Source of the DNA: Epilithonimonas xixisoli
GTDB lineage: Bacteria > Bacteroidota > Bacteroidia > Flavobacteriales > Weeksellaceae
Reading direction: 5' to 3'
Length of the DNA stretch: 64,000 nt
NCBI RefSeq assembly: GCF_004365655.1
Contig: NZ_SOEO01000002.1
Location: 62,001 to 126,000, forward strand
Shown here: positions 1 through 64,000 of the stretch, piece by piece
Numbering within the stretch: position 1 is the stretch's first letter
Layout of the letters: every line of letters starts with the position of its first letter
Translations under genes and position numbers: made by a program
The notes under the pieces: model-generated
Seen by the model: only the letters and a program-made list of their open reading frames with translations
Database searches by the model: none
Told to the model about the DNA's origin: nothing

Positions 1-1
1 A

Positions 2-946
2 AACAAAGCAACAGATTGGACGCCGGCACCAGAGGATGTTGATGTAGCTATTTCAAATGCAAACACAAATTCTGCAAATGCTTTGGCTCAAGCACAAAAT
101 GCAATTAATACAGCAAATACAGCATCGCAGATGACTAATTTTATGCAAACTACCATTGATGGTAATGTAGTAGCCACGGGAACAATGCTTGTAGGCTCTG
201 CTAATGGAGCAAATGGAGGAATTACAGGAGTAATAGACAATGGTATTGATTCGGTTTCTTTATGGTTTGGAACTAATTACGCTAATAGATATAACGCTCC
301 GTTTAGAACGACCCAAAAAGGACATACATATTTATCTGGAATAGAAATCGAAAGCAAAAAACCAAACTCAAACGCTGGTGTAAAAATTAAAGATGGACTT
401 ATTACTATCACTAGAAATAGCGGAATTAAAGCATTTGAGTTTGGTGTAGTAAATGAAAAAGAGGTATTCAACATCTATAACTCAGACGGTTTAATGGTTG
501 CATCAATCGGTGATCGTGGAATAGTTTTCAACGGTTATTTACCAGAGAGCTATGAGCAACAGGATTTTTACAGATTTCCAAATCAATCGCTGACAATAGC
601 GCAGATGTTTGCTGACTCCAAAAGTAGAAGTCGAGTTTTGACAGAGAGTAATGGCATTTATAAACAAACTATAAATGCTCCAAACTTAAGTGCATATCTC
701 TATTTTGCTGGTTACAATTTCGAAAGCGCTAATAATGATCAATACAATTTCAAATATTTTTCAACCCAAAACAAACTAGGTGCAAAAATTACTGATGGTT
801 GGTATGGAGTTACTTATCGAAGGGATATTCCTCAGAGCGCAACGGTTGAATTTACAGTTGAAATATACTACATCGAAAACGGATTACCAACGCTTATGGA
901 AGGCGCTACTTATACAGAAAATTGGTCTTGGTTTATAATACAATAA
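2..946 (+). CDS. Phage tail tip/fibre protein, C-terminal part (5' end outside window)
   Basis: The reading frame is open to the left edge, so only the last ~314 residues are visible. The first visible residues include WTPAPED followed by an Ala/Asn-rich run, a style seen in long tail tip or host-specificity proteins of Bacteroidota phages. A Gly/Asn-rich, probably beta-rich region follows (GANGGITGVIDNG, KIKDGLITITRNSGIKAFEFG), fitting a receptor-binding tip. No signal peptide is possible to judge. It lies just upstream of the lysis cassette and in the same direction, as expected for the distal tail end of a prophage. The TTG at 83 could be mistaken for a start, but the frame clearly continues upstream. 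The tail assignment is inference from context and composition. Confidence 0.6.
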   Translation, partial: NKATDWTPAPEDVDVAISNANTNSANALAQAQNAINTANTASQMTNFMQTTIDGNVVATGTMLVGSANGANGGITGVIDNGIDSVSLWFGTNYANRYNAPFRTTQKGHTYLSGIEIESKKPNSNAGVKIKDGLITITRNSGIKAFEFGVVNEKEVFNIYNSDGLMVASIGDRGIVFNGYLPESYEQQDFYRFPNQSLTIAQMFADSKSRSRVLTESNGIYKQTINAPNLSAYLYFAGYNFESANNDQYNFKYFSTQNKLGAKITDGWYGVTYRRDIPQSATVEFTVEIYYIENGLPTLMEGATYTENWSWFIIQ

Positions 947-957
947 AATATAATAAA

Positions 958-1275
958 ATGAATCTACAAATTATGAGCACTTCAATTACAGTGCAAGCAC
1001 AAAAGGAAATAAGCGGAAATACGGCAGAATTCGCTTGGAATTATCAAGAAGGAAAGTTACCAACAGCTATCAATTTTAATTTAAAACGTGGCATAGTTGG
1101 ATTGGAGGGATTTACTGGGAATCAAATGATGACTGGTGCTTATTATCCGGAATCAGGAAAATTTGATGTAAACAATAACAATTTCGTTGCTGGTGATCTG
1201 GATATTTATCAAGATTTACTTGAAACGTGCCAATTTATTATTGAGGACTTGAAGCCAAACGAACCAGAAATCTAA
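958..1275 (+). CDS. Hypothetical phage protein (tail region)
   Basis: A 105-residue protein starting 11 bp after the stop of the tail protein; the ATG at 973 (100 residues) is an equally possible start. I prefer the intergenic ATG at 958 over the upstream in-frame codon at 922, which lies inside the previous gene. The sequence is soluble and acidic towards the end (LKPNEPEI), with no membrane segment or recognised motif. Position between the tail tip and the lysis genes suggests a small tail accessory or chaperone role, but nothing in the sequence proves it. Confidence 0.55.
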   Translation: MNLQIMSTSITVQAQKEISGNTAEFAWNYQEGKLPTAINFNLKRGIVGLEGFTGNQMMTGAYYPESGKFDVNNNNFVAGDLDIYQDLLETCQFIIEDLKPNEPEI

Positions 1276-1281
1276 TAACCA

Positions 1282-1548
1282 ATGAAAACCAAACTAAACA
1301 AAATCTATCACCGATACTTCTCTGAAATAATGACGGGGATTCTCGCTTCTCTTCTGATTATTACAGGATTGTTGATTTTCGGGATTTGGAACAGTACAAA
1401 TCAAAGAGAGAATATCAGGCAAACTACGCAGGGAAAGCTTGATATTATTAGAAACGAACAATCTGAAATGCGGACAGATTTGATGGTAAAATCTGACAGT
1501 ATTGAAATTTCGCTTCGTGAAAAACTTGACAATATTAACAAAAAATAG
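1282..1548 (+). CDS. Small membrane protein of phage lysis region (holin or accessory candidate)
   Basis: An 88-residue protein with one membrane segment near residues 16-36 (IMTGILASLLIITGLLIFGI) after a basic N-terminus, followed by a charged, probably alpha-helical coiled-coil tail. It is the first of three consecutive genes that each encode a membrane anchor plus coiled coil, ending at the GH19 endolysin. This clustering suggests a holin or spanin-type part in host lysis. Single-membrane-segment holins exist, but the long hydrophilic tail is not typical, so the exact role is uncertain. Confidence 0.55.
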   Translation: MKTKLNKIYHRYFSEIMTGILASLLIITGLLIFGIWNSTNQRENIRQTTQGKLDIIRNEQSEMRTDLMVKSDSIEISLREKLDNINKK

Positions 1549-1559
1549 CATCAAAAATA

Positions 1560-1856
1560 ATGGCAGAGAAACAAGACTTGACCACGCCAAAAAACTTTTT
1601 TTCGTGGGTTCTATACGGTTTATCGGGTACGATTGCAACCGTTTCCTCCATTGCCTATTTTGATATGAGATCACAGCGAAATGAAGCCGTTGACCGTGTT
1701 AATATGATGACGGACAGGATTTGGGAAAAAGATTATAAAATCCAAGAACTGAAAAAAGAAAATGAAAATAAGGACGAGATTATCAAGTATGCTGACAGCA
1801 CTTTGCGAGATAATACACTTCCAGAAGCTAAACAAATTCTAAATTCAAAAAAATGA
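1560..1856 (+). CDS. Small membrane/coiled-coil protein of phage lysis region
   Basis: 98 residues. A hydrophobic stretch at about residues 14-33 (SWVLYGLSGTIATVSSIAYF) is followed by a heptad-like charged helix (DYKIQELKKENENKDEIIKY). The stop overlaps the start of the next gene in an ATGA arrangement (1853-1856), indicating translational coupling. Together with its neighbours it probably belongs to the lysis cassette. An inner-membrane spanin subunit is one possibility, because i-spanins pair an N-terminal membrane segment with a periplasmic coiled coil. No homolog is recognised from sequence alone. Confidence 0.55.
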   Translation: MAEKQDLTTPKNFFSWVLYGLSGTIATVSSIAYFDMRSQRNEAVDRVNMMTDRIWEKDYKIQELKKENENKDEIIKYADSTLRDNTLPEAKQILNSKK

Positions 1857-2557
1857 GAAAAAATGTAATCATTGCGGTTTTGCTACTATTAGCGACCGTC
1901 TTAATACTAAATACAGTTTTCGGATGGTTCACGCTCTCCGAAGATGAACGATTGATGAAGGATTATGAAAATCCGAAAAACGATACCATAACGTTGGAAA
2001 AGCACATCACAAAAGACAGCACAATCTATGTAAAGTACACCCCTAATATGGGCGAACTTGTGCAAAATAATGTAACCAAGAAATACAATACTTATGTCTA
2101 TGATACCCTTGCGCCAGCTTTGAAGATTGCGACCAATAAAATCAATGAGTTGCAACAAATCAAAGCATCTCTGGAAGGAACTGTTAAAAGTCAGAAATCG
2201 GAAATAGACAAGGAAAAAAATAGGTCAGTTTTTTATAAGGACAAATATTTCTCGGCGGTTAGCAAAACAGATACAGCGGGTAATTCAACTTTAGACTATA
2301 AATACAACGCTCAAATTGATATTATTTCCGAACTTAAAAAGAAACATCTTCTTTCAAAAGAAGTACAGGAAGTTTCAATTACAAGTCCTGATAAAAATCT
2401 GAAAATAAACGGGGTGGAACATTTTAAGAAAAATATCAGTATTCCACCAAAGCGATTTGGGATAGGAATTCAGGCTGGATATTATTTGATTCCTGAAAGT
2501 GGGAAAATAGTTCCTGCGGTTGGTGTCGGAGCAAGTTACAACCTATTAAATTTTTAA
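1853..2557 (+). CDS. Membrane-anchored coiled-coil protein with beta-strand C-terminus (spanin-like candidate)
   Basis: 234 residues. Residues about 4-26 form a strong N-terminal membrane segment (NVIIAVLLLLATVLILNTVF). Residues ~100-150 look like a coiled coil (ATNKINELQQIKASLEGT). The last ~35 residues alternate hydrophobic and polar positions (GIGIQAGYYLIP, VGVGASYNLLNF) and end in Phe, as in the final strands of outer-membrane beta-barrels. It overlaps the preceding gene by 4 bp and lies 3 bp before the endolysin. An inner-membrane anchor, periplasmic coil and outer-membrane-like C-terminus would suit bridging both membranes in lysis. That role is inference; similar unnamed proteins are common in Bacteroidota prophages. 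Confidence 0.55.
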   Translation: MRKNVIIAVLLLLATVLILNTVFGWFTLSEDERLMKDYENPKNDTITLEKHITKDSTIYVKYTPNMGELVQNNVTKKYNTYVYDTLAPALKIATNKINELQQIKASLEGTVKSQKSEIDKEKNRSVFYKDKYFSAVSKTDTAGNSTLDYKYNAQIDIISELKKKHLLSKEVQEVSITSPDKNLKINGVEHFKKNISIPPKRFGIGIQAGYYLIPESGKIVPAVGVGASYNLLNF

Positions 2558-2560
2558 TAA

Positions 2561-3196
2561 ATGGAATCGTTACAAAAACATCCTTTGACAAGTAAATACA
2601 AATCTACTTTCATCAAAGTTGGATTGGTTTCATCTTTAGGTTTAGCTCATTTTTTCGGGCAGGCTTCGCACGAATCTAATTTGCTTCCAAAAGTTGAAAA
2701 TCTCAATTACAAAGCAGATGCTTTGATAGAGGGATTTGGCAGGCATAGAATATCTATTGCCGATGCAAGAAAATACGGTAGAACCGCAACTCAAAAAGCC
2801 AATCAAGAAGCAATTGCCAATATCATATATGGTGGCGCTTGGGGTAAAACCAATCTCGGAAATACGCAATTTGGGGATGGTTGGAAATATCGTGGTCGTG
2901 GAATTTTCCAAATAACTGGACGAGCAAATTATGAAGCTCTTACAAAATGGGCAAAATCGAAAGGATTCAATGTTGATTATGTAGCAAATCCAGATGCACT
3001 ATTGAACGAAGCAGACAGCATCATCGGTGCTTTGTGGTATTGGAGCGTGAGAGGAATTCAGAAATATGCTGAGCAAGATAATCTATTGGCAGTTTCAAAA
3101 ATTATTAATCTTGGATCGGTTGGAGCGAAAGGTGCTCCCAAAGGACTTGCAGATAGGGTAGCACAAACTAATAAATTCAGAAAGATATTCAAATGA
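2561..3196 (+). CDS. Phage endolysin, glycoside hydrolase family 19 (chitinase-like)
   Basis: 211 residues, the usual size of a single-domain GH19 endolysin. Diagnostic segments are AHFFGQASHESN (residues 29-40, containing the putative catalytic Glu38), GWKYRGRGIFQITGRANY (about 107-124) and ADSIIGALWYW. GH19 enzymes of phages cleave the glycan strands of peptidoglycan rather than chitin. There is no signal peptide, so it needs a holin or other membrane-opening partner, which fits the three membrane-protein genes directly upstream. Its stop codon overlaps the start of the tail-fibre gene (ATGA at 3193). This is the most secure phage gene in the left part of the window. Confidence 0.9.
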   Translation: MESLQKHPLTSKYKSTFIKVGLVSSLGLAHFFGQASHESNLLPKVENLNYKADALIEGFGRHRISIADARKYGRTATQKANQEAIANIIYGGAWGKTNLGNTQFGDGWKYRGRGIFQITGRANYEALTKWAKSKGFNVDYVANPDALLNEADSIIGALWYWSVRGIQKYAEQDNLLAVSKIINLGSVGAKGAPKGLADRVAQTNKFRKIFK

Positions 3197-4326
3197 GTTG
3201 TAATAAAAAAAACATAACAAGATTAATCCAAGACGGTTATCGCTCTCCAATATTAAAATTCAATTCTGATATTTCAGTAGATACTTTCACGCTGAATATT
3301 TATCAGGAGTTTGGAAGGGTTCTTATGATGGGTAAAGATGGAATTTTCGCGCCTGATGGCTCCATTTATTTTTCTGAATTCGAATTGCCAACATCAGAAT
3401 ATTATTACGAGATAATTCGAATTCATAATGGTAAGCCAAAACTCATTCTTAGCGGAGAATATAATGTTACAAAAAAAGCAAGCGAGTGCAGTTGTGAATC
3501 TTCTGACGTTGTAAATTTTACGATTAAAGATGGTGATGAAGTTTTTAATTTCGCTTATTCCGAAACTGTGATTATTGGCGGTGATGGTGGTTTTATGACC
3601 GATTTGCAAATCAAAACAGCTTACGAAAGAAACTCCAACACCAACGCTTACACCGATGATGAGAAAGCGAAATTGGCAGGACTTGAGAATTATGACGATT
3701 CTCAAATTCTCGGGGAACTTGCGGAGAAAGTAGATAAGATTGACGGCTTTGGGTTGTCGGAAACTAATTTTTCACAAGCCGAAAAAGACAAACTTGCAGG
3801 AATTAAAAGTAATCTTTTCAAGGGTAAATTCCCGAGTGTTTCCGCGTTAAATCTCATCATTGGAGAGAGTGGCGCTTATGCTTATGTAGGAATAGAGGGC
3901 GAAAACGACAAATCATACATTTGGGATGACGATGATAATATCTGGGTTCAAAATTCATCAGAAGGAACTGCGGAAACGCCATCGAGCGTAAAATCAAAAT
4001 ATGAAAGCAATCCCGACACAAACGCCTTTACTGATGCGCTGAAAATCAAACTTGAAAATCTTTTCAATTACAATGATACATTGCTTTGGAATGCTGTAAC
4101 GAATAAAGTTGATAAAGAATCTGGGAAAGGACTTTCTGCCAATGATTTCACAAACACTTTGAAAACTAAGTTGGATGGAATTTCGGCAAATGCAAACAAC
4201 TATACATTACCACAAGCAACGGCAACAACTTTAGGAGGTTTGAAAATCTGGTCGGGAACGCAAAACGCTTACGACGCAATTGCTACTAAGGATGCGACCG
4301 TATTTTATTTCATTGAAAAAGTTTAA
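3193..4326 (+). CDS. Phage tail fibre protein with repeated motifs
   Basis: 377 residues. After a ~130-residue N-terminal domain it carries repeated modules: two of the form YERNSNTNAYTDDEKAKLAG / YESNPDTNAFTDALKIKLEN and two of the form GLSETNFSQAEKDKLAGI / GLSANDFTNTLKTKLDGI. Such D.EK.KLAGI repeats are typical of phage fibre shafts. The C-terminus (TTLGGLKIWSGTQNAYDAIA, then FYFIEKV) matches the tip style of upper tail-fibre proteins in Bacteroidota phages. It overlaps the endolysin stop by 4 bp and runs in the same operon. Function: probably part of the receptor-binding fibre. Confidence 0.75.
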   Translation: MSCNKKNITRLIQDGYRSPILKFNSDISVDTFTLNIYQEFGRVLMMGKDGIFAPDGSIYFSEFELPTSEYYYEIIRIHNGKPKLILSGEYNVTKKASECSCESSDVVNFTIKDGDEVFNFAYSETVIIGGDGGFMTDLQIKTAYERNSNTNAYTDDEKAKLAGLENYDDSQILGELAEKVDKIDGFGLSETNFSQAEKDKLAGIKSNLFKGKFPSVSALNLIIGESGAYAYVGIEGENDKSYIWDDDDNIWVQNSSEGTAETPSSVKSKYESNPDTNAFTDALKIKLENLFNYNDTLLWNAVTNKVDKESGKGLSANDFTNTLKTKLDGISANANNYTLPQATATTLGGLKIWSGTQNAYDAIATKDATVFYFIEKV

Positions 4327-4328
4327 TT

Positions 4329-5180
4329 ATGTTTTTGAACGGCAAACAATATCAAAGCTTTTGGCTCAATGGAAAGCAATACGACAAAGGATATTTGAAC
4401 GGTAAACAAATTTTAGGGGAAACTTTGCATTCTCACACGGTTAGGATATTAGCACGAGCAACGGCAATAGGAGCAACACCACCGACTAATATTGCGCATT
4501 TCGATACTTACGTTCGCTCGATGGTTGCAATATGGACAGAATATTGTGATGTATTCTTTCGTTTTCGTGGTACAGGCGACACGAATTTCAAAAGAATAAA
4601 TTTAGCAAATCCCGAAGGTGCGTTGGCTGACTTTTACGGCGGTTATACTTTGGATATTTCGGGATTTAAAGGAAATGGCGTTAACGCCTATGTTGACACA
4701 AATTTTAATCCATCGCTTTTGGTAAGTGGGCAGAAATATCAGTTGAATGATGCGAGCAGAGGTGCGATTGTTGCTCAATCAGATGGTGGGAGTTATGTTT
4801 CCGCATTAATAGATGGAGTTTTAGGAAGCCCATCTAATCAGATGGGAGGTTTTACTCAAGCAAATAGTAATAGGATTAATTCGGGAACATCAAATACATC
4901 TGGAAATACAGATTTCATAGGTATTGGATTAAAAGTTTTTAATAGAATTACGTCTTCACTTGTTGTTGCAATAAACAAGAGTTTATTTGCTGAATTTAGA
5001 AGCAATAGTTCTATTTTAATAAATCAAAAACAAATGATTTTACGTGCCAATAATTTTTATTCCCAATCGAAAATATCATCATATTTTATGGGAAAATCCA
5101 TCCCTTTCGAAGTTTCACAACAAATCAGAACGGCAGAAAACGCCGATATGGCAAATCTCGGACTTCCACAGATAGCATAA
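4329..5180 (+). CDS. Phage tail protein with FLNGKQY repeats and LamG-like fold candidate
   Basis: 283 residues, starting 2 bp after the preceding gene. The N-terminus has three consecutive LNGKQ repeats (FLNGKQY, WLNGKQY, YLNGKQI), each about 9 residues apart. The rest is beta-rich with segments such as VNAYVDTNFNPS and YVSALIDGVLGSPSNQ, a pattern seen in concanavalin/LamG-like domains of prophage tail proteins from Bacteroidota. It is likely a distal fibre or carbohydrate-binding tip. The fold is inferred from pattern only. Confidence 0.65.
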   Translation: MFLNGKQYQSFWLNGKQYDKGYLNGKQILGETLHSHTVRILARATAIGATPPTNIAHFDTYVRSMVAIWTEYCDVFFRFRGTGDTNFKRINLANPEGALADFYGGYTLDISGFKGNGVNAYVDTNFNPSLLVSGQKYQLNDASRGAIVAQSDGGSYVSALIDGVLGSPSNQMGGFTQANSNRINSGTSNTSGNTDFIGIGLKVFNRITSSLVVAINKSLFAEFRSNSSILINQKQMILRANNFYSQSKISSYFMGKSIPFEVSQQIRTAENADMANLGLPQIA

Positions 5181-5189
5181 AAAACACAA

Positions 5190-5237
5190 ATGATGATCGT
5201 AGAATTTAAACCAAAATCATCAAAAATATTATGTTAG
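5190..5237 (+). CDS. Very short ORF upstream of 5231 gene (possible leader peptide)
   Basis: A 15-codon ORF (MMIVEFKPKSSKILC) begins 10 bp after the fibre gene and overlaps the start of the 65-residue gene at 5231, so the two could be translationally coupled. No function is known and it may be chance. Confidence 0.25.
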   Translation: MMIVEFKPKSSKILC

Positions 5238-5428
5238 TAGCAAAAATAACGGCTGAAAAAGCCAGCGAGTTAGTCGGTCAAGAATACCAGTCAGGAGCAA
5301 AATTCTCACCTGTACAAGACAATCAGGGTAATTGGATAGTCTCACTTGTTGAAGCTCAGTATATGAGCATTTCCGATATTGAGGTCATAGAATTTGAGCC
5401 TTTGGAGATAGATGAAAGCGAGATATAG
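5231..5428 (+). CDS. Small hypothetical phage protein
   Basis: 65 residues, acidic C-terminus (EFEPLEIDESEI), no membrane segment. It is the last rightward gene of the prophage operon and is followed directly by a strong intrinsic terminator whose stem overlaps its last codons. Small acidic proteins at this position often accompany tail-fibre genes as chaperones, but that is only a positional guess. Confidence 0.55.
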   Translation: MLVAKITAEKASELVGQEYQSGAKFSPVQDNQGNWIVSLVEAQYMSISDIEVIEFEPLEIDESEI

Positions 5429-5440
5429 TCTCGCTTTTTT
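5415..5440 (+). terminator. Intrinsic terminator of the prophage late operon
   Basis: A 9-bp perfect stem (AAAGCGAGA / TCTCGCTTT) with a 5-nt loop is followed by a run of T. It closes the rightward tail/lysis operon and overlaps the last codons of the 5231 gene. Confidence 0.85.
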
Positions 5441-5711
5441 ATTTTCCACTACCAAATTCCATCTGTGGTTTAGCTTCGCTACAAACCAAATGAGTGAAAT
5501 AAGATTTCTTCTGTGTTTTGGGATCAGTAAAAATTTCGCTCTCCCAACGAATTTTTAAATCCCAGATTTCCCACTTACGTATTCCTTCTAAGTAAGCATT
5601 AAATTCACATTTTACCTCAAAATCTTGCTTCTTTGGATCTTTGACAAATTGAACCACGATGGTTTTTCCATCAACTTCCACGGACTCCTGAATTCTTGCT
5701 CGCAATTTCAT
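5439..5711 (-). CDS. Hypothetical protein at the prophage edge
   Basis: 90 residues on the opposite strand, convergent with the phage late operon and ending at its terminator. It is charged and probably beta-rich (TIVVQFVKDPKKQDFEVKCE, WEIWDLKIRWESEIF) with no signal peptide. It is the last gene before the tRNA, so it could be a phage-borne accessory gene or the first host gene. I do not recognise the family. Confidence 0.5.
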   Translation of the reverse strand: MKLRARIQESVEVDGKTIVVQFVKDPKKQDFEVKCEFNAYLEGIRKWEIWDLKIRWESEIFTDPKTQKKSYFTHLVCSEAKPQMEFGSGK

Positions 5712-5832
5712 TTTTCAAATTTGAATTTTATTGTAAGTATGTAGATAATGTAGGAAATGCAGATCAAAAAAAAACTTATTTTTTATCGTGTAAAAATAGG
5801 TTATTGGGTGTAATAATGGGTGTACAACTAAA

Positions 5833-5858
5833 AAACACCCTATTAATAGGGTGTTTTA
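5833..5858. terminator. 26-bp perfect palindrome, bidirectional terminator after tRNA-Met
   Basis: The sequence is its own reverse complement over 26 bp, with centre CTATTAATAG and A-run/T-run flanks on both sides. It begins 2 bp beyond the tRNA 3' end, so it most likely terminates the tRNA transcript, and it would also stop transcription arriving from the prophage side. Confidence 0.75.
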
Positions 5859-5859
5859 G

Positions 5860-5933
5860 TAGCGAAGACGGGAATTGAACCCGTGACCTCAGGGTTATGA
5901 ATCCTGCGCTCTAACCAACTGAGCTACCTCGCC
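5860..5933 (-). tRNA. tRNA-Met (anticodon CAU)
   Basis: On the minus strand a 74-nt cloverleaf can be folded. It has acceptor arm GGCGAGG with CTTCGCT (including G-U pairs), D-arm GCTC..GAGC, anticodon stem-loop AGGATTCATAACCCT with CAT anticodon, and a T-arm containing GGGTTCAATTCCC. CCA is not encoded. A CAU tRNA could also be tRNA-Ile2 with lysidine. The body resembles elongator tRNA-Met of Bacteroidota. A TAnnTTTG promoter lies directly upstream and the prophage end lies just past its 3' end. Confidence 0.93.
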
Positions 5934-5945
5934 ATTTTTGTGGTG

Positions 5946-5953
5946 CAAATATA
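5946..5953 (-). promoter_or_regulatory. -7 promoter element of tRNA-Met
   Basis: On the minus strand TATATTTG matches the Bacteroidota sigma-A -7 consensus TAnnTTTG exactly, 12 bp upstream of the mature tRNA 5' end. Confidence 0.7.
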
Positions 5954-5979
5954 AGGATATTTTGCATTTCCACAAATTT

Positions 5980-7260
5980 TTAATTAACTTTTAAATACTC
6001 TAATACATCGCCCACATGATTTGGCTTGCTAAGGATCACATTATTAGCATCTAAGACAAAATAAGTAGGCGTAGCAACAATGTTATAAGTTTCTCCGTAT
6101 GAGCTGTACCAGCCCTTTCCTTCCGAATCATTAATCCAAGGATAGAGATTGGCTTTGCTCTTAAACTCGTCTAGATTTGAGTCCAAAGACAATCCTACAA
6201 TCTCTATATTCTGAGCTTTCAGTTTGTCATATTTCTCCAGTAACTTTGGCATTTCTGCTTCACAATGCGAACAAGTAGATGACCAGAAAACCACAATTTT
6301 CTTAGCTGCCTTCACGTCATATAAAGATTTTGACTTCGTATGAATTGGATTTACAAAAACCGAATTAGGAAACTTTGCTCCTATCTCTGTATTCTTATTA
6401 GACTGTATTGTAGATGCCAATCTATCGTTGATGGTACATTTCAGATTTTTCGCTTGGGTAAGATATTTATCCTTCAGCTTATCCATATTATAAGTACTGA
6501 AAATCTCGATCAATTCCGACATGATGGTCTGTCCTCTTGGCGTTTCCACGTTGACTGCTTCCAAAAGTTGATCTACACTGCCTTCAACATTGGATTTAGA
6601 AACATTTAGAAAATTCACAAGCGCTGGTTTTAGAATCGTAGAAGTTTCAAGATACTCGCCAGACTTGGAAAAGAAGTTTATAAAATCTTGACTTTTGATT
6701 TCTGCTACTTTTTCTTGCTGGGAAAATTTTTGATTCTTACTATAAAAACTAAGGAAAGGATACGTCTCGTAAGCTGATGTGTCATTCTTCGAAAGCAAAT
6801 TGATCTCACTATCCAAAGACTTATAGAAACTGTCGCTCGTAGTGTAATAATCTTTGATTTGAATCAAAGCAGGAAGAATCAAATCCTGTTTTTTCTGAAT
6901 ATCTGCCTGATAGCTGAATAGCTTATTAACTTCATCATCAAAGATGACGTCTGATATTTTGTTCTTAGAATCGAGTTCAATTTTGAAGCTGATATCTTTG
7001 TTCTCCGAAACCATATTGACAGAGGAAGCCGATTTCTTAAAAAACGCCCTAAGCATTCCCTTGTATGCCTTATCTACTTTGAAGGTAGCCACATTATTAG
7101 AAAACTTGGCTTTGGATTGTAGAATCTCCTTAGAACCATTGAAACTATAAAGATAAATATCGGAATCTGATAAATAAGATGGAACAGCTACTTTCACATT
7201 AAACTGTCCGAATACGTTTACGGATAAGAAAAAACCGTAAGCTAGCAATGTTTTTTTCAT
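5980..7260 (-). CDS. TlpA-like thioredoxin-family periplasmic protein
   Basis: 426 residues from ATG 7260. An in-frame upstream codon (7284) lies within the terminator of the preceding gene, so it is rejected. An N-terminal signal peptide (MKKTLLAYGFFLSVNVFGQ) predicts export. The central ~250 residues are helical and resemble the N-terminal domain of Bacteroidota thiol-disulfide proteins. The C-terminal thioredoxin fold has the active site WSSTCSHCEAEMPKLL (CSHC) and the cis-Pro segment IVATPTYFVLD. It probably reduces or exchanges disulfides in the periplasm. It is transcribed in the same direction as the T9SS gene upstream but separated by a terminator. Confidence 0.85.
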   Translation of the reverse strand: MKKTLLAYGFFLSVNVFGQFNVKVAVPSYLSDSDIYLYSFNGSKEILQSKAKFSNNVATFKVDKAYKGMLRAFFKKSASSVNMVSENKDISFKIELDSKNKISDVIFDDEVNKLFSYQADIQKKQDLILPALIQIKDYYTTSDSFYKSLDSEINLLSKNDTSAYETYPFLSFYSKNQKFSQQEKVAEIKSQDFINFFSKSGEYLETSTILKPALVNFLNVSKSNVEGSVDQLLEAVNVETPRGQTIMSELIEIFSTYNMDKLKDKYLTQAKNLKCTINDRLASTIQSNKNTEIGAKFPNSVFVNPIHTKSKSLYDVKAAKKIVVFWSSTCSHCEAEMPKLLEKYDKLKAQNIEIVGLSLDSNLDEFKSKANLYPWINDSEGKGWYSSYGETYNIVATPTYFVLDANNVILSKPNHVGDVLEYLKVN

Positions 7261-7275
7261 AAGGTAAAAATAAAA

Positions 7276-7300
7276 AAAACTCACTAAAAAAGTGAGTTTT
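7276..7300 (-). terminator. Terminator after the small PID-type gene
   Basis: The stem AAAACTCAC / GTGAGTTTT with a short loop is followed on the minus strand by a T-run. It lies between the 74-residue gene and the TlpA-like gene. Confidence 0.75.
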
Positions 7301-7321
7301 AATATTAAAATCTAAATTTTT

Positions 7322-7546
7322 CTATTCTAAGATTCTTTGTCTCTGTTTCAGCGTAACAAAAGTGATAATAACTGCTGCTACAAAAAATAGAATCAAAGTA
7401 TAAGAATCTATCGGAGAAGCTGGATAGGCTCCAATATCTCCAGACTCGGGATTCTCCGGCGGAGGTGGCACAGACTGTGCGAAGCTGACTAAACTTATTA
7501 AAACTAACAAAAAGCTATAAGTTTTTTTTGATATAAAATTCATCAT
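7322..7546 (-). CDS. Small exported protein with PID motif and C-terminal membrane anchor
   Basis: 74 residues: a signal peptide ending near FAQS, a Pro-rich stretch (VPPPPENPESG), then ASPIDSYTLILFFVAAVIIT and a basic tail (TLKQRQRILE). This signal peptide, Pro-rich spacer, PID, membrane helix and positive tail layout matches the small PID-CTERM-type proteins that I recall from flavobacteria, a presumed sorting signal of unknown processing enzyme. It follows the T9SS cargo gene by 16 bp and is probably co-transcribed with it. Function unknown. Confidence 0.65.
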   Translation of the reverse strand: MMNFISKKTYSFLLVLISLVSFAQSVPPPPENPESGDIGAYPASPIDSYTLILFFVAAVIITFVTLKQRQRILE

Positions 7547-7562
7547 ATTGTTGGTTGTGTGT

Positions 7563-9530
7563 TTAGTTAACTATTTTCTTTATAACCACTTCCCCATTTT
7601 CTGAAGTTGCTCTCACTAAGAAAATCCCTTTCGCTTGATAATCCATTGGAATAACATAATTAGCGCTAGTAGAAATCTGTGATTTTGTACTTAATAATTG
7701 TCCTGCAGCAGAATAAACTTCTACTTTTGCGTTTTTCCAATCTTTAGCAAATCTAACGACCCATTTTGCATCTTTTTTAGCGATGATTGTTTGAGATAGA
7801 GAAGTATTATCCGTTCCAAGAGTTCCACCTTCTGGCATCTCATAGTACAATCCTAAATTCTGGGATCCACTCATTGCAATAGACTCGCCATCTACTATCT
7901 TTACAAATTGTCCTTGTGCATTTTTGAAGTAGAAGCTGTTACCATTGGAAAGACCATCTGGCACTCTATCACCTTTTTCGTAAACTTCAAATTTTACAGT
8001 GTAAGGCTTTTCGTTATAATCGATGTAAAGCGGAATTTCTTTAGATTTGAAAGCAATTTCATTAGCTTCATTGATGTATAATTTTTCATTATAATTATAA
8101 TCTAATCCGCCTTCAGACTTTTCTTCTTTCGTAAATATTTTTCTCTCGTCTGTATAAGCTTGAAGTGTAGCCTGTCTACTAAAACCAGTAATTGCCGATG
8201 GTGAAACTGCATAATAAGTTCTGTCTATCTCCAATCCATCTGTGTCATACATTACAACAGCAACTTGTTTTACAATCTTGTCGGCTGCAATTCCATCATT
8301 CTCCTGAGAAGCTCCTTTAGCAGCAGTTACGGAATAGTTAACTCCATCCTGACGAGAAGCTTCTTTAAATCTTCTTGTCTTAGTTAAATTAAGTGTTGCA
8401 GAAGTATTGTTGTTCAACTTTACCATAAATGCGCCCAAAGGCTTTATCATAGTAGATCTTGTATCTCCCGCCTGGAAATATCCATCAGAAGTTCTTAGGA
8501 CAACTAATGTTCCAGGATAAGTAGATCCTTGCGTAATATTCCATTCTACGTTAGAAGATGTATAATATGCCACTCCCGCAAGATTTGAAATAAAATTCCC
8601 ATCACTTGCATTGGTTCCTTCATTATCTCTCGCAATAAATCTCAAATCTACGTTTGTAAGAAAAGGATTGGCCAATTGATAAAGATTCAAACCATAATTA
8701 GCATCCCAGTTAGGTGTTTTTGGCAGGAAAGGATCGTGAATGTAGCTATAATATTTCTCACCAAAAATATTAGACCCATTACCATTTATTCCAAACCCTC
8801 CCGCATAAGCTCCAGATAATGTTATCTGTACATTGCTTGTTAAAACATCAGATGCTGGAGTTCCTTTGAAAATTTTCTTTTGTGTATCTGGAATCCAAAA
8901 ATAAGTTTCGTTTGGATTTCTTCTTGGTAAACTATAGTAGGTCAACGGGCTTATGAATGTACTACTGGGATTTCCAGCTGCATCATATGCTGAACCTCCA
9001 TATGCAATTTGATCGAAACGTGCTTTCCAATGATTCCACCAAAAAGCGGAATTCAGGCTAAAACGTCCTGTAGAATTATTCGTAAGGTTCGTTACGTTCA
9101 ACTCTGGAAAAACGCCCACCAAATCTTGAATTTTATAATTAAAGAAAGGTAATCCAATCTGTTGTCTTCCCGTGATACCATTGTTATAATCAGAACGGTA
9201 TTCTTTGTTCACGATTCCAGTAATATCTCCTTGAGGAATATCTTTGACATACAACTGCCCGTAACTGTTAGATCCGTTATAAATTAGATTGAAATTAGAA
9301 TTAGTCCCAACAGTTACTTTACTAGCAAAGGCCGCATCTTTCACAATCATAATGTTACCAGAGTTATTGATAAGTCCGGTACCTGCAAGCTCCAGCCCGC
9401 CTCCATTGTAAACTAGAGTCTGCGGTTGTACTGTAACAGTAGCAGTATTTCCCACATACGTAAGTACAGTTTGGGAATTTGCAATGATATTGAACAGTAT
9501 TAATTTAAGAGTAAATATTTTCTTAATCAT
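7563..9530 (-). CDS. Secreted T9SS cargo protein, unknown function
   Basis: 655 residues with an N-terminal signal peptide (about 20 residues, ending IANSQ) and a C-terminal type IX sorting domain (VEVYSAAGQLLSTKSQ..YVIPMDYQAKGIFLVRATS..VVIKKIVN). The passenger is beta-rich with many Gly, Asn and aromatic residues, and no catalytic motif is evident. T9SS cargo crosses the outer membrane and is usually released or attached through lipopolysaccharide. A clear TATCTTTG promoter lies at 9557-9564 and the small PID-type gene follows by 16 bp. It could be an adhesin or surface-structure protein. Confidence 0.75.
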   Translation of the reverse strand: MIKKIFTLKLILFNIIANSQTVLTYVGNTATVTVQPQTLVYNGGGLELAGTGLINNSGNIMIVKDAAFASKVTVGTNSNFNLIYNGSNSYGQLYVKDIPQGDITGIVNKEYRSDYNNGITGRQQIGLPFFNYKIQDLVGVFPELNVTNLTNNSTGRFSLNSAFWWNHWKARFDQIAYGGSAYDAAGNPSSTFISPLTYYSLPRRNPNETYFWIPDTQKKIFKGTPASDVLTSNVQITLSGAYAGGFGINGNGSNIFGEKYYSYIHDPFLPKTPNWDANYGLNLYQLANPFLTNVDLRFIARDNEGTNASDGNFISNLAGVAYYTSSNVEWNITQGSTYPGTLVVLRTSDGYFQAGDTRSTMIKPLGAFMVKLNNNTSATLNLTKTRRFKEASRQDGVNYSVTAAKGASQENDGIAADKIVKQVAVVMYDTDGLEIDRTYYAVSPSAITGFSRQATLQAYTDERKIFTKEEKSEGGLDYNYNEKLYINEANEIAFKSKEIPLYIDYNEKPYTVKFEVYEKGDRVPDGLSNGNSFYFKNAQGQFVKIVDGESIAMSGSQNLGLYYEMPEGGTLGTDNTSLSQTIIAKKDAKWVVRFAKDWKNAKVEVYSAAGQLLSTKSQISTSANYVIPMDYQAKGIFLVRATSENGEVVIKKIVN

Positions 9531-9556
9531 CCTTTTGGTTTTGTGTGTTTATCCGG

Positions 9557-9564
9557 CAAAGATA
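9557..9564 (-). promoter_or_regulatory. -7 promoter element of the T9SS cargo gene
   Basis: Minus-strand TATCTTTG fits TAnnTTTG exactly and lies 27 bp before the start codon. Confidence 0.6.
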
Positions 9565-9601
9565 TTAATTTTTTAAATAACGGAAAATAATATATCAATA
9601 A

Positions 9602-10786
9602 TTAAGAATTTAATAATATTGAGTCAATCTTCACTTCTTGATTATTTTCAATATTGAACATATAATCTTCTAAAACTTTTTCAGTCGTCCCTCTCAGTCC
9701 TCTTGCGCCAAGTCCTTTGTTCATCGTATCTTCCACGATTTCATATATAGCATTATCAGAAAATTCTAGGCTCACATTATCCATTTTGAACAACTCTACA
9801 AATTGATTGACGATGGAATTTTTCGGTTCCTTCATAATTCTCACAAGAGTTTCTTTGGTCAATTTTTCCAAATATGTAATAATCGGAAATCTCCCCAAAA
9901 GTTCTGGGATGAGACCAAAACTCTTCAAATCAATTGCATTAATTTGACTCAAGATGTAATCTTCATCATCTGTTTTTTCTAATTTATCTTTAGAAAATCC
10001 GATAGCTTGTTTATTAAGTCTTCTTTCAATAATCTCCGTCATGCCATCAAACGCACCTCCTGCTATGAAAAGGATATTTTGTGTATTAACTTGAATATAT
10101 TTTTGATCCGGATGCTTACGACCTCCTTGTGGCGGTACATTTACAATACTACCTTCCAAAAGTTTCAACAATCCTTGCTGTACACCTTCTCCCGAAACAT
10201 CACGGGTAATACTTGGATTGTCCGATTTTCTGGCGATTTTATCAATCTCATCTATGAAAACAATACCTCTTTCTGCCTTTTCCACATCATAATCTGCAAC
10301 CATCAAAAGCCTGGACAAAATACTTTCCACATCTTCCCCAACATAACCAGCTTCCGTAAGAATCGTTGCATCTACGATACAGAAAGGAACATTCAATTGT
10401 TTTGCGATGGTTTTTGCCAGTAAGGTTTTCCCTGTACCGGTTTCACCAATCATGATAATGTTGGATTTCTCAATCTCTACTTCTCTGTTTTCGGTTTTAG
10501 CGTGTAGTAATCTTTTATAATGATTGTAAACTGCGATAGACAATTGTTTCTTCGCCTGATCCTGCCCAATGACATACTCATCCAAAAAAGCTTTGATTTG
10601 TCTTGGTTTTTTCAGCTCATCCAGAGATTCTGCCATAGCTGATTCTGGTGTATTGCTCACGCTGTCTTTTACGATAGAATGAGCTTGTTCTATACAATTT
10701 TCGCATATAAAGCCGTTTTGCCCAGAAATCAGGATTTGAACTTCATCCTTTTTTCTTCCACAAAACGAACATTGATTTGGATTCAT
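9602..10786 (-). CDS. clpX: ATP-dependent Clp protease ATP-binding subunit ClpX
   Basis: 394 residues. The N-terminal zinc-binding domain has the C4 pattern [15 protein letters not shown]. The AAA+ module shows Walker A GETGTGKT, Walker [12 protein letters not shown], the pore-loop neighbourhood GGRKHPDQK and the sensor-2 motif GLGARGLR. ClpX unfolds tagged substrates in the cytoplasm and feeds them to ClpP; clpP is not in this window. It is the third gene of a leftward greA-HIT-clpX series, with a terminator between HIT and clpX, so it may have its own promoter in the short gap. Confidence 0.97.
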
Positions 10787-10813
10787 AACTATTTAGAATT
10801 CTATTAATTAAAA

Positions 10814-10836
10814 AAAAGAAGTCAGAAACTTCTTTT
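10814..10836 (-). terminator. Terminator after the HIT gene
   Basis: Stem AAAAGAAGT / ACTTCTTTT followed on the minus strand by a T-run, overlapping the last base pairs of the HIT gene. Confidence 0.7.
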
Positions 10837-11224
10837 ATGCATTGATGATGGATTCCTGAATTTCTTTATATTCTTCCGGCGACAAAATCAGCCTGATATT
10901 TTTAAAATTCATTTCATCCACATTGTTTAAAGGTATCAAGTGGATATGAGCATGAGGCACTTCCAAACCAACTACAGCCACACCTACTCTTTTGCATTGA
11001 ATTGCTTTTTTGATCTGTTTAGCAATGTCTTGTGTGAAAGCCCAAAGTTCTTTGTAATCTTCTGATTCCAAGTCAAAAATCAAATCGGTTTCTTTTTTTG
11101 GAACAACCAATGTATGTCCTTTTACCAAAGGCATGGCATCCAAAAAAGCGATGTGTTTATCGTCTTCTGCAATTTTGTAGCTTGGGATCTCTCCGCTGAT
11201 GATTTTAGAAAAAATACTGCTCAT
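10835..11224 (-). CDS. HIT family protein (HINT-type nucleotide hydrolase)
   Basis: 129 residues, full length for the HINT branch. It contains the histidine triad VPHAHIHLIPL near the C-terminus and the N-terminal FSKIISGEIPSYKI motif. These small cytoplasmic dimers hydrolyse nucleoside phosphoramidates, and the exact substrate cannot be told from sequence. It sits 57 bp after greA and 48 bp before clpX on the same strand. Confidence 0.93.
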   Translation of the reverse strand: MSSIFSKIISGEIPSYKIAEDDKHIAFLDAMPLVKGHTLVVPKKETDLIFDLESEDYKELWAFTQDIAKQIKKAIQCKRVGVAVVGLEVPHAHIHLIPLNNVDEMNFKNIRLILSPEEYKEIQESIINA

Positions 11225-11281
11225 AATTTTTAATATTGATCATAATTTTCAGCAACTATTAAACCAACATTTATTTGATTT

Positions 11282-11749
11282 TTATAATGAAATCTCCAAA
11301 ACTTCAAAAGAAAGTTTGTTGCCATTTGGCAAGATGATATCAGCCGTTTCGCCCACTACTTTACCAAGAAGTCCTTTTGCGATAGGTGTATTTACAGAGA
11401 TTTTTCCTGATTTGATATCACTCTCGTTGTCAGGAACCAAAGTGAATTTTTGTTCTCCTTTTGTTGCATTGTTTTTTAATCTAACTGTTGTAAGAATCGA
11501 AACTTTGCTAAGATCTAGCTGAGTCACATCTATGATTTTTGAAGTCGCTACAATGTCTTTCAGTTTAGAAATTCTCATTTCCAGCATGCCTTGCGCCTCT
11601 TTCGCCGCATCATACTCTGCGTTTTCTGACAAATCACCTTTATCTCTAGCTTCAGCAATCTGCTGAGTTACTTTTGGTCTTTCGATGGTTTCAAGTTGTT
11701 CCAGTTCAGACTTCATTTTGTCCAAACCTTCTTTGGTTACGTAGTTCAT
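11282..11749 (-). CDS. greA: Transcription elongation factor GreA
   Basis: 155 residues, standard length. The N-terminal coiled coil carries the tip motif ARDKGDLSENAEYDAAKE with the conserved acidic pair that coordinates Mg in the RNA polymerase secondary channel. The C-terminal FKBP-like domain ends VGETADIILPNGNKLSFEVL. GreA stimulates cleavage of backtracked RNA. Its leader, between a TATATTTG promoter at 11826-11833 and the start codon, contains a terminator-like hairpin (11782-11806), which suggests leader attenuation or a short RNA. Confidence 0.96.
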   Translation of the reverse strand: MNYVTKEGLDKMKSELEQLETIERPKVTQQIAEARDKGDLSENAEYDAAKEAQGMLEMRISKLKDIVATSKIIDVTQLDLSKVSILTTVRLKNNATKGEQKFTLVPDNESDIKSGKISVNTPIAKGLLGKVVGETADIILPNGNKLSFEVLEISL

Positions 11750-11771
11750 AACAATAAAATTTGTCGTTGGT

Positions 11772-11806
11772 ATAAAAAAATAATCCGACCTTTGCCGGAT
11801 ACTATT
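11772..11806 (-). terminator. Terminator-like hairpin in the greA leader
   Basis: On the minus strand ATCCGGC-AAAG-GTCGGAT makes a 7-bp stem and is followed by TATTTTTTTAT. No gene lies upstream on this strand, so the hairpin sits inside the greA 5' leader. See findings. Confidence 0.6.
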
Positions 11807-11825
11807 TTGCCTCGAATTGAGTTTA

Positions 11826-11833
11826 CAAATATA
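11826..11833 (-). promoter_or_regulatory. -7 promoter element of greA
   Basis: Minus-strand TATATTTG, an exact TAnnTTTG match, about 77 bp before the greA start codon. Transcription would begin near 11820 and pass through the leader hairpin. Confidence 0.6.
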
Positions 11834-11847
11834 TAATTTATTTTGAA

Positions 11848-12306
11848 ATGAAAATTAAAAAAAACATATCCCTTTTTACCTTAATACTGACTTTCAGTTT
11901 CTTAACATTTAACAATTCTTGTAGTGAACGAAACGAAACGGTTAACTGTTTTCCAAACACGCTTGTCTCTGTAAACACAAATCTAAATTTACAACCGTAC
12001 ATAAATGATCTTCAACAAAAAGGCTGGACTTATATTGATGAACAACAAGCTGGAACCAGAGGATTGATTTTAGTTAAAAATCTGAATGGTCAAATCTTCG
12101 TTTTTGACAGAAATGCACCTCATATTTGCCCCGGTTCCGACACAACTTTAGAAGTTAACAATCAAAAAATAGTTTGTCCAAAAGATGGCGCAGAATGGAT
12201 AATGTCTTCTGGTCAACCACTTAATGACCAAACCAAAGGTGTTTCACCAAAACGATATATGTTTGATTACAACCCATCAACAGGACAAATATCTGTCTAT
12301 AATTAA
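11848..12306 (+). CDS. Rieske-fold-like lipoprotein lacking both ligand histidines
   Basis: 152 residues. A lipoprotein signal (FLTFNNSC) places it in the periplasm, attached by Cys25. The C-terminal half resembles the Rieske [2Fe-2S] domain in spacing: HICPGSDTTLEV..KIVCPKDGAEW. The two Cys of the CxH and CxxH ligand pairs are kept, but the histidine positions are Gly and Asp. It therefore may not bind a Rieske cluster, or may use a different metal centre. It is followed after 2 bp by dtd on the same strand and is divergent from greA. Related proteins appear common in Chryseobacterium. Confidence 0.7.
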   Translation: MKIKKNISLFTLILTFSFLTFNNSCSERNETVNCFPNTLVSVNTNLNLQPYINDLQQKGWTYIDEQQAGTRGLILVKNLNGQIFVFDRNAPHICPGSDTTLEVNNQKIVCPKDGAEWIMSSGQPLNDQTKGVSPKRYMFDYNPSTGQISVYN

Positions 12307-12308
12307 TT

Positions 12309-12758
12309 ATGAAAATAGTTCTCCAACGCGTTTCCGAAGCCAATGTAAAAGTTGACAATCAAATTGTAGGCGCGATCGACAAAGGATTGATGTTGCTAAT
12401 TGGCGTAGATGAATCCGACGAATTTTCAGATGCAGATTGGCTAGTTAAAAAAATAATTGATGTGCGGGTTTTCTCAGACAATGATGGAAAAATGAATCTT
12501 TCCGTCAAAGATATCAATGGCAAAATACTTTGCATCAGCCAGTTCACATTAATATCGGATTACAAAAAAGGAAACCGACCTTCTTACATCAAAGCGGCAA
12601 AACCAGAAAAAGCCATTCCGCTTTTCGAATATTTTAAAGATGAATTAAAAAAGTCGGGACTCAAAATAGAAAGTGGAATTTTCGGGGCAGATATGAAAGT
12701 TTCATTAATCAATGACGGACCAGTTACTTTGGTTTTCGACACCAAAACAAAATTATAA
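12309..12758 (+). CDS. dtd: D-aminoacyl-tRNA deacylase
   Basis: 149 residues, standard length. Signature segments are MKIVLQRVSEANVKVD at the N-terminus, CISQFTL (the SQFTL motif) and NDGPVTL (the NxGPVT cross-subunit motif). The homodimer removes D-amino acids mischarged to tRNA in the cytoplasm. It starts 2 bp after the Rieske-like gene and ends at a strong bidirectional terminator, so the two genes form an operon. Confidence 0.96.
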   Translation: MKIVLQRVSEANVKVDNQIVGAIDKGLMLLIGVDESDEFSDADWLVKKIIDVRVFSDNDGKMNLSVKDINGKILCISQFTLISDYKKGNRPSYIKAAKPEKAIPLFEYFKDELKKSGLKIESGIFGADMKVSLINDGPVTLVFDTKTKL

Positions 12759-12783
12759 AGGAGCAACTATTTTGCTCCTTTTA
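12758..12783. terminator. Bidirectional terminator between dtd and the SIMPL gene
   Basis: A perfect 9-bp stem AAGGAGCAA / TTGCTCCTT with a 5-nt loop and A/T runs on both sides, placed between two convergent genes. Confidence 0.85.
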
Positions 12784-13515
12784 TTAATCTACTTCGTATT
12801 CTAATTTTATCGTAATGCTCGCTTCTTTTTCTTTCGAAGTCGTGTTGTAAGTTCCGCCGTAGGAATAATCTTCGTTGGAGTTCGGCGCTGTAATTTGAAT
12901 CACGCCCATTGTTGCTTTTTTTAGATTTCCCAAACCGCTTCCTGCATTTTCAGCGATTTTTTCTGCGCGTTCTTTCGCATCTTTAGTCGCGTCGGCAATC
13001 ATTTGTTGTTTGACCTCAGCTAGTTTTGTGTAAAAATATTGCGGAGAAGAAGATGTGAATTCAATTCCGCGGTTGATGATTTCCGTGATGTTTCTTGATA
13101 TATTTTCGATTTTTGAAACTTCTTTGGATTTGATGGAAACACTTTGAGTCAAATTGTAACCTGCAAATTCACCTTGCTGATAATTTCCGCTCGCGTCTGT
13201 AAAACTTCTGAATTGCTTTTGGATATCAACAGCGGAAAAAATCATTTCGTTTTCTTTCACACCTTTGGATTTAAGGTAATCGGAAATCACTTTTCTGTCA
13301 TTAGCCAAATCATCATAGGCAGTTTTCAATTCAAAATTATTCTTGGAAAAACTCCCAGACCAAGCGATAAAATCTGATGTGAAAGTTTTGGAACCAAGTC
13401 CTGTCACAGAAACTGTGTTTTCAGATTTGTTTCTATTTTTCACAGCATTACCGAGTAAAGCAAAGGCAATAATAAAACCTAAAGCAGCAATTCCCACTGC
13501 AATATAATTCTTCAT
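12784..13515 (-). CDS. SIMPL domain (DUF541) protein, membrane anchored
   Basis: 243 residues from ATG 13515. The longer frame from 13557 is rejected because it runs through an inverted repeat upstream. One N-terminal membrane segment (YIAVGIAALGFIIAFALLG) is followed by the SIMPL/DUF541 domain with VSVTGLGSKTF and the C-terminal SITIKLEYEVD. The family is periplasmic or surface-facing; some members protect against oxidative or signalling stress, but the biochemical function is unknown. A near-perfect inverted repeat at 13536-13558 lies just upstream and may be an operator. Confidence 0.85.
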   Translation of the reverse strand: MKNYIAVGIAALGFIIAFALLGNAVKNRNKSENTVSVTGLGSKTFTSDFIAWSGSFSKNNFELKTAYDDLANDRKVISDYLKSKGVKENEMIFSAVDIQKQFRSFTDASGNYQQGEFAGYNLTQSVSIKSKEVSKIENISRNITEIINRGIEFTSSSPQYFYTKLAEVKQQMIADATKDAKERAEKIAENAGSGLGNLKKATMGVIQITAPNSNEDYSYGGTYNTTSKEKEASITIKLEYEVD

Positions 13516-13535
13516 AAAATTTTGTATATGAATTC

Positions 13536-13558
13536 TTTGTATCAAACTTGATACCAAA
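13536..13558. promoter_or_regulatory. Inverted repeat upstream of the SIMPL gene (operator candidate)
   Basis: TTTGTATCAA and TTGATACCAAA are near-perfect inverted half sites separated by about 1-2 bp, 21 bp upstream of the start codon. The symmetry suggests a dimeric regulator site; no regulator is assigned. Confidence 0.4.
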
Positions 13559-13594
13559 TTTTAAGATTTTATTAACATATATTTTTTCAGACAA

Positions 13595-13627
13595 AACCCC
13601 TTCAGAGTTTCAAACTCTGAAGGGGTT
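13595..13627. repeat. Family C hairpin, copy 1
   Basis: Perfect 16-bp arms (outer AACCCCTTCAGA, core GTTT/AAAC) with a 1-nt loop. Its position downstream of folB on the minus strand suggests it can also act as a terminator. Outer arms differ from the other two copies but remain fully paired. Confidence 0.85.
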
Positions 13628-13650
13628 GAATTGTGTTTTGACTTATAAGG

Positions 13651-13672
13651 CTGATGCTCTCGAAGCCCATCA
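13651..13672. repeat. Family E element downstream of folB
   Basis: On the minus strand GGCTTCGAGAGCATCAGCCT matches family E copies at 32661 and 34049. It lies next to a second, diverged copy that forms the folB 3' end. Confidence 0.7.
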
Positions 13673-13678
13673 ACATTG

Positions 13679-14053
13679 TCAGTCTGTGGTTTTCGAAGAC
13701 TCCTTCTCAAATTCCAAACTCACGCCTTTCATTTCGCCTGGCATTGGCGGAATGGTTTTCGTTAATTTTATTTTGATGAATGTAATCTGTGGAAACTGAT
13801 TTTCGATTTTCGTAATGATTCTTCCAATCACGTGTTCCAAAAGCTGGGAACGAATTCCCATTTCCTGATGGACTATGTCGTTGATTTCTGCGTAATTGAT
13901 GGTATCTTTAAGGTCATCAGATTGCAATGCTTTTTCCAAATCCGAATGGACTTCCAGATTCACAACGTAATGATTTCCAATAATGGCTTCTTCTGGTAAA
14001 ACGCCGTGGTAAGCGTATATTTTTATGTCTTCGAGGATTATTTTTGATTTCAT
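13679..14053 (-). CDS. folB: Dihydroneopterin aldolase
   Basis: 124 residues. FolB motifs: IYAYHGVLPEE (with the residues that bind the pterin), INYAEIND, SQLLEHV and KLTKTIPPMPG. The cytoplasmic oligomer converts dihydroneopterin to hydroxymethyl-dihydropterin in folate synthesis. The last residues (ESSKTTD) and the stop codon come from a family E repeat (TCTTCGAAAACCACAGACTG), so the C-terminal tail was probably altered by repeat insertion. No other folate gene is adjacent. Confidence 0.93.
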   Translation of the reverse strand: MKSKIILEDIKIYAYHGVLPEEAIIGNHYVVNLEVHSDLEKALQSDDLKDTINYAEINDIVHQEMGIRSQLLEHVIGRIITKIENQFPQITFIKIKLTKTIPPMPGEMKGVSLEFEKESSKTTD

Positions 14054-14443
14054 TTTTTAAAAATAGAAAAAAAATTTGAACGCAAAGTTCGCAAAGATTC
14101 TTTTATCAAAAAATGAAAACATTTTTAAGTTCGCAAAGGTACTTCGACAAGCTCTGCATAAACTTCAAACTTAGCAAAGGAATAGACTACAGGAAATCTT
14201 CTATCTATTTAAAAAACTTTCTTTCTTGCGAAGCTGCAATAGGGATAGTAGTGGAAATCCTTTTTTGTGGATTGGATGATGTTCAAACTTTTCGGAAAGC
14301 ACCGTCCACAAAAAAGATTGCAACGGATAGCCCGACCCGAGCGGTGGCCCTTCGAGAGCCTCAGGATGACAAGCGTTGGCGAGGGGATTGCCCAAATCAC
14401 TTCATAAAAAAACCTCATCAGTTAAGACAAGGTTTGTAATTTT
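14054..14443. repeat. Intergenic repeat region between folB and nadA (families D, E, A)
   Basis: 390 bp with no convincing gene. It holds family D motifs (GCAAAGTTCGCAAAGATT at 14082-14099, again near 14130), a family E piece (CTTCGACAAGCTCTGC near 14143), a degenerate family A hairpin (14233-14335, inner arms TTTTTTGTGGA / TCCACAAAAAA) and another family E piece (CCTTCGAGAGCCTCAGGATG at 14349). The 108-codon frame across it is repeat-derived. Confidence 0.75.
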
Positions 14444-15460
14444 TTATTTGATGCTTTTGGAAAGTTCCAGCATTTCTTCGATTGGTTTGAGTGCTTTCAG
14501 TCGCAACTCTTCTTCGATGATGATTTCTGGAAGTTCGTACTTCATACAGAGGTAAAGTTTTTCCAGCGTGTTGCGTTTCATATAAAAACACTCGGAGCAA
14601 TTGCAACTTTCGTCGAAAACCAAAGCGGGAATCAACTCTTTGTGAGGTGCACGTTTTCTCATTTCGTGAAGAATTCCTTCTTCGGTCGCCACAATAAACT
14701 GCTGACAATCATCTTTTTCAACGTAATTCAACAAAGCTGAAGTTGAGCCAATGAAATGTGCCAATTCCAAAACAGCCTCTTCACTTTCCGGATGTGCAAT
14801 CATTTTGGAACCTGGATGATCCGCCAATTGTTTAGCGATGCGCTCCATAGAAAATGCCTCGTGAACGATGCAACTGCCGTCCCAAAGAATCATATCTCGA
14901 CCGGTTTTTTTGCTGAGATAACGTCCCAGATTTTTGTCCGGAGCAAAGATGATCGGTCGGTCTTTTGGCAAAGCCTCGATGATCTGTTCTGCGTTGGAAC
15001 TCGTTACGATGATATCCGAAGCCGCCTTGGTTTCTGCGTTACAGTTGATGTAAGTCGCAATCAAGGCGTTTGGATGTTGCTCACGCATTTTGTTGAGACC
15101 TTCTGCGGAACAGCCATCTGCCAATGAACAACCTGCAAGCGTATCTGGCAAAACAACTTTTTTGGTTGGATTAAGGATTTTCGCTGCTTCTGCCATAAAG
15201 TGAACGCCACAAAATGCGATCATATCGGCATCGGTTTCCTTGGCTTGTCTCGCCAATTGTAAAGAATCTCCAAGAAAATCCGCAATATCCTGAATAGGTC
15301 CCGGCTGATAATAATGCGCCAGAATCACGGCATTTTTTTCTTTTTTAAGGTCAAGAATGGCTTGCACCAAAGCGTCTCCGGTTGGGATCGCGAATTCTTT
15401 AAGATCAAGAAAGCCTTTGACAGGCATATTATTTATTGCGGTGTTTAATGTATTGTCCAT
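14444..15460 (-). CDS. nadA: Quinolinate synthase A
   Basis: 338 residues. Motifs include AHYYQPGPIQDIADFLGDSL, the first cluster Cys in AFCGVHFMAEAAK, AGCSLADGCS, and the C-terminal CNCSECFYMKRN. The [4Fe-4S] enzyme condenses iminoaspartate with dihydroxyacetone phosphate to quinolinate in NAD synthesis. nadB and nadC are not visible here. It lies 15 bp after gmk on the same strand and is likely co-transcribed with it. Confidence 0.96.
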   Translation of the reverse strand: MDNTLNTAINNMPVKGFLDLKEFAIPTGDALVQAILDLKKEKNAVILAHYYQPGPIQDIADFLGDSLQLARQAKETDADMIAFCGVHFMAEAAKILNPTKKVVLPDTLAGCSLADGCSAEGLNKMREQHPNALIATYINCNAETKAASDIIVTSSNAEQIIEALPKDRPIIFAPDKNLGRYLSKKTGRDMILWDGSCIVHEAFSMERIAKQLADHPGSKMIAHPESEEAVLELAHFIGSTSALLNYVEKDDCQQFIVATEEGILHEMRKRAPHKELIPALVFDESCNCSECFYMKRNTLEKLYLCMKYELPEIIIEEELRLKALKPIEEMLELSKSIK

Positions 15461-15475
15461 TATGTGTTTCAGATT

Positions 15476-16063
15476 TTATTCGTTGATAAAGTTATTAATT
15501 ATTTTCTCGACTTCTGCTTTTGCCACGTCAAGATCTGTGTTAATAATAATTTTATCAAAATGTTTTTGATAGGTCATTTCCTCGCCTGCTTTTTCCACTC
15601 TGGTTTTGATGGTTTCTGCGCAATCGGTATTTCTTTTTATCAATCTCTGTTCCAACTCAGCGATGCTTGGTGGCATTACGAAAATCGATAGCGCTTTGTC
15701 TCCGAAAATCTCTTTCAAACGGATTCCACCTTTGACATCGACATCGAAAATCACGACTTTGCCTTGATTCCAGATTCTTTCGACTTCGGATTTCAGCGTT
15801 CCGTAATATTTGTCCGTGTAAACTTCCTCGAACTCGACAAATCCATCTTCCGAAATTTTCGCTCTGAATTCTTCTGGCGTTAGAAAGTAATAATCTTCAG
15901 AATGTTTTTCTTCGCCTCGTGGTTGTCTTGTAGTAGCGGAGATTGAGAAACAGAGTTCTGGCACAACCGACAAACCGTGTTTTACCAAAGTTGTTTTTCC
16001 ACTTCCGGATGGTGCGGAGAATATGATGACTTTTTGTTTCAAAATTTGATTTTTAAAATTCAA
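15476..16063 (-). CDS. gmk: Guanylate kinase
   Basis: 195 residues, typical size. P-loop FSAPSGSGKTTL, GMP-binding SATTRQPRGEEKHSEDYYFL, and VIFDVDVKGG are all present. It phosphorylates GMP to GDP in the cytoplasm. The start overlaps the end of the upstream hypothetical gene by 11 bp, and yicC lies further upstream on the same strand. The gmk-yicC association is widely conserved. Confidence 0.97.
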   Translation of the reverse strand: MNFKNQILKQKVIIFSAPSGSGKTTLVKHGLSVVPELCFSISATTRQPRGEEKHSEDYYFLTPEEFRAKISEDGFVEFEEVYTDKYYGTLKSEVERIWNQGKVVIFDVDVKGGIRLKEIFGDKALSIFVMPPSIAELEQRLIKRNTDCAETIKTRVEKAGEEMTYQKHFDKIIINTDLDVAKAEVEKIINNFINE

Positions 16064-16646
16064 TATTAAATTCTTTTCTAATGTATTTCAGAATATCTAC
16101 GAAATCATTAAGCTCGTCAATATTAGGATATTCTTTCAGATAAGATTCGGGATTGTTATAACTAAATTCGTTCTGTTGTTTTCCAGATTGGTATTTTACT
16201 GAATATCCAGTTCCGTCAACAACAGTCATCAATAATGTTGTCATTAAAAAAGCTTTTTCATCTTCATCGTATTCAACTTTCTTATTGCTTTTTTTATATT
16301 TAAAAGTTTCCTCTTTTGGGAGAAATTTTATATTTCTAGCTTCAACGTTTACAAAAACCTCCTCCAAAGATTTTTCAGATTTCAGAATTGTGATTTCTGG
16401 TTTTATCCATTCAACCTCATCTCTGCTGATTTCTTTAGGCAAAAACCATTGGGTTAAATTTGCTTTCCAAGTTTTATCTTCTTTATAAATTCTGAAAACA
16501 AAACCGCTGTTTGTAATTCCTCGGTCTTTATATATTCTAATTTCAGTTTCTTTCAGTTCAGAAGGAACATTTGCTAATGAATCTATATTTTGTGATTTTA
16601 CAATCGCAAATAAGAAGAGAAATAAAAATCGAAGCGAAAATTGCAT
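16053..16646 (-). CDS. Hypothetical exported protein between yicC and gmk
   Basis: 197 residues with a signal peptide (MQFSLRFLFLFLFAIVKSQ), so probably periplasmic. The mature part is charged, with no recognised motif (WKANLTQWFLPKEISRDEVE, ending DILKYIRKEFNIEF). Its 3' end overlaps gmk by 11 bp. It interrupts the usual yicC-gmk neighbourhood and is preceded by a repeat-containing gap, so it may be a later insertion. Confidence 0.7.
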   Translation of the reverse strand: MQFSLRFLFLFLFAIVKSQNIDSLANVPSELKETEIRIYKDRGITNSGFVFRIYKEDKTWKANLTQWFLPKEISRDEVEWIKPEITILKSEKSLEEVFVNVEARNIKFLPKEETFKYKKSNKKVEYDEDEKAFLMTTLLMTVVDGTGYSVKYQSGKQQNEFSYNNPESYLKEYPNIDELNDFVDILKYIRKEFNIEF

Positions 16647-16654
16647 ATCAAAAT

Positions 16655-16790
16655 GTATCGCTCTACGGAGCTTTGTTGCGTGTTGTTATTAGAATTTCTA
16701 CAAACATTTCGCTCCTACGGAGCTTTTAATTTACTGGATGATTTTTTTCTACCAATATTTCACTTCTTCGAAGCTTTAATATTCAAAAAC
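16655..16790. repeat. Family B palindromes between yicC and the hypothetical gene
   Basis: Three related short palindromes: CGCTCTACGGAGC, CGCTCCTACGGAGC and a diverged CTTCTTCGAAGC, each preceded by a stretch like ACAAACATTT. The GCTCC/GGAGC core is the same as in the 43552-43935 duplication. Confidence 0.7.
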
Positions 16791-16828
16791 CTTCCGAGTT
16801 GAATCTTTTTACTTTTATCTTGTTTCTT

Positions 16829-17686
16829 CTAAAGAACATTCAAAGTTTGTTCTTTGATTTTTTCCAAGTCATCTTTCATTTCCACCACCAATTTCTGAAT
16901 CTCAGAATGATTGGCTTTCGAACCCAAAGTATTGATTTCTCTTCCCATTTCCTGAGCAATGAAGCCTAGTTTTTTACCATTGAAATCCTCGTTTCTCATT
17001 ACTTCAAGATAATATTTGATATGCTGAGAAAGGCGAACTTTTTCTTCAGAAATATCCAATTTTTCAACAAAATAAACCATTTCCTGATAATATCTTGTTT
17101 CATCGATGTTCTCGAAATTCTTAAGTGCAGTTTGATAACGGTCTTTGATGGGTTGGATTCTTTCCTCCTCGTATTGACCAACTTTATTCAAATTGTTCTC
17201 GATATTCTGAACGATTTTTTCGATTTCCTCAGCCAAATTATTGCCTTCAGTTTTGCGGAATTCTATAAACTTAGAAACTGAATCTTGCACAACTTGCAGA
17301 AGCGCTTTCCATTCGTTTTCTTCAAGTTCCGAGTTTTTGGTTGATAGAACATCTGGCATTCTTACCGCCATTTTCAAATATTCAAAATCTGGTGCATCAG
17401 AAGCAATAGCTCTTAATTGTTCGATGTAATTTTTGACAACTTCCTGATTGATTTTCACATCGTTGCTGTCTTCGAGACTTTCGCAATTGATGTAGCAATC
17501 TACCTTTCCACGAAGGATTTTGTCATTCAAAAGTTTCCTGATTTCGAATTCTTTTTCTTTATATCTAAGCGGTGTTTTGACGTTGAGATCAAAGTTTTTG
17601 CTGTTCAGAGATTTGATGTCGACCGTTATTTTTGTGCCTTCATAAACAGTTTCGGCTCTCCCAAAACCTGTCATAGATAATATCAT
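16829..17686 (-). CDS. yicC: YicC family endoribonuclease
   Basis: 285 residues. The N-terminal MILSMTGFGRAE and the C-terminal IAQEMGREINTLGSKAN are family signatures. YicC-family proteins are oligomeric endoribonucleases implicated in RNA turnover. It has its own TATCTTTG promoter at 17707-17714 and lies upstream of gmk on the same strand, with one inserted gene and repeats between them. Confidence 0.94.
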   Translation of the reverse strand: MILSMTGFGRAETVYEGTKITVDIKSLNSKNFDLNVKTPLRYKEKEFEIRKLLNDKILRGKVDCYINCESLEDSNDVKINQEVVKNYIEQLRAIASDAPDFEYLKMAVRMPDVLSTKNSELEENEWKALLQVVQDSVSKFIEFRKTEGNNLAEEIEKIVQNIENNLNKVGQYEEERIQPIKDRYQTALKNFENIDETRYYQEMVYFVEKLDISEEKVRLSQHIKYYLEVMRNEDFNGKKLGFIAQEMGREINTLGSKANHSEIQKLVVEMKDDLEKIKEQTLNVL

Positions 17687-17706
17687 ATTGAATATTTATA
17701 AGATTG

Positions 17707-17714
17707 CAAAGATA
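17707..17714 (-). promoter_or_regulatory. -7 promoter element of yicC
   Basis: Minus-strand TATCTTTG, exact TAnnTTTG match, 21 bp before the yicC start codon. Confidence 0.6.
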
Positions 17715-17796
17715 AGGTTTTCATTGATTTGAAATAATGCTTCAATTTTAACAATTTTCATATTCAATATAGTTGGATTTTGAAATTTGAAATTCC

Positions 17797-17804
17797 TATT
17801 TTTG
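17797..17804 (+). promoter_or_regulatory. -7 promoter element of lpxK
   Basis: TATTTTTG matches TAnnTTTG. It ends only 6 bp before the lpxK ATG at 17811, implying a very short or absent 5' leader. It supports ATG 17811 over the upstream in-frame TTG at 17787. Confidence 0.6.
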
Positions 17805-17810
17805 CAACCT

Positions 17811-18836
17811 ATGAAAAGATGGTATCTCTACCCCTTTTCCCTAGGTTATCATCTCGGAACTTCGATTAGAAACCGGATGTATGATTGGGGACTATTCTCT
17901 TCTTCGAAATTCCGAACACCAATTATTGGTGTTGGCAATCTGTCCGTGGGTGGCAGTGGAAAATCACCGATGGTAATGTATCTGGCAGAATATCTTTCCA
18001 AATATTACCGAACAGGCGTACTTTCCCGAGGTTATGGAAGAATTACAAAAGGCTACAGCATTGTAAACTACGACAGCAATTATAAGTTGGTTGGCGACGA
18101 GCCGATGCAGTTGTTCGAACGTTTCAGAAACCGTTTCGTAATCGGTGTTTGCGAAGACCGTGTTTTTGGCGCTAAAAAAATCATAGAAGATATGGATTTG
18201 GAAGTTTTGCTTCTGGATGACAGCTATCAGCACCGTGCCATAAAGCCGGGAATGAATCTTCTTTTGACAGATTATAATGACCCTTATTTCAAAGATTTCA
18301 TTTTACCAGCAGGTGATTTGCGTGAAAGTCGACACGGAATGAAACGCGCCAATATTATCTTGGTAACCAAGTGTCCAGATGATTTGACCGAGGAGAAAAA
18401 GCAATTCTACATCTCGAGAATCAGACCTCAGCATTATCAGAAAGTTTTCTTTTCAGCCATTTCTTATGACGAGAATATCCTTGGGCTTGATAGTATGATG
18501 CCTGTGAAAAATTTGGATTATTATGATGTTTTGTTAATTACAGGAATTGCAAACCCTTCCCAACTTTTAAAAGAGATTTCCAAATACAATCAAAAAGTTA
18601 AACATCTGCAGTTCAAAGACCATCATAATTTTACTGATGACGACATCAAAAAAATAACCGCAGAATACAAAAAACTTGGTGAATACAAGATCATTCTAAC
18701 AACCGAGAAAGATTACGTCCGCCTAAAAACTTTTGATTATCTTCGAAACAAGATTTTCTATTGGCCTATCAATGTGGAAATTGACAAGCGAGAAGAGTTT
18801 AATAATATCATTCAAAACTATGTTAGAAAAGTATAA
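17811..18836 (+). CDS. lpxK: Tetraacyldisaccharide 4'-kinase
   Basis: 341 residues from ATG 17811. The family P-loop GVGNLSVGGSGKSPM lies near residues 39-53, followed by LSRGYGR and LLLDDSYQHRAI. An N-terminal hydrophobic segment fits membrane association. LpxK adds the 4' phosphate of lipid A at the inner membrane. The stop overlaps the start of the purine nucleoside phosphorylase gene by 17 bp, so the genes are co-transcribed. Confidence 0.95.
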   Translation: MKRWYLYPFSLGYHLGTSIRNRMYDWGLFSSSKFRTPIIGVGNLSVGGSGKSPMVMYLAEYLSKYYRTGVLSRGYGRITKGYSIVNYDSNYKLVGDEPMQLFERFRNRFVIGVCEDRVFGAKKIIEDMDLEVLLLDDSYQHRAIKPGMNLLLTDYNDPYFKDFILPAGDLRESRHGMKRANIILVTKCPDDLTEEKKQFYISRIRPQHYQKVFFSAISYDENILGLDSMMPVKNLDYYDVLLITGIANPSQLLKEISKYNQKVKHLQFKDHHNFTDDDIKKITAEYKKLGEYKIILTTEKDYVRLKTFDYLRNKIFYWPINVEIDKREEFNNIIQNYVRKV

Positions 18837-19632
18837 AGAAACAGCAGAATTTATCAAAAACATCATTGGCGAAACACCCGATTTTGCGATTGTTTTAGGT
18901 TCTGGCTTAGGAAAACTTCAACACGAAGTTGAGGCGATTCATACTTTAGATTATAAAGACATTCCAAATTTTCCCCAAACAACAGTAGTTGGTCACGGCG
19001 GAAAATTGATCTACGGAATATTGGAAGGCAAAAAAGTATTAATGATGAGCGGTCGTTTCCATTATTACGAAGGTCATTCCATCGAAACGGTTACTTTTCC
19101 TTTCCGCGTTTTTCATTTGTTAGGAATTAAGAATTTGATTTTGTCTAATGCTTGCGGTGGCGTGAATCCGAACTTCAAAGTAGCCGACATTATGGTTTTG
19201 ACAGATCACATCAATATGTTGCCAGAACACCCACTGAGAGGAAAAAATCTCGACGAATTCGGACCACGTTTCGTGGATATGAGCGAGCCTTACAACCGCA
19301 AAATGATCTCGATTGCAAAAGACATTGCAACTCAAGAAAACATCGACCTAAAAGAAGGCGTTTACGTTGCTTTAACGGGACCAACTTTCGAAACACCAGC
19401 AGAATACGGAATGATAAAAGCCATCGGTGGAGATGCTGTCGGAATGAGCACCGTTCCAGAAGTGATTGTGGCAAAACATCAAGGAATGGATTGTTTCTGT
19501 TTATCAATTATCACCGATTTGGGTGGGCCAGATATTGCCTTTGCAGTTTCGCACGACGAAGTTTTGGAAGCCGCAAACAAAGCAATGCCGAATGTCATCA
19601 AAATTGTAAAAGGTCTGGTAAGGAATTACTAA
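18820..19632 (+). CDS. punA: Purine-nucleoside phosphorylase
   Basis: 270 residues from ATG 18820, inside the end of lpxK. Family motifs: IVLGSGLGKL, GHGGKLIYG, GRFHYYEGHS, NACGGVNP, TGPTFETPAE and GMSTVPEVIVAKH. The trimeric class cleaves inosine and guanosine with phosphate for purine salvage in the cytoplasm. A longer in-frame start at 18733 lies within lpxK and lacks family similarity. A clean terminator follows at 19656. Confidence 0.95.
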   Translation: MLEKYKETAEFIKNIIGETPDFAIVLGSGLGKLQHEVEAIHTLDYKDIPNFPQTTVVGHGGKLIYGILEGKKVLMMSGRFHYYEGHSIETVTFPFRVFHLLGIKNLILSNACGGVNPNFKVADIMVLTDHINMLPEHPLRGKNLDEFGPRFVDMSEPYNRKMISIAKDIATQENIDLKEGVYVALTGPTFETPAEYGMIKAIGGDAVGMSTVPEVIVAKHQGMDCFCLSIITDLGGPDIAFAVSHDEVLEAANKAMPNVIKIVKGLVRNY

Positions 19633-19655
19633 CATTATTCAAAATATAAATCATC

Positions 19656-19682
19656 AAGACAGCTTTTTTCGCTGTCTTTTTT
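19656..19682 (+). terminator. Terminator of the lpxK-PNP operon
   Basis: Stem AAGACAGC / GCTGTCTT with 7-nt loop and T-run. Confidence 0.85.
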
Positions 19683-19705
19683 ATTTCATTTAACATAATA
19701 TTGCT

Positions 19706-19713
19706 TAGCTTTG
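19706..19713 (+). promoter_or_regulatory. -7 promoter element of the thioredoxin-like gene
   Basis: TAGCTTTG fits TAnnTTTG and ends 18 bp before the ATG at 19732. Confidence 0.55.
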
Positions 19714-19731
19714 TTTGTCAAAATTTTAATA

Positions 19732-20247
19732 ATGAAGAGGATATTAGTTTACACATTATTATTGGTTTTCCAATTTGGATTTTCTCAGCAAGTCCCAAAA
19801 GTTTTGAAAACCAAATTTTCCAAAGAAGCATTAGCTCAAAAATTACAAGACGAAAATGGCAATGAAATTTCCATCAATGAAATTCTGAAACTTCATAAAG
19901 ATAAAATACTAGTCATCGATTTCTGGGCCGGCTGGTGCAAAGATTGCCTCAAAGCTTTTCCAAAAGCCAAAGAATTGGAAGAAAAAAATCCCGATGTCAA
20001 TTTCGTTTTTCTTTCTTTGGAAAGATCAAAAGAAGGTTTTTTGAAAAGTCTCGACAGATTCGAAATGACTGAAAAAGAAAACTATTGGTTCTCTTCCGGT
20101 TGGAAAAATGATTTCAATAATTATGTAGATCTCAACTGGATTCCGAGATTCATTGTAGTAGATCAAAAATCCGACATTGCAAAATATTACGCCATTTCTC
20201 CGGAAGATCCGGAAATCCAAACCACGATAGACAAGCTTACAAAATAA
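19732..20247 (+). CDS. Exported thioredoxin-like protein
   Basis: 171 residues from ATG 19732; the upstream codon at 19711 lies within the promoter element. A signal peptide (ILVYTLLLVFQFGFSQ) predicts periplasmic location. The thioredoxin fold has the active site FWAGWCKDCLKAFPKAKE (CKDC) and the cis-Pro segment IPRFIVVD. It is a TlpA/ResA-like disulfide reductase of unknown partner. A promoter precedes it and a terminator follows at 20253. Confidence 0.88.
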   Translation: MKRILVYTLLLVFQFGFSQQVPKVLKTKFSKEALAQKLQDENGNEISINEILKLHKDKILVIDFWAGWCKDCLKAFPKAKELEEKNPDVNFVFLSLERSKEGFLKSLDRFEMTEKENYWFSSGWKNDFNNYVDLNWIPRFIVVDQKSDIAKYYAISPEDPEIQTTIDKLTK

Positions 20248-20252
20248 TCAAC

Positions 20253-20280
20253 ATCCCGAAAATTTTCGGGATTTTTTTTG
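20253..20280 (+). terminator. Terminator after the thioredoxin-like gene
   Basis: Stem ATCCCGAAAA / TTTTCGGGAT followed by eight T. Confidence 0.85.
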
Positions 20281-20302
20281 ATTAAATTTGTCTTAAAATT
20301 AT

Positions 20303-20387
20303 GGCAGCTTTTTCCGCCTTCCGTTCCCAATCTTTTTGCCTTGGCTTTTCCAGCCACAAAAAAGGATTTCCACTCAAGTCGGGCTGC
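20303..20387. repeat. Family A hairpin repeat, copy at dinB 5' side
   Basis: Contains CCGCCTTCCGTTCCCAATCT, then TTTTTG, a short inner stem (TTGGC..GCC), CAAAAAAGGATTTCC and ACTCAAGTCGGGC. It lies between the thioredoxin terminator and dinB. Confidence 0.8.
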
Positions 20388-20429
20388 GAGATTTCTTATA
20401 ATAACAAGATTTCTACACCCAATTAACGA

Positions 20430-21515
20430 ATGCAACCTCAACGCAAAATAATCCATGTCGATATGGACGCTTTTTACGCCTCCGTAGAACAGCTCGATGA
20501 CCCGAGTCTGCGTGGAAAAGCCATTGCCGTTGGTGGCGGACATCGTGGTGTGGTTTCTGCTGCAAGCTACGAAGCAAGGAAATTTGGAGTGCGTTCTGCG
20601 ATGCCGAGTAAGACGGCGAGAGAAAGATGTCCGCATCTCATTTTTGTGAAACCGAGATTTGCGAGATATAAAGAAATCTCCAGCAAGATCAGAAGCATCT
20701 TCCACGAATACACAGACTTGGTCGAACCACTTTCTTTAGATGAAGCTTACCTCGACGTGACCGAAAATAAAAAAGACATCGAGTCGGCGAATGACATTGC
20801 GAGGGAAATCCGCAAACGAATCTTTGAAGAAACCGGACTCACAGCTTCAGCAGGAATTTCTGTCAATAAGTTTTTGGCAAAAGTAGCTTCGGACATCAAT
20901 AAACCCAATGGACAGAAAACCATTCATCCAACCAAGATAGATGAGTTTTTGGAAAATCTTCCAATCGAGAAATTCTACGGCGTTGGAAAAGTCACGGCTA
21001 ACCGAATGCATATGCTCCACATCTTCAAAGGTTCTGATTTGAAGGCAAAATCTCTGGACGAATTGGAAAAGCTTTTCGGAAAATCGGGAAGATATTATTA
21101 TAATGTGGTTCGTGGAATCCATAATGGAGAAGTAAAACCCAACCGAATCCAGAAAAGTGTAGCGGTAGAAAGGACTTTTTGGGACGACATCAATGAAGAT
21201 GACGAAGTGGACCAGAAACTAAAATCTCTAAGTCTAGAACTGGAAGAACGCCTTGGCAAAAAAGAGATCAAAGGCAAAACCTTGACTTTGAAAATCAAAT
21301 ACAAAGATTTCACGCTTTACACGAGGAGCAAAACGCAAGATTTATATTTCGAAAACGCGGAAAAGTTCTACAACACGGCGAAACAACTTTGGGAATTGCG
21401 ACCTTTTGATAAGGCGATTCGACTTCTTGGACTTTCTTTGTCCAATCTTAATACAGACGAGAAAAAGCAGGTTTCTGTTCAGTTGAAGATTCCTTTTGCT
21501 GAGTTTGATGATTGA
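20430..21515 (+). CDS. dinB: DNA polymerase IV
   Basis: 361 residues. Y-family motifs: IIHVDMDAFYASVEQ at the N-terminus, EPLSLDEAYLDVT with the catalytic acidic residues, ASAGISVNKFLAK, and FYGVGKVTANRM in the helix-hairpin-helix region. The little-finger domain covers the last ~120 residues. It performs error-prone translesion synthesis. No LexA box is evident. It is flanked on both sides by family A repeats. Confidence 0.96.
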   Translation: MQPQRKIIHVDMDAFYASVEQLDDPSLRGKAIAVGGGHRGVVSAASYEARKFGVRSAMPSKTARERCPHLIFVKPRFARYKEISSKIRSIFHEYTDLVEPLSLDEAYLDVTENKKDIESANDIAREIRKRIFEETGLTASAGISVNKFLAKVASDINKPNGQKTIHPTKIDEFLENLPIEKFYGVGKVTANRMHMLHIFKGSDLKAKSLDELEKLFGKSGRYYYNVVRGIHNGEVKPNRIQKSVAVERTFWDDINEDDEVDQKLKSLSLELEERLGKKEIKGKTLTLKIKYKDFTLYTRSKTQDLYFENAEKFYNTAKQLWELRPFDKAIRLLGLSLSNLNTDEKKQVSVQLKIPFAEFDD

Positions 21516-21910
21516 TATTTTAAAACGCAAAGTCAGCGAAGTTTTTTTTGAATGACTTGAAAATATTTTAAGGTTCGCAAAGGCGCTTTGCTCAGCTGAG
21601 ATTTTCTATTTCTTGAAGATTCTGTCAATAGTCGATTGATTGACAAACGTTGTACTGAATTGCAAATCTTCAATCTTGTGATGCGCGCCCCGGCTTGAGC
21701 GGAAATCCTTTTTTGTGGCTGGAATTAGCGATGGCAAAAAGATTGGGAGCGGAAGACGGAAATAGGCGTCCAAATAATTTGTTTTGATGACTGCAAGCTT
21801 TCTTTCCTGATTCTTTTTACTTTTCTGTTGTTTCTTCCCCATTTTCCTTGGCTTGATATTTTCATAGAACGGAATATCAAATCAAACAATCTGAAAAAAT
21901 CTACATTCTT
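21516..21910. repeat. Repeat region between dinB and amyA (families D and A)
   Basis: 395 bp without a supported gene. Family D motifs (AACGCAAAGTCAGCGAAG and GGTTCGCAAAGGCG) span 21523-21598. A family A hairpin spans 21685-21772 (GGCTTGAGCGGAAATCC, TTTTTTG..CAAAAA, GATTGGGAGCGGAAG). The open frames here are repeat-derived. Confidence 0.75.
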
Positions 21911-23380
21911 ATGAACGGAACGATGATACAGTTTTTCCATTGGTACACCGATGGCGACTCATTCCTTTGGAAACACACAAAAGACCAGGCAACATATTTG
22001 TCGGACCTTGGGATTACTTCGGCTTGGCTTCCGCCGGCTTATAAAAGTACAAACGCAGGTTTCTCTGTTGGTTATGACCCTTACGACCTTTTCGATTTGG
22101 GAGAATTTGACCAAAAAGGTGGCATTCCGACAAAATATGGAACGAAGGAGCAATATCTGGAAGCCGTGAAAGCGCTGAAAGAAAATAAAATTCAAGTGAT
22201 TGCGGATATTGTGCTTAATCATAAGGCTGGAGGCGATGAGCTGGAGAAATTCAATGCTATAAAAGTGGACGAAGATGACCGAACTGTGGCGATTTCTGAT
22301 GTGATGGAAATTGAGTCGTACACTAAATTTACTTTCGACGGAAGACAAAAGAAATATTCTGACTTCGAGTGGAATTTCACCTGTTTTACTGGCGTAGATT
22401 ATGCCGAAGGACAAGAGACGGCGATTTTCCGAATCATCAATGATTATGGCGACCATTGGGACAATATCATTGATGATGAAAAAGGGAACTATGATTTCCT
22501 GATGTATAATGACATCGAACATCGAAATCCATTCGTTCGTGAAGAGCTGAATTATTGGGGAAAATGGTACCAAGAGCAAATCGGTTTTGAAGGTGTTCGA
22601 CTGGACGCCGTGAAGCATATTTCGCCGGATTTTTATAAAGAGTGGCTTGCCCTTTTGCGTTCCAACACGGGCGTTGATATTTTTGCTGTTGGCGAGTATT
22701 GGGCGCCTGGCGATTTGCCACTTTTGGAAGCGTATATAGATTCTACAGATGGATGTATGAGTTTGTTTGATTCGTCTTTGCAACATCGCTTACACCAAGC
22801 CTCCAACAATCCTGATTATGATTTGAGGGAGATTTTCAATGAAACTTTGGTTGGTTCTCATCCTACAAAAGCCGTAACCGTAGTCGATAATCACGACACG
22901 CAACCGCTTCAGGCTTTGCAAGCGCCAGTGGAGACTTGGTTCAAACCGATTGCCTATGCTTTGATTTTATTGAGACAAGATGGTTATCCTTGTGTTTTCT
23001 ATCCAGATTTATACGGCGCGAGTTACAAAGATCACGGCGAAGATGGAAACGAGCACGAGATTTTCCTTGACAAAGTGGATGCAATAGAAGAACTTTTGAA
23101 AGCCAGAAAAGATTTTGCTTATGGCGAGCAAAGAGATTATTTTGATGATGCGCATTGCATTGGCTGGACGCGGGAAGGTGATGATGAACATTACGGTTGT
23201 GCGGTTGTTCTAAGCAACAAAGATGTGAATCAAAAATCGATGGAAATTGGAAAACGATACGCAGGGAAAACGTTTTATGATTTCACAGGACATATTCAGG
23301 ATAAAATTACGATTGATGAAAATGGCTGGGCAGTTTTTCCTTGTCCTGCGGGAAATGTGAGTGTTTGGGTGGCGGAATAA
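21911..23380 (+). CDS. amyA: Cytoplasmic alpha-amylase, GH13 family
   Basis: 489 residues without a signal peptide, so cytoplasmic. The GH13 regions are DIVLNHKAGGDE, GVRLDAVKHI (nucleophile Asp), FAVGEYWAPG (acid Glu) and VVDNHDTQ (transition-state Asp). Length and the B-domain fit the liquefying GH13_5-type alpha-amylases such as E. coli AmyA. It would hydrolyse internal alpha-1,4-glucans and complements the secreted GH13 enzyme at 29009. An alternative start 4 codons later (ATG 21923) is possible. Confidence 0.92.
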   Translation: MNGTMIQFFHWYTDGDSFLWKHTKDQATYLSDLGITSAWLPPAYKSTNAGFSVGYDPYDLFDLGEFDQKGGIPTKYGTKEQYLEAVKALKENKIQVIADIVLNHKAGGDELEKFNAIKVDEDDRTVAISDVMEIESYTKFTFDGRQKKYSDFEWNFTCFTGVDYAEGQETAIFRIINDYGDHWDNIIDDEKGNYDFLMYNDIEHRNPFVREELNYWGKWYQEQIGFEGVRLDAVKHISPDFYKEWLALLRSNTGVDIFAVGEYWAPGDLPLLEAYIDSTDGCMSLFDSSLQHRLHQASNNPDYDLREIFNETLVGSHPTKAVTVVDNHDTQPLQALQAPVETWFKPIAYALILLRQDGYPCVFYPDLYGASYKDHGEDGNEHEIFLDKVDAIEELLKARKDFAYGEQRDYFDDAHCIGWTREGDDEHYGCAVVLSNKDVNQKSMEIGKRYAGKTFYDFTGHIQDKITIDENGWAVFPCPAGNVSVWVAE

Positions 23381-23477
23381 ATTATCATTAACTTTTGAAA
23401 TAATGGATAAAAATTAGAAGGAAAGTCAGAATAATAAAATTATATTTGAAATTCCAAACCAATTTAAAACTATTCTG

Positions 23478-24392
23478 ATGAAACTTCTACAAATATTATT
23501 AATCTCCTTGATATTAATATCTTGTAAAAAAGATATTACATTAATTGACGGTAAAATAAAAAAATTAGATAATACTGAGATAAATAAAGCAGAGCAAACT
23601 AAGACATATCTTAATGATTACTATTTGCCACTTATCCAAAAGAGAAATGTAAAAAAAGTGCAAAATAATAGTCTTGAAGAAATAAATTATTCTAACAATA
23701 ATCCAAGACAAAAAAAAGAAAAAATAATTCAAGAAAGTAAGAGTGGAGTAATCAAATCTGAAAAAAGTATTCAGTTAGATAAAAAAATTTATTCTCCAGA
23801 AAATATCAAGATAATGCAAAACCTTGGTAAATTATATGATGCAGATAAAGAACTTCAACAACAAATTGAAGAAGAAAATAAAAAAGAAATTGATAATACA
23901 AGAAATTCTTTATTCAAAATTGACAAAACAGGCATAGAAGGTTCTTTATCTCTTGAAAATAATACGAATCAGAACCTTGAAAAAGCAACAATAACAACCC
24001 TAATAACATACAAATTTCCTAATAAGCAGTTCTTTTATTATTCTCCTTACGAAATATTGCAAAATAAAGACATTTGGAACATTAACGAGAAAAAAGACAT
24101 ATCAATAGATAATATTTTTTCCTATGCATATGATTATGAAAAATTTAGAAAAATTTTGGAAGTTCACAAACCAGAAAAAATTGAAATAATTTATTTTATT
24201 AGCTTCTCAAATTCTATTGGATATTCTAATTATAAAAAGAAGTTTATATACGAGAATTCATCTCCACAAATAAGAAATCAAATTCAAAGATTCGGAACAT
24301 TTAGGGAAATGCCTTTTTCAAAAGAGGATTTACAATCTTTTGGCGAGAAAATATTAGAGAATGACCTCACTGAATTACTAACAAAAAAGTAA
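23478..24392 (+). CDS. Hypothetical lipoprotein, AT-rich
   Basis: 304 residues. Lipobox LILISC at residues 11-16 predicts a lipoprotein. The middle is Lys/Asn/Glu-rich and mostly helical (ELQQQIEEENKKEIDNTRNS). A C-terminal beta-rich part follows (ATITTLITYKFPNKQFFYYS). Codon use is far more AT-biased than in neighbours. No family recognised. It ends near a bidirectional terminator shared with the convergent ALDH gene. Confidence 0.7.
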   Translation: MKLLQILLISLILISCKKDITLIDGKIKKLDNTEINKAEQTKTYLNDYYLPLIQKRNVKKVQNNSLEEINYSNNNPRQKKEKIIQESKSGVIKSEKSIQLDKKIYSPENIKIMQNLGKLYDADKELQQQIEEENKKEIDNTRNSLFKIDKTGIEGSLSLENNTNQNLEKATITTLITYKFPNKQFFYYSPYEILQNKDIWNINEKKDISIDNIFSYAYDYEKFRKILEVHKPEKIEIIYFISFSNSIGYSNYKKKFIYENSSPQIRNQIQRFGTFREMPFSKEDLQSFGEKILENDLTELLTKK

Positions 24393-24413
24393 TAATAATT
24401 TCTATATTAAAAA

Positions 24414-24444
24414 AAAACCTCTCAAAAATTTGAGAGGTTTTTTT
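24414..24444. terminator. Bidirectional terminator between the lipoprotein and ALDH genes
   Basis: Stem AAAAACCTCTCAAA / TTTGAGAGGTTTTT with A and T runs, between convergent genes. Confidence 0.85.
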
Positions 24445-24452
24445 ACTTAATT

Positions 24453-26861
24453 CTAAGCTCCGTAAGGAATCCAGATGTTTTTGATTTCTGTCGCGTGGCG
24501 CAAGAATTCTTCGCCTTCGCCTTGTGCATTGTCCAGCCAGTTTCTGTATTTACCGAAATTCAGCCAAGTGCGTTTCATACTGTCTGAGGCTAAAAACTCA
24601 ATATCTTTACAACCTTCTTTTGTACCGAAATACCAGATTCCATCTATATTATAATGTTTTGCTATTTCTTTTGCCAGCTCATCTTTATGTCCTGTTACGA
24701 TATTCACCGTTCCAGCAGGAACGTCGGATGTCTCAAGGATTTGATAAAAATCTGTCGCCGAGAAAGGATGCTTTTCTGAAGGAATTACCACCACATTATT
24801 TCCCATTGCCATTGCTGGAATCACTGTCGAGATAAATCCAAGCAAAGGATTCTCATCGGGACAAACAATTCCCATCACGCCAACTGCTTCCGGCATTGCC
24901 AAGGTTACCATTCTCTGAACGGTAGAATGTGCCTGTCCATCATATTTATCAGCAAATGCGGCATAAGTATAAATTCTCTCAATCGATTTTTCTACTTCTT
25001 CCTGCGCAGATTCCAAAGACTGATTGGTCATTTCCACAATTCTTTCTGCAAACTCTTCAGAACGGATTGCCAGATTTTCTGCGATGTAATAAAGAACCTG
25101 AGCTCTTGCGTGGCCAGTCATTCCAGCCCAAGATTTTTCTGCGTGAGCTGCTTCTACTGCATTACGGACATCTTTTCTATTCCCTTCTGAAACTTCGCCG
25201 ATGTATTCCCCGAAAGCATTCAGAACATTTAAACTATAACCGCCATCAGGACGGGCTTGTTTTCCACCGATGTACAATTTGGAAGTTCTGTCTATATCTT
25301 CAAGAATTGATTTTGATTTTTTGTCAGTCTGAGCTTGTCGAAGACTTGGCTTTTCAGTTTTTGGGATAATTGGTTTTGATGAAAACTCGTCTTCGATTTT
25401 TGGTTTTGTATATTCGTACAAACCTTCTTTTCCGCCTTCTCTTCCAAATCCCGATTCTCTGTAACCACCAAATCCTGCTGATGCATCAAACTGATTGGTA
25501 CAATTGATCCAAACGGCTCCTGCTTTTACTTTTGGAGCAACGTCCAATGCAAGATTGATATTTTCTGTCCAGATGCTCGCCGCCAATCCATATCTCGAGT
25601 TGTTTGCCAAAGCAATCGCTTCGTTGTGAGAACGGAAAGTCATCGCTACCAAGACTGGCCCGAAAATTTCTTCCTGGGCAATCGTTGCGGAAGTTGAAAC
25701 ATCGGTAAATAAAGTTGGTGGATAATAGAATCCGTTTTTAGGAACTGCATTTTTTGCCTGATAGATTTCACAGCCTTCGCTGATTCCTAGTTTTACTAAT
25801 TTATCAATAGTTTTATATTGTGATTCGTCCACAATGGCACCCATATCAATGACTTTGTCCATCGGATTCCCTACGCGGAGTTTTCCCATTCTGTCTTTCA
25901 GTTTTGCATAGAATTTTTCTGCAATACTTTCCTGAACCAACAATCTGGAACCTGCACAGCAAACCTGCCCTTGATTGAACCAAATTGCATCCACAATCCC
26001 TTCGATCGCAGAATCTATATCTGCATCTTCGAAAACGATGAATGGCGATTTTCCACCTAATTCCAAAGAGATTTTTTTTCCACTTCCTGCTATTTCTCTT
26101 CTGATGATTTTACCCACATTCGTAGAACCTGTGAAAGCCACTTTGTTCACATCTTTATGATTGACCAAAGCAGTTCCTGCAACGGTTCCTTTTCCTGTAA
26201 CGATATTGAGAACACCTTTTGGAAGTCCTACTTTTTCACAAATCTCCGCAAACAACAATGCTGTCAATGAGGTATATTCAGCTGGTTTTAAAACGACTGT
26301 GTTTCCCATTGCCAAAGCTGGAGCAACTTTCCAAGCGAGCATCATCAATGGAAAATTCCAAGGAATGATTTGCCCGATGACTCCGACTTCTTTGTAATCT
26401 CTGAGTTCGGTTTCCATCAGTTTTGCCCAGCCTGCGTGATGATAAAAATGTCGCACAACGATTGGAATATCAATATCTCTTGTTTCGCGAATAGGTTTTC
26501 CGTTGTCCAAAGTTTCCAAGACTGCGAACAATCTGGAATGTTTTTGGATTTGTCTTGCAAGGGCGTACAGATATTTTGCACGCTCAAATCCACCGAGAGC
26601 AACCCATTTTGGCAAAGCTTCTTTTGCTGATTTAACAGCTTTGTCCACATCCTTTTCATCGGCTTCTGCAAATTTTGCTAGAAGTTCTTTGTTGGCAGGA
26701 TTGTGAGACTCCATATATTTTTTGGAATTGGGTTTTGTCCATTCTCCATTGATGAACAAGTCGAAAGTTCTATTGTGAGATTCCAGATAATCTACAGCCG
26801 GAGCTGCGCTTTCCGGAGCGGGACCGTAAACCATTGTATCGAATATTTCTTTTATTTCCAT
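24453..26861 (-). CDS. Tandem-domain aldehyde dehydrogenase, ALDH16 type
   Basis: 802 residues from ATG 26861; the frame from 26903 includes an AT-rich repeat tract. The first ALDH domain has IIPWNFPLMM, FTGSTNVGK, LELGGKSPFIVF (catalytic Glu) and GQVCCAGSR (catalytic Cys). The second domain keeps the fold (VVVIPSEKHPFSATD, GTVNIVTGH) but shows no catalytic Cys, as in ALDH16 proteins. The linker near residues 505-515 reads SLRQAQTDK and derives from a family E repeat. With deoC directly upstream on the same strand it probably oxidises acetaldehyde from deoxyribose breakdown. Confidence 0.9.
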   Translation of the reverse strand: MEIKEIFDTMVYGPAPESAAPAVDYLESHNRTFDLFINGEWTKPNSKKYMESHNPANKELLAKFAEADEKDVDKAVKSAKEALPKWVALGGFERAKYLYALARQIQKHSRLFAVLETLDNGKPIRETRDIDIPIVVRHFYHHAGWAKLMETELRDYKEVGVIGQIIPWNFPLMMLAWKVAPALAMGNTVVLKPAEYTSLTALLFAEICEKVGLPKGVLNIVTGKGTVAGTALVNHKDVNKVAFTGSTNVGKIIRREIAGSGKKISLELGGKSPFIVFEDADIDSAIEGIVDAIWFNQGQVCCAGSRLLVQESIAEKFYAKLKDRMGKLRVGNPMDKVIDMGAIVDESQYKTIDKLVKLGISEGCEIYQAKNAVPKNGFYYPPTLFTDVSTSATIAQEEIFGPVLVAMTFRSHNEAIALANNSRYGLAASIWTENINLALDVAPKVKAGAVWINCTNQFDASAGFGGYRESGFGREGGKEGLYEYTKPKIEDEFSSKPIIPKTEKPSLRQAQTDKKSKSILEDIDRTSKLYIGGKQARPDGGYSLNVLNAFGEYIGEVSEGNRKDVRNAVEAAHAEKSWAGMTGHARAQVLYYIAENLAIRSEEFAERIVEMTNQSLESAQEEVEKSIERIYTYAAFADKYDGQAHSTVQRMVTLAMPEAVGVMGIVCPDENPLLGFISTVIPAMAMGNNVVVIPSEKHPFSATDFYQILETSDVPAGTVNIVTGHKDELAKEIAKHYNIDGIWYFGTKEGCKDIEFLASDSMKRTWLNFGKYRNWLDNAQGEGEEFLRHATEIKNIWIPYGA
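25318..25346. repeat. Family E element inside the ALDH16 coding sequence
   Basis: TTGTCAGTCTGAGCTTGTCG followed by AAG, the CTTCGACAAGCTCAG..TGACAA subtype of family E. It is in frame and encodes SLRQAQTDK in the linker between the two ALDH domains. Confidence 0.75.
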
Positions 26862-26953
26862 TTTTTTTAATTTGAAATTTGAGGTTTGAAATTCGAGATT
26901 CAAAATTGAAATTGAAAAAATATTTCAAATATCAAATCTGAATTTTCAAATTT

Positions 26954-27952
26954 TTATGCCATCGGATGACGATATCCTGCGGAATAACTTCCGGTAACGT
27001 AATGCTCCAACTGTCTCTCGATGTCGCCAAGCAATGAACTTGCGCCAAAACGAAACAACTCCGGATTTAACCATTCGTCGCCTAATTCCTCTTTGATTAA
27101 AACCAAATAATCCAAAGACTGTTTCGCTTTTTGAATTCCGCCGGCTGGTTTGTAACCTACTTTAACACCTGTCAGCTGATAATAATCTCTAATGCAACGA
27201 ATCATTACCAAACTAACAGCCAATGTTGCATTCACAGATTCTTTTCCTGTGGATGTCTTGATGAAATCTGAGCCCGCCATCATTGCCACCCAACTTGCCT
27301 TCGCAACTTTGGTGTAAGTCGGGATTTCTCCGGTTGCCAAAATGGTTTTCATATGAGCATCTCCACAGGCTTGCCTGCAAAGCTTAACCTCATCGTACAA
27401 TTCTTTCCATTTGCTTTCCAAAACCAAATCTCTAGAAATCACAATGTCAATTTCTGTTGCACCTGCCGCAACGGATTTTTTGATTTCTGCAATTTTTTCC
27501 TCCAAAGAGTTTTTCCCAGCCGGAAAACCTGTGGAAACTGCCGCAATTGGAAGATTACTTCCTTCCAGAGCCTCTTTTGCATAAGGAATCAAATTGTGAT
27601 AAACGCAAACTGCGCCTGTTGTAAGATTGCTGTTTGCCATTCCTAGCTTTTCCAGAATATCTTGACGTACGGGATTTCTTGCTTTTTCGCAAAGGCGAAG
27701 CACGTTTCCGCGTGTATCATCTCCGGCTAGAGTCGTAAGGTCAATCATTGTAATAGCCTTCAGCAACCAAGCCGCCTGAAATTCTTTTTTCACGCTTCTT
27801 CTTCCGCCCAAAGTATTCACTCGGCGTTCGATTGCACTTCTGTTGATGTTGATTTCATCAAAATATTTTTCGTTGTAAGGAATGCCTTCGTTTCTTTCCA
27901 AAGCGTGGGAAGAAGCGTTTTGGGCTCCGTTTTTTTCCAGAACTTTTGCCAT
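26954..27952 (-). CDS. deoC: Deoxyribose-phosphate aldolase
   Basis: 332 residues, the longer class of DeoC. Active-site segments: IDLTTLAGDDT, EIDIVISRDLVL, GSDFIKTSTGK (Schiff-base Lys) and VGYKPAGGI (second Lys). It splits 2-deoxyribose-5-phosphate into glyceraldehyde-3-phosphate and acetaldehyde in the cytoplasm. The ALDH16 gene follows 92 bp downstream on the same strand, an arrangement that links acetaldehyde production and oxidation. An Lrp-type regulator lies just upstream in the same direction. Confidence 0.95.
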   Translation of the reverse strand: MAKVLEKNGAQNASSHALERNEGIPYNEKYFDEININRSAIERRVNTLGGRRSVKKEFQAAWLLKAITMIDLTTLAGDDTRGNVLRLCEKARNPVRQDILEKLGMANSNLTTGAVCVYHNLIPYAKEALEGSNLPIAAVSTGFPAGKNSLEEKIAEIKKSVAAGATEIDIVISRDLVLESKWKELYDEVKLCRQACGDAHMKTILATGEIPTYTKVAKASWVAMMAGSDFIKTSTGKESVNATLAVSLVMIRCIRDYYQLTGVKVGYKPAGGIQKAKQSLDYLVLIKEELGDEWLNPELFRFGASSLLGDIERQLEHYVTGSYSAGYRHPMA

Positions 27953-28066
27953 AGAAGTCTTAGTTTTAGTTTAATCTCAATATTTGAGTTGAGAGGATTG
28001 TAAATTTAATAATTATCTCCAAACGTTTTACATCTATTAAAAATATTTTTAAAACATTCATAAAAA

Positions 28067-28092
28067 AAACACATCCGGTGAGGAATGTGTTA
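28067..28092 (-). terminator. Terminator after the Lrp-family gene
   Basis: Minus-strand stem AACACAT / ATGTGTT with a 10-nt loop followed by eight T. It separates the regulator from deoC. Confidence 0.75.
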
Positions 28093-28116
28093 TTGTATTA
28101 TTTAAAATTTTCTGAG

Positions 28117-28587
28117 TTACACTTTCAGTTGTCTGCTGATGCTTTGTTCTAGGGAGAGAATTGTTTCTGTTCTCGTAACACCTTTCAGTTTTTGGATTTT
28201 GTTCAGGATTTCCATCAGGTGGTCATTATCCTTGCAAAGAACCTTTAAGAAAATGGTGTAATTTCCTGTGGTGTAATGTGCCTCTACTACTTCATTTACA
28301 AGATTTAAGTTCTTAATTGCATCTTGATAATGGCTAGGCTGATCTAGATAGACGCCAATGTATGAAACGACTTTGTACCCAATTTTTCTTGGATTAAGAA
28401 ATGAAATTGAATTCTCAATAACGCCCGCTTGCTCCAGCTTTTTGATTCTCTGGTGAACTGCGGTGGTAGAAATCCCTACATGCTTAGAAATATGGGCAAG
28501 AGAAGTTTTCGCATTATCCATCAACATATAGACAATTTCTTTATCAACTCCGTCTAAATGATAACCGGATTCAGATGCACTTTTCAT
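28117..28587 (-). CDS. Lrp/AsnC family transcriptional regulator
   Basis: 156 residues. N-terminal winged HTH (VDKEIVYMLMDNAKTSLAHI, then GISTTAVHQRIKKLEQAGVI) and the C-terminal RAM effector-binding domain (VVSYIGVYLD..HYTTGNYTIFLKVLC..GVTRTETILSLE). These regulators act as DNA-wrapping oligomers that respond to amino acids. It precedes deoC on the same strand with a terminator between, so control of the deoC/ALDH16 module is possible but unproven. Confidence 0.93.
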   Translation of the reverse strand: MKSASESGYHLDGVDKEIVYMLMDNAKTSLAHISKHVGISTTAVHQRIKKLEQAGVIENSISFLNPRKIGYKVVSYIGVYLDQPSHYQDAIKNLNLVNEVVEAHYTTGNYTIFLKVLCKDNDHLMEILNKIQKLKGVTRTETILSLEQSISRQLKV

Positions 28588-29008
28588 AATTTATAATAGA
28601 TTTTTATTGATTGAAAGATAAAAAAATGAAATTAATAAAAAAAACTTTAATTATAAAATAATATTACGAACAAAAACCTAACATTAATCATTTAATTAAA
28701 ATAACTGTTTATTGTTTTTTATTTAGCTGTAAAAATATAGAAAAATATACGAGATATAAAAATTTATTGCATTTATTTTTTCAAATACACATAAAAAACA
28801 ATTATTTTCAACCTGAACAATATGTGTACTGAATGTTAATTCTGGGTTAACTGAGTTGACTGATTTCAGATTAAAAATTAAAAATAATCTTAAAAACAAA
28901 TACACAAAACACTCACAATCAATTAGTTAATTTTAAATTTTGAAAAAATTAAAAAACACATTCTAAGTCCTTAAAAAGTGATATATTTAAAACCTTATAT
29001 ATAGACCA
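28588..29008. other. AT-rich divergent intergenic region
   Basis: 421 bp between the divergent Lrp-family and secreted amylase genes. It is very AT-rich with many poly-A tracts and no convincing ORF or RNA. It must hold both promoters; I see no exact TAnnTTTG with good spacing, only a TATCTTTC-like match on the minus strand about 25 bp upstream of the regulator. Confidence 0.5.
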
Positions 29009-31834
29009 ATGAAAAAATTTTACAACCTGATTGCATTCTTCATTGCAATCACCGCATTTGCGCAGATGCAGACCGTCACGCATTCGATCAATCCCGTTGC
29101 TTTCAACGAAGATGAGTCGATTACCATTACTTTTACTGGAAATAGTATCAACGAATCCACTTGGGGAGTCACCAATAATGCTCTTTATCTTTGGGCTTGG
29201 TCGTATGATGCTAATGATGCTAATAGTCTGGACAGCCCTACAAACGGAACTTGGAATTCATCCAATGAAGCGAACAAGTTGACGTACAACGCAGGAAACG
29301 ATACCTACACAATCACTTTTGTTCCCTCTACTTTCTACAACAGAACAAACCTAGGTAGAATCGGTTTTTTGGTAAAAACAAAAACAGGAAACGGGCAATC
29401 TCAAAACTTGTACTCAGAAGTTGGAAGATTCCAGTTTGTGAATACAACGCCTAGAAATAACACGGTTAATTTCATTGCTTCTGGCGGAAATTATCCGATT
29501 TCTTACAGCACTTCGCTTCCGGCAAACTACGAGATTAAAGCCAACGGAACGGTAATCCACACAGCGACCAATGTTTCTTCTACTTTGAAAGTTCTGAACG
29601 TAACCGCTGATACACAAGTGGAACTGAAAGCGACAAGTGTTGCAGACGGAACTGTTTTGACTTCAAAATTCAGTATTTCTCCTACACCTACGCCTCAGTC
29701 TGCTACAATGCCGGCTTATATGAGACAAGGAATTAGCTACGATCCGAATGACCCTACAAAAGTTGGATTGGCATTGTATGCGCCTTTCAAAAGCTATGTT
29801 CACGTGATTGGAAGTTTCAACAACTGGCAGATTTCTTCTAACTATGTGATGAAGAAGGATACAAACAACGCTAATATCTATTGGATAGAAATCACAGGAT
29901 TGACACCTCAACAAGTTTACACATTCCAATACAGAACCAGCGATGGTGTGAAAGTGGCGGATCCGTATTCTACTTTGGTACTTTCTCCGGATGATGACCC
30001 TTGGATTTCATCTGCAGTGTATCCTGAGCTTCAAACTACAATGAAATATCCTGCAGGACAACAATTCGATGTTTCTGTAATCCAAACCGCAAAACCGGCT
30101 TACAACTGGACGGTGACCAACTTCCAAAAACCAGCAAAACAAAACCTTATTATCTATGAAGCGCTTGTAAGAGACTTCACGGCAGAGCAAAGCTGGCAGT
30201 CTATGATTGACAAAATCCCTTACATCAAAGGATTGAACGTGAACGCTATCGAGCTAATGCCAATTATGGAATTTGATGGAAACAACTCTTGGGGTTACAA
30301 TCCAGGATTCCATATGGCTTTGGATAAAACTTATGGAACACCGGAAAAATTCAAAGAATTTGTAGATAAATGTCATCAAAATGGAATTGCCGTTATTTTG
30401 GATATTGCATTAAACCACGCAACAGGAAGATCACCACTGCAAAGACTTTGGATGAATGATCCATCTGGAACAGGCTACGGATCTACAGCGTCTAACAATC
30501 CATATTTCAACCAATTGCCAACGCATACTTATAATGTGTTTAATGACTTCAACCATTCAAAACCAGATACAAGATATTATGTCAACAGAGTTTTGGAACA
30601 ATGGATCAAAGAATATAAAATTGATGGATTCCGTTGGGATTTGACTAAAGGATTTACTCAAAATTGTACTTCTTCAGACGAAGGTTGTACGGGTTCTTAC
30701 CAGCAAGACAGAGTGGATGTTTTGAAATTATACTCAGACAATCAATGGTCACACGACCCAACTTCTTACATCATTTTTGAACACTTAGGTGGAAATCAAG
30801 AAGAAAAAGAATGGGCAAACTATAAACTGAATGAAGGAAAAGGTGTGATGATGTGGGACAACGTAACTGGACCATTTGGACAAAACACAATGGGTTATGA
30901 CTCAAACAGCAACTTCAACAGAATAGATTTCAGAAACCACGAGTTCAGCGAAAGAAGAAACGTAACTTATGGAGAAAGCCACGATGAGGAAAGATTAATG
31001 TTCAAAAACCTTACCTACGGAAACGGAACTGTAACAAACCTTTCAACAGCATTAGAAAGACAAAAAGCATTTGGTGCAGTTTTCTTCACTGTTCCAGGAC
31101 CAAAAATGATTTGGCAATTTGGAGAATTAGGTTACGAATTCAGCATCAACAGATGTGAAAATGGAACCATCAACAACGATTGTAGAACGTCTCCAAAACC
31201 AGTTGCATTCTCTTTAGGATACGACACGAATGCTGAGAGAAAAGCAATCTACGACACTTGGGCAAAAATCTTACAAATCAGATTGTCAAGTCAAGTTTTT
31301 GATACAACTACTTTCACAGTAGAATCTGGAAACTTATTACCAAAAATTTATGTTTGGAATGATGCTTTGCCAGCAAGTTCTTTGAAAAACGTCATCGTGG
31401 TTGCCAACTTCACCACTTCTGCACAAACGGTAACGCCTAGCTTCCCATATTCCGGGACTTGGTACAACTTGATGAACAATACATCTATGTCTGCAAGTGG
31501 TTCTACTACAGTCGTTCTTCAGCCGGGAGAATTCAGAATCTATGGTAACCAAACAGCTTTGGCAACAGATGAAACGAAGATTGATATCAACAAAACATCA
31601 CTTCAAATTACTCAAAATCCTTCTACAGACGGATTGTTGAAAATCAAATACAACAAAGCGAAAAACGGACAAATTAACGTTTTCGATATCAACGGAAAAC
31701 TAGTAAAAACATTCGGAGTGAAATCTGCAAAAGGAGACGAAACATTCTCTGTAAACGGATTGGCTTCCGGCGTTTATATGGTTCAGTTGAAATCTGACGA
31801 AGGTTTGGCAGTTTCAAAATTGATTGTGAAATAA
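29009..31834 (+). CDS. Secreted GH13 alpha-amylase/pullulanase-like enzyme with T9SS domain
   Basis: 941 residues. A signal peptide (FYNLIAFFIAITAFAQ) is followed by beta-sandwich domains to ~residue 240. A CBM48-like module around 260-330 contains HVIGSFNNWQ. The GH13 barrel spans roughly 370-780, with IDGFRWDLTKGF (nucleophile Asp ~542), IIFEHLGG (acid Glu ~590) and YGESHDEERLM (~655). A T9SS sorting domain fills the last ~85 residues (INVFDINGKLVKTFG..GLASGVYMVQLKSD). It should degrade starch or related glucans at the cell surface or outside, supplying the cytoplasmic amylase at 21911. Confidence 0.93.
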   Translation: MKKFYNLIAFFIAITAFAQMQTVTHSINPVAFNEDESITITFTGNSINESTWGVTNNALYLWAWSYDANDANSLDSPTNGTWNSSNEANKLTYNAGNDTYTITFVPSTFYNRTNLGRIGFLVKTKTGNGQSQNLYSEVGRFQFVNTTPRNNTVNFIASGGNYPISYSTSLPANYEIKANGTVIHTATNVSSTLKVLNVTADTQVELKATSVADGTVLTSKFSISPTPTPQSATMPAYMRQGISYDPNDPTKVGLALYAPFKSYVHVIGSFNNWQISSNYVMKKDTNNANIYWIEITGLTPQQVYTFQYRTSDGVKVADPYSTLVLSPDDDPWISSAVYPELQTTMKYPAGQQFDVSVIQTAKPAYNWTVTNFQKPAKQNLIIYEALVRDFTAEQSWQSMIDKIPYIKGLNVNAIELMPIMEFDGNNSWGYNPGFHMALDKTYGTPEKFKEFVDKCHQNGIAVILDIALNHATGRSPLQRLWMNDPSGTGYGSTASNNPYFNQLPTHTYNVFNDFNHSKPDTRYYVNRVLEQWIKEYKIDGFRWDLTKGFTQNCTSSDEGCTGSYQQDRVDVLKLYSDNQWSHDPTSYIIFEHLGGNQEEKEWANYKLNEGKGVMMWDNVTGPFGQNTMGYDSNSNFNRIDFRNHEFSERRNVTYGESHDEERLMFKNLTYGNGTVTNLSTALERQKAFGAVFFTVPGPKMIWQFGELGYEFSINRCENGTINNDCRTSPKPVAFSLGYDTNAERKAIYDTWAKILQIRLSSQVFDTTTFTVESGNLLPKIYVWNDALPASSLKNVIVVANFTTSAQTVTPSFPYSGTWYNLMNNTSMSASGSTTVVLQPGEFRIYGNQTALATDETKIDINKTSLQITQNPSTDGLLKIKYNKAKNGQINVFDINGKLVKTFGVKSAKGDETFSVNGLASGVYMVQLKSDEGLAVSKLIVK

Positions 31835-31858
31835 CACAATAATATTTTAGCTAAAACA

Positions 31859-31891
31859 AAATCGCCCCGAATATTTCGGGGCGATTTTTTA
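31859..31891. terminator. Bidirectional terminator between the amylase and SRPBCC genes
   Basis: Stem AAATCGCCCCGAA / TTCGGGGCGATTT with a 3-nt loop and flanking A/T runs, between convergent genes. Confidence 0.9.
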
Positions 31892-32419
31892 TTTTTCAGA
31901 AAGCGCTTTCAGTTTTCCAAGACCTTCCGAGAATGACTTATTCATTTCCCAAGTCATTACAGGTTTCAGCGGTTTGAAGACCGTTTCTACTTCATAATCA
32001 AGAGACCAAGTCACCTTCGTCCCGGCACCTTCCGAAGCAAAAATCAAATCCGACGTCGCATCATCTTCCATCGGTTTGATGAAGTGCATATCAGAAGAAA
32101 TCTTTTCCATTGGCACGATAGACGTCACCGTTTGCTCACCTTCTCCCACATCATCATTCCCTTTCCAATGGTAACTATCACCCACTTCCCCACTCGTTCC
32201 CTTGTAAGTCACTACCACATTTGGGTCGTACTTCATCCAAGGATTCCAATTGTTGAAAGCTTTCAATGAATTGGCATTTTGCCACACTTTTTCTTTAGGC
32301 GCATTGATGACAATCGATTGTTCATTGTGACATTTGCTGTCAAAAAATAACATTGCGATGGCACAATAAGCAACAAAAATCGCTAGAATCACGCCAATAA
32401 TTTTCAGAAATTTTTTCAT
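31889..32419 (-). CDS. SRPBCC family protein (polyketide cyclase-like), membrane anchored
   Basis: 176 residues. An N-terminal membrane segment (IIGVILAIFVAYCAIAMLFF) precedes an SRPBCC/START-like domain with SIVINAPKEKVWQ and NWNPWMKYDPNV. This fold binds hydrophobic ligands; no catalytic residue identifies a reaction. It stands alone, convergent with the secreted amylase. Confidence 0.88.
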   Translation of the reverse strand: MKKFLKIIGVILAIFVAYCAIAMLFFDSKCHNEQSIVINAPKEKVWQNANSLKAFNNWNPWMKYDPNVVVTYKGTSGEVGDSYHWKGNDDVGEGEQTVTSIVPMEKISSDMHFIKPMEDDATSDLIFASEGAGTKVTWSLDYEVETVFKPLKPVMTWEMNKSFSEGLGKLKALSEK

Positions 32420-32498
32420 AATTAAGAATAGTTTAAGTTTAAAACAAATCTAAAAAGAATTTAAATACAAAAACTTTTCCTAAGACAATATTTATTTT

Positions 32499-32603
32499 GG
32501 GCGCCTTAATCCGTCTTCCGCTCCCAATCTTTTTTGCTGACGATTTCAGATTAAAAAGAACTTGAGTACAAGCAAAAAAGGATTTCCGCTCAAGCCGGGG
32601 CGC
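32499..32603. repeat. Family A hairpin repeat
   Basis: Ends GGGCGCC and GGGGCGC; contains CTTCCGCTCCCAATC, TTTTTTGC, a spacer of ~33 bp, GCAAAAAAGGATTTCCGC and CAAGCCGG. The two halves pair imperfectly around the T/A tracts. Confidence 0.8.
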
Positions 32604-32697
32604 AATTTTGTCATACTTTCAACTTTAGGTACTAAATTTGTGATTTCAACCAAAATAGAAAAGGCTTCGAGAGCTTCAGCCTGACAAACAGTCGCAA

Positions 32698-32730
32698 AGC
32701 CTTGTCAAGGTTTGAAACCTTGACAAGGCT
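32698..32730. repeat. Family C hairpin, copy 2
   Basis: Perfect 16-bp arms beginning AGCCTTGTCAAGGTTT with a single-G loop. Same geometry and GTTT/AAAC core as the copies at 13595 and 34932. Confidence 0.85.
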
Positions 32731-32825
32731 AAACAGCGTAACAATCTAAAAACACTATCATATTAACGTTGTCCTGCTGAGGCTCTCGAAGCACAGAAAA
32801 AAAAATAAAATTCCATATTAAAATT

Positions 32826-34922
32826 ATGAATCCACTTTTAGAAAAATTCAATACAAAATATACCTCATCCCCTTTCAGCGACATCAAAGAAGAACATTAT
32901 CTTCCCGCATTTCAGGAATTGGTGAAAACCGCTGAAAAGGAAATCGACGAAATCACAAACAATCCCGACACGCCAACTTTCGAAAATACGATTGAAGCAA
33001 TGGCTTTTTCCGGAGAACAATTGGACAGAGTTTCCAGCATTTTCTTCAATCTTAATTCCGCGGAAACCAACGACGAAATTCAGAAAATCGCTCAGGAAGT
33101 TTCGCCACTTTTGACAGAATTCTCTTCCAAAATCTCTCAAAACGAAAAATTATTTGAAAGAATCAAAAACGTTTACGACCAAAAAGACAATTTGTCATTG
33201 AATGAGGAACAACAAATGCTACTCAACGAAACTTACAAAGGTTTTGTAAGAAGCGGAGCATTATTGAATGAAGAAGACAAAAAGAAACTGGAAAAAATCA
33301 ATATGGATTTGTCTATCAAATCTCTACAATTCGGACAAAATGCCTTGGCTTCGACCAATGCTTATTTCAAACATATTACAAACAAAGAAGAATTAAAAGG
33401 AATTCCGGAAGCGATTCTTGAGCAATACGAAGAAGATGCAAAGGAAAAAGGTTTGGAAGGTTACGTGATTACACTTCAATATCCGAGTTATCTTCCTGCA
33501 TTGACTTACGCAGAAAACCGAGAACTCAGAAAAGAATTGGCTTTAGCAAACGGAAAAAAATCTTTTGACGGCGGAGAATTTGATAATCAAAATCTCATCA
33601 AAGAAATCGTAAAACTTCGTCAGGAAAAAGCGGAACTATTAGGTTATAAAAATTATGCAAATTTTGTCTTAGAGGAAAGAATGGCAAAATCGCCGGAAAA
33701 AGTTTTCGAATTCCTAAACGAACTTCTCGACAAAGCAAAACCTTACGCCCAAAAGGAAATCGAAGAGTTAAAAACTTTAGCAAAAGCCGATGGAATAGAC
33801 GAAATTCAAAGTTACGACCACGCTTTTTACGCTGAAAAATTAAGAAAACAAAAATTCGATATTGATGATGAAGAACTGAAACCTTATTTCCAATTGGAGA
33901 AAGTTCAGGAAGCCGTTTTTGGATTAGCCGGAAAGTTATTTGGATTGGAATTTAAAGAAATCAATGATGTTCAGAAATATCACGATGATGTGAAAACCTA
34001 CGAAATTGTTGAGGTTGGAAGTCAGAAGTTGGAAGATGGAAATGAAAAAGGCTTCGAGAACCTCAGCCTGACAACCGACAACCAACAACCGACAACTAAA
34101 TACAAATCCCTGCTCTACGCAGATTATCATCCAAGAAAAGGAAAACGTGCCGGCGCTTGGATGACGAGTTATAAAAATCAGTACAAACAAAACGGAGAAA
34201 ATTCTCGTCCGCATATTTCTGTGGTTTGTAATTTCACGAAACCGACGAAAGACACACCAAGTTTGTTGACTTTTCAAGAAGTGACGACATTATTCCACGA
34301 GTTTGGACACGCACTTCACGGCATTTTGGCAGATACTCAATATCCAAATCTTTCCGGAACATCGGTGAAATGGGACTTTGTAGAATTGCCTTCTCAATTC
34401 TTGGAAAATTTCTGTTACGAACCAGAATTTCTGAAAACTTTCGCCAAACATTATCAAACAGGCGAAATTTTACCCGACGAAAAAATCGAGAAATTATCTC
34501 AAAGCAAATCCTTTATGGAAGGTTATCAGACGATGAGACAAGTTGGTCTTGGGTTGTTGGATATGGCTTTTCATTCAAGCGTTTCAGAACACGAAGTAAC
34601 GGACGTCAAAGAATTTGAAAATCATTTCACAAAAGCAACACAAATCTATCCTTTGAATCCGGAAACGGCGACTGCACCGAGTTTTTCACATATTTTCCAA
34701 GGTGGATATTCAGCTGGTTATTATTCTTACAAATGGGCGGAAGTTTTGGATGCAGATGCGTTCCAGTATTTCAAAGAAAATGGCATTTTCAACCCAGAAA
34801 TCGCTTCAAAATATAAAATCCTTCTTTCTTCCGGCGGAACCAAAGACCCAATGGAATTGTTCAAAGCTTTTCGTGGAAGCGAACCGAAAGTGGAGAGTTT
34901 ACTGAAGCGAGCTTTTGGATAA
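32826..34922 (+). CDS. dcp: M3 family metallopeptidase (peptidyl-dipeptidase Dcp type)
   Basis: 698 residues. The zinc motif FHEFGHALHG lies near residue 490, followed by SGTSVKWDFVELPSQFLENF, as in Dcp/oligopeptidase A. No signal peptide, so it may degrade oligopeptides in the cytoplasm. Around residues 396-428 the protein carries an unusual low-complexity insert (GSQKLEDGNEKGFENLSLTT, then DNQQPTT) just before LLYADYHPRKGKRAGAW. The DNA for this insert matches the intergenic family E element at 32661. Separating Dcp from related M3 oligopeptidases by eye is not certain. Confidence 0.9.
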   Translation: MNPLLEKFNTKYTSSPFSDIKEEHYLPAFQELVKTAEKEIDEITNNPDTPTFENTIEAMAFSGEQLDRVSSIFFNLNSAETNDEIQKIAQEVSPLLTEFSSKISQNEKLFERIKNVYDQKDNLSLNEEQQMLLNETYKGFVRSGALLNEEDKKKLEKINMDLSIKSLQFGQNALASTNAYFKHITNKEELKGIPEAILEQYEEDAKEKGLEGYVITLQYPSYLPALTYAENRELRKELALANGKKSFDGGEFDNQNLIKEIVKLRQEKAELLGYKNYANFVLEERMAKSPEKVFEFLNELLDKAKPYAQKEIEELKTLAKADGIDEIQSYDHAFYAEKLRKQKFDIDDEELKPYFQLEKVQEAVFGLAGKLFGLEFKEINDVQKYHDDVKTYEIVEVGSQKLEDGNEKGFENLSLTTDNQQPTTKYKSLLYADYHPRKGKRAGAWMTSYKNQYKQNGENSRPHISVVCNFTKPTKDTPSLLTFQEVTTLFHEFGHALHGILADTQYPNLSGTSVKWDFVELPSQFLENFCYEPEFLKTFAKHYQTGEILPDEKIEKLSQSKSFMEGYQTMRQVGLGLLDMAFHSSVSEHEVTDVKEFENHFTKATQIYPLNPETATAPSFSHIFQGGYSAGYYSYKWAEVLDADAFQYFKENGIFNPEIASKYKILLSSGGTKDPMELFKAFRGSEPKVESLLKRAFG
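34014..34106. repeat. Family E-containing insertion inside the M3 peptidase gene
   Basis: Within the ORF, AAAGGCTTCGAGAACCTCAG continues to CCTGACAA and differs at only two of about 29 positions from the intergenic copy at 32659-32687. It is flanked by low-complexity GTTGGAAG and ACAACCGACAACC strings that resemble intergenic filler. Confidence 0.8.
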
Positions 34923-34931
34923 AATTAACTC

Positions 34932-34966
34932 TAAATCTTCAAGGTTTTTGAAACCTTGAAGATTTA
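34932..34966. repeat. Family C hairpin, copy 3 (possible terminator)
   Basis: Perfect 16-bp arms beginning TAAATCTTCAAGGTTT with a 3-nt loop, directly after the M3 peptidase stop. Confidence 0.85.
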
Positions 34967-34980
34967 ATTAAAATAAAAAA

Positions 34981-35361
34981 ATGAAAAACAAAAACGCAAT
35001 CGAATATATTGATTCTCATAATCTTATTGGCATAAAAGCTGGCAAAGAAAGAGAGTCATTCTTGGAAATCTGGATGGTAACTTTTGAAAACCGAATTTTC
35101 GCACGCTCTTGGGGATTTGCCGAAAGAAGCTGGTACAATACTTTTCTGAAGGACAATCTTGGCGAGATAAAATGTGGAGAGACAATTTACAAGATTGAAG
35201 CTAGGATTCCATCGGATTTAGCCGATATCGAAAATAAAATCAATCAAGCTTATCTTCAAAAATATGATTCTGGAGACAACGCATTTTACGCAAAAGGAAT
35301 TACGGAAAAAGAACACGTTGAGAAAACGATGGAATTTGTAATTCTTAATAATGAAAATTAA
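34981..35361 (+). CDS. DUF2255 family protein
   Basis: 126 residues. The pattern FLEIWMVTFENRIFARSWGF..SWYNTFLKDN..INQAYLQKY matches DUF2255, a small cytoplasmic family of unknown function with a nitroreductase-like split-barrel feel. It stands between the M3 peptidase and the YchJ-like gene in the same direction. Confidence 0.8.
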   Translation: MKNKNAIEYIDSHNLIGIKAGKERESFLEIWMVTFENRIFARSWGFAERSWYNTFLKDNLGEIKCGETIYKIEARIPSDLADIENKINQAYLQKYDSGDNAFYAKGITEKEHVEKTMEFVILNNEN

Positions 35362-35370
35362 TCTTATCCA

Positions 35371-35748
35371 ATGACTTGCCCCTGCTGTTCCGGAAAATCC
35401 TACGAAGATTGTTGTCACCTTTATCACACAAAAGAAAAATTCCCGCCAACTGCGGAAGCTCTAATGCGTTCACGTTTTTCGGCGTTTGCCATTCCAAATG
35501 GTGAATATCTTTGGGAAACTACGTCGCCTGGAAAACGGAAATTTCATAATAAAAAAAGTCTGCAGGAATGGGGCGAAATCAACGACTGGACAAAGTTGGA
35601 AATCTTGGATACGCCATCAATGAACAAGGTGGAATTCCAAGCATTTTATACGGATGAAGATGGAAATCCGCAAGTTCATCACGAGTTATCGACCTTCAAA
35701 ACGATTCAGAATCGCTGGTATTATGTGAGCGGAATATTTTTGGATTAA
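35371..35748 (+). CDS. YchJ family protein (SEC-C/NTF2-like)
   Basis: 125 residues. The N-terminal CPCCSGKSYEDCC is the SEC-C-like zinc motif, and TAEALMRSRFSAFA plus HHELSTFKTIQNRWYYVSG belong to the NTF2-like YchJ (UPF0225) domain. The function is unknown. It begins 9 bp after the DUF2255 gene, so the two are probably co-transcribed. Confidence 0.88.
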   Translation: MTCPCCSGKSYEDCCHLYHTKEKFPPTAEALMRSRFSAFAIPNGEYLWETTSPGKRKFHNKKSLQEWGEINDWTKLEILDTPSMNKVEFQAFYTDEDGNPQVHHELSTFKTIQNRWYYVSGIFLD

Positions 35749-35751
35749 GGT

Positions 35752-35997
35752 TTACAACAAACCTTTTTTCTTTTTCTGTCTCAAAACATAGAGATACAAA
35801 CTTTCCACTTTCGCTCTTGCCCAATCGGTTTTTCTAAGGAATTTCAATGAGGAATTGATGCTTGGGTTGTCCGCATTAAAACATCGGATGTTGATTTGCT
35901 TTCCCAACTCTTCGAAGCCATTGTAGTAATCCACCAATTCTTCCAAAATTGCGTCGAGTCTTTTTCCGTGCAAAGGGTCTTTCGAAGTGTTTTCCAT
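35752..35997 (-). CDS. VF530 family DNA-binding protein (DUF2132)
   Basis: 81 residues. The sequence KDPLHGKRLDAILEELVDYY and FLRKTDWARAKVESLYLYVL are characteristic of VF530/DUF2132, small helical proteins described as DNA-binding by structure. It ends 3 bp from the convergent YchJ-like gene. Confidence 0.9.
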   Translation of the reverse strand: MENTSKDPLHGKRLDAILEELVDYYNGFEELGKQINIRCFNADNPSINSSLKFLRKTDWARAKVESLYLYVLRQKKKKGLL

Positions 35998-36079
35998 TTT
36001 GTAAAATTATTGATTTTATATTCACAAACAGAAATTCTGATTGTCGAGATTTCATATATTTGATTATAAATCAGAAAAA

Positions 36080-36733
36080 ATGAAAATCCTAACTTTTATT
36101 ATCCTTTTATTTTCTACAATGTCTCACGCTCAGGACTTTGCCAATTTCGGCAAATATCAAAAACAAAATCAAGAAGTAAAATCCAAAACTACAACCCCAA
36201 ACTCTGTATTGATGGGCGATTCAATCACAGAAGGCTGGTTTGCCACAGACCCGGAATTTTTCACCAAAAATAATTTTGTCGGAAGAGGAATTGGTGGTCA
36301 GGTGACATCGCAGATGCTTTTGAGATTTCGGGAAGATGTGATTTTATTGAAACCAAAACGCGTGATTATCCTCGCTGGAACCAATGATATTGCGGAAAAT
36401 CAAGGTCCGATTTCGATGGATAAAATTTTCGGGAATATTGTTTCGATGGTAGAACTGGCGAAAGCAAACAATCTCAAAGTCGTTTTGTGTTCGGCGCTTC
36501 CCGCTTCCGATTTCCCTTGGAGAAAAGGAATGAATCCCGCCGACAAAGTGATTGCACTGAATCAAATGATAAAAGATTACGCTCAGAAAAACAAAATCAT
36601 TTACATCGATTATCACACGCCTTTGAAAGACGACAAAAACGGTTTACCAAAAGAAATTGCAGAAGATGGAATCCATCCGAACAAATTGGGTTACGAAAAA
36701 ATGGAAGCCATTCTGATGAAAAATTTGAAATAA
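36080..36733 (+). CDS. SGNH/GDSL-family hydrolase, exported
   Basis: 217 residues from ATG 36080; a longer frame from 36041 has no signal-peptide logic. A signal peptide (ILTFIILLFSTMSHAQ) is followed by SGNH blocks: VLMGDSITEGW (nucleophile Ser), GRGIGGQVT (Gly), LAGTNDI (Asn) and DGIHPNKLGY (Asp/His). It is likely an esterase or acetyl-xylan-like esterase in the periplasm or outside. Its stop overlaps the start of the next gene (TAATG). Confidence 0.9.
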   Translation: MKILTFIILLFSTMSHAQDFANFGKYQKQNQEVKSKTTTPNSVLMGDSITEGWFATDPEFFTKNNFVGRGIGGQVTSQMLLRFREDVILLKPKRVIILAGTNDIAENQGPISMDKIFGNIVSMVELAKANNLKVVLCSALPASDFPWRKGMNPADKVIALNQMIKDYAQKNKIIYIDYHTPLKDDKNGLPKEIAEDGIHPNKLGYEKMEAILMKNLK

Positions 36734-37263
36734 TGAATCTCGAAGCATTAAAATTTCCAATCGGAAAATTCGTAAAGCCAGAACCAATCACAAGAGAAAT
36801 CATCGATTCTGCCATTTCTGAAATTCAAAACTTTCCCAATCTTGTAAAAGCTGAAATCGAAAATCTGGATGAAGAGGATTTAAAACTAAGATACAGACCA
36901 GAAGGCTGGACCATCTCTCAAGTTGTTCATCATTGCGCGGACAGTCACATCAATAGTTATGTGAGATTCAAATTAGCGTTGACGGAAAATCTTCCTACGA
37001 TAAAACCTTACGAAGAAAGTCTTTGGGCAGAATTGCCGGATAGCAAACTTTCGCCTTTTGTTTCTTTGAAGTTGCTGGAATCGTTGCACGAAAGATGGGT
37101 TTTCATTTTGAAAAATTTGTCTGACGAAGATTTGAAGAAAGAATTCATTCATCCCGAACAATCTGAAAAGATTTCGTTGAAAGAAAACATTTTGATTTAC
37201 AGTTGGCATTGTCAGCATCATTTGGTGCACATTTGTCAGGCGAAGAAATTGAGATTGAATTGA
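36733..37263 (+). CDS. YfiT family metal-binding protein (DinB superfamily)
   Basis: 176 residues from ATG 36733, overlapping the SGNH stop by one base. Features: the N-terminal FPIGKFVKPEPITRE, the GWTISQVVHHCADSHINSY segment and C-terminal YSWHCQHHLVHI supply the three His ligands of the DinB/YfiT four-helix fold. Family members are putative thiol S-transferases or metal-dependent hydrolases. The substrate is unknown. Confidence 0.9.
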   Translation: MNLEALKFPIGKFVKPEPITREIIDSAISEIQNFPNLVKAEIENLDEEDLKLRYRPEGWTISQVVHHCADSHINSYVRFKLALTENLPTIKPYEESLWAELPDSKLSPFVSLKLLESLHERWVFILKNLSDEDLKKEFIHPEQSEKISLKENILIYSWHCQHHLVHICQAKKLRLN

Positions 37264-37281
37264 AAACTTTAAAATCGAACT

Positions 37282-37680
37282 ATGAAAAAGTCAATCTCTA
37301 TTTTATTTGTGTTTTTAATCAATGTTATTTCGTTGGCTCAAAATAAAATTGATGCCGATTTAGAAAAATGTTTAAGTCAAAGAAATTCTACGGCTGGTCA
37401 GGTAAGTTGCGTCTCTTCTGCACGTAATTCTTGGGACAAAGAACTCAATAAATCTTATCTTTCATTAAGCCAAAAACTGACGAAAAATGGAAAAAAGGAA
37501 TTGGTGGAAGCGCAAAGAAACTAGATTCTTTTCCGTGATTTAGAATTCAAATTGATTGACAAATATTATTTTGACATCAAAAAAGGAACAATGTTTTATG
37601 TAATTGCTGAGAATAAAAAATTGGAAATCGTAAAGGAAAGAGCGTTACAAATAAAAGATTATGATTATCAATTTGACTAA
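37282..37680 (+). pseudogene. LprI-like (DUF1311) protein interrupted by an in-frame amber codon
   Basis: The frame reads as a signal peptide (ISILFVFLINVISLAQ) and the DUF1311 core: CLSQRNSTAGQVSCVSSARN, LNKSYLSLSQKL, LVEAQRN. Then TAG occurs at 37522-37524, followed in the same frame by ILFRDLEFKLIDKYYF to a TAA at 37680. In the family the stop position is a conserved Trp (AQR.W), so a TGG to TAG change explains it. LprI-like proteins are periplasmic lysozyme-inhibitor-like. Readthrough or sequencing error are alternatives. Confidence 0.8.
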
Positions 37681-37720
37681 TAAAAATCAAATATTTCACT
37701 AAAATGTTATTTTCATATTG

Positions 37721-37750
37721 TTAAAAAATGTATTTGTAGGAAAATTGTTT
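37721..37750 (+). promoter_or_regulatory. Promoter candidate of the amidohydrolase gene
   Basis: TTAAAAAATGTATTTGTAGG followed by AAAATTGTTT. It resembles the segment upstream of hutH (39162), suggesting shared control. Confidence 0.4.
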
Positions 37751-37771
37751 CCCACTACAACAAATAACTCT

Positions 37772-39115
37772 ATGAAAACCAAACATCTACTTTTTGCTAT
37801 TACTTTAGTATCAAGTTTGTGCATTAAAACCAATGCTCAAATCCAGCCCACAAAAATCCTAATCAACAACGTTCAGATTTTCAATGGAATTGATGACAAA
37901 GTTGTGAAAGGGAATGTTTTAATTGAGAACAATATCATCTCGAAAATATCGCAGTCTTCCATTGCGACCGACCGATCAGCAGCTACCAAAATAATAAACG
38001 GACAAGGAAAGTTCCTAATGCCAGGTTTGATAGACGCTCACGTTCATCTTTTATTCGAATCTGTTCCGAAAATGCAGGCTATGACCTCAGATTTTGCGAT
38101 GTTGAATTTGCTTGCCGCAAAAGCTGCAGAAAAGCAATTACTGAGAGGTTTCACTACAGTTAGAGATCTTGGCGGAGGTTCACTATCGCTTGCCAAAGCC
38201 ATCGATATGGGATTAGTTACAGGACCTAGAGTTTACTCCAGTGGTGCTTTCATATCACAAACTGGCGGACACGGCGACTTTGGTCTGCCAACAGATGTTC
38301 CAAGAAAGATCGGGGAGCTATCCTATGCCGAAAGAAACGGAATGGTAGCTGTCGCTGATGGCTCAGATGCTGTTTTATTACGATCAAGAGAACAACTAAG
38401 GCAAGGTGCAACACAGCTCAAATTGATGGCCGGCGGAGGCGTGACCTCAGATTATGACCCACTAGATGTCACTCAATATACCAGTAAAGAATTTGAAGCC
38501 GCAGTTTCTGCAGCAGAAAATTGGGGCACCTATGTTACAGTGCACGCTTACACTCCTTTAGCCATCAAAACGGCAATAGATACGGGCGTAAAATGTATTG
38601 ATCACGGTCAACTAGCAGACGAAGCTACTGCAAAACTAATGTCGCAGAAAGGAATCTGGTGGAGCCTGCAACCATTCTTGGATGACGAAGATGCTAATCC
38701 ACTTCCAGCTGGATCGCCTTATAAACTCAAGCAAATCGAAATGACAAAAGGAACTGCAACAGCTTATGCACTCGCCAAAAAGTACAAAATAAAAACCGCT
38801 TGGGGAACAGATGTCCTCTTCGATCCAGAATTGGCAAAGAAACAAGGGAAGCAACTTGCCAAGATGAAACAGTGGTACACGCCGTACGAAATTTTGAAAA
38901 TGGCTACTTCTACCAATGCAGAACTTCTAAGAATGAGTGGAAAAAGAGATCCATACCAAAAAGGAAAATTAGGACAGATTACGGAAGGCGCTTATGCCGA
39001 TCTGATTCTTGTAGATGGAAATCCCCTGAAGGAAATCAACTTAGTTGCAGATCCCGAAAACAAATTCTTGATTATTATGAAAGATGGCGTAATCTATAAA
39101 AATACTTTAAATTAA
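37772..39115 (+). CDS. Exported amidohydrolase (imidazolonepropionase-like)
   Basis: 447 residues from ATG 37772. A signal peptide (HLLFAITLVSSLCIKTNAQ) predicts export. Amidohydrolase motifs: GLIDAHVHLLFE (HxH), TVHAY, CIDHGQLADE and WGTDVLFD (metal/catalytic Asp). Exported members of this subgroup often hydrolyse Xaa-Pro or other dipeptides; cytoplasmic HutI has no signal peptide. Its position before hutH hints at histidine or peptide use, but true HutI activity is doubtful. Confidence 0.88.
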   Translation: MKTKHLLFAITLVSSLCIKTNAQIQPTKILINNVQIFNGIDDKVVKGNVLIENNIISKISQSSIATDRSAATKIINGQGKFLMPGLIDAHVHLLFESVPKMQAMTSDFAMLNLLAAKAAEKQLLRGFTTVRDLGGGSLSLAKAIDMGLVTGPRVYSSGAFISQTGGHGDFGLPTDVPRKIGELSYAERNGMVAVADGSDAVLLRSREQLRQGATQLKLMAGGGVTSDYDPLDVTQYTSKEFEAAVSAAENWGTYVTVHAYTPLAIKTAIDTGVKCIDHGQLADEATAKLMSQKGIWWSLQPFLDDEDANPLPAGSPYKLKQIEMTKGTATAYALAKKYKIKTAWGTDVLFDPELAKKQGKQLAKMKQWYTPYEILKMATSTNAELLRMSGKRDPYQKGKLGQITEGAYADLILVDGNPLKEINLVADPENKFLIIMKDGVIYKNTLN

Positions 39116-39161
39116 TTACAAACAAGTTATAATTCATTAAACTACTTTTCTAAATTCTTAC

Positions 39162-39191
39162 CTAAAAAGTGTATTTTTAGGCAAAATTTTT
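39162..39191 (+). promoter_or_regulatory. Promoter candidate of hutH
   Basis: CTAAAAAGTGTATTTTTAGG followed by CAAAATTTTTT, ending a few bp before the hutH ATG. 15 of 20 positions agree with the segment at 37721. Confidence 0.4.
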
Positions 39192-39196
39192 TAGTA

Positions 39197-40684
39197 ATGA
39201 TTTACGGAATCGATACGCTTGGCTATCAGGATGTTTTGGAAATAGCAAAAAATCCTTCCCTTGCAAAACTCAGTGAAAAATCAAGAGAACAAATTATAAA
39301 ATCGCAAAAGAATGTTCAAGAAATTGTAGCTTCTGACCGAACAGTTTACGGCATCAATACAGGATTTGGACCACTTTGCGACACCAAGATATCAGAATCG
39401 GAAACAGCGCAACTTCAGCACAATTTGATTATTTCTCACGCTGTTGGCGTTGGAAAACCGATTGACAAGAATATTTCGAAAATAATGATGATTGCCAAAA
39501 TTCACGCTTTGTCGAAAGGGTTTTCGGGTGTTTCTTTGGAAGTGATTGAGCGTTTGATATTGATGTTGGAAAAAGACATCATTCCAGTTGTTCCGGAGCA
39601 AGGTTCTGTGGGTGCATCAGGAGATCTGGCGCCTTTAGCACATTTGGTTTTGCCTCTTTTGGGATTAGGTCAGGTTTGGGAAAATAATCAGACTGTTGAG
39701 ACATCAAAAGTTCTTGAAAAACATAACATTCAGCCATTAAAATTGGGGCCAAAAGAAGGTCTAGGCTTAATCAATGGAACGCAATTCATCTTAGCTCACG
39801 CCATTATTGGACTTTCAAAATTCGAATATCTTTTGGATTTGGCAGACTTGACTGCAGCAATGAGCCTGGAAGCTTACCGAGGTTCTGCTAGTCCTTTCAA
39901 AAAAGAATTGCACGACATTCGTCCGTTTGACGGAAGCAGAAAAGTGGCAGAAAGAATGCGAAATTTCCTTAAAGATTCTGATAACTTAAAATCTCACGAA
40001 TTCTGTGACCGAGTTCAAGACCCATATTCTATGCGTTGTGTTCCGCAGGTTCACGGTGCGAGCAGAAATGCGTTTGAACATTTAAAACAAATGGCAGACA
40101 CAGAACTGAATTCTGTAACAGACAACCCTATTATTTTGAGTGCAGAAGAATCTATCTCCGGCGGTAATTTCCACGGACAGTTGATGGCTTTACCATTAGA
40201 TTATTGCGCATTGGCTGCGGCAGAATTAGGAAATATTTCTGACAGAAGAAGTTATCTTTTGTTGGAAGGAAAATACGGTTTACCTAAATTATTAATAGAA
40301 AGTTCTGGCCTTAATTCCGGCTTTATGATTCCACAATATACAAGCGCTGCATTGGTTACAGAGAACAAAACGCTTTGTTTCCCAGCTTCAGCAGATTCTA
40401 TACCGACAAGTTTAGGTCAAGAAGACCACGTTTCTATGGGAAGTATTTCTGGCAGAAAATTCAATCAGATTCTTGGAAATCTTGAAAACATATTGGCAAT
40501 CGAATTAATGTTTGGTGCGCAAGGTTTGGAATTTAGACGACCTGCAGTTTGCTCTGAGATTGTTGAGAAAAATTATGCTATCATTCGTTCTGTAGTTCCG
40601 AAACTGGAGAATGACAGATTAATAGGCGAAGATATTTTGAAAATTGCTGAATTGATTAGGGAGAGAAAATTTGTAGTGAATTAA
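39197..40684 (+). CDS. hutH: Histidine ammonia-lyase
   Basis: 495 residues, standard length. The MIO-forming ASG triad lies in GSVGASGDLAPLAHL; further family segments are YGINTGFGPLCDT, NGTQFILAHA and DRVQDPYSMRCVPQVHG. It deaminates histidine to urocanate in the cytoplasm. hutU and hutG are not adjacent. The next gene starts at its stop codon (ATGA-type overlap). Confidence 0.95.
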   Translation: MIYGIDTLGYQDVLEIAKNPSLAKLSEKSREQIIKSQKNVQEIVASDRTVYGINTGFGPLCDTKISESETAQLQHNLIISHAVGVGKPIDKNISKIMMIAKIHALSKGFSGVSLEVIERLILMLEKDIIPVVPEQGSVGASGDLAPLAHLVLPLLGLGQVWENNQTVETSKVLEKHNIQPLKLGPKEGLGLINGTQFILAHAIIGLSKFEYLLDLADLTAAMSLEAYRGSASPFKKELHDIRPFDGSRKVAERMRNFLKDSDNLKSHEFCDRVQDPYSMRCVPQVHGASRNAFEHLKQMADTELNSVTDNPIILSAEESISGGNFHGQLMALPLDYCALAAAELGNISDRRSYLLLEGKYGLPKLLIESSGLNSGFMIPQYTSAALVTENKTLCFPASADSIPTSLGQEDHVSMGSISGRKFNQILGNLENILAIELMFGAQGLEFRRPAVCSEIVEKNYAIIRSVVPKLENDRLIGEDILKIAELIRERKFVVN

Positions 40685-41397
40685 TGAGAAAAATCTGCTA
40701 TTTATTTTTATTTGTATCAATAAATATTTTTTGTCAAAAATCAAATTTGGTTATGACAAAAGATAGTGATTCAACATTTATTAAGTATCAAAAAGACAGA
40801 TGCGAATTCTTTAAAGTTTCCGAAATACAAAACATTGATTCTAAATTTATTTTTAGATTTTGGACAGATAGTTATGTTCTTGAAATTAAAAAAAATGAAG
40901 ACCAAATCTTTGGCTCACTAATTTTTTCCGTTGAAGACACAAATATTAAAAAGAATTATTTCAGAAAAGAATTTGTTTTAGATAGAAAAAAAACAGAGAA
41001 AATTTACAATAAAATAACTGATGAAAATTTCAATCTTCCAAATCTTAAATGGGAAAGTGGATTTGATGGGAATCTGTTTATTTATGAAATTAAAAATTTC
41101 AATTTTTATGATTACAAATCATACGCAACTTGTTGCAATGACATTTCCGAAGCTAAAAAACATTTAGAGCTTAATGATTTTATTACTTCATTAATTGATA
41201 TTAAAGAAATCTCTAATACATTTTCAAATCAAATTCCATTTGTTTGTTACAAAAATTATAATGGAGCATATGGAACCTGTAAAGTTGAAGAGCTTAAAAC
41301 AAATAAAAAAATTAGGAAATATAATAGAAGTAAAAAATTGAGTCAATGCAAACCCTCAGAACAACGTCCGAAAATCCAGACTTTCAAAACCTCGTAA
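40684..41397 (+). CDS. Hypothetical exported protein with aberrant C-terminus
   Basis: 237 residues with a signal peptide (KICYLFLFVSINIFCQ). The body is AT-rich and charged with no known motif; it contains a CC pair (SYATCCNDISEAKKH). The last ~18 residues (SQCKPSEQRPKIQTFKTS) are read from the first 52 bp of the GNAT gene in another frame, so the original stop was probably lost by mutation. It starts on the hutH stop codon. Confidence 0.65.
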   Translation: MRKICYLFLFVSINIFCQKSNLVMTKDSDSTFIKYQKDRCEFFKVSEIQNIDSKFIFRFWTDSYVLEIKKNEDQIFGSLIFSVEDTNIKKNYFRKEFVLDRKKTEKIYNKITDENFNLPNLKWESGFDGNLFIYEIKNFNFYDYKSYATCCNDISEAKKHLELNDFITSLIDIKEISNTFSNQIPFVCYKNYNGAYGTCKVEELKTNKKIRKYNRSKKLSQCKPSEQRPKIQTFKTS

Positions 41398-41792
41398 AAC
41401 AACTTGATGCATATCTCGCTGTAATGGATGGCGAAGAACACGCTTTCTATCATCAATACAACAAAATTGATATGCTTAAAAATTGCATCGTGATTTTCGA
41501 TAATGACAATGCGGTTGCAATTGGAGCAATAAAAGAATTAGATTCAAAATCGATGGAAGTCAAAAGGATGTTCACACTTCCGGAGAAACGTGGAAAAGGT
41601 TTGGCTTCTAAAATTTTAACTGAATTAGAAACTTGGACTAAAGAATTAGGTTACGAAAAAACCATTCTTGAAACCGGAAAAAGACAAACCGAAGCGGTTG
41701 CTCTTTACAATAAATATGGATACAAAGTCATCCCTAATTACGGACAATACATTGGAATTGAGAATAGTATTTGTTTCGAAAAAGAATTATAA
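41346..41792 (+). CDS. GNAT family N-acetyltransferase
   Basis: 148 residues. GNAT motif A is VKRMFTLPEKRGKGLASKIL (acetyl-CoA pyrophosphate loop RGKGLA), followed by LGYEKTILETGKRQTEAVAL and the C-terminal YNKYGYKVIPNYGQY. The substrate is unknown. It overlaps the preceding gene by 52 bp in a different frame. A family F hairpin follows. Confidence 0.9.
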   Translation: MQTLRTTSENPDFQNLVKQLDAYLAVMDGEEHAFYHQYNKIDMLKNCIVIFDNDNAVAIGAIKELDSKSMEVKRMFTLPEKRGKGLASKILTELETWTKELGYEKTILETGKRQTEAVALYNKYGYKVIPNYGQYIGIENSICFEKEL

Positions 41793-41802
41793 ATTTATTT
41801 TC

Positions 41803-41873
41803 TCTCGCTGATTGTACAGATTTAGCTGATTATTAATATTAAAAAATCTGCAATTAGCTCAATCTGCGAGGAA
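41803..41873. repeat. Family F hairpin
   Basis: CTCGCTGATTG..CAGATTTAGCTGATT pairs imperfectly with AATCTGCAATTAGCTCAATC..GCGAG. Related copies lie at 58857-58930 and, as a half copy, near 55836. Confidence 0.65.
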
Positions 41874-41886
41874 CTAAAATCTTTAA

Positions 41887-43059
41887 TTAATTCCCAAATT
41901 GATAATCCAAAGGCAGCATTTTTGAAACATTCTGATTAGAAAAATGTTCTTCCAAAATTAATAAATCCGGTTCTGAAGTATTACCCTCAGGAAACACTTC
42001 AAACTCCAAAGCTTCGGGATGAAGGATTGAAGATTGTGTAGAAAATGTACTGGCTTTTACAAATTCGCCTTTCTTGATTTCGTAAAAATACTTTTGATAA
42101 TTCACCATCAACAAATCTTCGAAATCTAAAAACAATCTTCCATCTTTTCGTTTTGTAAACTCAGATTCTTTGATTTTTGTTTTGAGGATCGCCATTACAA
42201 ATTCGGGATTTTTACTTTTCTTCTGGGAAATAGCTTCTAACTCATCCGTCCAAGGAACGTTGGAGATTCTCTGAGCTTTCACAATTTCGAAATGGTCTTG
42301 AAGTTTTTGCAGTTCGACTTCTGTTGGGTATGAAGGATTTTTTATTCTTTTAGCGTGATTTACTATGAAACCTTCTTTCTCCAATTCGTTATGATAAAGA
42401 CTTCGCAGGAAATGCATCAGACTGCCTTTGTACGCATTCATCCGATTCAGAATGGTATTTTTCTTACTGTTATTTTCTTTAAAAAATGAAGTTCCAAGAT
42501 AGCTTGTCGTTTTCTTTTTATAATCTGCTTCAAAATTGATAAGATTGTACTGAATCGTGTAACCCAGATTCTTGTTTTCAATAATCAAAGTTTGTGGCGC
42601 TTTCACTTTCAGAAATTGATTTTTTCTGTCATAAGAAAACTTAAGCGTTCGTTGATTCTTAATCGTAGCTCCTTCCCTATCAAACCCAAGGAATTTGTCC
42701 AGAAAATAATTGATAAAATCTTTGTAATCCTGCTCTGTGTAAGGAATGATAACGACTTCGTCAATTTCTTTCTGAGGATTGATAATCACTTTTACAGTTT
42801 TTCCAATCGCTTGATTCAGTGGGAAAATATTGGTTTCGTAGTTGTCTTTTTGGAAGATTAGGTTTCCACTTTTCTGACCTTGAACATCCAGTTGGAAACT
42901 TCCGTCATTAATGGAAACTGTTGAAATCTTGGTTCCATCCAGATAGACATTGACATCAGAAATAGCTGAACCACTTTCAGTCTGGATTTTCCCTGAAATA
43001 GTCTGGGAATATAAAATTGAAAACCCGAAAACGAATATTAAAAACTGTAAAAACCTCAC
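41887..43059 (-). CDS. Exported carboxypeptidase-like regulatory domain protein
   Basis: 390 residues with a signal peptide (FLIFVFGFSILYSQ). Residues ~18-95 form a CarboxypepD_reg-like beta-sandwich (TISGKIQTESGSAISDVNVY, LDGTKISTVSINDGSFQLDV). The remaining ~280 residues are of unknown fold. Such proteins in Bacteroidota are periplasmic or outer-membrane associated; TonB-receptor N-termini use the same domain, but no barrel is present here. The upstream region holds a 21-bp minisatellite. Confidence 0.8.
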   Translation of the reverse strand: MRFLQFLIFVFGFSILYSQTISGKIQTESGSAISDVNVYLDGTKISTVSINDGSFQLDVQGQKSGNLIFQKDNYETNIFPLNQAIGKTVKVIINPQKEIDEVVIIPYTEQDYKDFINYFLDKFLGFDREGATIKNQRTLKFSYDRKNQFLKVKAPQTLIIENKNLGYTIQYNLINFEADYKKKTTSYLGTSFFKENNSKKNTILNRMNAYKGSLMHFLRSLYHNELEKEGFIVNHAKRIKNPSYPTEVELQKLQDHFEIVKAQRISNVPWTDELEAISQKKSKNPEFVMAILKTKIKESEFTKRKDGRLFLDFEDLLMVNYQKYFYEIKKGEFVKASTFSTQSSILHPEALEFEVFPEGNTSEPDLLILEEHFSNQNVSKMLPLDYQFGN

Positions 43060-43932
43060 GTGAAATATTTGAACTCCGAATTTAATAAATTAAAAAGGGA
43101 TTTCGCCACGCAAAATCCTTATAATCTCTTTTTAAATATTCAAAATGAAGAAATTTAAAGCAAATTAGTGAGGATTCATTATTCTTTCGGCTTAGATAAA
43201 CTTTTCGAAACACCCATACCACTGAAATGCAACAAATTGTACTTGATTGCCTTCACGGAGTGGTTGAACGCTTCAACGGAATGGTTGATTGTCTTCACGG
43301 AGCAGTTGATTGCCTCAACTAACTACTTGAACGCCTCAACTAAGTGGTTGATTGCTTCAACTAACTACTTGACTGCACCAACTAAATGGTTGAACGCCTC
43401 AACTGATTAGTTGAATGACATAACTAAGTAATTGACCACCTCAACTAAGCAGTTGGTTATGTCAACTGTACGATTGAACGCAATTAACAAATGTTTTTTT
43501 GCAACAACAGACTAATTGAATCCCTCGACTAAATAATTGAATCTAAGTTTTAAAATCCCAAAGGGATGACCTGTTAATAGAAAATAAAAATCCATCATCA
43601 CATTAAAGCTCCGTAGGAACGGTCTGCTATTGAATGTGATTAACAGGTCGCTCCTACGGAGCTTTTTGTATGTTTATATCTGATGTTGCTATTAACAGAT
43701 TACTCCGATGGAGCATTGCGAAAAAATTCTAAACAAATAATTTAATCTGAGTTGTTAAAATCCCAGCGGGATGAACTGTTAATAGAAGAATAAAAATCCA
43801 TCATCACATTAAAGCTCCGTTAGGAGCGACCTGATAAGAAATGTACTTCACAGGTCACTCCTACGGAGCTTTTTGTATGTTTATTTCTGATATTCTATTA
43901 ACAGATTGCTCCGATGGAGCATTGGGAAAAAT
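43060..43932. repeat. 873-bp repeat-filled intergenic region
   Basis: It contains a 15-unit 21-bp minisatellite (43240-43554) followed by a tandem duplication of a ~205-bp unit with family B palindromes (43552-43935). No protein gene is supported apart from the heptad-encoding frame discussed in findings. Confidence 0.8.
43240..43554. repeat. 21-bp minisatellite, about 15 units
   Basis: Successive 21-mers read like TGGTTGATTGCCTCAACTAA, beginning TRSTTGA and with CAAC near the end. Units are imperfect but keep exact 21-bp phase through 43554. The + frame gives heptads such as WLNASTE, WLIASTN and YLNASTK until a TAG at 43408-43410. Confidence 0.85.
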
Positions 43933-43935
43933 TTA
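43552..43935. repeat. Tandem duplication of a ~205-bp family B unit
   Basis: Copy 1 starts at 43552 and copy 2 at 43757. Each runs: AAAATCCCA, GGGATGA..CTGTTAATAG, AATCCATCATCACATTAAAG, CTCCGT.AGGA, then CTCCTACGGAGCTTTTTGTA and ATTACTCCGATGGAGCATTG-like ends. Differences include a one-base insertion in the palindrome of copy 2. The second copy ends at the 3' end of ygiD. Confidence 0.85.
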
Positions 43936-44760
43936 TCCTATTCTTAATGACGTCATACTTAATGAGCCACCAATTAACGAGTCATTGAATAATGATAATT
44001 CTTCTGATTTCTCCTTCAAACCAAGATTGTAAATTAGTGGTAGAAAATGGTCAGGAGTCGGAACTGCTTGTTGTAAAAACGAACCTTGCTTTTGATAATC
44101 AATTAACTTTTGGAAATCGTCGTCCAAAAGCCAATTGTTGGTTTTCTCTCGAGCTTCGATTGCCCAATCCCAGCCAGCTCCAACGGTATCGATATTTTTC
44201 CAGTCGATTAGTCGAAGATTATGAACAATGTTTCCACTTCCAATTATCAGAATTCCTTTTTCGCGGAGTTTGGATAATTTCTTTGCTAAGTCAAAGTGAT
44301 ACTGTGGTGGTTTTGTATAATCAATACTCAGCTGAATCACCGGAATATCTGCATCGGGATAAAGATGCCGAAGAACCGACCACGCGCCGTGGTCCAATCC
44401 CCAATTGTGGTCTTCTTCTACCAAAACAGGAGACAATAATTCTGCAGTTTCCTTTGCCAATTCTGGATTTCCTTTTGCGGGATATTGAACATCAAACAAA
44501 GCTTGCGGAAAACCTCCAAAATCGTGAATGGTCTTCGGAAGTTCCATTGCTGTGACAAATGTTCCGTCGGTAAACCAATGTGCCGAAATGCAAATGATGG
44601 CATTCGGTTTCGGGATCTCTTTGCTGATGTTTCGGAAACCTTGCACAAAGATATTTTCTTCGATGGCGTTCATCGGAGAGCCGTGCCCGAGGAAAAGGGC
44701 TGGCATTTTTTGTGTGGTTTTGAAGTTATCGGAGATGTTGGAAAGGTCGTTGAGGTTCAT
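43933..44760 (-). CDS. ygiD: 4,5-DOPA dioxygenase extradiol family protein (YgiD)
   Basis: 275 residues. Motifs: PALFLGHGSPMNAIE (metal His), ICISAHWFTDG (His), DHGAWSVLRHLYPDADIPVI and GSGNIVHNLRLI. This LigB-like fold uses a divalent metal to open catechol rings; YgiD acts on DOPA. It lies next to the left end of the Mu-like element; its promoter side faces the element. Confidence 0.93.
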   Translation of the reverse strand: MNLNDLSNISDNFKTTQKMPALFLGHGSPMNAIEENIFVQGFRNISKEIPKPNAIICISAHWFTDGTFVTAMELPKTIHDFGGFPQALFDVQYPAKGNPELAKETAELLSPVLVEEDHNWGLDHGAWSVLRHLYPDADIPVIQLSIDYTKPPQYHFDLAKKLSKLREKGILIIGSGNIVHNLRLIDWKNIDTVGAGWDWAIEAREKTNNWLLDDDFQKLIDYQKQGSFLQQAVPTPDHFLPLIYNLGLKEKSEELSLFNDSLIGGSLSMTSLRIG

Positions 44761-45480
44761 TTTTTTTTGTAAAAAGTAAAATGGATTGATGTAAAATGTA
44801 TTTTCAAATCTTTTTTTTACCCCAACCCTTCCTTCGACTCCGCTCAGGATGACAAGAGAAAATGATTTGAAAATTTCATTAAAATTACTTCCTCCATTTA
44901 TTATGGGGATAGCTAAATGTAAATAAATGATTAGAATATAAAAAAGCCAAAAAAAGCCTTTATTAATAGGGTTTCAAACCAAAAAAGCCAAAAATAGAGG
45001 ATTGCGCAAAATGTAAATTTTTTGAAATCTAATACCATTTACTACAGTTTTTATACTATTAAAAAGCCATAATAAACCATCTTTTAAACGATATAAGATT
45101 GTATTACCTTTTAGCAGTCTTATTGTACTATACAAAGCCTATTAACGTTGTTTTTAGGCTTTATCTTTTGCTGATTTTTACCAGTTTTCCGAGTTGTCTC
45201 AAAATCCTGCTTATTTATTCTAAAAGTATAGTGCATTAACGCTTGGGTTAACACTTGCATTAACAAAGTATAGTTTTTAAACATTATCAAAACAAACTAT
45301 AATCAACAAAAAAATATACAAAAAAGCACAAAAACGCCATCAAATGAAAGATAATTACAATAGCTAGCATCTTGTAAAAGCTATTAAATCGCTGTTTGTT
45401 AAGCTTTTAAATGAGATTTAATAGAGGAGTCAAAGTAAAAGTGATGTGTATTGCGCTTGTAGCAAGTCAGTATAATGTAA
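44761..45480. promoter_or_regulatory. Left end and control region of the Mu-like element
   Basis: 720 bp without a gene. A host family E piece (CCTTCGACTCCGCTCAGGAT) lies at 44832, so the element starts to its right. From 44941 come several AAAAGCC sites (44943, 44953, 44983, 45062, 45134) and one inverted GGCTTT (45157), candidate transposase-binding sites. At 45224-45275 a direct repeat AAAGTATAGT flanks GCATTAAC..GTTAAC..GCATTAAC, a candidate operator cluster. Confidence 0.5.
45224..45275. promoter_or_regulatory. Operator-like cluster upstream of the phage repressor
   Basis: AAAGTATAGT occurs twice, 41 bp apart, flanking GCATTAAC, GTTAAC and GCATTAAC. Repeats of this kind are typical binding sites of phage repressors; the assignment is inference. 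Confidence 0.4.
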
Positions 45481-46077
45481 TTAGTCAAACAATTTATCTA
45501 ATTCAAAAGTTATATCAAGTTCCAAAACTTCATCCGCTTTTATAATGAGATTATTGACGAAGCCAAATAAATCTTCTCTAACTAAAAATTCTAAATGGTT
45601 ATAAGTCTCTAAATCCAACGCCGTTTTACCCATTCCTACATTCTCATATTCCTTATTTAGCTTATCGTAAAAAAGTATCTTTTTCTTTTCTTGTTGGGAG
45701 AACTTGTAATTATTCTTTATCAAAATTCTGCCTAAAACATAAATAAACTTTATGTTATCATTTAATAAAAGTGTTAAATCTTTTGCCTTGAAATACTGAG
45801 CATTAATCAAACTTTTTAATGATTCGTCTTTGTGGTTTTCTTCCTCACTACGATTTTCCATTTCTCCAAATCCAGTTATTAACCAAATAGGATTTATTTC
45901 AGGGTATTTAAGTAAAATTTCCGCCACTGATTTCGAATTTAAATCACTTTCCTTAGATTTTCCTGTAAAGTTACTATACTTCAATCCAGTTTTTCTAAAA
46001 AATTCTTGCTTGCTAACTTCTTTATTTTCAGCTATATGCAATACCCTGTCTTTGATAGTAGGTAAAATAATACTCAT
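45481..46077 (-). CDS. CI-type phage repressor
   Basis: 198 residues. The N-terminal HTH reads IKDRVLHIAENKEVSKQEFF, then RKTGLKYSNFTGKSKESDLN, followed by EILLKYPEINPIWLITGFGE, the typical ending of Bacteroidota phage repressor HTH domains. The C-terminal ~110 residues are helical and lack S24 peptidase residues, so it is not an obvious self-cleaving repressor. It is divergent from the Cro/Ner-like gene and transposition genes, with the early promoter between them. Confidence 0.85.
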   Translation of the reverse strand: MSIILPTIKDRVLHIAENKEVSKQEFFRKTGLKYSNFTGKSKESDLNSKSVAEILLKYPEINPIWLITGFGEMENRSEEENHKDESLKSLINAQYFKAKDLTLLLNDNIKFIYVLGRILIKNNYKFSQQEKKKILFYDKLNKEYENVGMGKTALDLETYNHLEFLVREDLFGFVNNLIIKADEVLELDITFELDKLFD

Positions 46078-46080
46078 TTA

Positions 46081-46113
46081 TTTGTTAGTTAGGTAAAATT
46101 TATTCTATATTTG
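46081..46113 (+). promoter_or_regulatory. Early promoter of the Mu-like element
   Basis: TTTG at 46081-46084 and TATATTTG at 46106-46113, spaced 21 bp, match the Bacteroidota -33/-7 pattern. It drives the rightward Cro/Ner-A-B genes, and its -33 box begins 4 bp from the repressor start codon. Confidence 0.7.
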
Positions 46114-46136
46114 CTCTGTACTTAACATTTAATAAA

Positions 46137-46340
46137 ATGCAAAATAACAAGAAAATTACCGATTTAAAAAACAATCTACCTCTTGGAGGTATGGTTGCAC
46201 TTTCAAAAAGAACCGGACTGACTACCAGAACCATTGATAATATTTTCAAAGGTAAAAAATGTAGAATGAATAACAAGATGAAAGTGATTACAGAAGCTGA
46301 AAAAATAATTACTGAATATAAAGCAGTTACTGAGGACTAA
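46137..46340 (+). CDS. Cro/Ner-like DNA-binding protein
   Basis: 67 residues. An HTH-like core is GGMVALSKRTGLTTRTIDNI followed by the basic FKGKKCRMNNKMK. Position and size match Ner/Cro proteins that shut down early transcription in Mu-like phages. It is the first gene after the early promoter. Confidence 0.75.
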   Translation: MQNNKKITDLKNNLPLGGMVALSKRTGLTTRTIDNIFKGKKCRMNNKMKVITEAEKIITEYKAVTED

Positions 46341-46357
46341 CATTAAAACATTCCCAA

Positions 46358-46495
46358 TGAAAAAAATCCATACACAAACAACAACTACACATTACGCATT
46401 GTACAGCAATTGCATCGAAGAAAGAACAAAGCATATTTGTTTTTGGGGCTTACTTGCTTTCACTACAAGAAGAATTTACAATAATAAAATATTAG
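46358..46495 (+). CDS. Small ORF before the transposase gene
   Basis: A 45-residue frame (begins MKKIHTQTQLHITHC) fills the gap between the Ner-like gene and transposase A and ends 4 bp before the A start. Tight spacing argues for a real gene, but composition is uninformative. Confidence 0.35.
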
Positions 46496-46499
46496 TGTG

Positions 46500-48578
46500 A
46501 TGCCGAAATTTTGGAACAACACCGACAAAGTCGCTGTAACAGTTGCTGAACTGGTTCCTGAATTTTGGAGCAGTCAAAATGTTTTATCAGCAACTGTAAG
46601 CCGTGACAGAAATAAACAGTACGGAATCAAAGCCCTGCAACGTGGTGGAGGTAAGAAAATGAAGCTCATCATAGATTTTGATTCTCTTCCCGAACACGTT
46701 CAAAAGCTTTTGGGAGATCCACGCAAAGTAGAGCATAATCTACAGAATTATTACAGAACAGATTCCAATGCTGTAGATTTTTACACGATGTTTAGAAGAC
46801 CAGACGGTAATTCTCTGATACCAGCAGAACAACAGCGATATATTACAAATAGTAGCATTATGACAGCACTGATACAATTACGAGAAAATCACATAATAGA
46901 AAGGATAAAGCTTAATATGTCGCTGAAAGGAATCAATACAATTTTGTGCAATGAGAGCAATAGTTTTAATGAATATCTGGAAAGAAAGAAAATGCCGACT
47001 CACAACCTGCCAACACACCCAACGAGATTTAAAGAAGCTTTAAAAGCCTTTGATACCGAATTTAAATACAACGGAAAAACATTCCAATACAACTATTTGT
47101 CAATCATCAAAGATGTGGACGGAAAACGCAAGGCAAATTCTTTGAAAGTAGACGATAGGGTTTTAACCATTTTAAACGGTCTTTTTACAACTATGAAACA
47201 CAAACCTAGCCTATCCGAAATACATCGAGCTTATGACGCTTTTCTAAATGGTTATGCACAGGTTTACAATGAAGATACTGGAGAGGTCTATGATCCCAAA
47301 GAATATCCAACGCTTTCAGAAAGTACCGTAAAAGTTTATTTGATGAAATGGGAAAACAAATCCGCTTCCTACAAACAGAGATCCGGAAACCGTCAGAAAT
47401 ATATGTCACAATTCAAACCACATCATCAATTGGAACATCCAAAGTTTGCCGGATCAATTATATCCATTGATGACAGGAATCCACCTTTCAAAGATCTTAC
47501 AGGAAAAAGAGTGTGGTTCTACAATGGGATTGATCTAGCATCAGAATGTTTTACGGTCTTTGTTTACGGAAAATCAAAAGAGGGAATTATCACTAATTTT
47601 TATCGCCAGCTGATACGGAACTACACGGAATGGGGTTTGAATCTACCTTATGAACTTGAAGCCGAAAACTCATTAAATAGCAGTTTTACGAATACTTTTC
47701 TGCAAGATGGGTATATGTTCCAAAATGTAAGAATCGAAGCAAATAACGCAAGAGGTAAAAGAATTGAGCGATATTTTGGGGCGCTACGATATGGAATAGA
47801 AAAAAAACGTGATGGATGGTTAGCCCGTCCTACAGCAAAATCAGAATCTAACCAGTCTAATTCTGAAAATGTTCCGATGATTCCATACGATGAAATTATT
47901 GAGAACGGAATCGAAGATCTTTTTGAATGGAACAATTCGCCACATTCAAATGATCCCACAAAAACACGCTGGGAGTATTTCTTGGACAATCAGCATCCGG
48001 AATTGAAGCCGACAAATTGGCAGGCAATTTTGCCACATCTGGGATATCCACAAAAAACATCTTGTAACAGAGGGTACATCAAACTGCAAGGAAAAGACAG
48101 AGCAATTGCAATGAATGGCGAAATCTGTTTAGGGAATGATCTGATCACAGCTCTCAAAACAATTGAAGGAAAGGAGATTGATGTTTTTTGGCTGGATGAC
48201 AATTCCGGAAATGTCCTAAAAGCATTAGCGTACTATCAAGGTAGATTTATTTGCGAGGTGCAGGAAATGCCGAAATACAACAGGGCAAAATTGGAAAGAA
48301 CTCCAGAACAGGACAAAGCTAGAGAACTACAATCTGCATACGTTGCAAGCGTTGAGGGCTTCATAAGATTGCAGGAACGAAAACTGCAAAGAATCAACAT
48401 CATTCACCAGCCAAAGCCACAGCTAAAGAACGGTTTTTTTATTCCAGGAATGGAGCGTAAAAAAAACTTTATTCCATTAGATCCGGAAACTGTAGAAATT
48501 GTTGATACGCCAGATGATAATTTCTTTCCTACAATACAACCCAACAGCATCAGCTGGAAAAACAAGTTTTTACATTAA
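46500..48578 (+). CDS. MuA-like DDE transposase
   Basis: 692 residues from ATG 46500 (a GTG at 46497 is adjacent). The N-terminal DNA-binding region reads KVAVTVAELVPEFW..YGIKALQRGGGKK. The RNase-H-like core has GSIISIDDRNPPFK (Asp324/325), LPYELEAENSLNSSF (Glu387/389) and GKRIERYFGALRY (Glu423). The second acidic residue is Glu rather than Asp, with 35 residues between Glu387 and Glu423. It integrates and replicatively transposes the element. It is followed after 16 bp by the MuB-like ATPase. Confidence 0.92.
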   Translation: MPKFWNNTDKVAVTVAELVPEFWSSQNVLSATVSRDRNKQYGIKALQRGGGKKMKLIIDFDSLPEHVQKLLGDPRKVEHNLQNYYRTDSNAVDFYTMFRRPDGNSLIPAEQQRYITNSSIMTALIQLRENHIIERIKLNMSLKGINTILCNESNSFNEYLERKKMPTHNLPTHPTRFKEALKAFDTEFKYNGKTFQYNYLSIIKDVDGKRKANSLKVDDRVLTILNGLFTTMKHKPSLSEIHRAYDAFLNGYAQVYNEDTGEVYDPKEYPTLSESTVKVYLMKWENKSASYKQRSGNRQKYMSQFKPHHQLEHPKFAGSIISIDDRNPPFKDLTGKRVWFYNGIDLASECFTVFVYGKSKEGIITNFYRQLIRNYTEWGLNLPYELEAENSLNSSFTNTFLQDGYMFQNVRIEANNARGKRIERYFGALRYGIEKKRDGWLARPTAKSESNQSNSENVPMIPYDEIIENGIEDLFEWNNSPHSNDPTKTRWEYFLDNQHPELKPTNWQAILPHLGYPQKTSCNRGYIKLQGKDRAIAMNGEICLGNDLITALKTIEGKEIDVFWLDDNSGNVLKALAYYQGRFICEVQEMPKYNRAKLERTPEQDKARELQSAYVASVEGFIRLQERKLQRINIIHQPKPQLKNGFFIPGMERKKNFIPLDPETVEIVDTPDDNFFPTIQPNSISWKNKFLH

Positions 48579-48594
48579 TCTTTAATCGTTCACT

Positions 48595-49470
48595 ATGATA
48601 ACATCAGAATACAAAAACAACGTGAGAACGGCTTTATTAAACCGTCGTCCAAACTTTGGCGGAACTAATGCCCAATTTGCAAAGATTTACGGAATCTCTG
48701 GAGCAATCTACAGCAGGCTTCAAAGTGGAGAAACTGAAAAGATTATTTCAGACAGTCAATGGATTCAGATCGGTAGAGAACTAGAAATAAATACACGCAA
48801 ATCCAACTGGAAAATAGTTAGAACAAAGGTTTATACCGAAATAGAAGATAGCATAAATTTTTGCCAGATGTACAGCAGTTCTATGGTTCTGGTGGATGAT
48901 TGCGGAATCGGAAAAACTTGTAGCGCAAAGAATATTGTAAAATCGCTTACCAATGGTTTCTATATCGATTGTTCACAGGCAAAAAGCAAACAGCAATTTG
49001 TAAAGCTTTTGGCTAAAACTATTGGACTGGATAATAAAGGAAAATATATTGATGTAAAATCAAACTTAAAATATTACCTCAATCAATTGGATCATCCTAT
49101 AATCATATTGGATGAAGCCGGAGACCTAGAATATACCGCCTTTTTAGAACTGAAAGAATTCTGGAATGCTACAGACGGTTTTTGCGGATGGTTTATGATG
49201 GGTGCTGATGGATTAAAGGCAAAAATTGAAAAAGGAATCAATTCTAAAAAAGTTGGTTTTGCGGAAATTTTCAGCCGTTTTTCTGATGAATATATACGCA
49301 TAACACCAAATGGAATTGCAGATAAAAAAGCTTTCAGACAGGAACTATTACAACAGGTGGCAAATGCCAACAGTTCCGGAACTATTCCAATTGATACACT
49401 CGTAAAAAAATGTTTAGACAAAGAAACAACACTTAGACACTTAGATACTTTACTAAAAATTAGTGCATAA
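48595..49470 (+). CDS. MuB-like AAA ATPase (transposition helper)
   Basis: 291 residues. An N-terminal HTH-like part (GGTNAQFAKIYGISGAIYSR) is followed by the P-loop VLVDDCGIGKTCSAKN and Walker B HPIIILDEAGDL. In Mu, B binds target DNA, stimulates A and gives target immunity. The P-loop has Asp where Gly or Ala is usual at its first position. It starts 16 bp after transposase A. Confidence 0.9.
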   Translation: MITSEYKNNVRTALLNRRPNFGGTNAQFAKIYGISGAIYSRLQSGETEKIISDSQWIQIGRELEINTRKSNWKIVRTKVYTEIEDSINFCQMYSSSMVLVDDCGIGKTCSAKNIVKSLTNGFYIDCSQAKSKQQFVKLLAKTIGLDNKGKYIDVKSNLKYYLNQLDHPIIILDEAGDLEYTAFLELKEFWNATDGFCGWFMMGADGLKAKIEKGINSKKVGFAEIFSRFSDEYIRITPNGIADKKAFRQELLQQVANANSSGTIPIDTLVKKCLDKETTLRHLDTLLKISA

Positions 49471-49501
49471 AAATTAACAAATAACTTATAATCTTCCCAA
49501 A

Positions 49502-49744
49502 ATGATTACACAGCCACAATTTACACCGGACTCACTCAAACAGTTACAGAGTATATCAGAACATTCTGATGAGACTTTCAGAGATTTTGCCAAATCACTT
49601 GATACTCTGTTTTATGAATCAGTTTTAAAATCTCTACATAAAAATGAAAATTTAGCGGTTACATCGGGTGATGTGTTTCATTTTATGCAGATCAAAGAAA
49701 TATTGGAAATACTACATATCACATTTAATCAAACCAAACAATAA
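49502..49744 (+). CDS. Hypothetical protein of the Mu-like early region
   Basis: 80 residues, acidic and helical (QLQSISEHSDETFRDFAKSL), no recognised domain. It follows the MuB-like gene by 31 bp and precedes the next small gene by 8 bp, so it is in the early operon. Confidence 0.6.
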   Translation: MITQPQFTPDSLKQLQSISEHSDETFRDFAKSLDTLFYESVLKSLHKNENLAVTSGDVFHFMQIKEILEILHITFNQTKQ

Positions 49745-49752
49745 TTAAAAAA

Positions 49753-50214
49753 ATGGCAATGAACAAAAAATCAGCAACACAGACAAAGGCACAGGAAATT
49801 TTTCAAATTTTACCTTTGAAAAAGACTATGCACATCAAAAAGAATGAACCAGAAGTTTACAAAGCAATTTTCAGTAATGATGCTCTTTTAGATGCAAATA
49901 TTCTAAATGATTTCATTGATAGGTATCAACCAGAAGTTAATATATCAGAGAGGGCACGACACGTGTTTTCTAGGTTACCACTGCTTAAACAAACAATAAT
50001 TAAAACCAGTGAGCCTAAAATGTATGAAGCGTTGTTTAATGATAAAAATGATACTGCATTATTAAAAGAGTTTTTGAGCAAATATGAGCCACTAAATGAA
50101 AAGGTTACAAGCATGCAAGAACTGGAGAAACTATCATTAGAAGATCAATTAGCATTCAAAAATAATTTTCCGGATGATTATAAAAAAATAATCTCGACAG
50201 AACCAAAACAGTAA
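49753..50214 (+). CDS. Hypothetical protein with threefold internal repeat
   Basis: 153 residues. Two clear repeats, LPLKKTMHIKKNEPEVYKAI and LPLLKQTIIKTSEPKMYEAL, are each followed by a segment like LNDFIDRYQPE / LKEFLSKYEPL. A third, shorter one reads LSLEDQLAFKNNFPDDYKKI. The protein is probably an all-helical solenoid. No function recognised. It ends before a terminator at 50261. Confidence 0.6.
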   Translation: MAMNKKSATQTKAQEIFQILPLKKTMHIKKNEPEVYKAIFSNDALLDANILNDFIDRYQPEVNISERARHVFSRLPLLKQTIIKTSEPKMYEALFNDKNDTALLKEFLSKYEPLNEKVTSMQELEKLSLEDQLAFKNNFPDDYKKIISTEPKQ

Positions 50215-50260
50215 AAATAAAAAACTTCTCACAACCACTTTTAAAACGCCAGTAGGCTAC

Positions 50261-50288
50261 AGCAATCCCAATTGTTGGGATTGCTTTT
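50261..50288 (+). terminator. Terminator of the Mu-like early operon
   Basis: Perfect stem AGCAATCCCAA / TTGGGATTGCT with a 3-nt loop and T-run. Confidence 0.85.
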
Positions 50289-50318
50289 AAATCAAAAATT
50301 AATTCTAAAAATATATCA

Positions 50319-50951
50319 ATGGAAAAACAATTTGTTTGGAAAAACGACTATGAAATAAACCGATTAAAGGATAATGTGGATTATTCACTAATGGAATTTA
50401 GACCATTTCTTGAAAGATGTAATTCACTATCAGTAATTCCACCATTAGAAACAGAAAGCCTTTCAGATTTCTTTCTTAATCCAAAAACATTTTTTGTATT
50501 AAAACTTACAAAAGGTGAAACTTTAAATGTTGGAGATTTAAAGTTAAGTTCGGAGAAAGTTTATGATTTATTAGATCGACCAGAAGGATTAGATAAATTA
50601 GTAAGTGATATTGAAGCTTTACAGAAAGATAGAAATTTCATGGGTCGTCACTTTGGTGATTTGGTAAAAGTAGAAATTAAAGATGGTACTTTACAATATA
50701 AACAAAGTTGGATAGATGCTATTACAGAACAGCATTCATATTACATTGAAACTGAAAATCAATTTACAGCGCAGGCACTCGCAAATGAAATTGTTTTAAA
50801 AATCAATGAATTAATGAGCATTTGCGATACAAGAAATTTACGTTCGAAAGAGGATGTTAGCGCCCCTTTAGAAGCAATATTTAAAGGTAGTGGACACGGC
50901 AAAGATCGAACTTACGAAACCGATTTAGCAAGCATTATATCTGCTTTTTAA
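50319..50951 (+). CDS. Hypothetical phage protein
   Basis: 210 residues, soluble, mixed alpha/beta (DYSLMEFRPFLERCNSLSVI; C-terminal GSGHGKDRTYETDLASIISA). It stands as a separate unit between two terminators (50261 and 50979). No family recognised. Position in Mu-like elements of Bacteroidota often holds DNA-metabolism or regulatory genes. Confidence 0.6.
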   Translation: MEKQFVWKNDYEINRLKDNVDYSLMEFRPFLERCNSLSVIPPLETESLSDFFLNPKTFFVLKLTKGETLNVGDLKLSSEKVYDLLDRPEGLDKLVSDIEALQKDRNFMGRHFGDLVKVEIKDGTLQYKQSWIDAITEQHSYYIETENQFTAQALANEIVLKINELMSICDTRNLRSKEDVSAPLEAIFKGSGHGKDRTYETDLASIISAF

Positions 50952-50978
50952 ATTGTGTATTTTTTTCATTTTGATTGG

Positions 50979-51008
50979 GTAGCTCCACATTTGTGGAGTT
51001 ACTTTTTT
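50979..51008 (+). terminator. Terminator after the 210-residue gene
   Basis: Stem GTAGCTCCACA / TGTGGAGTTAC (one G-U pair) with a 2-nt loop followed by TTTTTT. Confidence 0.85.
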
Positions 51009-51087
51009 AAATTATACAATATCTGACTACTCACAAAAGCAAGCATGTTTTAAGTTGTTTTTTAGGGTAATAATAAAATTATGCACA

Positions 51088-51603
51088 ATGGTAAGTAAAT
51101 ACACACAATTAGCTAGAAATATCAGAGCAATTGTAGCAAAAGATCCACGCTTTCAAAATCTACATTCAATTTATGGAATTGTAAAGTCAATTGAAGATGA
51201 TACTTGTACTGTGGAAATATCTCAAAATTTTGAAATCTCTGATATAAAATTAAAAAGCACAGCAAACGGCGAAAATAATCTACTTACAATTCCGAAGATT
51301 GGAAGCAGGGTAACAATGATAAGTAATGATGGTTCAATTGATAATCTTACCATTATTAAAGTAGATGTGGCTGAGAAAATAGTTTTTAACGAAAATGGTT
51401 TAAATGTCGAAATTGACAGCACGGATGGAAAAGTAATGATAAAAAATGATAATGCTAGTTTATTTGATTTATTACAGGATTTAACAAATCTACTGAAACA
51501 GCTTAAAGTTTATACATCAATGGGTCCATCCGGAACACCATTACCAGACTCAATTTTATCTATAGAAAAATTTGAAACTGATTTTAAAAAGCTTTTAAAA
51601 TGA
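51088..51603 (+). CDS. Phage baseplate assembly protein V-like
   Basis: 171 residues from ATG 51088; the upstream in-frame start at 51055 overlaps the terminator region. The OB-fold-like part reads GIVKSIEDDTCTVEISQNFE, then LLTIPKIGSRVTMISND, followed by a beta-repeat VFNENGLNVEIDSTDGKVMI, the layout of gpV/Mu gp45 spike proteins. It would form the membrane-piercing spike under the tail hub. It overlaps the next gene by 4 bp (ATGA). Confidence 0.7.
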   Translation: MVSKYTQLARNIRAIVAKDPRFQNLHSIYGIVKSIEDDTCTVEISQNFEISDIKLKSTANGENNLLTIPKIGSRVTMISNDGSIDNLTIIKVDVAEKIVFNENGLNVEIDSTDGKVMIKNDNASLFDLLQDLTNLLKQLKVYTSMGPSGTPLPDSILSIEKFETDFKKLLK

Positions 51604-51884
51604 ATTTAAATTATCGGAATAAAAGAAAATACACCGTATCAGAAAGGGAGAATTCTCGCAAATACTATCTTTTAGGATTAAACTTGCAAGAGGTCAGCAA
51701 ATTAATGGATATTCCAAAAAAAACGCTTGAAAAATGGCAGCAAAAATATAACTGGAAAGATTTAAAAGAAAACAATTTTGCGAAATCAAAAGCATTGGAA
51801 TTAAAAGCAAAAGGGCTTTCCACAAAAGAAATAAGTTCTATTCTAAAAATCAGTTTGACAACGGTCTGGAGATACTGTAAATAA
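51600..51884 (+). CDS. Double helix-turn-helix protein (terminase small subunit-like)
   Basis: 94 residues with two HTH motifs: LNLQEVSKLMDIPKKTLEKW followed by QQKYNWKDL, similar to the DNA-binding domain of phage terminase small subunits, and KGLSTKEISSILKISLTTVW near the C-terminus. It is unusual to find it between spike and hub genes. A regulator of late genes is equally possible. Confidence 0.6.
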   Translation: MNLNYRNKRKYTVSERENSRKYYLLGLNLQEVSKLMDIPKKTLEKWQQKYNWKDLKENNFAKSKALELKAKGLSTKEISSILKISLTTVWRYCK

Positions 51885-51906
51885 AAAATAATTTAAACTA
51901 AATAAA

Positions 51907-53076
51907 ATGTTTCAGCTTATACACCACGTAGAAATAGAAGATAAAAAAGGTAGTTTTGTAGAAGTTCCTTTTGTATCAGATATTAATATAGAGAAATCAA
52001 TCGCCAACCTAGCAGATACTGCAACCGTTTCTTTTGCAATATTTAACTTTAATCAGCATATCTTTATTAAAGATTTACCCGATGAAGGAAATCAATTGTA
52101 TAAACTGTTTAAAAGAGGTCAGAAAATCAGAATATTTTTAGGTTATAATGAGGAACTAAGGCTGGAGTTTGTGGGCTACATTAAAGATATAACGACAGAT
52201 GAAACTGGAGCTAAATTAATGTGTGAGGACGAATTATTTATATTCAGAGAAAAAAACATTCCCAATAAAACTTTTACGCCTGCCAATGTTAAACAAATTG
52301 CGAATTATGTTTGCAGATTAATAAATCCTAAAATAAAGGTAGTCTGTGAGTACGATATGGGATACGAAAAATTTACAATAATTGATGCTACAGGTTTTGA
52401 TGTGCTTTCACAATTACAACAGGATACAGGAGCAAATATATTTTTCAAAAGTGTATTTTCTAATGCGATTGGTAACACGGTTCAGATTGATGAAAGTAAT
52501 TTCAGAGATCAATTATCTGGATATGAATATCAAATTAGTTCTAATAATTCAAAATTTAAAGAATCCACTTTAGAGTTACATATCTCAATGCCATATATGA
52601 AAAAAAATACAGAAGCTGACTGCGCTTTTTCATTCCAACATAATATAGAAACTGGTCAACTCCAGTATATAGATTCAAAGGATAATAAAGTAAAAGTTAA
52701 GGTTACCAGTGTTAGTATCAATGGCGAAATCAGAACAGAAGAATTTGGTAGTACTGGAGGAACAGAAAAAGAATTTAAAGTTAACCGTTTATCAAAGGCA
52801 GAAATGAAAAAAAGAGCCAAAATGGAACATTTTAAACTGATGCAACCACATTACACAGGGACTTTTGATTGTTGGTTAATTCCTTATGTAGAACCAAATT
52901 ATAGTATCATTATAGATGATGAAGATTTTCCGGAAAAAGATGGCGTTTACAATGTTGATTCGGTTACTACATCATTTTCTGAAGCTGGTGGACGCAGAAC
53001 AATTACACCAGGTATAAAGTTGAGTGTTGATGAAAAAAGCAAAACAGATAAATCCAAAAAAGAAAATGAAAAGTAA
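51907..53076 (+). CDS. Phage tail hub protein, gpD/late-control-D-like
   Basis: 389 residues. Hub-like features: QLIHHVEIEDKKGSFVEVPF, KRGQKIRIFLGYNEELRLEF, VGYIKDITTDETG, and DVLSQLQQDTGANIFFKS. This family forms the central hub that connects tail tube and spike in contractile tails. The C-terminus is lysine-rich (KSKTDKSKKENEK). The next gene starts inside its last codons. Confidence 0.75.
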   Translation: MFQLIHHVEIEDKKGSFVEVPFVSDINIEKSIANLADTATVSFAIFNFNQHIFIKDLPDEGNQLYKLFKRGQKIRIFLGYNEELRLEFVGYIKDITTDETGAKLMCEDELFIFREKNIPNKTFTPANVKQIANYVCRLINPKIKVVCEYDMGYEKFTIIDATGFDVLSQLQQDTGANIFFKSVFSNAIGNTVQIDESNFRDQLSGYEYQISSNNSKFKESTLELHISMPYMKKNTEADCAFSFQHNIETGQLQYIDSKDNKVKVKVTSVSINGEIRTEEFGSTGGTEKEFKVNRLSKAEMKKRAKMEHFKLMQPHYTGTFDCWLIPYVEPNYSIIIDDEDFPEKDGVYNVDSVTTSFSEAGGRRTITPGIKLSVDEKSKTDKSKKENEK

Positions 53077-53635
53077 TACAAGTATTCCAGATATTCATAT
53101 TGATACATTAGGAACGGTTACAAATATTAGGACAAATAAAATTCTTAAGGTGGGTAAACGTGGATACTTTACCTATAAAGATAAGCCTATCAATTTGCCA
53201 AAACTGATGTTAGAAACGTTTAATAAAAATCCAGTTAGAAACGGGCATATTATTTTCAAGGATGGAAATAAGAAAAATTATAACATTTCCAACCTAGAAT
53301 ATCAAACCAAATTATCTGTAGTAGAACCGCCAACCGATACGGATATATTGAATGTGATAAATTACTATTGCAGGCACGATAAATTAAATAATTTAAGGGA
53401 TGTCTTTAGATACAGGATGAATCTATTAGCAGTACTAAGTGTGAGAAACTTTTTTTTAGAATACAAAGGCACGCAGAACCTTGATATTTTTAAAGATTAC
53501 GCCACCGCCTTTGCTCCGGGATTCTTAACACTTTCGAAGAAACATAAAATCACTCTCCTAGAATCAAAAAGAACAATTTACTTTTTCCTAAACAAATTAA
53601 TTTCTGATTGTAAAAATGATGGTACTATTTTATAA
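53066..53635 (+). CDS. Protein with degenerate HNH-like segment
   Basis: 189 residues from ATG 53066, overlapping the hub gene by 11 bp. Residues ~55-80 read GHIIFKDGNKKNYNISNLEY, close to the HNH_3/NUMOD-style pattern H-H-x-D-G-N-x-x-N-N-x-x-x-N-L-E. The catalytic HH positions are I and F. It may be a former homing-type nuclease reused as a DNA-binding protein. The C-terminal ~100 residues are helical and unrecognised. Confidence 0.55.
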   Translation: MKSNTSIPDIHIDTLGTVTNIRTNKILKVGKRGYFTYKDKPINLPKLMLETFNKNPVRNGHIIFKDGNKKNYNISNLEYQTKLSVVEPPTDTDILNVINYYCRHDKLNNLRDVFRYRMNLLAVLSVRNFFLEYKGTQNLDIFKDYATAFAPGFLTLSKKHKITLLESKRTIYFFLNKLISDCKNDGTIL

Positions 53636-53640
53636 AACAT

Positions 53641-53838
53641 TTAAGCGAAAAAACGAGCTAAAATTTTTGGATAACCTTTCTCTAGTAGAAAGGTTTTTTC
53701 ATTTTCATCAGCAAAATCAACTTCACCGCCAGACGAAGAATAACTAATTTCATTTATTTGATAGCCAAATTTTTCTTTGAAAAGAGATAGTTCCTCTTTA
53801 GTGAAGTATTTTTGTGAAATAAAAATAGTTTGGAGCAT
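53641..53838 (-). CDS. Small hypothetical protein, second gene of a leftward pair
   Basis: 65 residues from ATG 53838 (MLQTIFISQKYFTKEELSLF); the longer frame to 53937 lies in the upstream gene. The rest is acidic (GGEVDFADENEKTFLLEKGY). It starts 4 bp after the 76-residue gene and is likely co-transcribed with it. Opposite orientation to the structural genes suggests independent expression in the lysogen. Confidence 0.55.
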   Translation of the reverse strand: MLQTIFISQKYFTKEELSLFKEKFGYQINEISYSSSGGEVDFADENEKTFLLEKGYPKILARFFA

Positions 53839-53842
53839 AGTT

Positions 53843-54073
53843 TTAAAAAATATCTGGATAAATGTTTTGATAATAATCAATAATTTTTGTGGTAAGTTCT
53901 GAAATATCATAATGATTAGAAAATGTAAAAACTTCAATCACTCGTAATTTATCATCATCCCAATTTTCCGTAGTTGAAACTAAAAGAGGTTGGAAGTCGG
54001 GAAAAACAGATATTAAATCATATTGGGTAATTTTTGAAATATCAATCCCTTGAAAATTATTTTCATTGCTCAT
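53843..54073 (-). CDS. Small acidic hypothetical protein, first gene of a leftward pair
   Basis: 76 residues from ATG 54073 (MSNENNFQGIDISKITQYDL). The frame extends to 54139 but the upstream part overlaps a divergent gene. Acidic, with FPDFQPLLVSTTENWDDDKL. No family recognised. Pair arrangement and small size are compatible with a toxin-antitoxin, immunity or anti-phage role, none proven. Confidence 0.55.
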   Translation of the reverse strand: MSNENNFQGIDISKITQYDLISVFPDFQPLLVSTTENWDDDKLRVIEVFTFSNHYDISELTTKIIDYYQNIYPDIF

Positions 54074-54133
54074 ATTTAGCAAATATATTAATTTTATTTT
54101 CAGATATTTACAAAAACTAATAGCCATTTTTAA

Positions 54134-54319
54134 ATGCAAAAAAATACTTTATTTCGTTACAAAAATATTAGAGATCTCTACCTAAAACATAAGACCGAAG
54201 ATATTCCTGATACAGTTGTTTTACGCAAATACATTTTTCCAGTCTATCCAATCAGTAGAACAACTTTAAACACAATTCTAAATACTCCAATTGACAGAGA
54301 AATACAAAAGATTGACTAA
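54134..54319 (+). CDS. Small hypothetical phage protein
   Basis: 61 residues, basic N-terminal half (NTLFRYKNIRDLYLKHK) and ISRTTLNTILNTPIDREIQ, which has an HTH-like look. Its stop codon overlaps the start of the next gene. Divergent from the small leftward pair. Confidence 0.5.
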   Translation: MQKNTLFRYKNIRDLYLKHKTEDIPDTVVLRKYIFPVYPISRTTLNTILNTPIDREIQKID

Positions 54320-54552
54320 TGATAGGTAATGAATTATTTCAAAAGCTAAGTCACAGAGATTACTCCGGAAGTGATTTAGACAATTATGCTCAACTGCTTT
54401 CTACTATATTTTTCCATTTATCAAATTCTAATGAGATTGAGAACTTTTTTTCATTGCTAGTAAAAGCAAACAGTGAAAATAAAATGATTGCAATCCACGA
54501 TCCCGAAAATATTAAAGACGAATATTTTTATTCTGATTTAATACTGGTTTAA
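54319..54552 (+). CDS. Small hypothetical phage protein
   Basis: 77 residues, soluble and acidic, probably helical (LDNYAQLLSTIFFHLSNSNE), ending KDEYFYSDLILV. It overlaps the 61-residue gene by one base, indicating translational coupling. No function recognised. Confidence 0.5.
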   Translation: MIGNELFQKLSHRDYSGSDLDNYAQLLSTIFFHLSNSNEIENFFSLLVKANSENKMIAIHDPENIKDEYFYSDLILV

Positions 54553-54651
54553 ATAGCTTTTAAAGTCACTTTTTATAAATAATTATTTTCTGTTACGGAA
54601 ATCCGTAAAACTGATTATTCATTGATTCATATTTTTACCTCAAATAATCTT

Positions 54652-54786
54652 ATGTCAGAATTAATGCAAAAAGTCAAACTATCTAAAGATAGTGAAAAAA
54701 CCGGTGCAATCAGTTTATCAATAGAAAAATTGGTTAAAGCTTGTAGAATTGTCAGAAACGGCAATCAAAGGAAAATTAAGTTATAA
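54652..54786 (+). CDS. Very small hypothetical protein
   Basis: 44 residues (MSELMQKVKLSKDSEKTGAI, then SLSIEKLVKACRIVRNGNQR). Basic, ends at a terminator whose stem starts 5 bp after the stop. A 99-bp leader separates it from the preceding gene. Confidence 0.5.
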   Translation: MSELMQKVKLSKDSEKTGAISLSIEKLVKACRIVRNGNQRKIKL

Positions 54787-54790
54787 AAAT

Positions 54791-54823
54791 AATCGGCTTT
54801 TAATTAGGCTGATTGTTTTTTTT
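54791..54823 (+). terminator. Terminator after the 44-residue gene
   Basis: Stem AATCGGCTT paired with AGGCTGATT (two G-U pairs), followed by TTTTTTTT. Confidence 0.7.
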
Positions 54824-54859
54824 CTAGTATTTTGAATAATTCAAAAAGCTAGAATATTT

Positions 54860-55699
54860 ATGAAAAAATATTTAAAGGAATACACCGAGAATCTATCTGT
54901 AATAATACTTCTTTTTTATATTTTGGGCTTCTGTTACCAATTTTGTTACTATCAATATTTTGATATCGAAATTCAGTATTACATATCTCTCACAGATATA
55001 ATTTTTACATCGATTGGGAATTTGGTCACTTCCTTAATTATTTTTTTATTTATAGAAGTTTTAATTTTAGTTCCAGCGGACTTTTTCACTGCTTATCTAT
55101 TTAGGTATAAAAGTTACAATAAGTACGAAACCAAATCTTATAAAATTAAATTCAGACTTGACAGATTTAAAGATTATTTAATTTCTAAAAATAGGAAGTA
55201 TTACTCATTTACATTAACTGTGCTTTTCTTTTTCGTTGGCGCTTTTGTATTTGATGATTCAATTTACTTTTATTCCATCTTAATAATAAACTTTCTATAT
55301 CATTTGTATCAACTAATCGAACCAAAAGAGGGGGTATTAGATATTAAGATGAAAAGAAACATCACTTCTATTAGTCTGCTTATTGTTTTACTATTGAGTT
55401 ATAGCTATTGGGGACATACTGACGCCTCTAATTTAAAGAAAGAATACACATCAAAAATCATTACTTTTGGGGATATTTCAACAGACAATAATATTTATAA
55501 ATACATTGGTGAAACATCAGGTTACTATTTCGTTTTAAACTCTAAAACTGACGATGTTTTAATAGCAAATAAAGAAGGAATTGAAACGGCAAAGGTGCAA
55601 CCTAACAGATTTAGAGAAAACGAAAAAAAACAGGTTGAAAAACAGATGAATGAATTCTTTGAAAAGATTAATTATTATCTTCATATCAATAATAGATAA
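54860..55699 (+). CDS. Hypothetical integral membrane protein at the right end of the Mu-like element
   Basis: 279 residues with about five membrane segments: LSVIILLFYILGFCYQFC, LVTSLIIFLFIEVLILVPAD, SFTLTVLFFFVGAFVF, YSILIINFLYHLYQL and ISLLIVLLLSYSYWG. A soluble C-terminal ~80-residue domain follows. No family recognised. It is the last gene before the element's right end and is transcribed separately, a typical place for cargo such as exclusion or phage-resistance genes; that is a guess from position. Confidence 0.6.
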   Translation: MKKYLKEYTENLSVIILLFYILGFCYQFCYYQYFDIEIQYYISLTDIIFTSIGNLVTSLIIFLFIEVLILVPADFFTAYLFRYKSYNKYETKSYKIKFRLDRFKDYLISKNRKYYSFTLTVLFFFVGAFVFDDSIYFYSILIINFLYHLYQLIEPKEGVLDIKMKRNITSISLLIVLLLSYSYWGHTDASNLKKEYTSKIITFGDISTDNNIYKYIGETSGYYFVLNSKTDDVLIANKEGIETAKVQPNRFRENEKKQVEKQMNEFFEKINYYLHINNR

Positions 55700-55869
55700 A
55701 GCATATCAAAAGTGGCTTAAATAGTGCTGTATGTGTTTTTTTCTTACATTTCGTTTTAGTAAGTTTTACATTTAGTTTGACCGATTATACATTGCGGATT
55801 TGGGGAAATAATTTTAATTAAATTTTTCTTGCAGAACTTGGCGGATTGAGCAGATTTTTGAAACACAAT

Positions 55870-55924
55870 ATTGTCATTCCGTAGGAATCTAGGCAGCGAG
55901 ATTTAGATTCCTTCGGAATGACAA
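55870..55924. repeat. Family G hairpin
   Basis: TTGTCATTCCGTAGGAATCT is inverted as TAGATTCCTTCGGAATGACA with a ~13-nt loop; one mismatch in the middle. Confidence 0.8.
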
Positions 55925-55965
55925 ACTTCGTATTTTTTGACAAAGTTTGTTTTTATGTTGAATCT

Positions 55966-56069
55966 GCAGCCCGACTTGAGTGGAAATCCTTTTTTGCGTC
56001 TTCTCAAGTTCTATTTAGACAGAAATAGTCTGCAAAAAAGATTGGGAACGGAAGGCGGAAAAGCTGCCC
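55966..56069. repeat. Family A hairpin repeat
   Basis: Ends GCAGCCCGAC and AAGCTGCCC. GAGTGGAAATCC, TTTTTTGC, a spacer with its own short stem (CTATTT..AAATAG), GCAAAAAAGATTGGG and CGGAAGGCGGAAA follow in order. Confidence 0.8.
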
Positions 56070-56159
56070 AAATCATTACAATTAAAATCAAAAAAGCGTG
56101 AACAAAGTTGCCTTTGCTCACACTTTAAAAAACTCAAACTATAAAAATACTATGATGTA

Positions 56160-56669
56160 TTATTGTTTTACGAACTGCAGTTCTCCTGCAATTTTCACGT
56201 CTTCGCTCACCATCACACCGCCTGTTTCCAAGGCTGCGTTCCAAGTCAAACCGAAGTCGCTTCTTTTGATTTTTCCTTCGAATGAGAAACCTGCTTTCGT
56301 GTTTCCCCAAGGATCAGAATTGATTCCTCCGAAATCTACATCCAAAGTAATTTCTTTTGTAATCCCGTTCAATGTTAGGTTTCCTGTAACATCGCCATTC
56401 AAAGTTGAAGCTTCGAAAGTGATTTTTGGGTTAGCTTCTGCGTTGAAGAAATCTGCTGATTTCAGGTGATTATCTCTATCTGTATTGTTTGTGAAGATAG
56501 AATCTGTATCGATGAAAGCGGAAACTTTTGCGCTTGCGAATGTGTCATCTTCTGCATCAATCTCTGCGTTGAAAGTTGTGAATTCTCCTTTCACGTTAGA
56601 AATCATCAAGTGTTTTACTTTGAAAGTGATTTCGCTATGAGTTGGGTCTAATAACCATTTAGTTGCCAT
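56160..56669 (-). CDS. YceI family protein
   Basis: 169 residues. The YceI lipocalin-like barrel is clear from WLLDPTHSEITFKVKHLMIS, VSAFIDTDSIFTNN.DRD, NLTLNGITKEITLDVDF and KIKRSDFGLTW. These proteins bind polyisoprenoid or amide lipids. There is no signal peptide in this copy, so location may be cytoplasmic. A TAAATTTG promoter lies at 56701-56708. Confidence 0.95.
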   Translation of the reverse strand: MATKWLLDPTHSEITFKVKHLMISNVKGEFTTFNAEIDAEDDTFASAKVSAFIDTDSIFTNNTDRDNHLKSADFFNAEANPKITFEASTLNGDVTGNLTLNGITKEITLDVDFGGINSDPWGNTKAGFSFEGKIKRSDFGLTWNAALETGGVMVSEDVKIAGELQFVKQ

Positions 56670-56700
56670 AATTTTAATATTTTGTTGATTAATTATAGTG

Positions 56701-56708
56701 CAAATTTA
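56701..56708 (-). promoter_or_regulatory. -7 promoter element of the yceI gene
   Basis: Minus-strand TAAATTTG, an exact TAnnTTTG match, 31 bp before the start codon. Confidence 0.6.
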
Positions 56709-56812
56709 TAGCGCCGAGCTTCGCCTCACATTGATGTAAGTTAAGAATTACTTTTTTGTGAATTTTTTAACGATTGCGTTGTTTCGGCACAATGATTTCT
56801 GTGTTGAGAACA

Positions 56813-58840
56813 ATGAAAAAACTTTACTTTCTATTCCTGCTTTCCAGCGTGTTTTATTTTTCCCAGAAGAGCGATTCAGTGGCTTTGATTTCGGAGGTCA
56901 AAATCGATGCTTACAAAAAACCCGTTTCATTTATTGCTTCTACCAAATCGGTTTCTGTGGTTTCGGAAAATCTGCTTTCTCAGAATCCGCCTGACCGATT
57001 GTTGGAATCTGTGAATCAAATCGCTGGTGCGAGGATGGAAGAACGTTCGCCGGGAAGCTACAGGATTGCGGTGCGAGGCAGTTCTTTGCGTTCGCCGTTT
57101 GGCGTTCGGAATGTGAAAGTTTATTTGGATGATTTTATTTTGTCTGATGCTTCGGGAAATACTTATTTTAATCAGATTTCGCCGGATTTAATTCATAAAA
57201 TCGAGATTTACAAAGGTCCGGAAAGTGGTGATTTTGGTGCGGTGACTGGCGGAACTTTGTTGCTTCAAACTCAGAATTCTGATGACCTGTCTTTGAATCT
57301 TTCGTCTGGAAGTTATGGGACTTTTAATGAAAGTATCAATTTTTCAAAGCAATTTGGAAAGCACTTTTTTCAGGTTTATCAAAACTATTACAGAACAGAT
57401 TCTTACCGAGAACAATCTGCGGTGGAGCGAAAACAGATTTTCACTAAGGACAATTTCAAATATTCTGAGAAAGGCGAATTGAAGGCGATGCTCCTCTTTT
57501 CGGATTTGGATTATGAAACGCCTGGCGGACTGACTTTGGCGCAGATGGAAGCTAACCGAAAACAAGCCCGACCAGCAACGGCAACGCTTCCCGGAGCGAA
57601 AGAACAAAATGCAGGAATTCGAAATAAAATGGTTTTGGCAGGACTTTCCAATCAATATCAATTGACAAACGGACTTTCACATTTTGTTTTGGTTCAAGGT
57701 TCTTATGTTGATTTTGAGAATCCTTTCATTACCAATTTTGAAAACCGTTTTGAAAGTAATTTTGCCTTGCGAACACATTTCAATTACGAGCAAAATTGGG
57801 ACAAGGTTTCTGCCGAATGGCGATTGGGTTACGAAGGTGCGACCAATCCAATCTTCATCAAAAACTTCGACAATAACCGTGGGACAGAAAGCAATCCGCA
57901 GAATTTTGATAAGCTGAGAAACAATTCTGGATTCTATTTTCTGTCGCAGAAATTGAATTTTAATGAGCGGTTATTTACTGATATTTCCATTAGTTTAAAT
58001 TCTAATGCTTACAAATGGGAAAAGATTTTTCCGACTTCGGAAACTGGAAATGTGAAATTTAAAAACCAATGGTTGCCGAATTTTGGGATGACCTATGTTT
58101 TGGATAAAGGATTTTCTCTGAGAGGAAAAATCGGAAAAGGAAATTCGGCGCCGACGAATGAGGAGATTCGTTCTTCTAATCAGGAATTCAATTTCAATCT
58201 CGTTCCGGAATATGGCTGGAATAAGGAAATTGGTGTGCGGAAACAATTTGGAAATACCATTTTTGTGGAATTTAATTACTTTGATTTCCGAATGAAGGAT
58301 GCGATTGTCCGAAGGCAGAATGAAGCCGGACAGGAATATTTTGTGAACCAGGGAAATACCGTTCAGAAAGGTTGGGAATTTCTTTTGGAATCGAAAAGAT
58401 TTGATTTAAAGAATGAGATTTTGAGTCACTTCAAATTCAGATTTTCGGGAAGCATTTATGATTTTAAATTTAAAAATTATATCCAAGGAAGTTCTGACTT
58501 TTCAGGAAATGCTTTGACCGGCGTTCCGAAAACCACCATCAACAGTTTGTTGAATTTTACTTTCTTTAAAAAATTAGCCGTTGATTATTCTCAATTTCTG
58601 ACTTCAAAAATTCCTTTGACAGATTCGAATTCTGTTTGGTCTGAACCGAGTCTGGTTTCGAATATCCAATTCCGATATCCTATTAAATTCGAAAAATCCA
58701 GGCTGGATTTGTTTTTCCAAATTCAGAATTTGTACAATGAGGAATATGTTTTGGGATTTGACATCAATGCTTTTGGAAACCGATTTTACAATCCATCGGC
58801 AAAACGGAATTTTGTGGTGGGAGCGACTATTGAATTATAA
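56813..58840 (+). CDS. TonB-dependent outer-membrane receptor
   Basis: 675 residues from ATG 56813 (upstream in-frame TTG rejected). A signal peptide (LYFLFLLSSVFYFSQ) leads into a plug domain (VVSENLLSQNPPDRLLESVN, IAVRGSSLRSPFGVRNVKVY, IEIYKGPESGDFGAVTGGTL). A beta-barrel of ~520 residues ends ...YNPSAKRNFVVGATIEL. There is no CarboxypepD_reg domain, unlike SusC. Substrate unknown; siderophore or cobalamin-type uptake is usual for this size. Confidence 0.93.
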   Translation: MKKLYFLFLLSSVFYFSQKSDSVALISEVKIDAYKKPVSFIASTKSVSVVSENLLSQNPPDRLLESVNQIAGARMEERSPGSYRIAVRGSSLRSPFGVRNVKVYLDDFILSDASGNTYFNQISPDLIHKIEIYKGPESGDFGAVTGGTLLLQTQNSDDLSLNLSSGSYGTFNESINFSKQFGKHFFQVYQNYYRTDSYREQSAVERKQIFTKDNFKYSEKGELKAMLLFSDLDYETPGGLTLAQMEANRKQARPATATLPGAKEQNAGIRNKMVLAGLSNQYQLTNGLSHFVLVQGSYVDFENPFITNFENRFESNFALRTHFNYEQNWDKVSAEWRLGYEGATNPIFIKNFDNNRGTESNPQNFDKLRNNSGFYFLSQKLNFNERLFTDISISLNSNAYKWEKIFPTSETGNVKFKNQWLPNFGMTYVLDKGFSLRGKIGKGNSAPTNEEIRSSNQEFNFNLVPEYGWNKEIGVRKQFGNTIFVEFNYFDFRMKDAIVRRQNEAGQEYFVNQGNTVQKGWEFLLESKRFDLKNEILSHFKFRFSGSIYDFKFKNYIQGSSDFSGNALTGVPKTTINSLLNFTFFKKLAVDYSQFLTSKIPLTDSNSVWSEPSLVSNIQFRYPIKFEKSRLDLFFQIQNLYNEEYVLGFDINAFGNRFYNPSAKRNFVVGATIEL

Positions 58841-58856
58841 TTTAAACTGAAAAATG

Positions 58857-58930
58857 TCTCGCAGATTTTCTTGATTATGCAGATTAATTTCAAGCATTTT
58901 TTATCTGCTAAACCTGCCTGATTTGCGAGA
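58857..58930. repeat. Family F hairpin
   Basis: TCTCGCAGATT..ATGCAGATTAA pairs imperfectly with ATCTGCTAAACCTG..TTTGCGAGA. It sits between convergent genes and may help terminate both. Confidence 0.65.
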
Positions 58931-58933
58931 ACT

Positions 58934-59692
58934 TTAAAATTTCTCAGTCAGATATTTCCAATAACGTTTCGGCACGTGTTGGACGTGGAGTTTGATATTT
59001 TTCCGTTCCTTAATATTTGTCTTCGTGAAATAACTTTTCCAAAGTTCCTGATAATTGATTTCTTCATCGTGGAATTTTTGCTGGTATTGATTCAAGTTGA
59101 ACGATGAATCCGGATAGAAAAATTCACAATCCTCCAAATCATAAAACAATCCGTAATGGCGCTTGAGGTCATAAATCATCCACTTTTGGTCGGCGTAACG
59201 GTCTTTGAAATGTTTCCGGATTAAAGGCAGAACATCAAAATCAGGGTCAATCTTGGCGAAATAAATATCATCCTTCATCTTCTCAAACCTTACAAACGCA
59301 GTCATTCGATGGCGTTCTCGACTTACTGATTTACAAATTTTTGAGATTTGAAGAATATCATCATTAGCGAAATTCTGCAAAACATTATTCTCAGGACTTT
59401 TAATGGATTGTTGGATGGCGGAAAAAATCAAATCTTCAGATTCCGGAAGTTCTGAGAGGAAAACCATCAACAATTGTTTGATTCCTGATTTTCCAATGCT
59501 TGTTTCTAATTTCTTTAAAACTCTGTCAGATTTTTCGTTTTGAGTCACAACCTCGTGAATCTCAGCGAACATATTTTCCTGCTGGAATCTTTCTCTGTTT
59601 CGGATTTCGACATCATTGTACTTGTATTCAAACACTTCGAATACTGCGGTTAAAAGTCCGTCGAAACTGCCGTCGTAGAGAAGGGTTGTCAT
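58934..59692 (-). CDS. TIGR03915/DUF4130 family putative DNA metabolism protein
   Basis: 252 residues. The start MTTLLYDGSFDGLLTAVFEV and the conserved RERHRMTAFVRFEKM, FAKIDPDFDVLPLIRKHFKD and VPKRYWKYLTEKF identify the family, which is encoded beside a radical-SAM protein (TIGR03916) and linked with uracil-DNA-glycosylase-like domains. Here there is no fused glycosylase domain. The partner gene is at 62141 on the same strand, separated by two rightward genes. Confidence 0.9.
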   Translation of the reverse strand: MTTLLYDGSFDGLLTAVFEVFEYKYNDVEIRNRERFQQENMFAEIHEVVTQNEKSDRVLKKLETSIGKSGIKQLLMVFLSELPESEDLIFSAIQQSIKSPENNVLQNFANDDILQISKICKSVSRERHRMTAFVRFEKMKDDIYFAKIDPDFDVLPLIRKHFKDRYADQKWMIYDLKRHYGLFYDLEDCEFFYPDSSFNLNQYQQKFHDEEINYQELWKSYFTKTNIKERKNIKLHVQHVPKRYWKYLTEKF

Positions 59693-59828
59693 TTTTGGGT
59701 TTTCTAAGTTTTTATTAGCTCAAAAGTCTTTCCAAAGCTTTATCAGAAACAAAAGTTTATTAAATTTACATTCTGGAACAGTTTTCCAAATTTACGACAG
59801 AATATATTTTAAAACAGAAAATCATACA

Positions 59829-60650
59829 ATGAATTCAGTAATCATAAAGCCAAAAAATGAGATTCTGAAAAACTATGTTCAGTATTTTCTGTTCTTCGAA
59901 AAGACCAATCCCGATTTTTTAACGTACACCACTTTTCCCAACAGCAATCTGTGTCTCGCCATTTATAAGGAAAATAAAATTTCTTATAACAATCAAAATA
60001 ATTTGTGCGAAGTGAACGTTGGAAATGCTTTTACAAGTCGGTTTTACGGATTTCATAAAAAACCTTTCCAGGTGAATATTGACTCTTCTCTCAGCCAGAT
60101 TTGTATTATTTTTCAGCCTTCTGCGTTAAGAGCTTTTACCAAAGAATCTTACGATGAACTGATGTTTTCCGATTCTGTTTTTGATGAAATATTCTCTTCG
60201 GATAAAAATGTTTTAGAAAAAACATTTGAAATAACTGATTTCTCGGAACGCGCGGAAGAACTGGAAATTCTGCTTCTTAAAAAATTGAATAATTCTATTT
60301 CAGATAAAATGAAAGAAGCTTTGATGCTCATTAATCAAAATAATATGATTAGTATCGATGAACTTTCAAAAAATCTTAAAATCAGTAAGGCAACATTGTT
60401 CCGGCTTTTCAAAAATAATCTGGGACAAAATCCAAAATCTTACCTTAAAACATTACGTTTCAGAAATATATTGAGTGACCTTTCTCAACCCAATAATTCT
60501 TTAACGACGGTCGCTTATCAGAATCAGTTTTATGACCAAGCTCATTTCATCAAAGATTTCAAAATGTTTTCAGGATTTTCGCCCAAAAAATTAGCGGAGA
60601 AAATCTCCGTGAATCAAAAAGATTTGACTTGGATTTACAATAAAGATTAA
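59829..60650 (+). CDS. AraC family transcriptional regulator
   Basis: 273 residues. The N-terminal ~150 residues are a DUF6597-like or cupin-like sensor (ILKNYVQYFLFFEKTNPDFL). The C-terminal double HTH shows ISIDELSKNLKISKATLFRL followed by FKNNLGQNPKSYLKTLRF and YDQAHFIKDFKMFSGFSPKK. It is divergent from the DUF4130 gene and 63 bp upstream of the S41 peptidase gene, so it may regulate either. Confidence 0.92.
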   Translation: MNSVIIKPKNEILKNYVQYFLFFEKTNPDFLTYTTFPNSNLCLAIYKENKISYNNQNNLCEVNVGNAFTSRFYGFHKKPFQVNIDSSLSQICIIFQPSALRAFTKESYDELMFSDSVFDEIFSSDKNVLEKTFEITDFSERAEELEILLLKKLNNSISDKMKEALMLINQNNMISIDELSKNLKISKATLFRLFKNNLGQNPKSYLKTLRFRNILSDLSQPNNSLTTVAYQNQFYDQAHFIKDFKMFSGFSPKKLAEKISVNQKDLTWIYNKD

Positions 60651-60713
60651 AATTGAATGATTTTTACAATTTTTGAAACTCAGAAATGATTTCTTTTGCT
60701 GAAAATTTTATCA

Positions 60714-62144
60714 ATGAAAACCAAAGTCTTTTTATTTTTCGCTCTTTTTTTATTTTTCGGTTTCACTAATGCACAGACAAAATGCAGTTGTAATGAGACT
60801 TTGCAAAAAATAATTTCAAAGATTGAAAGCGAATATCCTGGTTTTGATATTAAAACTAAAGACAAATTATTATACAATAGCGTTAAAGAAAATGCGATAA
60901 AAGCTTCTGCTGAAGCTAAATCTGACGACAATTGTCTGGAAATACTGAAAAGCTATACCGGATTTTTCAAAGACAGACATATTTGGGTTCTTCCAAATGG
61001 AAATTCAACACCACAAATTGCTAATAATGTTTCCTCAAAAAATGTATCGAAACCTCTTAATATTAATCTTGGTAAATTTAAGAAAGAAGTTCAAACTCAG
61101 AAAAACAGTTTCGAAGGAATTTGGAAAGATGATAGTTATGAGATTGGAATCAAAAAGCTAAATGAAAAAGAATCTGTTGGTTTTATCATAAAAGCGAACC
61201 CAAAATTTTGGAAACCAAACGAAGTGAAATTACGATTATTCTCAGACGGAACTTATGAATATTATATGCAAGACCATTCTTCGCAAAAAGGGACATACAA
61301 AATGATTGACAATAGTCTTTTGTATTTTGATGATATCAAATCTGCATTTACAAAAAGTTTTCCTCAGTCAAATTTGAATGAAAACGAAATTGAGGACAAA
61401 ATAAATGAAATCAATGGTTTTTACATCAAAAAACTGACTCCTAAAACCACAATCATCAAAATGCAGTATTTCAGTTATATGTTTGTCAATACGATTGAAA
61501 AGCTGATTGAAAAGAATAAAACGTTATTGGAAAATTCGGAATTCCTAATCATCGATGTGAGAGATAACGGTGGCGGAACAGATAATGCATATCAAAAAAT
61601 TCTGCCTTATCTGGTAACAAATTCTGTGCGAAATGTTGGAGCAGAATATTTGGCTTCTCCTACTTTAATTAAAACAATGGAAAATTATTTACTCGGAGTA
61701 AAAAAAGACAGCATAAAAAACAAAGATGAAATCAGCGATATCAATAGCAGACTAAAATTGCTAAAAGCCAATCTTGGAAAATATGTTAATTATAATCAAA
61801 ACAAAGTCAATATCAGCTCGGTTTCTCCTGCCGTTAAAAGCCCTTCTCAAATTGTCGTTTTAGCCAATAATCATACAGGAAGTGCGGCCGAAAATTTTCT
61901 TTTAAATGCTAAACAAAGTAAGAAAGTGAAACTTATGGGAATCCCATCTTCAGGCGTTTTGGACTATGCTAATGCGATGTTTTTTGAATACGGATGTGAC
62001 AATTATAAACTTTTGATGCCGACTTACAAATCTTTCAGATTGCCAGATTATCCAATTGATAATATCGGAGTTCAGCCGGATATTTATCTTGATGAAAGCG
62101 TTGAAAATTGGGAGAAATTTGCAGTTGATTATTTGGAAAATTAA
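60714..62144 (+). CDS. S41 family peptidase, exported
   Basis: 476 residues from ATG 60714; a signal peptide (VFLFFALFLFFGFTNAQ) predicts periplasmic location. The tail-specific protease fold is seen in FLIIDVRDNGGGTDNAYQKI and the nucleophile Ser390 in NHTGSAAENFLLNAKQSKKV. No PDZ domain is obvious. The central part holds a ~90-residue insert with DGTYEYYMQDHSSQKGTYKM. Its stop codon overlaps the stop of the convergent radical-SAM gene (62141-62144). Confidence 0.88.
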   Translation: MKTKVFLFFALFLFFGFTNAQTKCSCNETLQKIISKIESEYPGFDIKTKDKLLYNSVKENAIKASAEAKSDDNCLEILKSYTGFFKDRHIWVLPNGNSTPQIANNVSSKNVSKPLNINLGKFKKEVQTQKNSFEGIWKDDSYEIGIKKLNEKESVGFIIKANPKFWKPNEVKLRLFSDGTYEYYMQDHSSQKGTYKMIDNSLLYFDDIKSAFTKSFPQSNLNENEIEDKINEINGFYIKKLTPKTTIIKMQYFSYMFVNTIEKLIEKNKTLLENSEFLIIDVRDNGGGTDNAYQKILPYLVTNSVRNVGAEYLASPTLIKTMENYLLGVKKDSIKNKDEISDINSRLKLLKANLGKYVNYNQNKVNISSVSPAVKSPSQIVVLANNHTGSAAENFLLNAKQSKKVKLMGIPSSGVLDYANAMFFEYGCDNYKLLMPTYKSFRLPDYPIDNIGVQPDIYLDESVENWEKFAVDYLEN

Positions 62145-63397
62145 AACAAAGTCAATTGCTGAGAAAACTGATTTTGAAATTTTGATTGACTTCCACCGAT
62201 AATTAATTTCCTCAAATTCAAATCGGTCAAATGTTTCAAAAATGGATTGCCGTAACTGAAATCAATAAAATATTTTGCGCGATTGACAGCGGCGCCTAAC
62301 TTTTTCAAGTTATCAATATTCAAAACTTGGAAACGTCTGGAGCTGACAATTTTCATCGCCGTTTTCACACCAATTCCCGGGATTCTTAGAATCATTTTGT
62401 AATCTGCTGTTTGAAGATTGACTGGAAATTGTTCGAGATGTCTCAAAGCCCAACTCAATTTCGGGTCAACTTCCAAATCCAAAAATGGCATATTGGAATC
62501 CAAAATCTCATCCGCTTTGAAACCATAAAAACGCATCAACCAATCGGATTGATACAATCGATTTTCCCTCAAAACAGGAACTTCCGCCGTGATTGCCGGC
62601 AAACGATTGTCCACAGTTACAGGAATATAACCCGAATAATAGACGCGTTTCATCCCATAATTTTGATAGAAATGGTCAGCAACTTTGATGATTTGCAAAT
62701 CATTTTCATTGGTTGCGCCGACAATCATTTGTGTGGATTGTCCGGCTGGAGCGAACTTCGGAACACTTTTGATAGTTTTTTTCTCGTCCTTGTATTGTTG
62801 AATTCCTTTTTGCACGATTCGCATTGGTTGCAACATATCTTCCCGATTTTTATCAGGCGCCAGAAGCTTCAATCCAGATTCAGTCGGAATTTCTAGGTTT
62901 ACGGAAAGTCGGTCCGCGTAAAGTGCGGCTTCCTGCATCAAAATATCACTCGCTCCCGGAATCGATTTGAGGTGAATGTAACCGTTGAAGTTATGTTCGT
63001 TTCTCAATTTTTTCGCCACCCGGACCAAACGTTCCATCGTCGTGTCCGCATCTTTGAAAATCCCAGAACTTAGAAATAAACCTTCGATATAATTTCGGCG
63101 GTAAAAACTGATGGTCAAATCCACCACTTCTTCCACTGTGAAAGCGGCGCGTTTGATGTCATTTGATTTTCTGGAAACGCAATAGATGCAATCGTAAATA
63201 CAATGGTTGGTCAAAAGGATTTTGAGAAGCGAAACACATCGCCCATCCTCTGTATATGTATGACAAATTCCGCTGGCAGAACTGTCGCCCAATCCGCCAT
63301 TGTTTTTTCTTTTTCCGCCACTTGATGAGCAAGAAACGTCGTACTTAGCAGCATCGGCAAGTATTTCCAGTTTTTCTTTTGTGCGGTCAAAGTTCAT
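62141..63397 (-). CDS. Putative DNA modification/repair radical SAM protein (TIGR03916)
   Basis: 418 residues. The cluster motif NHCIYDCIYC (Cys66, Cys70, Cys73; CxxxCxxC) lies after a conserved N-terminal Cys region (Cys23, Cys45, Cys54). The C-terminal part has a helix-hairpin-helix DNA-binding motif, RIPGIGVKTAMKIVSSRRF (~338-356). The family is named from its association with DUF4130/UDG-like partners; the reaction is unknown. A TATTTTTG promoter lies at 63444-63451. The DUF4130 partner is 2.4 kb downstream, with two opposite-strand genes between. Confidence 0.93.
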   Translation of the reverse strand: MNFDRTKEKLEILADAAKYDVSCSSSGGKRKNNGGLGDSSASGICHTYTEDGRCVSLLKILLTNHCIYDCIYCVSRKSNDIKRAAFTVEEVVDLTISFYRRNYIEGLFLSSGIFKDADTTMERLVRVAKKLRNEHNFNGYIHLKSIPGASDILMQEAALYADRLSVNLEIPTESGLKLLAPDKNREDMLQPMRIVQKGIQQYKDEKKTIKSVPKFAPAGQSTQMIVGATNENDLQIIKVADHFYQNYGMKRVYYSGYIPVTVDNRLPAITAEVPVLRENRLYQSDWLMRFYGFKADEILDSNMPFLDLEVDPKLSWALRHLEQFPVNLQTADYKMILRIPGIGVKTAMKIVSSRRFQVLNIDNLKKLGAAVNRAKYFIDFSYGNPFLKHLTDLNLRKLIIGGSQSKFQNQFSQQLTLF

Positions 63398-63443
63398 ATT
63401 TGGGAGGATTTTATTTAGAAAAAATTATGTTCTAAATGAATGT

Positions 63444-63451
63444 CAAAAATA
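63444..63451 (-). promoter_or_regulatory. -7 promoter element of the radical-SAM gene
   Basis: Minus-strand TATTTTTG, TAnnTTTG match, 46 bp before the start codon. Confidence 0.55.
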
Positions 63452-63529
63452 AAACCATTTGAGGGAATTGTTGATAGATATTTTGAATTAAGTTACTAAC
63501 AGAAAGTTTTGATTTTAATTTCAAAAACT

Positions 63530-64000
63530 TTAGTAGAAATCAAAATCACTTTCTTTAAGTACAACATTTTGAGTGGTATTTTGATTACTATTGGTTGCTG
63601 GAAGTATAACCTTTGCCATCTGCCTTTTATTGTCCACAGATCTTAATATAAAAAGAGGCTCATTATAATTTTTGGTTCTGTAGAGTCTTTTTACAGCACT
63701 GCCTTTTTCATAAATAAAATAAGAATCATCTTGAAATGTATTTGTTGTCCCGTGATTTATCAATAAAGGAAAAACCGAAATGTCTTGTGTGTTGAACGTC
63801 ACGTCGCAAGGATACAAATTAAACATTCGATTGTTATCATAAATAAAATTAGAGCCAATATTCGTGATTTCAACACCATTCTCATTTTCGCCAAAATATT
63901 TTTGTTCGGTCACAGGAGAAGGTTTAATTACCAATTTGTAAAAATCCCCATTTCCAGTACTCGTAAAAGTCTTCTGATAGTTCCCATTTACATCTGTTGT
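63530..64000 (-). CDS. C-terminal part of a larger protein, unknown (5' end outside window)
   Basis: The frame is open to the right edge, so the visible 156 residues are the C-terminal end. It begins TTDVNGNYQKTFTSTGNGDF, a pattern like Ig-like/CNA-B or carboxypeptidase-regulatory beta-sandwiches in exported Bacteroidota proteins, and ends NVVLKESDFDFY. No sorting domain is visible. Function unknown. Confidence 0.6.
   Translation of the reverse strand, partial: TTDVNGNYQKTFTSTGNGDFYKLVIKPSPVTEQKYFGENENGVEITNIGSNFIYDNNRMFNLYPCDVTFNTQDISVFPLLINHGTTNTFQDDSYFIYEKGSAVKRLYRTKNYNEPLFILRSVDNKRQMAKVILPATNSNQNTTQNVVLKESDFDFY

What the first reader, a model, noticed from the sequence alone, without database searches (positions are those of the whole stretch)
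34014..34106. Intergenic repeat (family E) inserted in frame in an M3 peptidase
Inside the peptidase gene, AAAGGCTTCGAGAACCTCAG and the following CCTGACAA match the intergenic element at 32659-32687 with only two differences in ~29 bp. The flanking strings (GTTGGAAG.., ACAACCGACAACC..) also look like intergenic filler. They create a ~30-residue low-complexity loop (GFENLSLTTDNQQPTT) between IVEV and LLYADYHPRKGKRAGAW, where M3 peptidases normally run straight through a short turn. The frame and the zinc site are intact. This resembles palindromic-element insertions into proteins in Rickettsia, but in a flavobacterium.
Basis: partly seen in the sequence, partly recalled or inferred. Interest (0 to 1): 0.72.

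Follow-up and report, generated by a model that had tools for sequence, protein, structure and literature searches.

The report
Repeat DNA read as protein loops
In this flavobacterium-like organism and its relatives, a short repeated hairpin of mostly non-coding DNA has ended up again and again inside conserved genes, where it reads as an extra protein loop, and the same loop can hold different versions of the repeat in different species.

Summary
The peptidase gene carries an in-frame composite: one REP-like hairpin repeat (34049-34073) with simple-repeat filler on both sides. The repeat has 68 places in this genome, reversed control 0, and occurs in 23 of 23 genomes of the genus. Covariation shows a palindrome: 182 of 208 copies pair, shuffled mean 34. 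Of 22 orthologs in the genus 10 have a long turn and 12 the short one. AlphaFold puts the insert as a disordered loop in a beta-hairpin turn that is two residues long in an empty ortholog.

In-frame internal copies also lie in PrmC (two sites), an aldehyde dehydrogenase, a copper ATPase, a ketoacyl synthase, thiamin pyrophosphokinase and others. In PrmC, thiamin pyrophosphokinase and the copper ATPase one loop holds different repeat subtypes in different species.

Protein-coding palindromes are known (Rickettsia RPEs; intragenic REPs, PMC3733652), so this is a new variant of a known kind. Translation is not shown, and how copies move is open; a transposase link was tested and not established.

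The parts
32826..34922 (+). M3 family peptidase gene, 698 aa, carrying the insert
   Evidence: open frame; Pfam PF01432 and PF19310; closest solved relatives of the empty ortholog L090 are dipeptidyl carboxypeptidases 5l43 and 1y79
34014..34044 (+). upstream purine-rich filler (GTTGGAAGTCAGAAGTTGGAAGATGGAAATG), read about VGSQKLEDGN; the last codons (GAAGATGGAAAT) resemble the native turn GAAAACGGAAAT and may be native
   Evidence: absent or shorter in empty orthologs; like filler stands before the repeat in trpF of G009 and G017
34049..34073 (+). REP-like hairpin element in the peptidase gene, read GFENLSLT
   Evidence: pattern match; covariation over 208 copies; fold 5 bp + 2-nt bulge + 3 bp
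34074..34100 (+). downstream ACAACC filler, read TDNQQPTTK
   Evidence: absent in empty orthologs; repeat plus this filler recurs in the genus, e.g. in the MvaD gene of G014
32663..32686 (+). intergenic copy of the element upstream of the peptidase gene
32770..32793 (-). second intergenic copy, inverted, 3 mismatches to the pattern
24453..26903 (-). aldehyde dehydrogenase gene (816 aa) with another in-frame copy of the element
25322..25345 (-). REP-like element (subtype CTTCGACAAGCTCAG) inside the aldehyde dehydrogenase gene, read SLRQAQTD; absent from the 98 % identical ortholog of G013

Best explanation
The insert is a piece of the genome's dispersed, mostly intergenic repeat DNA: one REP-like hairpin unit with simple-repeat filler of kinds that often accompany it. 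It was copied into the turn of a beta-hairpin of an M3 peptidase and is read as a disordered surface loop. It persists because the turn tolerates extra residues; only copies that kept the frame, had no stop and fell in a permissive loop or linker survive. The same process has hit other genes of the genus, and some permissive loops have been hit or rewritten more than once with different repeat subtypes. Shown: the repeat family and its palindrome, orthologs with and without the insert, the open frame, purifying selection on the flanks, the modelled position in the turn. Inferred: translation, neutrality of the loop, direction of change at each site, and the copying route (transposase, or template switching between repeats).
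For: Abundance with zero reversed control. Covariation 182 of 208, shuffled mean 34, largest of 2000 shuffles 50. Long and short turns in the genus: 10 and 12 of 22. Repeats avoid genes: 15 of 86 copies in G000 overlap an ORF of 120 aa or more, against 83 % of random 22-mers in the window. Other genes with and without the repeat: PrmC and aldehyde dehydrogenase, thiamin pyrophosphokinase and ketoacyl synthase, copper ATPase. Repeat with like filler in MvaD of G014 and TrpF of G009 and G017. Flank dN/dS 0.024-0.042 in seven species pairs. Loop pLDDT 28-29 with strands kept on both sides; two-residue turn in the empty ortholog. In a 49-row alignment the turn is the most length-variable part: 14 lengths, range 28; next, 3 lengths, range 17.
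Against: No proof of expression or enzyme activity. No transposase linked: 0 of 11 Y1 transposase loci first examined had a copy within about 1.5 kb at up to 2 substitutions; in a second, trpF-linked set 2 of 6 had one, inside trpF. Net gains are often only 5-6 residues (ALDH, ketoacyl synthase, copper ATPase), less than a whole unit, so it is not a clean insertion. In the ketoacyl synthase several repeat-less versions read CTTCGACAATCAG or near, which could also be what is left after a deletion within a repeat; in thiamin pyrophosphokinase several repeat-less loops (IIQQAQ) may be decayed repeats. So the direction is not settled at every site. Folding is weak: z -1.65 to -0.12 in six folds, and the thiamin pyrophosphokinase copy folds otherwise.
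Confidence: 0.86

Rival explanations
1. The loop is a native fast-evolving low-complexity segment that resembles intergenic repeats only by composition or slippage.
For: Filler tracts such as ACAACC and GGAAGT are slippage-prone, and the trpF loop has an ACAACC-like tract in most of the 18 genomes read. Part of the upstream filler resembles the native turn codons.
Against: A 22-base pattern with its compensating bases sits inside the loop, and another subtype of the palindrome sits in the same turn in Chryseobacterium.
Confidence: 0.05
2. Not exclusive of the best explanation: the related inserts of six Epilithonimonas species (five with the GFENLSLT repeat, G013 with another subtype) were gained once and then spread or were lost by recombination between species, rather than being gained repeatedly.
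For: The six share upstream filler; G000, G019 and G002 share the ACAACC filler after the repeat, G016, G011 and G013 another one. One clade of filled species is rejected on the peptidase flanks (p-AU 3.3e-31, all ten) and on PrmC plus TPK (3.8e-45 for ten, 3.0e-43 for six).
Against: Does not explain other genera with other subtypes, nor the subtype swap in G013. The groups were chosen after the tree was seen and the trees are quick ones.
Confidence: 0.5
3. The copies are kept for a function of the DNA or RNA hairpin (messenger stability, protein binding) rather than tolerated.
For: 15 of the 18 internal copies of three genomes keep both pairing bases, 17 of 18 the inner one.
Against: The pattern that found these copies favours intact ones; many copies at the same sites in relatives are degenerate.
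Confidence: 0.08

Closest known systems
Rickettsia palindromic elements (RPE)
   Same: palindromic repeats in frame in conserved genes, read as extra peptide; one tested product (Gmk) kept activity, as told in PMC2229807 (passages); review PMC10969869 (passages)
   Different: RPE-1-type elements are given as 105-146 or about 150 bp; this unit is about 25 bp with separate simple-repeat filler; other phylum. RPE-4 and RPE-6, which PMC3733652 counts among CGTC REPs, are nearer in kind; not compared here
Intragenic REPs of the GTAG and CGTC superfamilies (PMC3733652)
   Same: short tagged hairpins, mostly intergenic, some inside genes (dimers or groups encoding 20-30, clusters 43-82 residues); the CGTC tag is TGTC in many repeats; CGTC repeats found in Bacteroidetes; two Xanthomonas species have REPs at about the same place in recB (section 15 whole and section 4 part 1 of 4 read; passages)
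   Different: here the stem is interrupted and its second pair variable; the parts read do not describe one loop holding several subtypes across species, nor filler-repeat-filler composites
Peptidase M3 dipeptidyl carboxypeptidases (1y79, 5l43)
   Same: align with the empty ortholog through the hairpin
   Different: turn at most one residue longer than in the empty ortholog, no insert, in both alignments shown

Membership tests
Protein-coding palindromic repeats (intragenic REP or RPE, as a functional kind) | dispersed palindromic repeat with many copies outside genes | tested here: met
Protein-coding palindromic repeats (intragenic REP or RPE, as a functional kind) | copies inside conserved genes, in frame, no stop, with homologs lacking them | tested here: met
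   direction of change not settled at every site
Protein-coding palindromic repeats (intragenic REP or RPE, as a functional kind) | insert position compatible with the fold | tested here: met
   M3 peptidase only, models; other genes not modelled
Protein-coding palindromic repeats (intragenic REP or RPE, as a functional kind) | insert present in the mature protein | not testable with these tools
   needs proteomics
RPE-1-type Rickettsia element | element of 105-150 bp with long stem-loop | tested here: not met
   unit about 25 bp, 5 + 3 bp stem
CGTC REP superfamily (PMC3733652) | CGTC or TGTC tag at one end of the hairpin | tested here: met
   TGTC (reverse complement of GACA) in 121 of 121 copies with that base left free; but the loci had been fetched with a pattern ending in TGACA, which favours this
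CGTC REP superfamily (PMC3733652) | 8-9 bp stem, almost always A-T pairs in first and second position | tested here: not met
   first pair A-T or G-T in 186 of 208, second pair variable; 8 pairs interrupted by a 2-nt bulge in the peptidase copy
RAYT-mobilised REP | repeat copies flank a Y1 (RAYT) transposase gene | tested here: inconclusive
   0 of 11 loci at up to 2 substitutions; 2 of 6 trpF-linked loci have a copy, inside trpF, about 0.3-0.4 kb off; PF01797 genes in 21 of 23 genomes, most not examined
Peptidase M3 | M3 catalytic domain with HEXXH zinc motif | tested here: met

The most novel reading that the evidence does not exclude
Certain protein loops in this family are standing landing sites that are rewritten again and again from the genome's pool of repeats, including in-place exchange of one repeat subtype for another inside a gene with the frame kept, so that dispersed non-coding repeats act as an interchangeable cassette supply for protein loops.
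Probability: 0.35. Interest if true: 0.8.

Novelty: new variant of a known kind. Interest (0 to 1): 0.6.

Why it matters
It brings protein-coding palindromes to a group of Bacteroidota with many sequenced species, gives species with and without each insert, and offers sites where several repeat subtypes occupy the same loop. That makes two old questions testable: do such inserts do anything for the protein, and how do REP-like repeats without an established transposase move.

Tried and rejected
Compositional convergence was rejected for the repeat because of the covarying palindrome. A transposase link was tested and not established. The TTTCCAGC filler shared by G020 and Kaistella chaponensis was sought only in the loci then held and found nowhere else. 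The letters of the repeat were sought in the paper library as six strings of 15-16 bases: 0 papers. Word searches for REPs or palindromes in Bacteroidetes, Flavobacterium or Chryseobacterium genes gave PMC3733652 and RPE reviews; I saw no description of this case in their listings, but lists were capped and most subscription journals are not held, so absence in print is not claimed.

Rows dropped: in the M3 tree, 15 named loci that repeat genus genomes, and 4 of 80 named loci (L145, L146, L150, L155) that the script's motif did not catch; G017 has only a distant paralog. Copper ATPase: 19 of 20 loci read, G002 missed by the motif. TrpF: 18 of 23 loci read. Aldehyde dehydrogenase: L198 (G010) not printed by the script. 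In G002, of 19 copies overlapping an ORF, 8 were counted; 10 lay in ORFs that hold masked letters or were judged doubtful by eye without a Pfam scan, 1 at a C-terminus. In G000, 6 of 15 lay at ORF ends or in ORFs judged doubtful by eye. One search ended in an error part way through the copper ATPase rows; these were redone, but its comparison of the N-terminal linker was not.

Full report
What was checked. The window lies in a 3.39-Mb genome, contig 2; named orthologs of the peptidase place it in Epilithonimonas (an inference). The M3 peptidase gene is 32826-34922, 698 aa.

The repeat. CTTCGAGANNNTCAGNNTGACA has 68 places in this genome at up to 2 mismatches, the reversed control none. All 23 genomes of the genus have it, 1 to 132 copies at up to 1 mismatch, controls 0. 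A second pattern, mostly CTTCGACTCCGCTCAG, gives 26 places, some as inverted pairs. Across 208 copies of three genomes the two bases before CTTCGA are the complement of the two variable bases before TGACA in 182; shuffling gives 34 on average and 50 at most in 2000. So it is a hairpin element kept by pairing, of REP type, with a TGTC tag. The peptidase copy folds as 5 pairs, a two-base bulge and 3 pairs, but weakly; of three other copies folded one gives 5 + 2 pairs, one 5 pairs with a large loop, one a different hairpin.

Long and short turns. In the genus 22 of 23 genomes have the ortholog. Twelve have ten residues between the anchors (EITENGNVKA or near), ten have 17-38. Five of the ten hold the GFENLSLT repeat (G000, G019, G016, G011, G002); G013 holds another subtype in the same filler. 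After the repeat G000, G019 and G002 have ACAACC filler, the other three a different one. The remaining four are other filler (G020, G006) or short and unclear (G012, G015). Flanks are under strong purifying selection, dN/dS 0.024-0.042 in seven pairs; the insert much less, 0.29, 0.40 and 0.81, and 2.04 in the pair L099/L108, all on few sites. In a model from 49 sequences the strands 390-397 and 424-433 enclose residues 398-423 as coil, pLDDT 28-29 over 401-420. In the model of an empty ortholog the strands are 390-396 and 399-407. Two solved relatives align through this turn with at most one extra residue.

The same turn in other genera. Among 83 non-redundant orthologs 35 have 14 or more residues between the anchors and 48 fewer; at least 19 changes are needed on a quick tree. 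By reading the DNA, by eye: four Chryseobacterium rows (L101, L102, L110, L111) read FDSAQADR or near, from subtype CTTCGACTCCGCTCAG, exact in L102 and L110, degenerate in the others; L124 reads VFDSAQND. Others look like filler alone (NQEPTT, NQQPATNN, SPKSPKGTCSSPSGRSGGD, GGQKSKVSSELKASDTQLPTSD), and some long turns have no clear origin (for example ESGKDSAEEHF). In G013 the filler on both sides matches that of G011 and G016, but the repeat between is a degenerate copy of the other subtype in another frame (VFDSVQTN for GFENLSLT). That is the clearest sign of a repeat exchanged in place; it is one case.

Other genes. In this genome 86 copies (three subtype patterns, up to 1 mismatch) were tested; 15 overlap an ORF of at least 120 aa, against 83 % of random 22-mers in the window. 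Nine of the 15 are internal: M3, PrmC twice, aldehyde dehydrogenase, copper ATPase, ketoacyl synthase, thiamin pyrophosphokinase, an alpha-2-macroglobulin-like protein, and a 229-aa protein without a Pfam match. The other six lie at ORF ends or in doubtful ORFs. In G002, which contig length and sequence identify as E. bovis (inference), 8 of 72 copies are internal to five Pfam-supported genes: a NadD-like cytidylyltransferase, an alpha-2-macroglobulin with three, an RNA methyltransferase with an inverted pair, a sigma-54 regulator and MvaD. In G001 it is 1 of 53. Of these 18 copies 17 read in the sense direction and one, in the inverted pair, antisense. Fifteen of the 18 keep both pairing bases. 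The readings are mostly polar (LREPQPDN, FDSAQTDN, GFENLSLT, STPLRMT); a filter at the protein level could explain the sense bias, which is inference.

One loop, several subtypes. PrmC linker: LREPQ-type in 10 of 23 genomes, nine short, four other (G011 among them with FDSAQTDN); four of the ten also carry an FDSxQTD or FESAQTD stretch. PrmC second site: FDSAQ-like, some diverged, in 13 of 23. Thiamin pyrophosphokinase, same loop: FDSAQDDR in G000; LREPQRDS in G013, G014 and G019, exact in the last two; LRQAQNDN in G010, exact; the other 18 of 23 without an intact repeat, several perhaps decayed. Copper ATPase, 19 genomes read: LRESQRDN in two, LRQAQ-like in three, FDSAQ-like in seven (some degenerate), seven without; six match the pattern exactly. 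Ketoacyl synthase: exact in 2 of 15 orthologs, one mismatch in a third. Aldehyde dehydrogenase: present in G000, absent in both relatives read, 98 and 95 % identical.

Direction. In the ketoacyl synthase several repeat-less versions keep CTTCGACAATCAG or near, which could be a deletion product between the two GAC of a repeat, or the native stretch at which copying began. I did not polarise it with an outgroup. For the M3 turn the short state is shared with other genera and with the solved relatives, so there the insert is the derived state.

The composite. The peptidase insert as a DNA query finds the repeat with filler elsewhere. Of seven places outside M3 that I opened, three are inside genes: MvaD of G014 (GFESLSLTTDNHQPSTINK), TrpF of G009 (VGSQKSEVRREIGKVFDHAQTDNQKPTTINY) and PrmC of G004; four lie in no ORF of 90 aa or more. 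G017 TrpF has the composite too; in the other 16 of 18 genomes read TrpF has no repeat there, though most have an ACAACC-like tract.

History. Filled species do not form one clade on the peptidase flanks nor on PrmC plus TPK. Either alleles moved between species or copies came more than once; I cannot tell. The trees are quick ones and the groups were named after they were seen.

How it moves. Unknown. Y1 transposase genes occur in 21 of 23 genomes. None of the 11 loci first examined had the repeat nearby. Of six further transposase genes lying beside trpF, two (G009, G017) have a copy about 0.3-0.4 kb off, inside trpF. Net gains of only 5-6 residues in several genes suggest that native sequence was partly replaced, which fits template switching between similar stretches as well as transposition; inference.

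Known ground. Intragenic REPs and RPEs are established (PMC3733652: section 15 and part 1 of section 4 read, other passages; PMC10969869 and PMC2229807: passages). This case is filed as working like them. Membership in the CGTC superfamily is not claimed because the stem test failed, and the RPE-1 type is ruled out by size. RPE-4 and RPE-6, which PMC3733652 counts as CGTC REPs, were not compared.

Noticed in passing
L410, L411, L412, L413, L420, L430 (G009, G017, G013, G014, G012, G003): A Y1 (IS200-like) transposase gene lies directly downstream of trpF on the same strand in six Epilithonimonas genomes; in five a frame that looks like trpB (recognised from memory) follows.
   Followed up: partly
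L013 707-2995 (G000 copper ATPase): The linker between the two N-terminal cysteine-rich segments (QTSKPETRNPELETQNQGK) also looks like intergenic filler.
   Followed up: no
L037 and L164, M3 turn: An Epilithonimonas (G020) and Kaistella chaponensis share a 30-residue turn with the same GTTTCCAGCGAATTG core, although the sister row of each on the tree has a short turn.
   Followed up: partly
L340 1333-2115 (G002, RNA methyltransferase): A whole inverted pair of repeats lies in frame inside the gene.
   Followed up: partly
L197, L198 (G009, G010 aldehyde dehydrogenase): The search table reports one TAA inside the matched stretch.
   Followed up: no
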